A DNA stretch of 35,744 nucleotides from Acidobacteriota bacterium (GTDB taxonomy: Bacteria > Acidobacteriota > Terriglobia > Acidiferrales > UBA7541), in the NCBI GenBank assembly GCA_003223295.1, contig QHYM01000119.1, positions 1 to 35,744 of the forward strand. The letters are read 5' to 3'. The position numbers and the translations under genes were made by a program. The notes beneath the pieces were generated by a model. That model searched no databases and was not told the DNA's origin. It saw only the letters and a program-made list of their open reading frames with translations. Below are positions 1-35,744 of this stretch, piece after piece (within the stretch, counting starts at the first letter, position 1; each line of letters opens with the position of its first letter).

Positions 1-84
1 CATCAGTGGGGCGGCTTGTTGACGGGATTCAATAGTGCGGGAGAGCGGCTCATCAATAAGTTGCGCAAACAGTTGAAGAAATAG
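1..84 (+). CDS. C-terminal end of an unidentified protein (partial)
   Basis: Frame 1 is open from the first base to a TAG at 82-84 and encodes 27 residues, HQWGGLLTGF at the start and a basic tail LRKQLKK. The rest lies outside the window. The basic, lysine-rich end is compatible with a cytoplasmic tail, but no family can be named from so short a piece. About 100 nt without a gene separate it from the next start. It could be a chance open frame, but the composition is protein-like. Confidence 0.45.
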   Translation, partial: HQWGGLLTGFNSAGERLINKLRKQLKK

Positions 85-188
85 CGGGAAGAGCGACTTA
101 GTGAACACCGGTTCCAGAACTTAAGCCACGCAGCTTTTTTCTGCTTAAAAGTCCACAGGATTGCCTCAATATGTGTCAGACTATAGGT

Positions 189-434
189 ATGGCACGTGGG
201 TGGGAAAGCAAGGACGTAGAAGCCCAGGTTGAAGCGACGCAAGCTCCACAGCAGAAAGTCCTTCAGGGAAACAAGTCTCCCGAGCAGGTCCAACGGGAGC
301 AGGAGCGCAAGGATTTGCAGCTATCCCGCGTCCGCATAGTGAACGACCTCGCCTCCGCGACGCACCCCAACCACCGCAAATCGCTCGAAGCGGCTCTCGC
401 CCATCTGGACAAGAAAATCTCCGAACTCGCCTAG
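189..434 (+). CDS. Small conserved hypothetical protein (MARGWESK type)
   Basis: This is an 81-residue, charged, helix-prone protein with no signal peptide or membrane segment. It begins MARGWESKDVEAQ, is rich in Gln, Glu and Lys, and ends in a Leu-heptad-like segment (LEAALAHLDKKISELA) that could form a short coiled coil. I chose the ATG at 189 over the in-frame ATG at 171 because the MARGWESK start is one I associate with small Acidobacteria proteins; neither start has a strong ribosome site. No function is known to me. The gene stands alone, convergent with the downstream protease gene. Confidence 0.65.
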   Translation: MARGWESKDVEAQVEATQAPQQKVLQGNKSPEQVQREQERKDLQLSRVRIVNDLASATHPNHRKSLEAALAHLDKKISELA

Positions 435-508
435 CTTCACCAAGCAAGATGTGCGCGGGCTCAGCAACCTGCGCGCCGTGCCTGCTTTTTTCTGGCGCTC
501 GAGGGTAT

Positions 509-2035
509 TCAAGGCCTTTGCCAGAACAGGCAATGTCCTCTCATGCTCACGCCACATGACGAGCCATGCCCGCTCCCTGGGCGCAATATCCGGCTCGCCA
601 CGGCAGGGCGCCGAAACGTGACCACCACGATGACCCCGGACTCCGCGGCTTCTCCCGCTCGTCTCCCCGGGGCAAACCGCCACTGCTGGACGGCGCCTAC
701 GGTTGACCGCGTCAACGATTCCAAGTCGCGCACCACGTGCATGGAGGTAACGCGGCCGTCCCGGTCCACAATTTCATTCAAAATGACGCTGCCTTCCCCA
801 ATGCTATTGGGAGGGTATTCAGGCTCCAGCGTGAAGATGGGTAAAGCGCCGCGATCCTTGGAGTCTGTTCCCGTCTCCTTATATTCGTGAACGCGAGCCG
901 TCATTTTGGGCAGATACGGCTGCGCAAACTGAAACACGATCCCGATTCGCGCTTCTACGGGGCGGCCATCGAGCCGTGCCGGAAGAAACGTCCAGGTTTG
1001 CACTGCGCCCAGCACTTCTTCCAGAAACGGAGACTGGCCCTGCACTACCCTGACATCCGTGAGCCTTCCCTTGGTATTCACATTGGCATCGAACAGGATT
1101 TCACCCCCAAAGAGCGCTTGCGGCGGAAAAGGCGCCGCCACCAGGGAGAGAGGAGTGGGACGCGTGAAACCCTTGGCACTCTCCGCAGGGCTTCCCGCTT
1201 GCGTGGTGGGTTCGAGCGTGGCGTGCCAAGGAATGTCGTGCTGCTGAAGCAGTGAAATCGCATAATGAATACGCACGGCCGCTCCCGGCGAAGGATCCAC
1301 CTGCTCTGCGGTCGTAACAAATGGAATGGCCGTGGGATGCAGCCAGCGCCCCTCGATGAACCCCACGACTTCTCCCGTCTCCTCGGAGATCACCGGAGAG
1401 CCGCTCTGGCCCGGTATCACTTTCTGGCTATAAAGCAATAGCTCGATTTCGCGCCCTTTTTCCGTTCGCGTGTACTGGTAACTCAAAACCTCACCCTCCG
1501 CGCGATCTTCGAGGGGCGCGTCGAAGGTATACGCCTCTTCGAGGCTGGAGGGACGCAACGAAACCGAGAACACGTTTTTTCCAGGAGCAAGCCGTTCCGT
1601 CGCTAAAGGCAAGAACGCCACGCGGTAGCCTCCTTCAAACGGGTTGGGCTTCACCCGCAATACGGCAACATCGTGTTCCCAATCCGTGGCTACCACCTCG
1701 GCTTTCAGCAAACGGCGTTGTCCTGTGGGCAGCTCCACCAACACATGGGGCTGTCCCCCGTCTCGAAACGAGTGCATGAGGTGCGCCGCGGTAACCAGAT
1801 AGCCGTCCTCGTTGATGAAAAAAGCGTTTCCGTAAAAGAGATAGTGATAGCCCTTCTCGGAAGGATCTTGATCCAAAGGGTAAACAACCGGGCAAATCGC
1901 TGCCGCCGGGCCAGCCTCACCCGGCGCCTTCTCCGATGCCCTTGCAGCTGCTGCGTAAGAGAAGAACAACACTATGGCAATCAACAACGTCGCGGCCGCA
2001 TTGCGATAATTTCTAACGGCGATTTTTGCTGGCAT
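509..2035 (-). CDS. Secreted trypsin-like serine protease with two TonB-C-like domains
   Basis: The 508-residue protein has an N-terminal hydrophobic segment at about 15-32 that reads as a signal peptide or anchor. A trypsin-fold protease domain follows, with the triad visible as His85 (VTAAHLMHS), Asp122 (WEHDVAVLRV) and Ser211 (PGQSGSPV). After about residue 280 there are two TonB-C-like units, around 290-355 (GRLTDVRVVQGQ...VQTWTFLPARLDGRPV) and 385-457 (GRVTSMHVVRDL...VQQWRFAPGRRAG). Each has the pattern of the C-terminal energy-transducer fold. The start has a good ribosome site (GGCGGAG, 7 nt spacing). It probably acts in the periplasm. The last 50 residues are low complexity. Protease identity is firm, the TonB-C assignment is likely, and the substrate is unknown. 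Confidence 0.85.
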   Translation of the reverse strand: MPAKIAVRNYRNAAATLLIAIVLFFSYAAAARASEKAPGEAGPAAAICPVVYPLDQDPSEKGYHYLFYGNAFFINEDGYLVTAAHLMHSFRDGGQPHVLVELPTGQRRLLKAEVVATDWEHDVAVLRVKPNPFEGGYRVAFLPLATERLAPGKNVFSVSLRPSSLEEAYTFDAPLEDRAEGEVLSYQYTRTEKGREIELLLYSQKVIPGQSGSPVISEETGEVVGFIEGRWLHPTAIPFVTTAEQVDPSPGAAVRIHYAISLLQQHDIPWHATLEPTTQAGSPAESAKGFTRPTPLSLVAAPFPPQALFGGEILFDANVNTKGRLTDVRVVQGQSPFLEEVLGAVQTWTFLPARLDGRPVEARIGIVFQFAQPYLPKMTARVHEYKETGTDSKDRGALPIFTLEPEYPPNSIGEGSVILNEIVDRDGRVTSMHVVRDLESLTRSTVGAVQQWRFAPGRRAGEAAESGVIVVVTFRRPAVASRILRPGSGHGSSCGVSMRGHCLFWQRP

Positions 2036-2221
2036 GGGAAAACTCCGCCAGAGTTCAGTCTAGTTGGTAAAGCCCTCGGGCGGGGACGGCCGGGGCAATC
2101 GCGAGGAAAGTGGGGCTGAGAAACTTACAGCGATTCCAACTTCCATCTTAACCTCATTTTGAGAGCGGGCGCAATTCCTAGGAACTGGATCTTCGAACCG
2201 AGCCCCATACGCACGAACCAC

Positions 2222-2249
2222 TTGAATCTCAGGCCTGAAGCGGTATCGT
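2222..2249 (+). promoter_or_regulatory. Candidate sigma-70 promoter of the nitrilase gene
   Basis: TTGAAT at 2222-2227 and TATCGT at 2244-2249 are separated by 16 nt. A start point 7-8 nt downstream would fall at or next to the ATG at 2257, so the message may be leaderless. No Shine-Dalgarno sequence lies before that ATG, which agrees. This is a pattern match only. Confidence 0.4.
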
Positions 2250-2256
2250 TTACGTC

Positions 2257-3297
2257 ATGCCGGATGACGATTCCAAAAAGCAGACAACCGAGCCTACGCC
2301 ACAGCGTTTCAAGGTAGCCGTGGTTCAGGCTTCTCCGGTTGTATTCAATCGCGAGCGAACCCTGCAAAAAGTCCAGGTCCTTGCGGGCGAAGCGGGGCGC
2401 AAGGGCGCCCAACTTGTACTTTTCCCCGAAGCTTTTGTCTCCGGCTACCCAAGAGGGCTCGATTTTGGGGCGGTGGTCGGCTCGCGCACGGAACAGGGCC
2501 GCGAAGACTTCCGCCGCTATTGGGACAGCAGCGTGGATGTTCCGGGGCCCGCGGTCGATGAACTTTCCCATGCCGCGCGGGACAATTCCATCTACCTGGT
2601 TATCGGTGTCGTCGAGCGTGATGGCGGGACGCTCTATTGCTGCGTACTGTTTTTCGCGCCGGACGGGGCCTTCCTGGGAAAACATCGCAAGATCATGCCC
2701 ACTGGCTCGGAAAGATTGGTGTGGGGTTTCGGCGATGGCTCCACAATGCCGGTGTTTGACACTCCCCTGGGCAAGCTCGGTGCGGTGATCTGTTGGGAGA
2801 ACTATCTGCCTCTAATGCGCGCCGCGATGTACGCCAAAGACATCGAGATTTATTGCGCGCCTACTGCGGACATGCGCGACTCCTGGATTGCTTCAATGCG
2901 CCACATCGCGATCGAAGGACGTTGCTTCGTGCTCTCGTGCAATCAATTCAATCGACGCAGCGATTTTCCGCCGGATTATCGTTCCAATTTTGGCGAGGAT
3001 CCCGACGCCATTGTCTGCCGTGGGGGCAGTTGTATCGTCGATCCTTTCGGGAATTTCCTCGCGGGGCCCAACTTGGAAGGCGAAGCTGTGCTGATTGCTG
3101 AGATCGATCGCGCCCAGATTGTCCGGGGAAAATACGACTTGGATGTGGTCGGACACTATGCCCGGCCGGATATCTTTCAGCTTCATGTGGACGCGCGCGC
3201 AAAGCAACCCGTAAACATCCACGATGCCGGGCCTAGCGAAAAAGAGGAACCTGCTGTGCCGGCCACGCGTCAAGCAATCGCCCGGTCCGCCGACTAA
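2257..3297 (+). CDS. Nitrilase (carbon-nitrogen hydrolase family)
   Basis: The 346-residue cytoplasmic enzyme shows the full nitrilase triad: Glu58 (LFPEAFVSGYPRG), Lys145 (KHRKIMPTGSERLVWG) and Cys179 (GAVICWENYLPL). The ICWENY block and the GSERLVWGFGDGS stretch are those of true nitrilases, which convert R-CN and two waters to a carboxylic acid and ammonia, rather than of amidases or ureases. Length fits the family. The N-terminal 17 residues are an extra polar extension, and the C-terminal 30 residues are also non-conserved. The substrate (aliphatic, aromatic or cyanide-derived) cannot be read from sequence. The gene is monocistronic and convergent with the MBL-PilZ gene, 17 nt away. Confidence 0.9.
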   Translation: MPDDDSKKQTTEPTPQRFKVAVVQASPVVFNRERTLQKVQVLAGEAGRKGAQLVLFPEAFVSGYPRGLDFGAVVGSRTEQGREDFRRYWDSSVDVPGPAVDELSHAARDNSIYLVIGVVERDGGTLYCCVLFFAPDGAFLGKHRKIMPTGSERLVWGFGDGSTMPVFDTPLGKLGAVICWENYLPLMRAAMYAKDIEIYCAPTADMRDSWIASMRHIAIEGRCFVLSCNQFNRRSDFPPDYRSNFGEDPDAIVCRGGSCIVDPFGNFLAGPNLEGEAVLIAEIDRAQIVRGKYDLDVVGHYARPDIFQLHVDARAKQPVNIHDAGPSEKEEPAVPATRQAIARSAD

Positions 3298-3314
3298 CAG
3301 CGTCGCGCCTTCTT

Positions 3315-4484
3315 CTAATCGGTAAACACCACTCCCACCGCCACGCGCCCCTTCTCTTTCGCGTCCTCAACGCGCACCACGTATCCCCTCAACTGGATGT
3401 GTTGTTCCCGATTGGTTCCCGGCGCGTCCATCGTGACTCTCAGCTCTGATTGCAATTGCGGCAGGTGCTTCAGCGTAATCAGCGCGCCCTGGAGGGACAG
3501 GTCGCAAACTACTGTCTCTTCCACGAATTCCTTTCCGCCTTCGGTCAGCCCGCAGACTCTCGCCTGGAACTGCACTTCCCGCCGAAGCGCCGTGCGCGTC
3601 CGCGGCATGTGGGCTTGTACAGGTTCTCCGGGCGCTCCCAGCGTAATCACCATGCCCTCGCTCGCCGCAAACACTGAATCAAATTCTTCCCTGGCTTGCC
3701 GCAGAATCGAATCCACCGTGCGGTCCGTCGAATCCGGGTCGTGATGAAACAGCACCAGTGTTTTCGCGCCCGCTTGCCGTGCCACCTTCACTCCCTCGAG
3801 CCAGGAAGAATGTCCCCACCCTTTCCTGAGGCTCCCCAACTGCTCAGGCGTATACTGCGCGTCATTGATGAAGATATCCGCGCCGGCAGCCAATTCCCGC
3901 AGGCTTTCGTCCAGCTTTGCGTTTCCCGGCTCATTATCCGTGGCGTAGGCCACCGTCCCCGCGGGCGTCTCGATTCGAAATCCCAGGCAGCCTTGCGGAT
4001 GATTCAGCCAGTGCGAGGTGACTTTGTTCTCACCAATGGTGAACGATTCCCCTCCATCCACCTCCTGAAATCTCCTTTTCGCGCTCATCACGGACATGTC
4101 CACGGGAAAATAGGGGACGGCCATCTGCGCCTCAAACACCTGTTTCAGGCTGTCGCGTCCCAAAAACTTCGAGCGGAAGCTATAAAACTGAAATTCATTC
4201 TTTTCCACGTACAGTGGCGCGAAGAACGGAACTCCCTGAATGTGGTCCCAGTGATAGTGGGTGATCAGGATGTGTGTTCCCTGGCCCTTTCCACCACCGG
4301 GCGAGGTCCAGCGGTTTCCCAGCATGCGCAGTCCCGTCCCGCAGTCCAATATGAATTGAGTGCCGTCCGGCGCTTCCAGTTCCAGGCACGGTGTGTTGCC
4401 GCCGTAGCGCCACGTGGCGGGATCCACGGTCGGTGTAGACCCGCGCACGCCCCAAAAATTCAGTTTTGTAATCGGAGCCGCCAT
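3315..4484 (-). CDS. Metallo-beta-lactamase-fold hydrolase fused to a C-terminal PilZ domain
   Basis: Residues 1-280 form an MBL-fold hydrolase of the RNase Z/phosphodiesterase-like type. It begins FWGVRGSTP and shows the metal motif THYHWDH (His76, His78, Asp80, His81), followed by ATDNEP and LFHHDPDSTD, where further metal ligands usually lie. Residues 295-389 look like a PilZ domain with both halves of the c-di-GMP-binding signature, RxxxR at 297-301 and DxSxxG at 328-333 (DLSLQG). No signal peptide is seen, so the protein is cytoplasmic. The inference is a hydrolase whose activity is gated by c-di-GMP. The substrate is unknown. The gene has no operon partner. A weak AGGA lies close to the ATG. 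Confidence 0.85.
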   Translation of the reverse strand: MAAPITKLNFWGVRGSTPTVDPATWRYGGNTPCLELEAPDGTQFILDCGTGLRMLGNRWTSPGGGKGQGTHILITHYHWDHIQGVPFFAPLYVEKNEFQFYSFRSKFLGRDSLKQVFEAQMAVPYFPVDMSVMSAKRRFQEVDGGESFTIGENKVTSHWLNHPQGCLGFRIETPAGTVAYATDNEPGNAKLDESLRELAAGADIFINDAQYTPEQLGSLRKGWGHSSWLEGVKVARQAGAKTLVLFHHDPDSTDRTVDSILRQAREEFDSVFAASEGMVITLGAPGEPVQAHMPRTRTALRREVQFQARVCGLTEGGKEFVEETVVCDLSLQGALITLKHLPQLQSELRVTMDAPGTNREQHIQLRGYVVRVEDAKEKGRVAVGVVFTD

Positions 4485-4669
4485 ATCCTGAACGCAATTC
4501 CCTCGTGAAATGGCTCGCCCCGCACCAACACACGCGCGAGGAGCAGGCTTGCTTCATCGTCGCAGCCGTTGGCAAGACCGTCAATCCATTCCGGCAGCCA
4601 CGGTGTCAAAGTGCCTAATAAGCGTGTCGGATTGCTGCGTTAGCCGCCCGGGGCGCGTAGAATGAGGTC

Positions 4670-5653
4670 ATGGTTGGGCATTCCCACGGCCAAGGCCCCG
4701 ATTGCGGCCAAGATCACAACCACAGCCATGCCGGTCATTCTCATAGTCACGCCAGCCACGTTCATCCCACATTGCAACCTTCCGTCCTTGGCTGGGCTAT
4801 GGTTTTCACTCTCGGCCTGGTCGTCGCTGAAGTTTTCGGAGGCATTCTCGGCCGCAGCGTCGCGCTCCTCAATGACGCCGTTCATAACCTTTCCGACGTT
4901 CCCGCGCTCGGCATCTCCTATCTCGCCATGCGCTGGGCCGAACGCCCCGCCGACAGCGAGAAAACCTACGGCTATCATCGCGCCGGTACACTTGCCGCTT
5001 TTACGAACGCCTTCGTCCTCGTCTTGCTTGCCCTTTGGCTGGGATATGAAGCTGTGGAGCGCTTCCGCTCTCCTGTCGAAGTCGTCGAGCAATGGATGAT
5101 CTGGACCTCCGTCGCCGCGCTGGCGGTGAACGGCGGCATCACTTTGGCGCTGGTCCGCGGGCGGCGTGACCTCAATCTCCGCAGCATCTTGATTCACAAT
5201 TTTGGCGACGCCCTTTCCAACATTGCCATCATCATCGGCGCGGTCGTCATTGGAATGACCGGCGCGCACTGGATCGACCCTCTTCTCGGCCTGGCCATCG
5301 GTCTGCTTGTGCTCTGGTCCAGCATCGGCATCCTGCGCGAATCGTCGCACATTCTTCTCGAAGGCCGCCCCCATGATTTGCAGGTCGAGGAAGTCGCCCG
5401 CGCCATCCTGACTGTCGAGGGCGTACAGGAAGTTCACGACGTCCACCTCTGGTCGCTCGGCGGCGGGCATAATGCTCTCAGTCTCCACGCGCGCATCCCG
5501 GACATGCATCTCGACGAGTGCGAACGCTTACTCGACGCCATCAAGCAGGTTGCCGCGAAACAATTTCGCATCGAGCACACCACCGTCCAGCTCGAGCGCG
5601 CCGGATTGCCTGCCCAATCCGGCTATGTCATGCCCGAACCCGCCAAAAAGTAA
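4670..5653 (+). CDS. Cation diffusion facilitator (CzcD/ZitB-like Zn/Co exporter)
   Basis: The 327-residue inner-membrane protein has a His-rich cytoplasmic N-terminus (about ten His in the first 32 residues), six predicted transmembrane helices, and a C-terminal cytoplasmic dimerisation domain from about 230. The transport site is visible as HxxxD in helix 2 (His72, Asp76 in LLNDAVHNLSD) and HxxxD in helix 5 (His176, Asp180 in IHNFGDALSN). This combination is typical of the Zn/Co/Cd-exporting CDF branch working as a proton antiporter. The HLWSLGGGHNALSLH stretch in the C-terminal domain is also family-typical. No metal-responsive regulator is adjacent. The start has a close GAGG. Confidence 0.92.
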   Translation: MVGHSHGQGPDCGQDHNHSHAGHSHSHASHVHPTLQPSVLGWAMVFTLGLVVAEVFGGILGRSVALLNDAVHNLSDVPALGISYLAMRWAERPADSEKTYGYHRAGTLAAFTNAFVLVLLALWLGYEAVERFRSPVEVVEQWMIWTSVAALAVNGGITLALVRGRRDLNLRSILIHNFGDALSNIAIIIGAVVIGMTGAHWIDPLLGLAIGLLVLWSSIGILRESSHILLEGRPHDLQVEEVARAILTVEGVQEVHDVHLWSLGGGHNALSLHARIPDMHLDECERLLDAIKQVAAKQFRIEHTTVQLERAGLPAQSGYVMPEPAKK

Positions 5654-5680
5654 GCCCCTCTCCCTTATTCCTTTCTACTG

Positions 5681-5689
5681 TGTTATAAA
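5681..5689 (+). promoter_or_regulatory. Candidate extended -10 promoter of the zinc-ribbon gene
   Basis: TGT followed by TATAAA at 5684-5689 makes an extended -10 element with no clear -35. Initiation about 7 nt downstream would put the transcript start at about 5696, only a few bases before the GTG at 5699, so that gene may be nearly leaderless or start further in. Confidence 0.4.
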
Positions 5690-5698
5690 CGTGCAGCC

Positions 5699-5917
5699 GT
5701 GAATTTCACCGCGAATCCGAAGTTTGCCGGGGACTCTCAGCCGGCAAAGGCCTGCGATTCCCTTGAGGTGCCTTCGCAAGCTGGCCAGGTTTCGGCCCTC
5801 CGAAACGAAGATCCCTCGCGGTATTGCCCGGTTTGCTCGCAGCGGTTGGAGTCGCGTCGTTGCAAGTTGATCTGCTCGGTCTGCGGCTATTACATGTCCT
5901 GCGCGGACTACTATTAG
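5699..5917 (+). CDS. Small zinc-ribbon protein ending CGYYMSCADYY
   Basis: This is a 72-residue protein with a poorly conserved first half and a dense cysteine block at the end: CPVC (residues 43-46), then RRCKLICSVCGYYMSCADYY. The two CxxC knuckles make a zinc ribbon likely, with extra Cys available. The C-terminal block matches a conserved protein I associate with Acidobacteria; function is unknown. The start is GTG at 5699 with no Shine-Dalgarno; an in-frame GTG further in (EVPSQ) is an alternative. It follows the CDF exporter by 45 nt, but a separate -10 element suggests its own promoter. It may bind metal or nucleic acid, which I cannot tell from sequence. Confidence 0.75.
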   Translation: MNFTANPKFAGDSQPAKACDSLEVPSQAGQVSALRNEDPSRYCPVCSQRLESRRCKLICSVCGYYMSCADYY

Positions 5918-5963
5918 CCGCTCTCTGGGGATCTACGAATCAGCCGCGGTGGCTTGCGGAAAT

Positions 5964-5992
5964 TTGACCGCCGCCAGGTCTTCGATTACGAT
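5964..5992 (+). promoter_or_regulatory. Sigma-70 promoter of the STAS gene
   Basis: TTGACC at 5964-5969 and TACGAT at 5987-5992 are spaced by exactly 17 nt and lie about 90 nt upstream of the STAS start. Five of six and four of six positions match the consensus hexamers. Confidence 0.6.
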
Positions 5993-6083
5993 TCATCGCT
6001 CCCGGTTAACCCTGATTTGATAAGCTTTACGGCTCCGGCACGGGTTGCCGCCGGAACCCCTTTCCGATGAGGAGGAAAATAAC

Positions 6084-6431
6084 GTGGCATTGAAGATGAC
6101 CAATCGTGAAGTGGATGGCGTCTCCGTGGTGGCGCTGGACGGACGCATCGTGCTCGGCGAAGAAAGCAACGCGCTGCGCGAGAAAGTGAAAAGCCTCATC
6201 GCCGCGGGAAAAAAGAAAATTGTCCTCAACATGGACAACGTTACGTTCATCGACAGCGCCGGGCTGGGCACGCTCGTGGCCGCCCATCACAGCGCCAAAT
6301 CCCAGGGCGCCGGGCTGCGCCTCTGCCACCTCGGCAGCAAATTCCAGGAAGTCCTGCAAATCACCAAGTTGATGACCGTCTTCGATGTTTACAACACGGA
6401 AGCCGAAGCGGTCGCCAGCTTCTCGAAGTAG
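6084..6431 (+). CDS. STAS-domain anti-sigma factor antagonist
   Basis: This is a single STAS domain of 115 residues. The GTG at 6084 is the start because GGAGG at 6071-6075 sits 8 nt upstream; an earlier TTG at 6045 in the same frame has no such site. The key loop DNVTFIDSAGLGTL carries Ser58, the residue phosphorylated by anti-sigma kinases in the SpoIIAA/RsbV family. Phosphorylation switches binding to the kinase partner, which frees or traps a sigma factor. No HATPase kinase, phosphatase or sigma gene is adjacent, so the partner is encoded elsewhere. The gene has its own promoter and a perfect intrinsic terminator, so it is monocistronic. Confidence 0.92.
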   Translation: MALKMTNREVDGVSVVALDGRIVLGEESNALREKVKSLIAAGKKKIVLNMDNVTFIDSAGLGTLVAAHHSAKSQGAGLRLCHLGSKFQEVLQITKLMTVFDVYNTEAEAVASFSK

Positions 6432-6465
6432 CGTCGCTGTTTCGAACTGGGACTCTCCCAGGGAG

Positions 6466-6494
6466 CAGGGCACGTTTCCACGTGCCCTGTTTTT
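6466..6494 (+). terminator. Intrinsic terminator after the STAS gene
   Basis: CAGGGCACGT (6466-6475) and ACGTGCCCTG (6480-6489) form a perfect 10-bp stem with loop TTCC, followed by TTTTT at 6490-6494. It lies 35 nt after the STAS stop on the plus strand. Confidence 0.9.
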
Positions 6495-6525
6495 GTTTCC
6501 CTCATCTCGCGTTGTAGGTTTATCC

Positions 6526-7212
6526 ATGAAGTCCAAGCCCCAAGCGGTTGAGAAATCATTCAAAGCCACTCTCGAACGCATGCAGTCGAACCTCGGCTGG
6601 GTCATCGTTCGAATCCCTTTTGATGTTTCGAAAGTCTGGGGTGCTCGAGGCAGGCTGCGTGTCAAAGGCGAAATCAACGGCTTCCCGTTCCGCACCGCGC
6701 TCTTTCCCACGGGCAAGGGCTACCATTTCCTTCTCGTCAACAAGCGCATGCAAGCGGGCGCCAATGCGTGCGCGGGCCGCACGGCTCATTTTCGCCTCGA
6801 GCCAGACCTCGAAGTCCGTAAGGCCGTGATCCCGGCGGAATTGAAGCGCGCTCTTTCTGAGGAGCGCTCCCTCCAGCGTTGGTTCGACAATCTGAGTTAC
6901 TCGATCCGCAAATGGATCACCGACTGGATCGCGCAACCGAAAAGCGCCGAAGCCCGTGTGCGCCGCGCCGACCAAATTGCCGAGCAATTATTGACCACCA
7001 TGGAAGCAGAACTAGAACTGCCCCCGATTCTCAAAGCCGCATTCGCGCGCGATCCGCGCGCCTATGAGGGCTGGCAGTGCATGTCTCCCACGCACCGCCG
7101 CCACCAGTTGCTCAGCATCTTCCACTATCGCAATCCCGAGTCTCGCGAACGCCGCATCGCCAAAATGCTGGAAGAAGCCGCCGCCCGTGGGGGAAAGCGT
7201 GATCAGGAATAA
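6526..7212 (+). CDS. YdeI/OmdA-family protein with N-terminal DUF1905 domain
   Basis: The 228-residue cytoplasmic protein starts at the ATG at 6526, beyond the STAS terminator. Residues about 8-95 match the DUF1905 pattern (FKATLER...GWVIVRIPFDV...WGARGRLRVKGEINGFPFRTALFPTGKGYHFLLVNKRM). The C-terminal part (about 170-220) has the YdeI/OmdA signature around SPTHRRHQLLSIFHYRNPESRERRIAKML. The family has been linked to bacteriocin or antimicrobial-peptide tolerance in some bacteria, but the biochemical role is unclear. No strong ribosome site is visible. The 3' end overlaps the base of a terminator for the opposite strand. Confidence 0.85.
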   Translation: MKSKPQAVEKSFKATLERMQSNLGWVIVRIPFDVSKVWGARGRLRVKGEINGFPFRTALFPTGKGYHFLLVNKRMQAGANACAGRTAHFRLEPDLEVRKAVIPAELKRALSEERSLQRWFDNLSYSIRKWITDWIAQPKSAEARVRRADQIAEQLLTTMEAELELPPILKAAFARDPRAYEGWQCMSPTHRRHQLLSIFHYRNPESRERRIAKMLEEAAARGGKRDQE

Positions 7213-7243
7213 AAACGCGGAGGTCACGTCCGTGACTCTCCGC
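7211..7243 (-). terminator. Intrinsic terminator of the minus-strand hypothetical gene
   Basis: GCGGAG-GTCACG (7217-7228) and CGTGAC-T-CTCCGC (7231-7243) form a 12-bp stem with one bulged base and a 2-nt apex that will open to a larger loop. Read on the minus strand it is followed by G and TTTTT (plus-strand A run 7211-7215). It lies 31 nt past the stop of the gene at 7274-7678. Confidence 0.7.
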
Positions 7244-7273
7244 AAGAAATAGAAACCTGTCAAATAGGTTTGA

Positions 7274-7678
7274 TTAGCAGGAACGAAGCGAAGCCACGAG
7301 CTCGATATTCGCTTGAAGCCGGCGTCCAACCTGTACTGCCGCATAGCGCGCGCAAATCACGCGTTCCCGTTCGCTCCAGGCCGCAAGCACCGGCAGCTGC
7401 TTGCCAAAGAGCATTCCGAGCCCTTGGACAAAGCGGTAATAAACGCGCACCAAACCTAATCCGCCACGGGTAGGCTGTAGATTGGGAGTCAAATCGTGCA
7501 GGCCGGCAATCGTCTCGAAGTGTTGCGGCAAGAGGCGTCCATTTTCGACATGGGCGGCCGCAAGCACGCGGTCCGAGACTGGCAGTGCGGCAACTCCTGC
7601 CAGCACCGCCCTCCAATAGTAGAGGGCAAACTGCGACAGGGCTATCATCGAGATCGCAAATAGCATGGCAGCGAACAT
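7274..7678 (-). CDS. Hypothetical protein with N-terminal membrane segment
   Basis: The 134-residue protein has a hydrophobic N-terminus (MFAAMLFAISMIALSQFALY, about 1-22) that acts as a membrane anchor or uncleaved signal. A soluble, helix-rich domain with many Arg and Leu follows (LPVSDRVLAAAHVENG, YYRFVQGLGMLFG). I do not recognise a named domain. A hairpin terminator immediately downstream and a purine-rich stretch (GAGG) ahead of the ATG support a real gene. It is divergent from the DUF4440-like gene. Confidence 0.7.
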   Translation of the reverse strand: MFAAMLFAISMIALSQFALYYWRAVLAGVAALPVSDRVLAAAHVENGRLLPQHFETIAGLHDLTPNLQPTRGGLGLVRVYYRFVQGLGMLFGKQLPVLAAWSERERVICARYAAVQVGRRLQANIELVASLRSC

Positions 7679-7709
7679 CCCTCAGCCTCTAAAGGGATTC
7701 TGCTAGCGC

Positions 7710-7770
7710 AAACGGTTTCCGCCAATAGACCCGAAGTACTAATGGAGTAGAACGATTAGCGTAACCGTTT
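7710..7770. repeat. 8-bp inverted repeat between divergent genes
   Basis: AAACGGTT at 7710-7717 and its exact complement AACCGTTT at 7763-7770 are separated by 45 nt between two divergent genes. Both arms are preceded by TAGCG. It may be a pair of operator half-sites, or chance; the arms are short. Confidence 0.25.
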
Positions 7771-7914
7771 GGAAACAAAGCCTTTGTCCCGGATAGAGTG
7801 TCCGTCAAAGTACGCCTTGCCATAACCTCACATCCGGCCTATCCTCCCACCTATCAGCGACTTACAGGGTTATACGAATTGAGAGGTACAAAAGGTGTTA
7901 CCCGGAGGATGGCC

Positions 7915-8409
7915 ATGCCTCGGATTTGCAAGACGATCTTTGCTGCCGCTGGAATAGCTTTGCTCGCGGTTTGCGGTGTGCTCGGGCAGCGGCCCCTCCT
8001 CAGCAAGCCTGCCGACGTGCACGATGCCGACCGCGCAGCCATCGGCGCCGTATTGAAGGCGCAGCAAGCCGCATGGAATCGCGGCGACGTTGATTCCTTT
8101 CTGGTTGGATACTGGCAATCGCCGGAATTGACCTTCTCCGGAAGCAGCGGAGTTTCGCGCGGCTGGGACGGCGTGCTGGCGCGTTACAAGAAAAACTACC
8201 CCGACCGCGCGGCAATGGGCGAACTGGATTTTTCTGACTTGGAGTTCCGGTTCCTCGAATCCGATGCGGCGTTGGTTTTGGGAAAGTGGCACTTAAGACG
8301 TGAGACCGCAGGCGACCTTGGCGGTGTATTCACCCTCGTCTGGCAGAAGTTTCCGCAAGGCTGGAAGATCATCCATGACCACACCAGCACCGTCACTGCG
8401 AACCCCTAG
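7915..8409 (+). CDS. Secreted SnoaL-like/DUF4440 family protein
   Basis: The 164-residue protein has a signal peptide (residues about 1-22, KTIFAAAGIALLAVCGVLGQ) followed by an NTF2-like fold. The DUF4440-type pattern is clear: DADRAAIGAVLKAQQAAWNRGDVDSFLVGYW, a central GWDGVLARYKKNYPDRAAMG, and the closing LVWQKFPQGWKIIHDHTS. I chose the ATG at 7915 because GGAGG at 7904-7908 is 6 nt upstream; an ATG at 7909 abuts the ribosome site and is less likely. Such secreted NTF2-like proteins lack a common activity; ligand binding or an isomerase-like role are possible. It is monocistronic and convergent with the glycine-zipper gene. Confidence 0.85.
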   Translation: MPRICKTIFAAAGIALLAVCGVLGQRPLLSKPADVHDADRAAIGAVLKAQQAAWNRGDVDSFLVGYWQSPELTFSGSSGVSRGWDGVLARYKKNYPDRAAMGELDFSDLEFRFLESDAALVLGKWHLRRETAGDLGGVFTLVWQKFPQGWKIIHDHTSTVTANP

Positions 8410-8474
8410 ATAAACCTGGGCGTCCAAAAGAGCTGAGAGCTTGCAACGCCCGATGTCCTCGCGACATTGCGGCC

Positions 8475-9017
8475 CTATCGTTTATAGATGGTCTTGCCGC
8501 GCTGAATGACCAATTGAAAGATCGGGACAATCGCGCCAACGAAAGCGCCGCCCGCCGCTCCTGCCAGCCCTCCGAAAAACGCATTGACGCCCGGGTACGT
8601 TCTGCTGGTGGTTCCGCCGGCTATCGCCCCAGCGGCCCCGCCTATTCCCGCTCCGATCAAGGCATCCTTGGCTTGGTTGGGCAGCGCGCGTACCTCACGA
8701 ATCTCCGCGCGCGGAATCTGAATGGAAATCGTCCGAAACGACCGGGGCAGATGCACCCAGCAAGTCAACGCTTCTTCCGTGGCGCCTTCAACGGCGCACG
8801 AATACTTATGGCGGGCCTTGACGATAACGTGCGTGCCGGGCTCGAGGTTTTCCACCACGCGCCAGTCTCCGGCGTTTTTCCTTGCCTGCGCGTTCGGCCC
8901 CAGCAGAAGCGCAACAAGCATCGCAAAAGATATCTGTCGCCAGCGCTTCGCCGGAATCCGTGCCCGAATAACCCTCCATCCCGTCGGAAAAATCTTGCTC
9001 AATTTGCTCCAATTCAT
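8475..9017 (-). CDS. Secreted glycine-zipper protein
   Basis: The ATG at 9017 is preferred over an upstream in-frame start because AGGAAGGGG precedes it at a suitable distance. The 180-residue product has a positively charged N-terminus and a hydrophobic segment (ISFAMLVALLLGPNAQA) resembling a long signal sequence ending AQA. A beta-rich middle contains two Cys (YSCAVEGATEEALTCWV), and a C-terminal glycine-zipper follows (ALIGAGIGGAAGAIAGG ... FFGGLAGAAGGAFVGAI). Glycine zippers usually insert in, or span, the outer membrane. No partner gene is adjacent and the role is unknown. Confidence 0.8.
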   Translation of the reverse strand: MNWSKLSKIFPTGWRVIRARIPAKRWRQISFAMLVALLLGPNAQARKNAGDWRVVENLEPGTHVIVKARHKYSCAVEGATEEALTCWVHLPRSFRTISIQIPRAEIREVRALPNQAKDALIGAGIGGAAGAIAGGTTSRTYPGVNAFFGGLAGAAGGAFVGAIVPIFQLVIQRGKTIYKR

Positions 9018-9183
9018 ATTTGCCACCCCTTCCTGACGTCGATGGGTGCAATTCCCAAACCAGAGCCCGTCGGAAATGAGTGGTGTAGGGGAACGAGGAT
9101 TGATAGACCCCCGATACAAGTCGCTGAAGCCACAGAACAAAGCCAAAGAATGATTAAGCGAATCGAGGTCTTCTAATCTCTAA

Positions 9184-9220
9184 ACTGAACACTGAGAACT
9201 GAGGACTGAAAACTGAGGAC
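9184..9220. repeat. Heptanucleotide tandem repeat, ACTGARN x5
   Basis: ACTGA recurs at 9184, 9191, 9198, 9205 and 9212 with an exact 7-nt period, and the repeat closes with AC at 9219-9220. Units are ACTGAAC, ACTGAGA, ACTGAGG, ACTGAAA and ACTGAGG. It lies between the glycine-zipper gene and the 3' end of the HMT/MTHFR gene. Confidence 0.85.
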
Positions 9221-9238
9221 CTAGAACTTCGCCAATGA

Positions 9239-11068
9239 TTAGAGAATCTCCAGGACTTCTTCGTAGCGTTTGAACGGCGGAATCAGATACGCACCTGCAA
9301 GCTCCGTTCGCGCCCACGCGAGCATCTGGCGGGCGACTTGGAAGCCGCAGTCGCGCGCGGCGGCCCCGGCAGCCTCCATGGATTTCAACAGAGCCTCAGG
9401 AATCACAATGCCCGGCACTTCGTTGTTCAGCCGCAGCGCCTGCTTGTAGCTGTTGAGCGGCCAGACACCGATCAAAACAGGAATCGCCGGCTTGCCACCC
9501 AGTTTCTTCAGAAACATGTGCCAGTGCTCCGGGTCGAAAAGCGGCTGTGTCATGGCGAAATGCGCGCCGGCTTCCACTTTGGCGTGGAAGCGCACGATTT
9601 CGCTCTCGAGATCGTAGGCCACCGGGTTGAGCGCCACGCCGATGGCGAAATTCGTGGCGCCCCCCAGCGTTTTGCCCGCCCAGTCCGTGCCCTGATTCAG
9701 CCGGTTGAGCACTTTCACGAGCCCGACGGAATCAACTTCATAAACTCCGCTCGTCTCCGGGTAATCGCCAACCGACGGCGGATCGCCGGTAATCGCCAGC
9801 ACGTTGCGCACTCCCCCAACGGTCCACGCGCCAAGCAGCCCGGCTTGCAGGCCGATAATGTTTTGATCCCGTGTTGTGAGGTGCGGAACGGTTTCGACGC
9901 CGCGCGCTTCCAGAGCACCAGCAACGACCAGGGCGTCCATCCCGACGCGGGCCATGGCTCCGCTATTAATGTCGATGGCATCGACCTTCTGCGAAGCCAT
10001 CACTCTATCTACTTGCTCGAAGATGCGGTCGAGCGAGAGCCCTTTTGGCGGATCGATTTCCACGCAAACCGTGAATTTCTTCGCTTTCAGGTTTTTCCAG
10101 AATTGGCTTTCCGGCTCGCGTTGCGAAAGGGGTGCCGGTTTCGTAACCGCTTCCACCGCCGGTGATGCCGGGTGACTCTTTGCGGGGCGCAGCAACTTGA
10201 CGGCTTCCGCCATCGCATGGATGTGCGCGGGCGTTGTTCCGCAGCAGCCACCAAGGATGCGCACGCCGAGCGCTGCGGCTTCGCGTGCAAACAGCGCGAA
10301 ATATTCGGGCGACGATTTCGGATACACGATGCGGTCGCCTTCGCGTTTGGGAAAACCCGCGTTGGGCATGCCGCTGATTCGAATGTCGTCGACGGCCGCA
10401 AGCTCTTGCAGAATCGGCAGCAGCGCTTGCGGACCCAGCGTGCAATTCGCGCCAATCACTTGCACGTTTTTGTTTTTCAGTTGCACCGCAGCGTCCGAGG
10501 GGCGAATGTCGCCATGCGTCGTGCCTTCCTCCGAATACGTGAGCTGAGCCACGATGGGCAGACCCGAAAACGAGCGAATCGCGTCCACGGCGAGTAGCAC
10601 TTCTTCAATGTAGGAAAACGTTTCGAGGATGTAGAAATCAACGCCTCGCTCTTCGAGCGCAAGCGCCTGCTCATAAAAAACATCCAGAATCTCTTTGTCG
10701 TCTGGATGGCGGGCCTGCACGCCAAGCCCCAGCGGTCCAATCGAGCCCGCGATGAGCACTTCGCGCGCGGCGGATTCGCGGGCTTCGCGAGCGATCTTGA
10801 CGCCGCGGCTGTTTAGGCGTTGAACTTCGTCGCCGAGGCCCAGCGGCGCCATCTTGAAGCGATTCGCGCCGAACGTGTTGGTCTCGATGATCTGCGCGCC
10901 AGCCTCGATGTATGCCTGGTGGACTCGAAAAACGGCTTCCGGCTCCGTGGCGTTCAGTTCGTCGAAGCAGCGCTGCGGACCAACCGCTTCGTGAAGCATC
11001 GAGCCCATCGCCCCATCGGCGATAAGAATCGCGTCCTTCAGCCGCTCATTGAAATCGAATATCTTCAC
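9239..11068 (-). CDS. Bifunctional homocysteine S-methyltransferase / methylenetetrahydrofolate reductase
   Basis: The 609-residue cytoplasmic enzyme begins with GTG (GAGG 4 nt upstream). Residues 1-295 are a homocysteine S-methyltransferase TIM barrel with DGAMGSML at the N-terminus, ETNTFGANR, and the zinc cysteines Cys209 (GANCTLGP) and Cys275/Cys276 (GGCCGTTP). Residues about 328-609 are a MetF-type barrel (VCVEIDPPKG, LTTRDQN, NVLAITGDPP, AMTQPLFDP) that reduces methylene-THF to methyl-THF with FAD. The same fusion exists in Bacillus YitJ. It can therefore make the methyl donor and remethylate homocysteine to methionine, although whether methyl-THF or S-methylmethionine is the direct donor is not readable. 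It is third in an operon with a CBS gene. Confidence 0.93.
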   Translation of the reverse strand: MKIFDFNERLKDAILIADGAMGSMLHEAVGPQRCFDELNATEPEAVFRVHQAYIEAGAQIIETNTFGANRFKMAPLGLGDEVQRLNSRGVKIAREARESAAREVLIAGSIGPLGLGVQARHPDDKEILDVFYEQALALEERGVDFYILETFSYIEEVLLAVDAIRSFSGLPIVAQLTYSEEGTTHGDIRPSDAAVQLKNKNVQVIGANCTLGPQALLPILQELAAVDDIRISGMPNAGFPKREGDRIVYPKSSPEYFALFAREAAALGVRILGGCCGTTPAHIHAMAEAVKLLRPAKSHPASPAVEAVTKPAPLSQREPESQFWKNLKAKKFTVCVEIDPPKGLSLDRIFEQVDRVMASQKVDAIDINSGAMARVGMDALVVAGALEARGVETVPHLTTRDQNIIGLQAGLLGAWTVGGVRNVLAITGDPPSVGDYPETSGVYEVDSVGLVKVLNRLNQGTDWAGKTLGGATNFAIGVALNPVAYDLESEIVRFHAKVEAGAHFAMTQPLFDPEHWHMFLKKLGGKPAIPVLIGVWPLNSYKQALRLNNEVPGIVIPEALLKSMEAAGAAARDCGFQVARQMLAWARTELAGAYLIPPFKRYEEVLEIL

Positions 11069-11083
11069 GAAACCTCGCCCGCC

Positions 11084-11506
11084 CTAGCAAACCCAAATGC
11101 CGCCGGGAATCACCAATGCGGAGCCTATACCGATAGCGTCAAGACAATACGACCACCCAGCGCCCGCGGCTGCGCTCTTGAAGGCCTTGCCCCTGTTTTT
11201 CAAGCCACGGTCAAAAAATAAGTGTAAGAGCCACAACCATTCTCCGATACGCACAGGCAAGAGTCCAAGGAGATAGGGAACTGTCGGATCTTCAGTACGA
11301 AACACCCTTGAAGACAAGAGTAACCAAAGTGCTCCGTAAGCCAAACCAGCGGCAATGCCAATGACTGTTCGAGTTCCGCCAACCTTTGCCAAACTTGCCC
11401 GCGCATCCGGGTAAGCCTTTCTTAGGACGTAGGCCGCTGCTGTGTATCCAACGAATTTCACACCTACAAAATAAGCAAAGCCCAAAGGCGCTGGCCCCAT
11501 CGGCAT
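11084..11506 (-). CDS. Small four-helix membrane protein in a sulphur amino acid operon
   Basis: The 140-residue protein has four predicted membrane helices: about 8-28, 46-66, 76-98 and 110-138 (GLAYGALWLLLS, YLLGLLPVRIGEWLWLLHLFF and GSALVIPGGIW are the cores). A strong ribosome site AAGGAG lies 7 nt before the ATG. It sits between the CBS gene (14 nt) and the HMT/MTHFR gene (15 nt), so all three are probably cotranscribed. I do not recognise the family. The C-terminus ends in a Cys. A transport role for a sulphur compound is a guess from context only. Confidence 0.8.
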   Translation of the reverse strand: MPMGPAPLGFAYFVGVKFVGYTAAAYVLRKAYPDARASLAKVGGTRTVIGIAAGLAYGALWLLLSSRVFRTEDPTVPYLLGLLPVRIGEWLWLLHLFFDRGLKNRGKAFKSAAAGAGWSYCLDAIGIGSALVIPGGIWVC

Positions 11507-11520
11507 CTGACCGCTCCTTG

Positions 11521-12909
11521 TTATCGTTTTTGCTCCATGAGCGAGGCGACCGTGCTCATGAGGTCGTATTTGGTGAGAATTTCGAAGTGTGAATTGCCCA
11601 TATCCACGAAAACCGCAGGATTTTCGTGGCTCAGAATGTGTGTGACGCGCTCGACCGGCGCGGTCTTCGGCACTTGCGGCAGTGGATTGCTCATGACTTC
11701 GCGCACCACGAGCTTTCGCAAATCCTTGCCTTGCAGCGCCAGATTCAGAATCTGGTCTTCGTAAATAGTGCCAATCGGGGTATTTTCCTCAAACACCGGA
11801 ATCTGCGAAATATCCTGGTCCTGCATGCTCTTCAGCGCGTGGAACACGGTTTGATATGGCCGCGCAATCACCAGTTCGCGCACTTTGCCGGCGGAGTGCT
11901 TCGCCTTCACGACCTCCGCAGCGGTCATTTGAACTGCGGCCTCGACGTACCCGCGCTCGCGCATCCATTCGTCGTTGTACACCTTGCTGAGGTAGCGCAT
12001 GCCGGTGTCCGGCAACAGTGCGACCACGAAATCGTTGGGTCCCAGATCTTTCGCCAGTCGCAGTGCGCCGGAGAGGCATCCACCTCCTGATCCTCCGGTG
12101 AATAAGCCTTCCAGCTTGGCAAGGCGCCGCGCCACCACAAAACATTCTTCGTCATTCACCTGAATGATGTCGTCGAGAATTCTCAGATGCATCGTCGTCG
12201 GAAAAAAATCTTCGCCGATGCCCTCCACTACATACGTCTTTGCTTTGATGGTCGTTCCGGTTTTAACAAAATCGTAGTACAGCGAGCCATACGGATCGAC
12301 GCCCACAATTTTCACCGCGGGATTTTTTTCCTTGAGATATTTTCCCGCGCCGCTGATGGTGCCGCCCGTCCCCAGACCGCAAACGAAATGCGTGATCTTG
12401 CCTTCGCTGTCCTCCCAAATCTCCGGGCCCGTGGTGAGGTAGTGGGCCTCGGGGTTCATGGGATTGTCGTACTGATTGGGGTAATAGGAATTGGGAATTT
12501 CGCGCGCGAGTTTCTTTGCCACGGAGTAGTAGCTCCGCGGATCTTCAGGCTCCACCGCCGTGGGGCACACAATCACTTCCGCACCCAGCGCTTTGAGCAG
12601 GTCGACTTTTTCCTTCGATTGTTTATCCGTCGTGGTGAACACGCACTTGTAGCCGCGCACCGCCGCCACCAGCGCCAGCCCCATGCCGGTATTGCCGGAA
12701 GTGCCCTCGATAATCGTCCCGCCGGGTTTCAGCAAGCCTCGTTTTTCGGCATCGTCAATCATCGTGATCCCTATGCGGTCCTTCACCGAACCGCCGGGGT
12801 TCGTGAATTCCGCCTTCACATACATCTGTGGCTTGAGCTCCTTGCAGATGCGGTTCAAGCGCACCAAAGGCGTATGCCCAACTGCTTCCAGAATGTTGTT
12901 GCACTTCAT
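11521..12909 (-). CDS. Cystathionine beta-synthase with C-terminal CBS-domain pair
   Basis: The 462-residue protein is a PLP fold-type II enzyme. Lys43 in NPGGSVKDR is the Schiff-base lysine, [12 protein letters not shown] is the substrate loop, [10 protein letters not shown] the phosphate loop and [12 protein letters not shown] a late conserved loop. [20 protein letters not shown] and the DQY-like [15 protein letters not shown] resemble cystathionine beta-synthases more than cysteine synthases. Residues about 340-460 form a pair of CBS modules ([26 protein letters not shown]...; [12 protein letters not shown]...) that usually bind adenosyl ligands such as SAM. The reaction is serine plus homocysteine to cystathionine. 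It is first in the operon. Confidence 0.92.
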
Positions 12910-13059
12910 CCCGTGTCTCGAGTTCTCCGCGAAAGTGCATTCAGTTTAGCATCATTGCGAAATTCGCGGATACTTGCTGGGACCAGTGTTGAAATGGCGG
13001 CGATTGGATTATGCTTTCTGGCGAGCCGAGGGAGAATCGGAACCCAAGGAGAGTTGAAA

Positions 13060-13446
13060 ATGGACAGGCAGAATATCTCGAGCGGGGCGCCGTGGGAGCC
13101 GATTGTGGGCTACTCGCGCGCCGTGCGCATCGGTAGCACCATCATCGTTTCCGGAACGACGGCGACGGGACCAGACGGCAGGATTGTGGGCGTGGGCGAC
13201 GCGCGCGCGCAAACCATACAGACCATCCGCAATATCGAAGCGGCGCTGGTAAAAGCCGGCGCGACTTTGCGAGACGTGGTGCGCACGCGCATCTATGTGA
13301 CCAACATTTCCGAGTGGGAAAAAGTCGGGCGCGCCCATGGAGAATTCTTCGGGGAAATTCGCCCCGCGACGAGCATGGTGGAAGTGAGCAAGCTGATTTC
13401 TCCGGAAATGCTCGTCGAGATTGAGGCGGACGCGGTAGTCGGCTGA
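13060..13446 (+). CDS. RidA/YjgF-family protein
   Basis: The 128-residue protein starts at the ATG at 13060, with AAGGAGAG 6-7 nt upstream. The open frame continues far upstream, antisense to the CBS gene, but that part is not real. Family motifs are [66 protein letters not shown] and the closing [24 protein letters not shown]. The Arg in VVRTRIYVT is the site used by RidA to deaminate reactive 2-aminoacrylate-type enamines. The middle-length, DUF-like branch here may act on other imines. It is followed by a methyltransferase gene 32 nt away, so cotranscription is likely. Confidence 0.9.
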
Positions 13447-13478
13447 AAAACGGTTGAAAAAAGAATAAGGAAACGCGC

Positions 13479-14288
13479 TTGCCGGCCAACGAAAAAAACA
13501 TGTCGCCCGCTTTGTACGATTCGTTCATCGCGGACTACTACGACGAATCGCCGATCGTGCGGCAGCGCACGCAAGACGTGGCTTTTTATCGCGATGCCGT
13601 GCGCGAGTTTGGCGACCCGGTGCTGGAGCTGGGCTGCGGCACGGGGCGCATCACCATGGCGCTGGCCCAAATGGGCAAGCGTGTCACGGGACTCGACCTT
13701 TCCGAGCGCATGCTCGAACGCGCCGCGCGCAAACGGGCCGCGCTCAACAAGGAAGAACGCGAGCGCGTCCATCTCGTGCAGGCCGATATGACACGGTTTG
13801 ACCTCGGCGAAAAATTCCAGCTCATCATTATTCCGTTCCGGCCGTTTCAGCACTTGCTGGAAGTGCGCGACCAGGTCGCTTGCTTGGAGGCCACCCGAAA
13901 GCACCTGAGGCCGAGCGGGCGCCTGATCCTGGACGTGTTCCAGACCGACGCGGAGCGCATGCACGACCCGGTGCACATGCGCGAATCGCCGCTGATTGAG
14001 TACAAAACGAACGACGGCCGGCAAGTGCGCATCAGTGAACGCGTGGCGGCGTTTCATCGCGCGGAGCAGTGCAATGACGTGGAGATGATTTATACCATCG
14101 AGCATCCCGGCGGCCGCAAGGAGCGTCTGGTGTTCGCCTGGCCGCTGCGGTATTTCTTTCGCTACGAAGTCGAGCACCTGCTGGCGCGCTGCGGCTTCCG
14201 CGTGGCGGCGGAGTACGGCGATTTTGACCGCTCACCCATCCGCGATGATTCCCCTGAAATGATTTTCGTCGCCGAACCCGGTTGGTGA
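13479..14288 (+). CDS. Class I SAM-dependent methyltransferase
   Basis: The 269-residue cytoplasmic protein carries the SAM-binding motif VLELGCGTGRI (about 48-58), followed by GLDLSERML (motif II acidic residue) and QADMTRFDL. The substrate-specific C-terminal half is unassigned. I favour the TTG at 13479 because AAGGAAA lies 7-9 nt upstream; the ATG at 13500 lacks a ribosome site. The conserved pattern AADYYDESPIV-like at the start occurs in methyltransferases of many small-molecule pathways. It lies just downstream of the RidA gene. No specific substrate can be assigned. Confidence 0.85.
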   Translation: MPANEKNMSPALYDSFIADYYDESPIVRQRTQDVAFYRDAVREFGDPVLELGCGTGRITMALAQMGKRVTGLDLSERMLERAARKRAALNKEERERVHLVQADMTRFDLGEKFQLIIIPFRPFQHLLEVRDQVACLEATRKHLRPSGRLILDVFQTDAERMHDPVHMRESPLIEYKTNDGRQVRISERVAAFHRAEQCNDVEMIYTIEHPGGRKERLVFAWPLRYFFRYEVEHLLARCGFRVAAEYGDFDRSPIRDDSPEMIFVAEPGW

Positions 14289-14361
14289 TCCGGCCCTTCC
14301 GACCGGGTCGGGATAGATTCCGGGCGGCGCTACACAGAATTCGAAGAATTGAAAAAGGATT

Positions 14362-16200
14362 CTATTTGCGCTTGGCGTGGAAAACGCCATTGGGCTGGTT
14401 GAACACGGCTTCGGTGACTTTGCCGGCCGCGTCCATTTGAAACTCCATGCTGAATCCGGGCAGGCCTTTCACGTCGAACGACAACTCCTTGCGGGGAATC
14501 AGCTCGTACTGAGGCTGGCCGGGGACGGTGAGCCGCAGAACGTCGCCGACGAGCGCAAAATTGACGGTCTGCTCCGCCAGCAGGTAGTCACCGGCGAGTT
14601 TCTGCAACACGTCCTTGGAGATTTTTTCCGGCGCGCGCGTGAAAACGAGGTCTTCGCCAAGCGAAGGCTCGAGCGTGGCAGCGATGCGGTCGATGTCGCC
14701 TTTTTTGTTCATCTCGAACTGAAATTCTTCGCCTGCGGCAACACTGTCGGACTCTTCGGGAACCTGGAAGATATCGTAGTGATAGTGTTCGAGCGGGAAC
14801 GGGCCCAATTTGTTGAGGCTCAATTCGAGCGCGTCGCCCTTGAGAGCAACTCTGATCACGCCGTAACCCGCGTTCTGATATTCGCCGGCGAAGTCCGCGA
14901 GATTGTGCGAGGGGTGCGTGCCTGATTTGCGGTCGGTGGGCTTGTTCTTTTTGGCTTCCTCTTCCTGTTTTTTCCCTTTGGCTTCGAGGTCCTTGAAGCG
15001 GTCGAACCACGGCAAAGGATCGAGTCCGAGCAGGCGATCGTAGACGTTGTACGCAAGGACTTCCGGCGTTTGGCCGTGAGGCAGATTCGTAAGAACCACA
15101 ACGCCCATGTGGTCGTCAGGAAGCATGGACAACAGGGCGTAGAAGCCGTCGATGCCGCCGTTATGCCAAACCAAATTGTGGCCGCGATAAGAAGTAGCCA
15201 CCCAGGCCAGGCCGTAGCTGAAATGGCCCAGCCCCGGCATGCTAAACGCGGGCGGGGGATCGGGAATCGCTGTTTGCGGGCTGTGCATCTCGCGCAGGTC
15301 GCTTTCGGCAACGATGGGCTTGCCCTCGTATTTGCCGTCGCCAAGCTGAAAAATCAAATAGTGCGACATGTCGTCGACACTGGAATTGATGGAGCCCGCG
15401 GGGCCGATGGCGTCAATGTTGTGGTAAGGGACTTTGCTGACGACCTCTTTCTTCAGTTCGTAGGGAAGGGCATGGTCGGCGGTCTTTTCAATGTCGGTGA
15501 CAGATAAGTTCGACTGGGACATTCCCAACGGAGCAAAAATCTTTTGGCGAATGTTGCCTTCCCAGCCCAGGCCGGTGAGCTTTCCTTCGAGGTAGCCCAT
15601 GGTCATGATGGTGAGATTGTTGTACTGGTAGGCGCTGCGAAAGCCCTTGTTGGGCTTGAGCTCGTGGAGCCGGCCGACCAGGTCGTCGCGCGTGAAGTCC
15701 GAAGAATACCAAACGAGATCGTGGCGCGGCAGACCGGTGCGATGCGAGAAAAGGTCGCGGGGAGTGGCCTGCTCGCTGGCGACCGGATCGTTCATCTGAA
15801 ACTCGGGGAGGTAGCTGCGGACGGGCTTGTCCCAATCGACTTTGCCTTCGTTTTTGAGAATGGCGAAAGTCAGGGCGGTAAAAGATTTGGTAATCGAGCC
15901 GATGGGAAAAAGAGTCGCGGCGGTGACGGGAAGCTTCTGTTCCAGATCGCGATAGCCGTAGCCTTTGGCGTAGATGACTTTGCCGTCTTGCACCACGGCG
16001 ATGGCGACGCCAGGAACTTTCCATTGCTTCATGGCCTGGTCGGCGACGTCGTCGAGACCTTGCAGCTTGGCGGCGGGAGTTGCTGCGGCAGTCGACGCGG
16101 AAGCGGCGGCCTTCTTCCCTGTCTGTGCCTGCGTCTGGGCAAAGGCATGCGTCCCCAAGGACAGCACGAATAACCATACGACGAGCATCGATCTGCGCAT
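14362..16200 (-). CDS. Secreted beta-lactamase-like serine hydrolase (family S12) with DUF3471-like domain
   Basis: The 612-residue protein has a signal peptide (1-21, cleavage after HAFA), a low-complexity linker (about 22-45), and a class C beta-lactamase/DD-peptidase-like domain. Catalytic motifs are SxxK at 102-105 (SITK), YxN at 193-195 (YNN), and HNGG at 346-349 in place of KTG. This matches the S12 group. Residues about 430-520 (SHNLADFAGEYQNAGYGVIRVALKGD) look like DUF3471, and another beta-rich module follows. It likely cleaves D-amino-acid or ester substrates in the periplasm. The gene follows the Oar-like receptor gene by 28 nt on the same strand, so the two form a likely operon. 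Confidence 0.9.
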   Translation of the reverse strand: MRRSMLVVWLFVLSLGTHAFAQTQAQTGKKAAASASTAAATPAAKLQGLDDVADQAMKQWKVPGVAIAVVQDGKVIYAKGYGYRDLEQKLPVTAATLFPIGSITKSFTALTFAILKNEGKVDWDKPVRSYLPEFQMNDPVASEQATPRDLFSHRTGLPRHDLVWYSSDFTRDDLVGRLHELKPNKGFRSAYQYNNLTIMTMGYLEGKLTGLGWEGNIRQKIFAPLGMSQSNLSVTDIEKTADHALPYELKKEVVSKVPYHNIDAIGPAGSINSSVDDMSHYLIFQLGDGKYEGKPIVAESDLREMHSPQTAIPDPPPAFSMPGLGHFSYGLAWVATSYRGHNLVWHNGGIDGFYALLSMLPDDHMGVVVLTNLPHGQTPEVLAYNVYDRLLGLDPLPWFDRFKDLEAKGKKQEEEAKKNKPTDRKSGTHPSHNLADFAGEYQNAGYGVIRVALKGDALELSLNKLGPFPLEHYHYDIFQVPEESDSVAAGEEFQFEMNKKGDIDRIAATLEPSLGEDLVFTRAPEKISKDVLQKLAGDYLLAEQTVNFALVGDVLRLTVPGQPQYELIPRKELSFDVKGLPGFSMEFQMDAAGKVTEAVFNQPNGVFHAKRK

Positions 16201-16228
16201 GGATTACCTTTCTGTGCGCTGGTTCAAC

Positions 16229-16458
16229 TCAGAATTCGATACGCAGCCCGAACTGGCCTTCGCGGCCAGGCAAGAATTGCGAAACGGTGCCGAAAACGGG
16301 TTCTCCCGGCAGACGCGGCGAGTGATTCTGATTGAAATTCACCGCAGCCGGATTTGCACTATTGAACAAGTTGAAGAATTCAAAGAGGCCCAGGACGCTC
16401 ACGCGCTCGTTGATACGGAATGTTTTCGCGATGCGCAGATCCATGTTCACAAACCTAG
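16229..16458 (-). pseudogene. Frameshifted C-terminal end of the Oar-like receptor
   Basis: In a frame shifted by one base relative to the long receptor ORF, these codons encode RFVNMDLRIAKTFRINERVSV, then EFFNLFNSANP, and end LPGREGQFGLRIEF. Those are the last strands of an Oar-type barrel, closing in an aromatic residue as outer-membrane proteins do. Removing one C from the CCCCC run (plus strand GGGGG at 16459-16463) joins the frames as ...NAFTAPRFVNMDLR... The piece has 75 residues and no independent start context, so it is not a separate gene. Whether the extra base is real is unknown. Confidence 0.8.
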
Positions 16459-19400
16459 GGGGCGGTAAAGGCATTGCGGGCAGTTTTCAGGTCCCTGCCG
16501 TTAAAGTTGCTGTTACCGTCCTGATCGAGGGGCACAAGGCCGCCCTGCGTATAGGGGAAACCGCTCTGTACGCGGAAAAGGCTGCTGAACTGGATCTTCC
16601 AGGGAAGCTGCACGAGCCCGTGAGCCTCGAAGGTGTGGTGCAGGGCGAAGTCGGAGGGACCATTGTCGAGCGTGGCACCGTTGTAAAAGACGCCCGCCTT
16701 CGGCACGTAGTTGCCGTTGCACGCGAAGAAAGCAGCAGTCGCATTGGTTTTGCTCGGGCAAGTCACCGCGCCTGTCTTGGGGTCAACGGTACCGGGATCG
16801 GTGACCACGGGAGGAACACCGCGGAAGCTGTCGGTGGGGAATCCATTACTGCCCCCGAGAGCGTCGGTGCTCAGGTTGGAGTTTAGCGCGTCGTCGTTCT
16901 CGGAAACGTAGGAGTAGCTGCCGCCCAAGGTGAAACGGCGGCTCATTCGCTTCTGGAAAGAAAGGACTCCGCCGTTGTAAGTACCGGCATACCACGGACC
17001 GAAGCCATCAAATTGTGTGAGGGGGCCACCGCTATTAGCGATGCGCGCGGCAAAGGGAAGATTCGTTTCTCGCACACCGAGGATGTTCTGGATGTCTTTG
17101 TGATAGTAGTCGACGCTGAAGACCCAATCATTGCCGACTTGGCGTTGAACGCCAAGAGTATAGCTGCGAGTGTAGGGAGTGGCGAAACTCGGATCAATCG
17201 TCACCGGGAACCCGCTGGCCGGGAAAACATTGAACGAGAGCACACCGAACGGCCCCCAGAACCAGAAATTGTTGGGTGCGCCGATGGCCGCGTCAGCCGC
17301 AGTGAGGAACGCATCCGGAGCCAGACCAGACAACTGTTGAACGTTGTTGATATTCACTGCCGAATTTGCCGGAATTGGAGTGGGCCCCAAGTTATTGAGG
17401 TGGTCAACCCCGAATTGGGAAGGAGCGCCGGGGAACGGCGGAGGACCCGCGTCCGGTGGTATACAAAAGTCAGGCTGCGTTTGTAGCTGGGCGTCGGTTT
17501 CCGTCTGTGAGAGACATATGCCAAAGAGCGCTGGAGCGATCGTCGGTATTCCGTAAAAGAGGCGCGGGAAGGAAAGCGGCTGACTCTGACGGATATCCGC
17601 ACCACCGAAGCCCGGAATGTCACGAACGAGGCCGAGACGGAAGTGGTCGTAGAAGAGACCGAAGCTGCCGCGGACAACGGTTTTCGGTGTGGCCGACCAC
17701 GCAAAACCGACGCGCGGGGAGACGTTGTCTTTCTTCTTGAACGCGGAGTCATAGTCCCAGCGCAGGCCAGCGTTAATGGTCAGGTTGCGGTGAATTTTCC
17801 AGTCGTCCTGGGCCCACAGGCCATTGTAGTTATTGCGCAGCTTGATTTGATTGGCCTGCGGCGTGAGGCCGCCGCGAGTCAAGAGCAGGAAGAATCCGGC
17901 GTCGACGGGGCCGAATTCCTGGTAGTCGGCCTCGGTAGTAAAAAGCTGATTGAATTGGCCGTTGGCTTCCACGCCATCCACGTGAGTACGTTCATAGTCC
18001 CAGCCGAATTTGAGAGTATGGCGATTGAGAGTCTTCGCAAGGCTGGCACCGAAGATCCCATACTTCTGTTCCAGCGTCGAAGGCGTAAAGGTAGCGCCAT
18101 AGCTGAATTGCCCTAGATCGCCGAATATTCCAAAGGTCCGGTACGCGCTGAATAGGTTGAAGAGCGTGTTAGGTCCGGCTTGAGGATGCGCCGGGCTGGT
18201 CAGAGTGGGTTCATCGCGATACTGGCCGCGGAGGCTGAGGATAAAGGGGCTGGCAGAGCCAAAAGTGACGGTGTCGCTGAAGCCCAGGAAAAGATTGCGG
18301 TCACCGAGATTGGTGCGCGTGGAGGGAAGAGCCGTGGAGGCCGAGAGCGGGTTGGTGCTGTTGACATGGAGGTTGGTGTAATTCATTTGCTCGGTGAAAT
18401 GGTGATTTCTGAGAACTTGATCAAACTTCGCGAAGACACGAGCTTCGCGGTCGGTGGTGGGCTCGTTGTAAGTCTCTTCGCTATTGATAAGGAATTGCGG
18501 GGTGTTGGGGGGAGGAACGAAATTCAATTGCCGGTTTTCGTGGATACCTTCCGCGGAGCCGAACCAGAACGCTTTGTCGCGAACAATGGCGCCTCCGCCG
18601 GCGAGATCATAGTCCCAGCGCAGAAGGTAGGGCACGTCTTTCCCCGGAATATCGGAGGTGTCGAAGACGCTGTTGCGGTGATAGGCGGAAGCCAGGCCAT
18701 GAATATCATTGCTGCCCGACTTGGTAATGACGTTGACGACGCCGCCGGAAGCGTGGCCGAACTCGGCTTTGTAGCCGGTGGTGATGACCTGGAATTCGGC
18801 GATGGTGTCCTGATTGAACTGCGCGGCGGCGCCGCCGCTGAGTTCATTTTGATTGGAGAGGCCGTCGATGAGGAAACCGGTATTGTTGGCGCGCTCACCG
18901 AGAACGGGCGTGGCGTTGTCGCTGTTCAAGTCGGCTTGCCTGTTAATGGCTACGCCTGGGACGAGTTGCATCAGGTCGAGGTAGTTCCGCCCGTTGATGG
19001 GCATGTCCACAATCTGACTAGGGAGGATTGTCGTGCCCTGCGAGGAAGAAGCCGTCTCGAGCAGCGGGATCTCCGCAGAGACTTCGACCTTTTGTTGGAC
19101 CGTGCCGACTTCCAGCGAGGCGTTGAATTTAAGCGTGCGGTTCAGTGTAATCTCCAAATCTTTGAAAACCTGGGTGCTGAACCCGGCGTGGGAAACGGTC
19201 AATGTGTAGATGCCAGCAGAAAGGGCAGTTATCTGGTAATTTCCGTTCGTGTCCGTAGTGGTTTTCTTGGTGACGGCCAGGGTGCCGGAAGTGATGCTTA
19301 CTTCCGCGCCGGAAATGGCGAGGCCCTGACGATCGGTCACAACTCCTTCAATCGTGGAAGTGGTTTGTGCGTGGAGTACGGGCACCAAAAACATTGTTGC

Positions 19401-19493
19401 GAGAAGAAGAGAGAGAACGGAAATCGAGAGCGATCGTAGAAGCGCAAAACGATTCGAAAAGGAATGTGCAACTTTAAAGCTGGAACGACGCAT
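16455..19493 (-). CDS. Oar-like TonB-dependent receptor, truncated by a frameshift
   Basis: About 1012 residues are in frame from the ATG at 19493, which has GGGAGG 4 nt upstream; an in-frame GTG at 19505 is an alternative. The protein has a signal peptide (hydrophobic LSISVLSLLLATMFLVPVLHAQ), a carboxypeptidase-regulatory-like domain (STIEGVVTDRQGLAISGAEVSIT...), a plug (INGRNYLDLMQLVPGV; VNVITKSGSNDIHG), and a large beta-barrel. Oar-like receptors import large or complex substrates with TonB energy. The frame ends early at TAG just after ...ARNAFTAP because of one extra base; the missing 75 residues are encoded at 16229-16458. As sequenced, the barrel would lack its last strands and probably not assemble. 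Confidence 0.9.
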   Translation of the reverse strand: MRRSSFKVAHSFSNRFALLRSLSISVLSLLLATMFLVPVLHAQTTSTIEGVVTDRQGLAISGAEVSITSGTLAVTKKTTTDTNGNYQITALSAGIYTLTVSHAGFSTQVFKDLEITLNRTLKFNASLEVGTVQQKVEVSAEIPLLETASSSQGTTILPSQIVDMPINGRNYLDLMQLVPGVAINRQADLNSDNATPVLGERANNTGFLIDGLSNQNELSGGAAAQFNQDTIAEFQVITTGYKAEFGHASGGVVNVITKSGSNDIHGLASAYHRNSVFDTSDIPGKDVPYLLRWDYDLAGGGAIVRDKAFWFGSAEGIHENRQLNFVPPPNTPQFLINSEETYNEPTTDREARVFAKFDQVLRNHHFTEQMNYTNLHVNSTNPLSASTALPSTRTNLGDRNLFLGFSDTVTFGSASPFILSLRGQYRDEPTLTSPAHPQAGPNTLFNLFSAYRTFGIFGDLGQFSYGATFTPSTLEQKYGIFGASLAKTLNRHTLKFGWDYERTHVDGVEANGQFNQLFTTEADYQEFGPVDAGFFLLLTRGGLTPQANQIKLRNNYNGLWAQDDWKIHRNLTINAGLRWDYDSAFKKKDNVSPRVGFAWSATPKTVVRGSFGLFYDHFRLGLVRDIPGFGGADIRQSQPLSFPRLFYGIPTIAPALFGICLSQTETDAQLQTQPDFCIPPDAGPPPFPGAPSQFGVDHLNNLGPTPIPANSAVNINNVQQLSGLAPDAFLTAADAAIGAPNNFWFWGPFGVLSFNVFPASGFPVTIDPSFATPYTRSYTLGVQRQVGNDWVFSVDYYHKDIQNILGVRETNLPFAARIANSGGPLTQFDGFGPWYAGTYNGGVLSFQKRMSRRFTLGGSYSYVSENDDALNSNLSTDALGGSNGFPTDSFRGVPPVVTDPGTVDPKTGAVTCPSKTNATAAFFACNGNYVPKAGVFYNGATLDNGPSDFALHHTFEAHGLVQLPWKIQFSSLFRVQSGFPYTQGGLVPLDQDGNSNFNGRDLKTARNAFTAP

Positions 19494-19620
19494 GCGACCT
19501 CCCACCCCAGGTTGGCAGTCTATTCCGCTAACGAGGTCGTCACTAGGGCAAAGCCAGAGAATGCCATGACGGCCTTGTGCAACAGATGATGCAAGGAACG
19601 TACAGTCCCCGGTGCCCGTA

Positions 19621-19650
19621 ACTCTAGGAGTGCGGAAGAGCTCTTGTCAA
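19621..19650 (-). promoter_or_regulatory. Sigma-70 promoter of the receptor-hydrolase operon
   Basis: On the minus strand TTGACA (plus 19645-19650) and TAGAGT (plus 19621-19626) are 18 nt apart. The -35 is a perfect consensus and the -10 matches 4 of 6. A start at about 19614 leaves a leader of about 120 nt. Confidence 0.65.
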
Positions 19651-19756
19651 GGCATTTTGCCGTTAAACTGGCTGGCAAATAAAAATGCAACATATGTTTC
19701 GCCGGGCATTGAAGGGGAAACTCGCAACGATAGGCGGCCTTACAAAGAATGGAATG

Positions 19757-19786
19757 AGAAAGGAGGGCAGCCCATTCCTGCCCTCC
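19757..19786 (-). terminator. Terminator-like hairpin after the DUF4139 gene
   Basis: GGAGGGCAG (19762-19770) and CTGCCCTCC (19778-19786) form a perfect 9-bp stem with loop CCCATTC. On the minus strand it is followed by TTTCTCATT, a weak U tract, 51 nt after the DUF4139 stop. Confidence 0.6.
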
Positions 19787-19837
19787 ATAAGAAGCGTTGC
19801 AGGCAAGCTATTGCGACCGATTTAGAAGGAATTTAGG

Positions 19838-21352
19838 TTACCAGCGGGCGCGGACGCGGTACTTGAGGACCGAAGTGCCGTCCTTGGCCACCGGTACATT
19901 GAACTGCGCCGCGAAGGCCGCGGTCTTCGTGTACTTGTAGGTGGAAGAGAGCATCTCCCAATCGCCGCCGATGGGCTCGTTGACCTGGACCACGATGGGT
20001 GCGTCCTTGTGATTGCGCAGCGTGACCTCATACTCGAATTCCCAAGTGTGGGTATCGACGTGTTTGTAGTCGATCTGTTTGTGCTCGGCGACGACGTCGA
20101 AGGCGTTGCCGATATGGATGCTGACCTGTTCGTCCTTGGGAGTGTGGTCGATGCGGTCTTCCCCGGCGAAGAGGATGCCGCCCTTTGAGTCTTTCTGGTA
20201 GACGCGCACGTTGCCAGCAGGCAGAGGAATGCCGAGTCCGTTCTTCTCCTCGTTTTTGAATTTGTAGTAGACCAAAACGGGATCTTTCAACGGGGCGCCC
20301 GGGGCTTGCTGATTGCGGTAGTAGTAGCTCTGCCCGTTGACGACAAAAATCTTCTCGACCGGTACGCCAGAACCCTGGAGCAAGCTGATTTGCTTGGTTT
20401 CCTTGTCTTCGACGGACGTTTTGCGGCCGAGCGTGTAGAGATGGTATTCGCTGAAGGCTTCCTGCTGGAATTGTGGAGCGGCCGCCTTGGACGCCACCAT
20501 TTCCCGCGCCATATCGGCACGCAACCCGCCGCTTTGTATAACGCGATTCAACTCGCCTGCGACGAGCTGGAGATGCGCGTTGCGGAAGGCCGTGCCGCTG
20601 TTGTTGATGACGGTAACCCAGCCGTCCAGGTCGGCGTTCTTGTCATCGCGGGCGACGGTGAGAACGTAGTCGGAGTTCCAGGAAAGATTGTTCGCAAGGT
20701 AGGAGGCTTCAATTTGTTGCTTTCTAGGGCCGGAATTCTCGAGCGACATGAGCAGCGTTGGGCGATCGTACAGATTCGCCGGGACTTCGGGAAAACGGTA
20801 GCTTTCGGCGTACATTCCAGTGACGATGTCGTTGCCCATTTTCCAGACCGGGCCGTTGTTGTCGGAGAGTAGCGTGGCCTTGATTTCTTCGCGCTTGGTG
20901 GTGCCGCTCTCCTGGTAGCTGCGGACCAGCGTGACTTCCTTACCGACGTATTTATGGAGCAGCTTCGCGGGTTCGAGCAGGTCGTATTCGTAATTCTGCT
21001 CAATGACGCCGAGCTTGTCGGGATCCATGAGCGAACGGAAATGGACAGTGGCGGGATTCACAGTGGCAGCGATGTCCATGAACTTCAGGCGAAACGTGCC
21101 AGCGGGAAGCATGAGATTACGGACATCGCGGACCAGCGCAATGTTGGAATTGTATACGGTCACGTTGAGGTCGGTCTGATCGTTCAAGCTGGTGGACTGA
21201 TCGGCGGCGTGGCCAGCCTCTTTTTCCTGCGCGGCGTAAACTTTGTTGCCACGAACGACGGGATAAAAAATCGCTGTGCCTGCGACGAGAGCAACGGCTG
21301 CGTAGAACGCGCCAAGCAACCGAGCTCGGGACTGGTTTCCGGGGATTCTCAT
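19838..21352 (-). CDS. DUF4139 domain-containing envelope protein
   Basis: The 504-residue protein has an N-terminal hydrophobic segment (about 11-31, LLGAFYAAVALVAGTAIFY) that is a signal anchor or uncleaved signal. The mature part is periplasmic. The DUF4139 pattern is seen in LTVARDDKNADLDGWVTVINNSG, FRNAHLQLVAGELNRV, the LGRKTSVEDKETKQI stretch and the C-terminal EVTLRNHKDAPIVVQVNEPIGGDWE. DUF4139 proteins are related to the MucoidyInhibitorA-like group, but no enzymatic activity is established. It lies 92 nt downstream of the anti-sigma gene on the same strand, so it may be the third gene of that operon and a product of, or input to, its sigma system. Confidence 0.85.
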   Translation of the reverse strand: MRIPGNQSRARLLGAFYAAVALVAGTAIFYPVVRGNKVYAAQEKEAGHAADQSTSLNDQTDLNVTVYNSNIALVRDVRNLMLPAGTFRLKFMDIAATVNPATVHFRSLMDPDKLGVIEQNYEYDLLEPAKLLHKYVGKEVTLVRSYQESGTTKREEIKATLLSDNNGPVWKMGNDIVTGMYAESYRFPEVPANLYDRPTLLMSLENSGPRKQQIEASYLANNLSWNSDYVLTVARDDKNADLDGWVTVINNSGTAFRNAHLQLVAGELNRVIQSGGLRADMAREMVASKAAAPQFQQEAFSEYHLYTLGRKTSVEDKETKQISLLQGSGVPVEKIFVVNGQSYYYRNQQAPGAPLKDPVLVYYKFKNEEKNGLGIPLPAGNVRVYQKDSKGGILFAGEDRIDHTPKDEQVSIHIGNAFDVVAEHKQIDYKHVDTHTWEFEYEVTLRNHKDAPIVVQVNEPIGGDWEMLSSTYKYTKTAAFAAQFNVPVAKDGTSVLKYRVRARW

Positions 21353-21444
21353 TCACCTTCTCCTCAATCCGAATTTGCCTTCTCGGTTAGAACGGTCAGG
21401 GAGGAATTTCTTGCAGTGGACGCGACGTGCGCACGTCTTGGTTT

Positions 21445-22866
21445 TCATTGAGCTGGCGCAGGCTTCCAGGTGGTGCCGCCGTCCATGGTCTCGAAGATTT
21501 TCGTATTGCCGGAATTCCAAACGATGGCATGGAGCGCATCCGTGGCGCGAACGCCGCCCAAATCTTCGTCGAGTGGAGAATGGAGGATGGCCCAATGCGA
21601 GCCGGCATCAATGGTGAGAAGAATGGTTCCGGCGCGGCCAACGATCCAGCAGACTTTGTCGGAAGGAGCCGAACCGGAGGTCAGGTCAACGAGTACATTG
21701 CTGGTTTGTCGCGTCCAAGAGGTGCCGCCATCCCTGGAGAATTCGATCATGCCGGCGCGGCCCGCGCGCCACAGGACTCTTTTGTTTGGAACTGCAATCA
21801 AATTTAATTTGGAGTCGCCCACGAGTAAACTAGGAGAAGCGCTCATATCGCCAAAGGCCGCGGCTGGAGTTGGGGCGGGAGCGGGAACTGCCGGCTTAGC
21901 TGCAGCAGCGGCGCGATAGGCAAGTGCGGGTGATTCCGATTTCGCTTTCTTCTGAGCTTGTTGCGCCTGCTGTGCCTGGTCAAGGGGGCTTGGGCCAGGG
22001 AGCTTCTGGGCATTCGACGGGTTTTGCTGATTCTGCACCTGGGCAGTAGCAATTTGCGGCTGCACTTCCACAGTTTCCGCCATGGCCCCTGCGCCAGCTT
22101 TAGCGTCCTGGGCCGGTTGGTTTTTGATGCGATTGGCGGCAAGCGCGGAGTCCCGCCCAGCGTCCTGGCGCGCGCCAGCCTCCTTGTCTGCGGAGGGGTT
22201 GACTAAGGTGGCTCTGGCGCGCGAGTCAGATTTTTCGAGCTGGTGCAAATTTTCAGGCCTTGTCCGTTTCCCAGCGTCTTCGTCCTTGGACAGCCTGGCA
22301 AGCTGATCCGTTCTTAACTGATCCGATGATGGAGACGCAGCGGCCTGCTGGGTTGTTGGGGGCTCTTGCGCAGAAGGTGGCTCCGCTTTTGCCATTTTCA
22401 CCTCGACAGGAGCCTTAACTTGCGGCGGCTGACTTTCGTGCCAGGCGACCCACACAAGCAGACCGGCCGCAAGAGCTCCCGCGGGAGCGAGCCATTTCCA
22501 ACGCGCGCCAGGGGAGATCTTTACGACACGAGATTTTTGCGGAACCTTTGCGGGCGGCGCGCTTCGGTCTTCAGACGCAACAGTCGCAGGCTTGGCAGCT
22601 TCCTCCAACGACGCTGCTTCTCTCTCAGAAACCTGGAGCGGAATGGAATCCGTAGCCGCGAGCTCGGAAAGAATGGCCTGGCAGCGCACGCAGCCAACGA
22701 TGTGTTCCTTCCACGAATTCATTTCTTCCGGGAGCAGCGAGCGATCGTGGTAGGCGGCGAGCACGTCGGACTCCGGGCAATGAAGATGTCCGGCGCGGAC
22801 ACGCAAATCGTTGACGAGAAACCCGCCCAATACGGCGTCAAACTTTTTGTCTTCTTCAGCAGCCAT
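21445..22866 (-). CDS. Zinc-finger anti-sigma factor with a C-terminal Asp-box propeller fragment
   Basis: Residues 28-70 form an anti-sigma zinc finger, with His55, Cys59 and Cys62 in HIVGCVRC and a possible fourth ligand at Cys30. A single membrane helix lies at about 124-142 (WLAPAGALAAGLLVWVAW), then a long disordered Ala/Gln/Pro linker to about 340. Residues 343-473 hold three Asp-box repeats (SRDGGTSW 377-384, TIDAGSHW 418-425, TMDGGTTW 460-467) of the Ycf48/BNR type. The order is cytoplasmic finger, one helix, and periplasmic propeller. It follows its sigma gene by 57 nt. By family logic, the finger sequesters the sigma factor and the periplasmic part senses a signal. Confidence 0.88.
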   Translation of the reverse strand: MAAEEDKKFDAVLGGFLVNDLRVRAGHLHCPESDVLAAYHDRSLLPEEMNSWKEHIVGCVRCQAILSELAATDSIPLQVSEREAASLEEAAKPATVASEDRSAPPAKVPQKSRVVKISPGARWKWLAPAGALAAGLLVWVAWHESQPPQVKAPVEVKMAKAEPPSAQEPPTTQQAAASPSSDQLRTDQLARLSKDEDAGKRTRPENLHQLEKSDSRARATLVNPSADKEAGARQDAGRDSALAANRIKNQPAQDAKAGAGAMAETVEVQPQIATAQVQNQQNPSNAQKLPGPSPLDQAQQAQQAQKKAKSESPALAYRAAAAAKPAVPAPAPTPAAAFGDMSASPSLLVGDSKLNLIAVPNKRVLWRAGRAGMIEFSRDGGTSWTRQTSNVLVDLTSGSAPSDKVCWIVGRAGTILLTIDAGSHWAILHSPLDEDLGGVRATDALHAIVWNSGNTKIFETMDGGTTWKPAPAQ

Positions 22867-22923
22867 CCCTGCATCTCTCCTGGTTAGAACGGCCCATCAA
22901 GACTTCTCTTGCACGCCTGCTGC

Positions 22924-23919
22924 TCAGCCATCCGTCGGGGGCGATTTGGAAGCGCCGGGGCGCGGCGGAATAGCGTCGAGCAGGTGCGAAAAGTCGAATG
23001 GCCAGGCTTGCGTCGCATATTCAAAACAAAGCCGAATCTGGGCATCATCGAGGCCGGGCTGTGAAGCCTGGCCATTCTCGGTGGCGCGGCCGGACTTGAG
23101 AATGGCGACGACTTTTTCTTTCAATTCCTGGCGGACGCGTTCGAGCTTGCGCGACACGGTGGCTTCATGCTCGTTCATGGCTTTACCAATTTCCGCCAAA
23201 GTAAGGTCCTTCAGGTAGTAGGAAATGAGCCGCGTGCGATCGAGCAGATTCAAGGAAGAGATGGCTTGCTTGAGCGCATCGGCCAATAAATGAAGGTAGC
23301 GCGAGCGGTTCGGATCCGCCGGTTCCCAGTCCACCTTTTGTTCTGCAGGGAGAATCTTCTCGAAGCCTTCGTCATCCTGCAAACCTTCCAACCGTTTTTC
23401 CTGGCGCAGAACGTCGATGTAGCGCTGAGCGAGAACGGCGCGAAGCCAGGTGGAAAGTTTGCTGCGGCCGTGGAAATGATTGAAGAGCGACACGCGGCCG
23501 ATGGTAGTTTCCCTGCCGTAGAGCGTGGCGTACAAGGAGTCCGCGAATTCGCGCGCATAGGGATCGCTCGACGAGCGCCTGGTGATGGCAGCGGCAGCGG
23601 AGTAAAGATACTGGCGATAGCTGGCGAAGAAATGCTCCCACGCGGACTCGCATCCCGCGGCACACGCGGCGGCCAAAGCTAGATCTTCCACATGAAGCCC
23701 AGCGAGGTAATCCTCAATTTTTTGCCGCGCCGCCGATTCTCCGGCAAAACGCTTCGTGGCGCTACGTTCGAGCGAAAGAGAAAACCTTTCCAGCGTGAGT
23801 CCCCAGCGGGCCGCTTGCGACTGGGCGTAAAGTTGCTCAACGAGAGAGGCGCGGCCATCCAACAGCAGGGAAAGACCCGAGGAGGACTGGGTTGTTCGCT
23901 TTGGCGTGTCCTTTGCCAT
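22924..23919 (-). CDS. ECF-like sigma-70 family RNA polymerase sigma factor
   Basis: The product has about 331 residues, long for an ECF factor, because of an N-terminal extension of about 90 residues that I cannot assign. The region 2 pattern is FNHFHGRSKLSTWLRAVLAQRYIDVLRQEKRLEG and the region 4 helix-turn-helix is LTLAEIGKAMNEHEATVSRKLERVRQELKE. A basic C-terminal tail follows. I prefer the ATG at 23919 (AGGA about 10 nt upstream); an ATG at 23967 in the same frame is possible. It is the first gene of the sigma/anti-sigma unit and lies divergent from the TonB gene, with the structured element between them. Confidence 0.88.
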   Translation of the reverse strand: MAKDTPKRTTQSSSGLSLLLDGRASLVEQLYAQSQAARWGLTLERFSLSLERSATKRFAGESAARQKIEDYLAGLHVEDLALAAACAAGCESAWEHFFASYRQYLYSAAAAITRRSSSDPYAREFADSLYATLYGRETTIGRVSLFNHFHGRSKLSTWLRAVLAQRYIDVLRQEKRLEGLQDDEGFEKILPAEQKVDWEPADPNRSRYLHLLADALKQAISSLNLLDRTRLISYYLKDLTLAEIGKAMNEHEATVSRKLERVRQELKEKVVAILKSGRATENGQASQPGLDDAQIRLCFEYATQAWPFDFSHLLDAIPPRPGASKSPPTDG

Positions 23920-23967
23920 TAGGGTCAATCCTGGACTATCAACCAACGGCTGGGGATTCCCTTGCAT

Positions 23968-24296
23968 CTTAGAGCATAAGCCCTATGGACGGGAAATTGG
24001 TGAGCAAAACACAAACAATGAGAATGGAATTGGAGTATCCTAGGGCTATGTTGCGGTACCGGCCCCGCAACGGAGACCGCCTCGCCGGGGTTAGAAAAGG
24101 TGTCTTGTAGTGCGCTCACGGGAGCATTAGCGACTTCGCGTCGTTGGTACCAAAGTCCTATTCGGACGTCCGCAGCCTCGTAAGTACTCTTGGTACTGGC
24201 AAGAGCGCACTTTCAAAACTTGCCGGCGAACTTGGGATCGCTAGGTATCCCTAGAAATCCCTGTTCCCTGGACGGAATTTCACGAGGCGGCCGCGG
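23968..24296. other. Divergent intergenic region rich in inverted repeats
   Basis: The roughly 330 nt between the sigma-factor gene (-) and the tonB-like gene (+) contain no credible gene and no consensus sigma-70 promoter. They hold at least three structured blocks, described separately, and three GGTAC cores (24055, 24146, 24192). Confidence 0.6.
24050..24261 (+). ncRNA. Candidate structured RNA leader of the tonB-M48 operon
   Basis: Hairpin A: GTTGCGG (24050-24056) with CCGCAAC (24065-24071). Junction: AGTGCGCTC (24109-24117) with GAGCGCACT (24203-24211) closes a fold holding a small hairpin CGAC/GTCG (24131-24143) and an 11-bp stem (24143-24153 with 24190-24200). That stem includes three G-U pairs and encloses GTCC/GGAC (24155-24167). 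Hairpin C: GGGAT (24234-24238) with ATCCC (24257-24261) around CTAGG/CCTAG (24241-24254); an alternative ATCCC at 24247-24251 competes. The G-U pairs become A-C mismatches if read on the minus strand, so a plus-strand RNA is favoured. It matches no riboswitch class I recognise and ends 35 nt before the tonB start. Confidence 0.45.
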
Positions 24297-25469
24297 ATGA
24301 CAACCATGATCGTAAATCCACCACGCAGGACGACGATGGGCGTCGGCTTTCAGTCCAACCGTGGGCGTGCAGGCGATCCGGCAGCTTGGAAAAAGGCCAT
24401 CGGTACCAGGCCCGTGGCAGCGCGTCTCGCCTTACTTCCTGAACCAAAGCGGCGCTGGAGCCGCATCGGCGTAAGCGCGATGGGGCAAGTGGCCCTCATC
24501 AGTTTTCTACTGATTCTCCCGCTCATCTTCCCGGAACAAATGAAGACGGCCCTAAACCTTAGGCCCACGGAACTCATGCAACCGGTCACGCTAGTTCCTG
24601 TCGCTCCGGAACCGCCTCCACCTCCTCCCGTCAAGCCCAAGGCATTGCCGAAACCGAAGCCAGTAGAGCCGGAACCGGTGAAGCTGAATCCGAAACAGAC
24701 GCATGTGTTCTTGACGGCCAAAGCGGTCCAGCCCGAAATGAAGAAGGTGGATGTAAAGCCGGTGGAATTGAACCCGCAATTTGATCAGGTCAAGCTGGAT
24801 GTCGACACCAAAGCGCCGAAGCGCCCGAAGGACGACGTGAAAGTTGGCGTCATGCCGTCAACGGGCAGTGCAGCGACGGCAACGGTCGTGGCTCCTGTGA
24901 ACAAAGTGCAAACGGGTGGCTTCGGCGATCCCAATGGCATACCGGGTAAGGGTGATCCGAATCATGCAACGAACGTAAATCGCCTGGGCTCCCCCGCGCT
25001 GCCGGGCGGTCCCGGCTATGGCAACGGAACCGGGGGCGATAAAGGAATTCGCGGTACGGTGGCGAGCACGGGCTTCGGCAACGGCATCGCGACTCCTCCA
25101 CCGAGCACCAAGAAGGGCACCGTACAGTCCGGCGGCTTCGCGGACCAGACAGTAGCCGCTGAAGCGCCGAAGAAGAGAGCGGCGAACAGCGAAAGCCCCA
25201 CGACGCCTGTGAACATCCTGGAAAAGCCGCGTCCGGAGTATACGGCGGAGGGGCGCAGTCTGAAGATCGAAGGTGACGTTGTTCTGGACATGGTATTCCT
25301 GGCAAACGGGAGCGTTCAGGTAAACCGGGTCATCAGCGGTTTGGGTCACGGGCTCGACGATGCCGCCATGCATGCGGCGCAGCAAATCAAGTTCAAGCCG
25401 GCAAAGCGCGATGGTCAACCAGTGGATTTTCCGGCGCGCGTGCGAATTGAATTCCGCTTGGCTTACTGA
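24297..25469 (+). CDS. TonB-family energy transducer
   Basis: The 390-residue protein has a cytoplasmic N-terminus, one membrane helix at about 60-78 (VSAMGQVALISFLLILPLIF), a Pro-rich spacer (about 100-128, PEPPPPPPVKPKALPKPKP) and a long, Gly-rich linker. A TonB-C domain follows at about 305-390 (KPRPEYTAEGRSLKIEGDVVLDMVF, then QIKFKPAKRDGQPVDFPARVRIEF). TonB transmits proton-motive force from ExbBD to outer-membrane receptors. No exbB/exbD is adjacent. A GAGG lies 9 nt before the ATG. An M48 protease gene follows by 11 nt with its own strong ribosome site, so the pair is an operon. A structured leader precedes it. Confidence 0.9.
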   Translation: MTTMIVNPPRRTTMGVGFQSNRGRAGDPAAWKKAIGTRPVAARLALLPEPKRRWSRIGVSAMGQVALISFLLILPLIFPEQMKTALNLRPTELMQPVTLVPVAPEPPPPPPVKPKALPKPKPVEPEPVKLNPKQTHVFLTAKAVQPEMKKVDVKPVELNPQFDQVKLDVDTKAPKRPKDDVKVGVMPSTGSAATATVVAPVNKVQTGGFGDPNGIPGKGDPNHATNVNRLGSPALPGGPGYGNGTGGDKGIRGTVASTGFGNGIATPPPSTKKGTVQSGGFADQTVAAEAPKKRAANSESPTTPVNILEKPRPEYTAEGRSLKIEGDVVLDMVFLANGSVQVNRVISGLGHGLDDAAMHAAQQIKFKPAKRDGQPVDFPARVRIEFRLAY

Positions 25470-25480
25470 GGAGAAAGAAA

Positions 25481-27196
25481 ATGCGTAGAGTGGCAGCAGT
25501 TGTTTGTGGCGTGGTGCTAAGCGGGTTGGGGACGATCGCCGCGGCGACGCCCAGGTCGGCGGAGCAGGCGCGGACGATGTCGGATGTGATCGACCGGGTC
25601 ATCACCAACGAAAACCGGTCCATCCAGCAGATCCGGCAGTACTCGCCGCTGGTCGAGACGTACATCCAGAACCAGAAGCCGGACAAAGAGCTAGGTTGGG
25701 TGGCTGCCGGTGACAAATATTTTCTCGGCCGCGCCGACTTCTCCAGGGGCGTTGCCCTCGTTTCCCTAACGGACACCAATAGCAAGGGGAAAAAGCTCTT
25801 TGGCGCCATCGGCAACTTCTTCTCGTTTTCAGCGGAGTTCGTGCCCGGCGGATTCCTGCAGATGATCTTCATCGACACTAACGGCTTCGACAAACAGCAC
25901 TACAAGTTTGATTACGTGCGGCGCGAGTTTCTCGGTGAAGTGCGCTGCCTCGTGTTCGATGTCTCGCCGGTGGAAAAATCCGGCAAAGGCCGGTTCCTGG
26001 GCCGCATCTGGGTGGAAGATCAGGACTACAACATCGTGCGGTTTAACGGCGGGTACGGCGGCAGCGGGCATTCCAGCTGGTACTTCCACTTCGATAGCTG
26101 GCGCACCAACGTGCAGCCAGGCGTCTGGCTGCCATCGTTTGTTTACAGCCAGGAAAGTGATGTGCACTACGCTATATCGAAGCACTTGGATTTCAGAGCG
26201 CAAACGCGACTCTGGGGTTACAACCTCGGCCATGCCAATCAGGAGCAGGAGCTAAGCAAGATCCTGGTCGAGACTCCCGTGCAGGACGACACCAAGACAG
26301 CCAATGACCTTACTCCCATTCAGGCGCAGCGCTCCTGGGACCGCCAGGCGGAAGATAACGTCATCGATCGCTTTGAGCGCATCGGCTTGGTCGCACCGCG
26401 CGGCGAAGTCGACAAAGTGCTTGAAACGGTGGTCAACAACCTCGAAGTCACCAACAATATTGACGTCGATCCCGAAGTGCGTTGCCGCGTTTTGACGACT
26501 TCGACCTTGGAATCCTTCACTATCGGCCACACCATTGTGCTGAGCCGCGGCCTGGTAGACGTCCTGCCGGATGAGGCCAGCCTGGCAACCATATTGGCCC
26601 ATGAACTGGGGCATGTGGTCCTGGGCCACCGCATGGATCCTGCCTTTGGATTCTTCGATAATCTGCTGATAGACGATAAGGAAACGTTCCGTCACTTCGG
26701 ATTTGCGCGGACGCTGGAAGAGGAAAAGGCGGCGAGTGTCAAGGCGCTGGAGATACTTGACAAGATTTCGTGCAAGGCGTCAGGAAACCAGGGCGCACAG
26801 TGCTACCAATATGGCAACGCGGGGCTGTTCCTCACGGCGCTAGAAGCGCGTCAAAAAGAGATTCCGAACCTGATCAGCGGGCACCTGGGGAATCGCGTCC
26901 CGGTGATTACTGACCTGAAATCGGGCGCACCGACGGACGCAAAGCAGAACGCGCAAATGATTGTGGCGCTTCCGATAGGCGGGCGCGTCAAGCTGGATCC
27001 CTGGAACGACAGGCTGGACCTCATCAAGAGCAAGCCCGTGGGAACAGTAGCGGAACGCGAGAAGATGCCATTCGAAGTCACGCCGTTCATGCCTTACTTG
27101 ATGCGCTTCACTACCGAGCCTGCAAAACCCATTGCCGCAAGCACGACGACGCAGCCGGATCCGAAAGCGAGCGAGGCCCAGCCCGGTAAACCGTAA
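25481..27196 (+). CDS. Secreted M48-family zinc metalloprotease
   Basis: The 571-residue protein has a signal peptide (1-22, cleaved after AAA). An unassigned N-terminal domain follows (about 30-270, beta-rich, with LGRADFSRGVALVSL and IWVEDQDYNIVRFNGGYGG), then an M48 domain with HELGH at 374-378 followed by VVLGH. The expected ExxxD third-ligand motif reads EEKAA here (Glu414, Ala418 in place of Asp), so the metal site may be weakened. The ribosome site GAGGAGAAAG is strong. M48 periplasmic proteases such as BepA/LoiP act in outer-membrane protein quality control. Coupling to TonB fits envelope maintenance, as an inference. A perfect 11-bp hairpin follows. Confidence 0.9.
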   Translation: MRRVAAVVCGVVLSGLGTIAAATPRSAEQARTMSDVIDRVITNENRSIQQIRQYSPLVETYIQNQKPDKELGWVAAGDKYFLGRADFSRGVALVSLTDTNSKGKKLFGAIGNFFSFSAEFVPGGFLQMIFIDTNGFDKQHYKFDYVRREFLGEVRCLVFDVSPVEKSGKGRFLGRIWVEDQDYNIVRFNGGYGGSGHSSWYFHFDSWRTNVQPGVWLPSFVYSQESDVHYAISKHLDFRAQTRLWGYNLGHANQEQELSKILVETPVQDDTKTANDLTPIQAQRSWDRQAEDNVIDRFERIGLVAPRGEVDKVLETVVNNLEVTNNIDVDPEVRCRVLTTSTLESFTIGHTIVLSRGLVDVLPDEASLATILAHELGHVVLGHRMDPAFGFFDNLLIDDKETFRHFGFARTLEEEKAASVKALEILDKISCKASGNQGAQCYQYGNAGLFLTALEARQKEIPNLISGHLGNRVPVITDLKSGAPTDAKQNAQMIVALPIGGRVKLDPWNDRLDLIKSKPVGTVAEREKMPFEVTPFMPYLMRFTTEPAKPIAASTTTQPDPKASEAQPGKP

Positions 27197-27221
27197 TATT
27201 CTCCAATTCGAACTTGTCTCT

Positions 27222-27250
27222 CGGCCCGGAAATGCAAAGTTTCCGGGCCG
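27222..27250 (+). terminator. Bidirectional-type terminator hairpin between convergent genes
   Basis: CGGCCCGGAAA (27222-27232) and TTTCCGGGCCG (27240-27250) form a perfect 11-bp stem with loop TGCAAAG. On the plus strand CTTCATTTCT follows, a weak U tract. It lies 25 nt after the M48 stop, between it and the convergent M20 gene. Confidence 0.65.
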
Positions 27251-27283
27251 CTTCATTTCTGGTCGTTAGGCGCGAGCACGCTC

Positions 27284-28711
27284 CTAACGCGACGAGGAAA
27301 GTTCCCGGATCAGCTTGTAGTTGAATGCCACGCCATCGTAAAAGTCCGGAACGCCGACCCGCTCGTCTTTACCGTGAGAACGGTCGTCATTTTTGTCAAA
27401 GAACATGCAGGAGATACCGTACGTGGGGACACCCGCGATGCGCGTGAATTTGCCGTCGGTGGCGCCCGTGGACATGGTCGCAACGAGAGGAACGCCAGGC
27501 CGGGTGATGCTCAGAGTCTTTTCCATGGCCTTGGTCACTTCGGGAAGTAACGGAGAAGGAGGCACGGGAACCACGGGCACGGCTTTGCCGTCAGGACCGG
27601 TCTGCGACACGATGGTAATTCTCACCTTAGGGTCTTTGGCGACGCGTTCAAGAGTTTTGAGAATTTCCTGCGGGTCTTCCCCGGGAAAGATCCGGCAATT
27701 GACGTTGGCGCGCGCCGTTTGCGGGAGCGCATTGGGCGCGTGGCCGCCGGAGAGCATGGTGGCTACACAAGTGGTGTGCAGCAACGAATTGTAATAACCG
27801 CTCTCAGAAAGGCGGTGCGCTGCGGCAGGATCCGGAGGCACCTTGGCGACGGCCTTCATGTCCCCGGAGACTTGGCCCAAGGTCAGCGTGGCCATGCGTT
27901 CGAAGTAGTTGCGGGTGATTTCGTTGAGGTGCAGGGGGAAGGAGAAGGACTGCAAGCGGGCGAGCGCACCGGCCAGGTGATAGATGGCGTTGTCCGGAGT
28001 GGGAACCGAGCTATGGCCACCGGGATTCAGGGATTCGAACTGAAAATCGACGTAGACTTTTTCACTGGCCTGAATCGCCGCAAGAATCGGCTTTCCGTCT
28101 TCTTTTTCGAATTCGCCGCCGTCCAGGTTGATGCAGTACTCCGCGTCGATCCAGTCACGATGCTGCTTCAGCAGCCAGTCAACGCCGTTCGAAGAGCCGC
28201 CTTCTTCGTCGGCGGTCAGCGCGAGAATCAAATCGCGGTCCGGCAGATAGTTTTCCTTCTTCAAACGAATGAAATTCGTCACCAGGATGGCATCGCCTTC
28301 TTTCATGTCCTCGGTGCCGCGTCCGTAGAAATAGCCTTCTTTTTCCAGAAATTCGAAGGGATCGGTGCTCCAGTCCTGGCGAAGGGCCTCGACGACATCG
28401 AGGTGGCCGATGAAGAGGATGGGCTTGCGCTTTCCAGTACCCCGGAACCGCACGACGAGATTCTTTTTGCGCTCATTCGGTCCGTCGACGTGAAGATCGT
28501 TTTGGGTAAAGCCCGCGGTGCGGAGCCGCTGGGCCATGGCTTCTGCGGCAGTGGTCACGTTGCCGACCGAATCCGTAGTATTGATCTCGATGAGCTGCTT
28601 GAAAATGTCGCGCGCCATCTGGTTGGTAGGGTCCAGACTTTGCGCTCCCGCTAGAGGGAGAAAACAGCCGACCCCAGCTAACACCAGCACCCATCGAATG
28701 GCTCTCTGCAT
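27284..28711 (-). CDS. Secreted M20/M25/M40-family metallopeptidase
   Basis: The 475-residue protein has a signal peptide (1-23, LPLAGA then QS). The two-zinc site is visible as His103 and Asp105 (GHLDVVE), bridging Asp135 (GRGTEDMKEG), catalytic Glu169 with Glu170 (TADEEGG), a later Asp in NLDGGEF, and the His in DDRSHGKDERVGV near the C-terminus. A dimerisation (lid) domain lies between about 220 and 350. These enzymes release N-terminal residues from small peptides or hydrolyse acyl-amino acids or dipeptides; the substrate is not predictable. It is convergent with the M48 gene and has no operon partner. Confidence 0.93.
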   Translation of the reverse strand: MQRAIRWVLVLAGVGCFLPLAGAQSLDPTNQMARDIFKQLIEINTTDSVGNVTTAAEAMAQRLRTAGFTQNDLHVDGPNERKKNLVVRFRGTGKRKPILFIGHLDVVEALRQDWSTDPFEFLEKEGYFYGRGTEDMKEGDAILVTNFIRLKKENYLPDRDLILALTADEEGGSSNGVDWLLKQHRDWIDAEYCINLDGGEFEKEDGKPILAAIQASEKVYVDFQFESLNPGGHSSVPTPDNAIYHLAGALARLQSFSFPLHLNEITRNYFERMATLTLGQVSGDMKAVAKVPPDPAAAHRLSESGYYNSLLHTTCVATMLSGGHAPNALPQTARANVNCRIFPGEDPQEILKTLERVAKDPKVRITIVSQTGPDGKAVPVVPVPPSPLLPEVTKAMEKTLSITRPGVPLVATMSTGATDGKFTRIAGVPTYGISCMFFDKNDDRSHGKDERVGVPDFYDGVAFNYKLIRELSSSR

Positions 28712-28805
28712 TGGTTCTCCTCAGATGCCGCTTTGGGAGGGTAACGGCGCGGCGGCTCATCCGTCAAACTCTTTGAGGTTTTTGAATTTGTTGATTGAGA
28801 AGGAT

Positions 28806-28835
28806 TTGCTTCGCGCCGCGGGCCTTGCATAAACT
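28806..28835 (+). promoter_or_regulatory. Candidate promoter of the Dabb gene
   Basis: TTGCTT at 28806-28811 and TAAACT at 28830-28835 are 18 nt apart, with about 37 nt to the start codon. The hexamers match the consensus at 4 and 4 of 6 positions. Confidence 0.4.
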
Positions 28836-28872
28836 GTCAAAGTTTCGTTTCAAATGAAAATGGGAGGAAATC

Positions 28873-29289
28873 ATGAGGCCAGTCCAAAAACGGATTGCAC
28901 AAGTCGGGCTTGCGGCAGCGCTGTTCATTTCGGGAGTTGCTGCGGGGACGCTTCATGCGCGGAGCGCTGCGGTGCAGAACCATTTTGGCCAGCCGAAAAC
29001 CGTGCTGCACGTGGTGGTGTACAAGTTCCGGGAGGACGTGTCGAACTACGACCGGGAGAAAGCCATCGACGGTATCAAGGATATGGCGGGCAAAATCCCG
29101 GGCATCAAGAATGTTTGGCTGAAAACCGAGCGCAACCAGGCCCGCGATTTCAGTGGGGTTTATGCTATCGAGTTTGCGAGCGCCGAAGCCGCCGCTGATT
29201 ACGCCGAGAGCCCGGTACACGAGGCCTGGTCGAAGTCCTGGCAGCAAAAGCGCGAGAACAGCCTGTCCTTCCAGGTTTCGAACCCGTAG
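28873..29289 (+). CDS. Secreted Dabb (stress-responsive A/B barrel) domain protein
   Basis: The 138-residue protein has an N-terminal signal segment (about 10-28, GLAAALFISGVAAGTLHA) and then a Dabb fold. The conserved pattern is VLHVVVYKFREDVS, MAGKIPGIKNV, and FSGVYAIEFASAEAAADYAESPVHEAW. Dabb domains are dimeric alpha/beta barrels with varied ligands. A signal sequence on one is less usual. GGAGGA lies 5 nt before the ATG. It is monocistronic; the next gene on the same strand is 97 nt away with its own -10 element. Confidence 0.85.
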   Translation: MRPVQKRIAQVGLAAALFISGVAAGTLHARSAAVQNHFGQPKTVLHVVVYKFREDVSNYDREKAIDGIKDMAGKIPGIKNVWLKTERNQARDFSGVYAIEFASAEAAADYAESPVHEAWSKSWQQKRENSLSFQVSNP

Positions 29290-29365
29290 TTGGGCCGGGG
29301 ATCGCGTCCCTCTTTCGTCTCTCGTCACCGAATCCGCAAACTGATATCCTGCCTGCAAGAACCGT

Positions 29366-29374
29366 TGCTAGAAT
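29366..29374 (+). promoter_or_regulatory. Candidate extended -10 promoter of the LplT-Aas fusion gene
   Basis: TGC-TAGAAT at 29366-29374 is an extended -10 element with no clear -35. A start near 29381 would leave almost no leader for the GTG at 29387 but about 39 nt for the in-frame ATG at 29420. Confidence 0.4.
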
Positions 29375-29386
29375 CGTTCTATCTCT

Positions 29387-32300
29387 GTGCCTTTGAATCC
29401 AGAGGATTGGTGCGCGCGGATGCCAAGTCCCGGAACTCCCTCTTCGAATGAGCAAGAAAAGAAGTGGCGGCTGGGTTTTTGGAGCCTCATCGCCACGCAA
29501 TTCCAGGGCGCCTTCAACGAAAATGGCCTGAAGTTTCTTGTCATTTATCTCATTCTCGCCATCGAGGAAGATAAGACCCAGCGCGATCAAATGGAATTGC
29601 TGGTCGGCGTGTTGTTCGCCGCTCCCTTCATCTTGTTTTCGCTGACCGGTGGATTCCTCGCCGATCGATTCAGCAAGCGCAGCGTAACCATCTGGACGAA
29701 AGTCTTTGAAGTGGGAGTCATGCTGTTCGCCACCGCTGCTTTGGTGGCGCCCAATCTCCCCTTGGCGCTGGCCGCTATCTTCCTGGTATGCACGCAGGGA
29801 GCGCTGTTTGGGCCTTCGAAATACGGGTTACTCCCGGAACTCCTTCCACAGGAAGAACTTTCCTGGGGCAATGGAGTTCTCGAACTCGGGACATTCCTGG
29901 CGATTATTCTCGGCAGCATGAGCGGTTCGTTTCTCGCGGAAGCATTTAGTAGGAGGGAAATCTACTCGGGCCTTCTGCTTCTCGGTTTCACGGTCGTTGG
30001 TCTGCTTTGGAGTTTCGGAATCAGTCGCGTGCCTGCCGCCGACCCATCGAAGCGGTTCCACCTTGTCTCGCTCATCGATGTCTGGTCGCCCATGAAATTG
30101 ATCCGAAAGGATCGCGTGCTGTGGCTGGCCGTGCTGGGGAATACGTACTTTTTCTTCGTCGCCGGGCTGCTGCAGTTCGACATTTTCATCTATGGCCAGG
30201 ACGTGCTGCATATCCGCGCAACAGAAGGCGGTTTTCTGCAGGCGGCCGTGGCGATCGGCATCGGTCTCGGCAGCTTTGCGGCCGGGTATCTTTCCGCGGG
30301 CAAGATTGAATATGGCTTGATTCCTCTCGGCTCGCTCGGGATGACCGCCCTGGGACTTTGCCTGGCCATTCCCGACATCTCCTTCCGCACCGTCTTGCTG
30401 CTTCTTGCCGGCCTGGGCTTCTTCGGTGGGTTCTTCATCGTGCCGATCAGCGCGCTGATTCAACACCAGCCGGAAGAAGACAAGAAGGGCAGCGTCATCG
30501 GCGCGGCGAATTGGCTTTCGTTTGTCGGCATCGGCGCCGCTTCCGGCGTGTATTACGTGGCAACCCATTTCGTGCACCTGACTCCCGGCGGAATCTTTTT
30601 CTGGTCGGCGCTGGCGACACTTGGGGCGACGGGCTATGTGGTGTGGCTGCTGCCGGATTCGTTGTTGCGATTGCTGCTGTGGATCGCTACGCATACGCTC
30701 TACCGGCTCGACGTCGTTGGCCGCGAAAACGTGCCAGCGCGTGGCGGCGCGCTGCTGACCCCGAATCACGTTTCCATGGCGGACGCGGCATTCTTGATTG
30801 CTTCGATTGACAGGCCCATCCGGTTCTTGATGTTCCGCGGCTCCTATGAGCATCCGCTAGTAAAACCTTTCGCGAAAATCCTGGGAGTCATTCCCATCGC
30901 TTCAGATCAGGGTCCTCGCGAAATGATTCATTCCCTGCGCCAAGCCACTGAAGCGCTGAAAAACGGGGAAGTCGTGTGTATTTTCCCGGAAGGGCAGATG
31001 ACCCGCATCGGACAGATGATGCCATTCCGCCGCGGCATGGAGCGCATCATCAAGGGCGTGGACGTGCCCATCATCCCGGTGAACTTGGATGGCGTGTGGG
31101 GCTCGATCTTCAGTTTCGCGGGCGGGCGCTTTCTCTGGAAGTTTCCCCGGCGGGTTCCTTACCCGGTGCGCGTCACGTTTGGGAAGCCGCTGCCTTCAAC
31201 CGCGTCTTCGCAGGAAGTCCGCCGCGTCGTGCAAGATCTTGGCGCGGAGGCTTTCGAACGCCGCAAGAAACGCATGCACATCTTACCGGAAACCTTTGCC
31301 TACACCGCGCGAAGGCATCCTTTGCGGTTCGCCATGGCCGACGGGCAGAGGCCAAAGCTGAATTATTTCTCGGCGCTCGTGGGCACCTTGATTTTGGCCA
31401 GGCGCATGCGCAAACACTGGCAGGGACAAGAAATGGTCGGCGTGCTGCTGCCACCATCCGTGCCGGGCGCGCTGGTGAATTTCGCAGCCATGCTAATGGG
31501 GAAAGTGCCGGTGAATTTGAATTACACCGTTTCGAATGAAACGCTGGCCTCCTGCGCGCAACAGTGCAATCTAAAAAATGTCGTGACGGCGCGGATTCTC
31601 CTCGAGAAGGTCAAGATTCAACCGCCGGGCGAAGTGATTTTCATTGAAGACGTGGCCAAGGATACTGGCTTCAGCGAAAAACTCGCTGCCATACTTGCGG
31701 CATGCCTCTTGCCCTCACGCGCGCTAGCGAAATTCGCGGGCGGCGAGCGGCGGGCAACCCTTGATGACACCGCGACAATCATTTTCTCAAGCGGCTCGAC
31801 AGGCGATCCCAAAGGCGTCGTTCTCACGCACTACAACATTGCGTCCAACGTCGAGCAGCTTAACCAGGTCTTCATGCTGCACGGCAACGACCGCATCCTG
31901 GGAATCCTCCCGTTCTTCCATTCCTTTGGCTTTACCGGCACGCTCTGCCTTCCTGCGGCCACGGGAATCGGCGTGGTGTTTCATCCGAATCCGCTCGATT
32001 CGCGCGTGATTGGCGCACTGATAAGCAAATATTCAGTAACCATGCTGCTGGCAACGCCAACTTTCCTGAATGCCTACACGCGCCGCTGCGCGCCGGAGGA
32101 TTTCGGCAGCCTGCGCTTCGTAATGGCCGGCGCGGAAAAGTTACCGGATCGTATTTCGCAAGCTTTCGAGGACCACTTCGGCATCCGGCCGCATGAAGGT
32201 TACGGCTGCACGGAATGTTCTCCGGCGGTCACGGTCAACACCACCGATTTTCGCGCGGCTTCCTTCCGGCAAGTGGGCTCCAAGCGCGGCAGCATCGGCC

Positions 32301-32860
32301 ATCCCCTCCCGGGAATCGCGGTGAAAATCGTCGATCCGGACACCTTGGAGCCGGTTTCCCCGAACCAACCGGGGCTGCTTCTCGTCCGCGGCCCGAATAT
32401 CATGCGTGGGTATCTCAATAAGCCTGAAAAAACCGCGGACGTTCTCCGCGATGGCTGGTATAACACCGGCGACATCGCGCGGATGGATGAAGAAGGCTTT
32501 CTGCGCATCACCGACCGCTTGAGCCGCTTCAGCAAAATCGGCGGCGAAATGGTTCCGCACATCAAGGTCGAGGATTTGCTGCAGGAACTGGCGGGCGCAA
32601 CCGAACAAACATTCGTCGTCACCGCCGTGCCCGATGAAAAAAAAGGCGAGCGCCTCGCGGTGCTGCATACGCTAAACGACGAGCGGCTGGAAGAGTGCCT
32701 GGAAAAGCTGGGGAAGAGCGACTTACCCGCATTGTGGAGGCCCCGGCCGGAGCAGTTCCTGCGTATCGAAAAACTGCCTTATCTGGGGACGGGGAAACTC
32801 GATCTGCGGAAAGCGCGCGAATTGGCGCTGGAGATGACGCGGCGTGCCATCCCACAATAG
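29387..32860 (+). CDS. LplT-PlsC-Aas-type fusion: lysophospholipid transporter, acyltransferase and acyl-ACP ligase
   Basis: The protein is 1157 residues long. Residues about 25-430 form an MFS transporter with about twelve helices resembling LplT. Residues about 435-640 are a PlsC-like acyltransferase with HxxxxD (His461, Asp466 in NHVSMAD) and FPEG at 533-536. Residues about 645-1155 are an AMP-forming acyl-CoA/ACP ligase with SSGSTGDPKG at about 801-810, YGCTECSP and GWYNTGD. In E. coli LplT and Aas are separate: they flip 2-acyl lysophospholipid inward and reacylate it. Fusing the flippase with the ligase makes a single remodelling enzyme. The start is GTG 29387 or ATG 29420. The PAP2 gene follows by 6 nt. 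Confidence 0.92.
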   Translation: MPLNPEDWCARMPSPGTPSSNEQEKKWRLGFWSLIATQFQGAFNENGLKFLVIYLILAIEEDKTQRDQMELLVGVLFAAPFILFSLTGGFLADRFSKRSVTIWTKVFEVGVMLFATAALVAPNLPLALAAIFLVCTQGALFGPSKYGLLPELLPQEELSWGNGVLELGTFLAIILGSMSGSFLAEAFSRREIYSGLLLLGFTVVGLLWSFGISRVPAADPSKRFHLVSLIDVWSPMKLIRKDRVLWLAVLGNTYFFFVAGLLQFDIFIYGQDVLHIRATEGGFLQAAVAIGIGLGSFAAGYLSAGKIEYGLIPLGSLGMTALGLCLAIPDISFRTVLLLLAGLGFFGGFFIVPISALIQHQPEEDKKGSVIGAANWLSFVGIGAASGVYYVATHFVHLTPGGIFFWSALATLGATGYVVWLLPDSLLRLLLWIATHTLYRLDVVGRENVPARGGALLTPNHVSMADAAFLIASIDRPIRFLMFRGSYEHPLVKPFAKILGVIPIASDQGPREMIHSLRQATEALKNGEVVCIFPEGQMTRIGQMMPFRRGMERIIKGVDVPIIPVNLDGVWGSIFSFAGGRFLWKFPRRVPYPVRVTFGKPLPSTASSQEVRRVVQDLGAEAFERRKKRMHILPETFAYTARRHPLRFAMADGQRPKLNYFSALVGTLILARRMRKHWQGQEMVGVLLPPSVPGALVNFAAMLMGKVPVNLNYTVSNETLASCAQQCNLKNVVTARILLEKVKIQPPGEVIFIEDVAKDTGFSEKLAAILAACLLPSRALAKFAGGERRATLDDTATIIFSSGSTGDPKGVVLTHYNIASNVEQLNQVFMLHGNDRILGILPFFHSFGFTGTLCLPAATGIGVVFHPNPLDSRVIGALISKYSVTMLLATPTFLNAYTRRCAPEDFGSLRFVMAGAEKLPDRISQAFEDHFGIRPHEGYGCTECSPAVTVNTTDFRAASFRQVGSKRGSIGHPLPGIAVKIVDPDTLEPVSPNQPGLLLVRGPNIMRGYLNKPEKTADVLRDGWYNTGDIARMDEEGFLRITDRLSRFSKIGGEMVPHIKVEDLLQELAGATEQTFVVTAVPDEKKGERLAVLHTLNDERLEECLEKLGKSDLPALWRPRPEQFLRIEKLPYLGTGKLDLRKARELALEMTRRAIPQ

Positions 32861-32866
32861 CTTCGA

Positions 32867-33559
32867 ATGGATTCCAGCCGCGAAGCGCGTCGCATGAAAC
32901 CTGCAGAAAACTCGTTGCGTTGGCGCACTCTGCTTCCTCGGGTGGTGGTGACCGGAGTGGTCCTCGCGCTTTGGTTCTGGACGCAATCGTTGCTTGGGGC
33001 GCGAACGGCGCCCGCGAGCGGCGTCGGCGACACCCTGCACAACCTGACCGCGAGCCTTAATTCCTATTTCGCGCAGAATCCAGCAGCCGCCGATACGCTG
33101 CTCATCGTGAGCTCCGCACTCATCGACGCCCTGGGTCTGTTCCTCCTAGGCAGCTGGCTGTTCGGTGGCAGCGTTCGCCCGTTTCTAGGTTTGGTTTTGC
33201 TCATGGTCTTGCGGCAACTCCTACAGGCACTGTGCTCTCTCCCGGTGCCGCCCGGGATGATTTGGCACTACCCGGGATTTCCCTCGCTCTTGGTGACTTA
33301 TCATGTCGCCAACGACTTTTTCTTTTCCGGGCACACCGCCATCGCGGTTTTCGGAGCCGTGGAACTCTCCCGCTTCCGCCGCAAGTGGCTCACTGCGGTT
33401 GCGATCTTGGTCGTGCTTTTTGAAGTTGCCTCCGTTCTCATCCTGCGTGCCCACTACACTATGGATGTCTTCACCGGCATCCTGGCCGCCCTATGGGTGG
33501 CCCGCGTCAGCGAACGTCTTTCACCCTTCCTGGATCGCTGGCTAAGCGCGCCTGCGTAA
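32867..33559 (+). CDS. PAP2_C-type phosphatase-like membrane protein
   Basis: The 230-residue protein has about six membrane helices. The catalytic core is visible as ANDFFFSGHT (His156) and RAHYTMD (His196, Asp200). HYTxD after a separate SGHT resembles the sphingomyelin-synthase-like PAP2_C family more than classical phosphatidic acid phosphatases, whose KxxxxxxRP motif is not obvious here. It starts 6 nt after the fusion gene, so they are cotranscribed and probably coupled. The inferred role is lipid headgroup or phosphate chemistry in phospholipid turnover. An ATG at 32894 is an alternative start; neither has a strong ribosome site. Confidence 0.85.
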   Translation: MDSSREARRMKPAENSLRWRTLLPRVVVTGVVLALWFWTQSLLGARTAPASGVGDTLHNLTASLNSYFAQNPAAADTLLIVSSALIDALGLFLLGSWLFGGSVRPFLGLVLLMVLRQLLQALCSLPVPPGMIWHYPGFPSLLVTYHVANDFFFSGHTAIAVFGAVELSRFRRKWLTAVAILVVLFEVASVLILRAHYTMDVFTGILAALWVARVSERLSPFLDRWLSAPA

Positions 33560-33677
33560 AGAATTGCGTCGCGCCTGGCCATGCACACTAGCGATACACA
33601 GCATGTGCGCGCACTTGGGGATTGTCGGATTGATGCGCAAGTGCTACTTTCGCTGCAATCTCTCTGGAGGTGCATCC

Positions 33678-34733
33678 ATGTGCCCAGGTCGTAGGCAAGT
33701 TTTTCTGCCCTTTTCGTGTGCAGCCCTTCTATTCGGCGCCTTTGCTTTTAGCGCTCAGGACAAACCAGCTTCGTCCAAGGATTTGAAGATCGGCTTTCTC
33801 ATGGATTCCCTGAAGGTCGAACGCTGGCAGACGGATCTCGACAATTTCCAGAAGCGCGCTGGGGAACTTGGCGCGCAGGTGCTGGTCGAAACCGCGGAGG
33901 GCGACGACGAGCTCCAGCTCCAGCAGGCGCAAAAGTTGCTGAGCGCGGGCGTGAAAGCGCTTGTTCTGGTTTCCCACGATGCGGAAAAAGCTGTACGGAT
34001 CGTCACTGCGGCCAAAACCAAAAACGTCCCCTTGCTGTGCTATGAGCGCATGGTGCGCGATCCTAACGTCAGCCTATTCGTGGGGGTGGATGCTTCGGCC
34101 ATCGGTTCTCTACAGGCCTCTTCCCTCACGCAACTCGCCCCAAAGGGAAACTACGTCCTGATCGCTGGATCTCCAGCGGACATTAATGCAAGGATTCTGC
34201 ATGACGCGCAATGGAGGGTATTGAGACCACTCGTGGACCGCGGCGACATCAAAATCGTCTCCGATACTTGGAGCAAGGATTGGAATCCGGCGGAAGCGTA
34301 CGGGCATATGGTCGATGCGATTGAATTGGCGAAGGGTAACATCACGGCCGTCGTCGCTTCGAATGACGGCACGGCGGGAGGGGCGGTTCAGGCCCTGTCC
34401 GAGCACAACCTCGCGGGTAAGGTGCTCCTCTCAGGACAGGATGCGGACCTTGCCGCCATCATCCGCATTCTTGAAGGCACGCAAACCATGACTGTCTACA
34501 AGCCCCTTGGCTCGCAAGCAAAGCTTGCAGCGGACGCGGCTGTTGCTTTAGCAAACGGCGAGTCCGTGAAATCCGCTGATTCTTTCACGGTGGGGTACAA
34601 AGCCATTCCCGCGATTCTGTTGACTCCGGTAGTGGTGACGAAACACAACGTCAAGGAGACGGTCATCAAGGACGGTTTCCAGAATCTGGAGACGATTCAG
34701 AAGAGTTTGCCGAAAGAAAAGTGGCCGAAGTAG
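33678..34733 (+). CDS. xylF: XylF-like D-xylose-binding periplasmic protein
   Basis: The ATG at 33678 is the start because GGAGG at 33666-33670 lies 7 nt upstream; an open frame extends further back without such a site. The 351-residue product has a signal peptide (about 1-27, AALLFGAFAFSAQ). The family blocks of XylF are clear: LKIGFLMDSLKVERWQ, VPLLCYERM, GNYVLIAGSPADINA, WSKDWNPAEAYGHM, AVVASNDGTAGGAVQAL, SGQDADLAAI and GTQTMTVYKPLG. It would deliver a sugar such as xylose to an ABC importer. No permease or ATPase gene is in the window, so it is an orphan or has partners elsewhere. The gene is convergent with the PilZ gene. Confidence 0.9.
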   Translation: MCPGRRQVFLPFSCAALLFGAFAFSAQDKPASSKDLKIGFLMDSLKVERWQTDLDNFQKRAGELGAQVLVETAEGDDELQLQQAQKLLSAGVKALVLVSHDAEKAVRIVTAAKTKNVPLLCYERMVRDPNVSLFVGVDASAIGSLQASSLTQLAPKGNYVLIAGSPADINARILHDAQWRVLRPLVDRGDIKIVSDTWSKDWNPAEAYGHMVDAIELAKGNITAVVASNDGTAGGAVQALSEHNLAGKVLLSGQDADLAAIIRILEGTQTMTVYKPLGSQAKLAADAAVALANGESVKSADSFTVGYKAIPAILLTPVVVTKHNVKETVIKDGFQNLETIQKSLPKEKWPK

Positions 34734-34791
34734 TTTCGAGCTCAGATTCGAACGCAGGGAGGAACGAGCTCCGGCTTGTTTCAATTCCCCG

Positions 34792-35130
34792 TTACTTCAA
34801 ATTCCAGAACGTGGCGTCAGGCTTCAGCAATTCGAATCCTGCGTCCCAGGCCTCGTGGCTGCGCCACACCACTTCCGCTTCCGCCTTGCGCCCCGTTTCC
34901 GGGTGAATCAGGCGCACGCGCCTGTGCAGCGGGAGGTCCGCCCCCACCACGGCCATACAACCAGAATGGCTCACATCCACGGTGACCGCGTTGGCGCTCT
35001 CCTTGGTCCCGCCCTGGTCCCACTCCACCAGGAGCTTGACGCGCGAAATGATACGCTTGTGGCTCCGCAATCTCTCCCATCTCTCTTGCAGGGCGTTGGC
35101 TGCTGCGCTGGAGACGATGTTGGTGGACAT
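34792..35130 (-). CDS. Single-domain PilZ protein
   Basis: The 112-residue cytoplasmic protein is essentially one PilZ domain. Both c-di-GMP motifs are present: RxxxR in RSHKR (residues 22-26) and DxSxxG in DVSHSG (about 52-57). The C-terminal AEVVWRSHEAWDAGFELLKP closes the barrel. GAGG lies 5 nt before the ATG, and a good sigma-70 promoter is upstream. It is likely a c-di-GMP receptor that passes the signal to a partner protein; the partner is unknown. It sits between the xylF-like gene (convergent) and the rRNA operon end. Confidence 0.85.
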   Translation of the reverse strand: MSTNIVSSAAANALQERWERLRSHKRIISRVKLLVEWDQGGTKESANAVTVDVSHSGCMAVVGADLPLHRRVRLIHPETGRKAEAEVVWRSHEAWDAGFELLKPDATFWNLK

Positions 35131-35177
35131 GGTGACCTCGCTGTGGATTGTGTAGCCGGGCCCGAAGGGGAGACTTA

Positions 35178-35206
35178 AACTTAGTCCCGCGCTGCGTCGG
35201 GGTCAA
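35178..35206 (-). promoter_or_regulatory. Sigma-70 promoter of the PilZ gene
   Basis: On the minus strand TTGACC (plus 35201-35206) and TAAGTT (plus 35178-35183) are spaced by exactly 17 nt, about 48 nt ahead of the PilZ start. Confidence 0.6.
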
Positions 35207-35275
35207 TAGTACTTTTTCAAAATCGCTCTTTTGTTCACCCTCGTCCAGGTCCCCCAACCTCCCCGGCCCAACAAC

Positions 35276-35309
35276 AAAAAGGCCGGTCCCAGCATCAGCC
35301 GGACCGGCC
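35276..35309 (-). terminator. Intrinsic terminator of the rRNA operon
   Basis: GGCCGGTCC (35281-35289) and GGACCGGCC (35301-35309) form a perfect 9-bp stem with an 11-nt loop. Read on the minus strand, TTTTTGTTGTT follows. It lies just downstream of the 5S gene. Confidence 0.93.
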
Positions 35310-35323
35310 CTGTTTCAGTTTAA

Positions 35324-35440
<117 letters not shown>

Positions 35441-35462
35441 AACTTGTGACTCGCAAACAGCT

Positions 35463-35589
35463 TCCCACCCCTAGGGGCAAGGAATCGCGAGTGGGACAAC
35501 AGAAATTGGCTGGCATTACAAGCTCGACTCGTATCGAGCAAACTGCAGAAGCAAGACTCTGCTTCTCCTCTCTCAAAGACGGTTTGAGA
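35463..35589 (-). other. 23S-5S spacer with four perfect hairpins
   Basis: The spacer contains TCCCAC/GTGGGA (35463-35496, with CCCCTAGGGG inside), GCTCGA/TCGAGC (35522-35539), AGAAGCA/TGCTTCT (35547-35566) and TCTCAAA/TTTGAGA (35571-35589). They are likely processing stems. No tRNA is present. Confidence 0.6.
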
Positions 35590-35597
35590 AAGTTTTA

Positions 35598-35744
35598 TGA
35601 TTAAGCCGAACGGGCGATTAGTACGGGTCAGCTCAACACATTGCTGTGCTTACACCTCCCGCCTATCAAAGTCGTAGTCTTCGACTGCCCTTCTTATCCC
35701 GCCGAAGCGGGATTGGGAGACCTTATCTTAGGGCGAGCTTCATG
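35598..35744 (-). rRNA. rrl: 23S ribosomal RNA, 3' end (partial)
   Basis: On the minus strand the sequence contains GTGTTGAGCTGACCCGTACT, then AATCGCCCGTTCGGCTTAAT, which is the conserved 3' terminus of bacterial 23S rRNA. The gene runs out of the window at 35744. The 3' end is placed near 35598 by analogy and may vary by a few bases. Confidence 0.95.

Follow-up and report, generated by a model that had tools for sequence, protein, structure and literature searches.

The tonB locus and the spread of its upstream region

The region studied lies in a window of 35,744 nucleotides, the whole stretch of DNA that was analysed, between a divergent sigma-factor-like gene on the minus strand (22924–23967; 347 aa; Pfam Sigma70_r4_2, E 5.9e-6) and tonB on the plus strand (24297–25469; 390 aa; Pfam TonB_C, E 7.2e-15). 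The next gene on the plus strand encodes an M48-family peptidase (25481–27196; Pfam Peptidase_M48, E 1.5e-7), which is found 3' of tonB in relatives too and probably shares an operon with it. An initial annotation of this DNA had proposed an anti-sigma gene at 21445–22866 on the minus strand. No anti-sigma domain was found in its product (Pfam, E 0.001), which gave a sub-cutoff match to PSII_BNR/YCF48 (25.0 versus 27.0 bits). The 5S rRNA and the 3' end of the 23S rRNA lie at the window edge (35324–35744, minus strand). Beside the divergent sigma gene there is a conserved block, TTGCATC(C/T)TAGAGCATAAGCCC, at 23964–23986, whose ATC(C/T)TAG resembles TATCCTAG at 24036–24043; by this resemblance, the two might be sites of one factor.

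The sigma gene adjoins tonB in 21/21 leader-bearing relatives with upstream flank available, and the order sigma gene, leader, tonB, M48 is identical in those loci. Six longer loci were checked in other genera: tonB and M48 are adjacent in all of them (6/6), and none has a match to the sigma gene. Six paralogous tonB loci (L027, L029, L033–L035, L037) have neither the sigma gene nor M48 within the stretch examined, and the window's leader found no match at them. Degenerate-looking tandem repeats lie ahead of the paralogous tonB in L033 (GACCGAATCTCGGACCAA), L034, L035 and L037.

The window's genome holds one full copy of the region, the nine other matches being of 17–34 nt with E > 1. With only one full copy in the genome, and the whole element not scattered, a mobile repeat was rejected. 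The expectation that the region belongs to no known riboswitch family was also borne out, as no Rfam covariance model matched it at the gathering threshold; over the whole window, the 5S and 23S rRNA models alone matched, both elsewhere. Relaxing the threshold to E up to 10 over 23900–24400 gave three sub-threshold matches (best E 0.51), and a search of eight related loci at E up to 1 gave none.

From the core we built a covariance model (R1); scanned against 95 genomes of the order, it matched 35, comprising 31 of the 36 genomes of the window's genus and four from two other genera. Each matching genome had one match, bar one with a marginal, coding-like second (E 0.046). Among 250 genomes of the class, the 26 with an R1 match were all from the same family. 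A strict pattern search of 396 phylum genomes, a sample without another genome of the order, returned the window's genome alone. The region is thus a conserved, single-copy element that is syntenic with tonB across relatives. Strong as this conservation is, where it is highest the sequence resembles a switch at the DNA level, a promoter with a protein-binding site also found at other genes, more than a new sensor made of RNA, for the reasons set out below.

Conserved core, dyad and -10-like hexamer

Conservation was calculated as the mean pairwise identity per 10-base bin over 15 leaders, each less than 80% identical to the others; the fourfold sites of tonB, in 13 of the 15 representatives, have an identity of 0.40. 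Identity is 0.75–0.95 over 24122–24161, including the region's most conserved stretch (24142–24161, 0.85–0.95), is lower in the more variable spacer at 24162–24181 (0.53–0.62) and reaches 0.72 over 24182–24191. Outside this core the values are 0.75 over 24082–24091 and 0.69 over both 24062–24071 and 24282–24291, the last of these spanning the tonB Shine–Dalgarno (SD) region CGAGGCGG (24283–24290). The core sequence, and not the long stem described below, appears from these identities to be under the strongest constraint. The two peaks, the variable spacer between them and the 0.40 fourfold baseline make up a promoter-like profile, and so support what we regard, with modest confidence, as the best reading of the core (∼24122–24196), that it is a regulated promoter of the tonB–M48 operon. 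The conservation at 24062–24091, together with the co-variation of the long-stem arms, is unexplained by a promoter core and counts against this reading.

All elements of the core are given on the plus strand. Element A (24146–24159), picked out by conservation and recurrence, is an imperfect dyad, RGTAC-N4-GTNC (here GGTACCAAAGTCCT), and is proposed as a transcription-factor operator. Its right flank, CCTATTC (24157–24163), is conserved in the alignments and would overlap a -35 region at offset 15–17 from A (TTC here, often TTG elsewhere). At the non-tonB sites described below, offset 17 is G or C in 21/26 and G, giving TTG, in 15/26; at tonB it is C. Element B, TACTCT (24185–24190), is a -10-like hexamer singled out by identity and by its spacing, at offset 39 from A. 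The same geometry is seen at other copies of tonB, with TACTCT at offset 38 in genus g223 and TACAAT at offset 40 in g212. Upstream of A, TTAGCGACTTCGCGT (24128–24142, identity 0.75–0.83) forms the left part of the inner stem and, from its sequence, is a possible second protein site. A by-eye comparison suggests that in g221 its counterpart, TTRTCGCTTTCARCACGAC, is displaced away from A by roughly one turn of the helix. Several observations are counted against the promoter reading: within the genus, the copies of A at tonB depart from the best form of the dyad (GTCC for GTAC, TTC for TTG), the window's TACTCT matches TATAAT at 3/6 positions, and a generic promoter scan of the window gave nothing at the site.

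Element A is found upstream of tonB in other genera and also upstream of other genes. From the order we took the upstream sequence of another 36 tonB relatives and scored 33 of them. Element A (at least 12 of the 14 specified bases) was present in 24/33, and B lay 34–36 nt from A in 21 of those 24 loci. The loci bearing A come from g212, g214, g219, g221, g222 and the window's own genus (L146, from a genome missed by R1). Element A was absent from the loci examined in g213 (two), g216 (two) and g220 (three), and from L150 of g222; L147, one of the nine loci without A, offered 36 bases of upstream sequence only, too little to judge. No core was seen ahead of tonB in L179–L181. A sequence-only model (R2) built from g212, g219 and g221, without rows from the window's genus, found 3/5 of the g222/g223 loci given to it (E 4e-5 to 2e-4) and 2/8 of the loci of the window's genus (E 0.003 and 0.007). 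It missed the other six of these eight as well as L148 and L163, and in a genome scan it matched no genome of the window's genus.

The dyad in the form RGTAC-N4-GTNCTATT was found ahead of unrelated genes. Searching 12 genomes, some of them picked owing to earlier matches, for GGTACNNNCGTACTATT with at most one mismatch gave 33 places (31 non-tonB, two tonB sites), against seven for reversed-pattern controls; the control implies that roughly one in five of these places arose by chance. Three of the places were without retrieved sequence. Combining A with TANTA 14–20 bases downstream gave 27 places in 24 of the 95 genomes, against none for controls; 23 of these precede tonB or a tonB-like frame and four do not. 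The initial annotation had named, as a finding that would speak against it, the same sequence scattered at unrelated loci as a mobile repeat. The conserved core does recur at unrelated loci, but not as a mobile repeat.

We then have 26 distinct non-tonB places at which the spacing can be compared. At offsets 36–40 from A, their best match to TATAAT averages 3.38/6, against 2.38 (sd 0.13) in the reference, and TANNNT is present at 11 of the 26, against a mean of 1.1. Near-duplicate genes (L249, L260, L075), tonB sites (L251, L269), L072, and L244, L213 and L214, which were found with B in the query, were excluded from this comparison. For the 21 places found independently of B, obtained by further dropping L253, L256, L261, L266 and L268 (first found by B-using searches; L219 is the same site as L268 and L245 the same as L253), the best match is 3.33 against 2.35 (sd 0.15), with TANNNT at six of the 21 against 0.7 (reference maximum 3). 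To recur ahead of unrelated genes and keep a -10-like hexamer at a fixed distance is the behaviour of a promoter. Within the window's genus, TANNNT is seen at 1/8 sites, with a best match of 3.12 against 2.41 (sd 0.22), and at 0/7 of the B-independent sites, where the best match of 3.00 against 2.40 equals the reference maximum. A stricter pattern was found in 2/16 same-genus genomes, the window's not among them, and in no controls. The -10 signal is thus carried by the other genera; for the window's genus it is not established.

Of 23 downstream frames listed, 20 proteins were scanned with Pfam; nine had matches and 11 had none. The matches are PAS (two), PilZ with a response-regulator domain, a histidine kinase, a DnaA-type ATPase, an N-methylation pilin motif, a subtilase, an S55-like peptidase and an outer-membrane barrel with CarboxypepD_reg. 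Two of the dyad matches, L075 and L214, precede similar membrane signalling genes. In L271, ahead of the subtilase gene, and in L249, a perfect dyad TTGGTAC-N4-GTACCAA lies 45 bp upstream of A (start to start) and, from its form, could be a further operator bound by the protein that binds A.

Inverted repeats and pairing in the leader

The initial annotation had described the region as a structured RNA leader. Most of the stems it listed are indeed present in the sequence (all plus strand): a 7-bp hairpin, 24050–24056/24065–24071 (GTTGCGG-N8-CCGCAAC); a 9-bp long stem, AGTGCGCTC (24109–24117) with GAGCGCACT (24203–24211), spanning 103 nt end to end; and a two-tier hairpin at 24234–24261 (GGGAT/CTAGG...CCTAG/ATCCC), in which two ATCCC copies compete for a single GGGAT. 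The inner stem has the three G-U pairs described, but folding gives it nine contiguous pairs, not 11. Bin identities are 0.35 and 0.53 for the 5' arm of the long stem, 0.48 for its 3' arm and 0.38–0.56 for the two-tier hairpin. In the alignment, judged by eye, CGCAAC, from the right arm of the 24050–24071 dyad, is kept in L054 and L063 despite loss of the left arm, which suggests constraint on the sequence rather than on pairing.

Folding of 24040–24300 was mildly better than that of shuffled sequences on the plus strand (z -1.52; 15/200 shuffles fold equally well) and better still on the minus strand (z -3.57; 0/200). Over 15 divergent relatives, the mean whole-leader z was -1.88 for the plus and -1.83 for the minus strand. 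Inverted repeats therefore exceed chance, without strand preference. In one calculation, run with these both-strand values, the inner-stem pair probabilities were 0. The pair probability of the long stem depends on the assumed ends of the RNA, being ∼0.86 for 24050–24296 and 0.34 for 24040–24300.

The main rival to the promoter reading, which we consider unlikely overall, is that the region acts as an RNA leader. Transcription would start near 24050 from a -10-like TATCCT (24036–24041); a candidate anti-SD, CCGCCTCG (24077–24084), would pair with the SD region at 24283–24290 and close a domain enclosing the long stem and the two-tier hairpin; and a ligand, protein or temperature would shift the fold, freeing the tonB ribosome site. 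The predicted fold of the window RNA 24050–24296 is indeed a domain with the SD paired, with anti-SD:SD probabilities of 0.81–1.0 per pair and the long stem formed. Across 31 leaders (L048, the same place as the window, was left out), at least four anti-SD:SD pairs are expected in 19/31, the window included, and at least four pairs between the long-stem arms in 18/31. The conservation at 24062–24071 and 24082–24091 is likewise in keeping with a longer leader.

Pairing was also assessed by own-versus-swapped duplex tests. The long stem gave p = 0.0005 with the 31 leaders and 0.02 with the 15 under 80% identity, and the effect was weaker on the minus strand (0.06 and 0.24), although of the six shifted controls, one that overlaps the true arm likewise reached p = 0.006 and 0.03. 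For the two-tier hairpin the values were 0.03 (31 leaders) and 0.05 (15). For anti-SD:SD, p was 0.03 on the SD-variant leaders (m = 10), where L044, L067 and L069 rank first; the remaining seven of the ten variants do not rank first, and p was 0.08 with all 31 leaders and 0.15 with the 15 divergent ones. Pair counts exceed those of shuffles in an alignment that was fitted to the structure and includes one antisense row (L058 minus), a row removed for the pair-type counts that follow. A covariation check had been suggested for the long stem. Its arms do co-vary in the own-versus-swapped test, which is weak support for the stem, but the all-pairs test against a tree null, which has low power, found no significant pair among the 31 leaders (best E 1.2, not a base pair).

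The initial annotation had also argued for plus-strand RNA from the G-U pairs. In the inner stem alone, G-U pairs do exceed A-C, 23 against three. The long stem shows the opposite balance, 34 A-C mismatches to 27 G-U pairs, and since the folding excess is equal on the two strands, the argument fails there; taken as a whole, folding and pair types do not favour the transcribed strand. A second exact TGCGCT, the motif of the 5' arm, lies 9–10 bp upstream in 4/31 leaders, and such repetition might fit protein half-sites. The recurrence of the core at unrelated genes also weighs against an RNA leader, and the suggestion that the leader senses a metal or cofactor found no support. The RNA leader nevertheless stays in contention for the longer part of the region, which is specific to the genus.

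Two further readings combine promoter and leader. In one, which we think improbable, an older promoter common to the family has acquired around it a regulatory RNA specific to this genus; the anti-SD would close the RNA domain over the ribosome site, and the GTAC dyads would have a double role, acting in DNA as operators of one promoter and forming hairpins in the RNA made from the other, so that one sequence would serve transcription factor and RNA switch alike. Less probable still are tandem promoters. The A/B promoter would then give the shorter mRNA, and a second promoter upstream, which the divergent sigma factor may read, a longer one whose leader would be translationally controlled in this genus only. 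Consistent with tandem promoters, among the loci checked the sigma gene accompanies the long leader and is absent from the six longer other-genus loci, while A occurs in several genera. Against them, no clear -35 was seen for the putative upstream start.

The promoter reading and known systems

Under the promoter reading of the core, a dimeric DNA-binding protein would recognise RGTAC-N4-GTNC, centred ∼43 bp before the predicted start, and would act with RNA polymerase at the adjacent -35-like TTC and -10-like TACTCT. Transcription would begin near 24196, giving a 5' untranslated region of ∼100 nt that holds the two-tier hairpin and the SD site. What look like RNA stems in the core would then be half-sites of operators. 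Among them, the GTAC...GTAC hairpin at ∼24184–24197 looks like a further copy of the dyad that would overlap the -10 and +1; its centre is 4 bp in most relatives and 5 bp in the window. We infer that the geometry of the other genera holds in the window's genus, that the protein activates rather than represses, and what kind of protein it is.

If this promoter reading is true, it supplies a testable operator consensus, RGTAC-N4-GTNCTATT with a -10 at offset 36–40, and points to a regulon that may join tonB with signalling and surface genes in uncultured Acidobacteriota from soil. Among the literature matches listed, we recognised no published description of such an operator or regulon. The case also illustrates that operator dyads can mimic RNA hairpins if a single sequence is read alone. 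Should the RNA leader be correct instead, the region would be a new translational switch for tonB.

As in riboswitches and leaders that sequester the SD, the region has a possible anti-SD pairing, several helices and a 5' region of ∼250 nt. Unlike them, it has no Rfam match and no significant all-pairs covariation, and its core is common to unrelated genes. Like the candidate structured RNAs that comparative genomics has yielded, as described in an excerpt of PMC2864571, this region has conserved intergenic inverted repeats before one gene family; it differs from those candidates in having no strand preference and a core common to other loci.

In its dyad form, element A is nearly the same 14-bp pseudo-palindrome as the published cyanobacterial LexA (SOS) box, given as RGTACNNNDGTWCB in an excerpt of PMC3091678. 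Set against that excerpted system, the lexA loci here are without the dyad, the carriers include signalling and surface genes, and a -10-like hexamer follows at a fixed distance downstream. An A-type box was found ahead of lexA in 0/5 loci, four of them clear (L182–L185) and a fifth weaker (L186), a result that does not support membership of a LexA regulon. Because these loci are without the dyad, the resemblance is not borne out, and we regard a LexA box as highly improbable. In L182–L185, from four genomes of the family, a conserved TTGAC(T/G)TTCGC-N6-TTCGCCTA repeat lies directly before lexA; this TTCGC-N6-TTCGCC repeat, which differs from the dyad, could be the LexA box of the group.

Class II activator promoters carry a CRP/FNR-type site near -41.5, and NtcA binds GTA-N8-TAC. 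The half-site GGTAC mismatches the CRP, FNR, DNR and NtcA consensus sequences, and the centre of the dyad would lie nearer -43 to -44. The 5-4-5 layout of element A near -43 may be akin to that of CRP/FNR-type class II sites. As at class II promoters, a dyad with a 4-bp centre is found just upstream of the putative -35 region, with the -10-like hexamer at a fixed distance.
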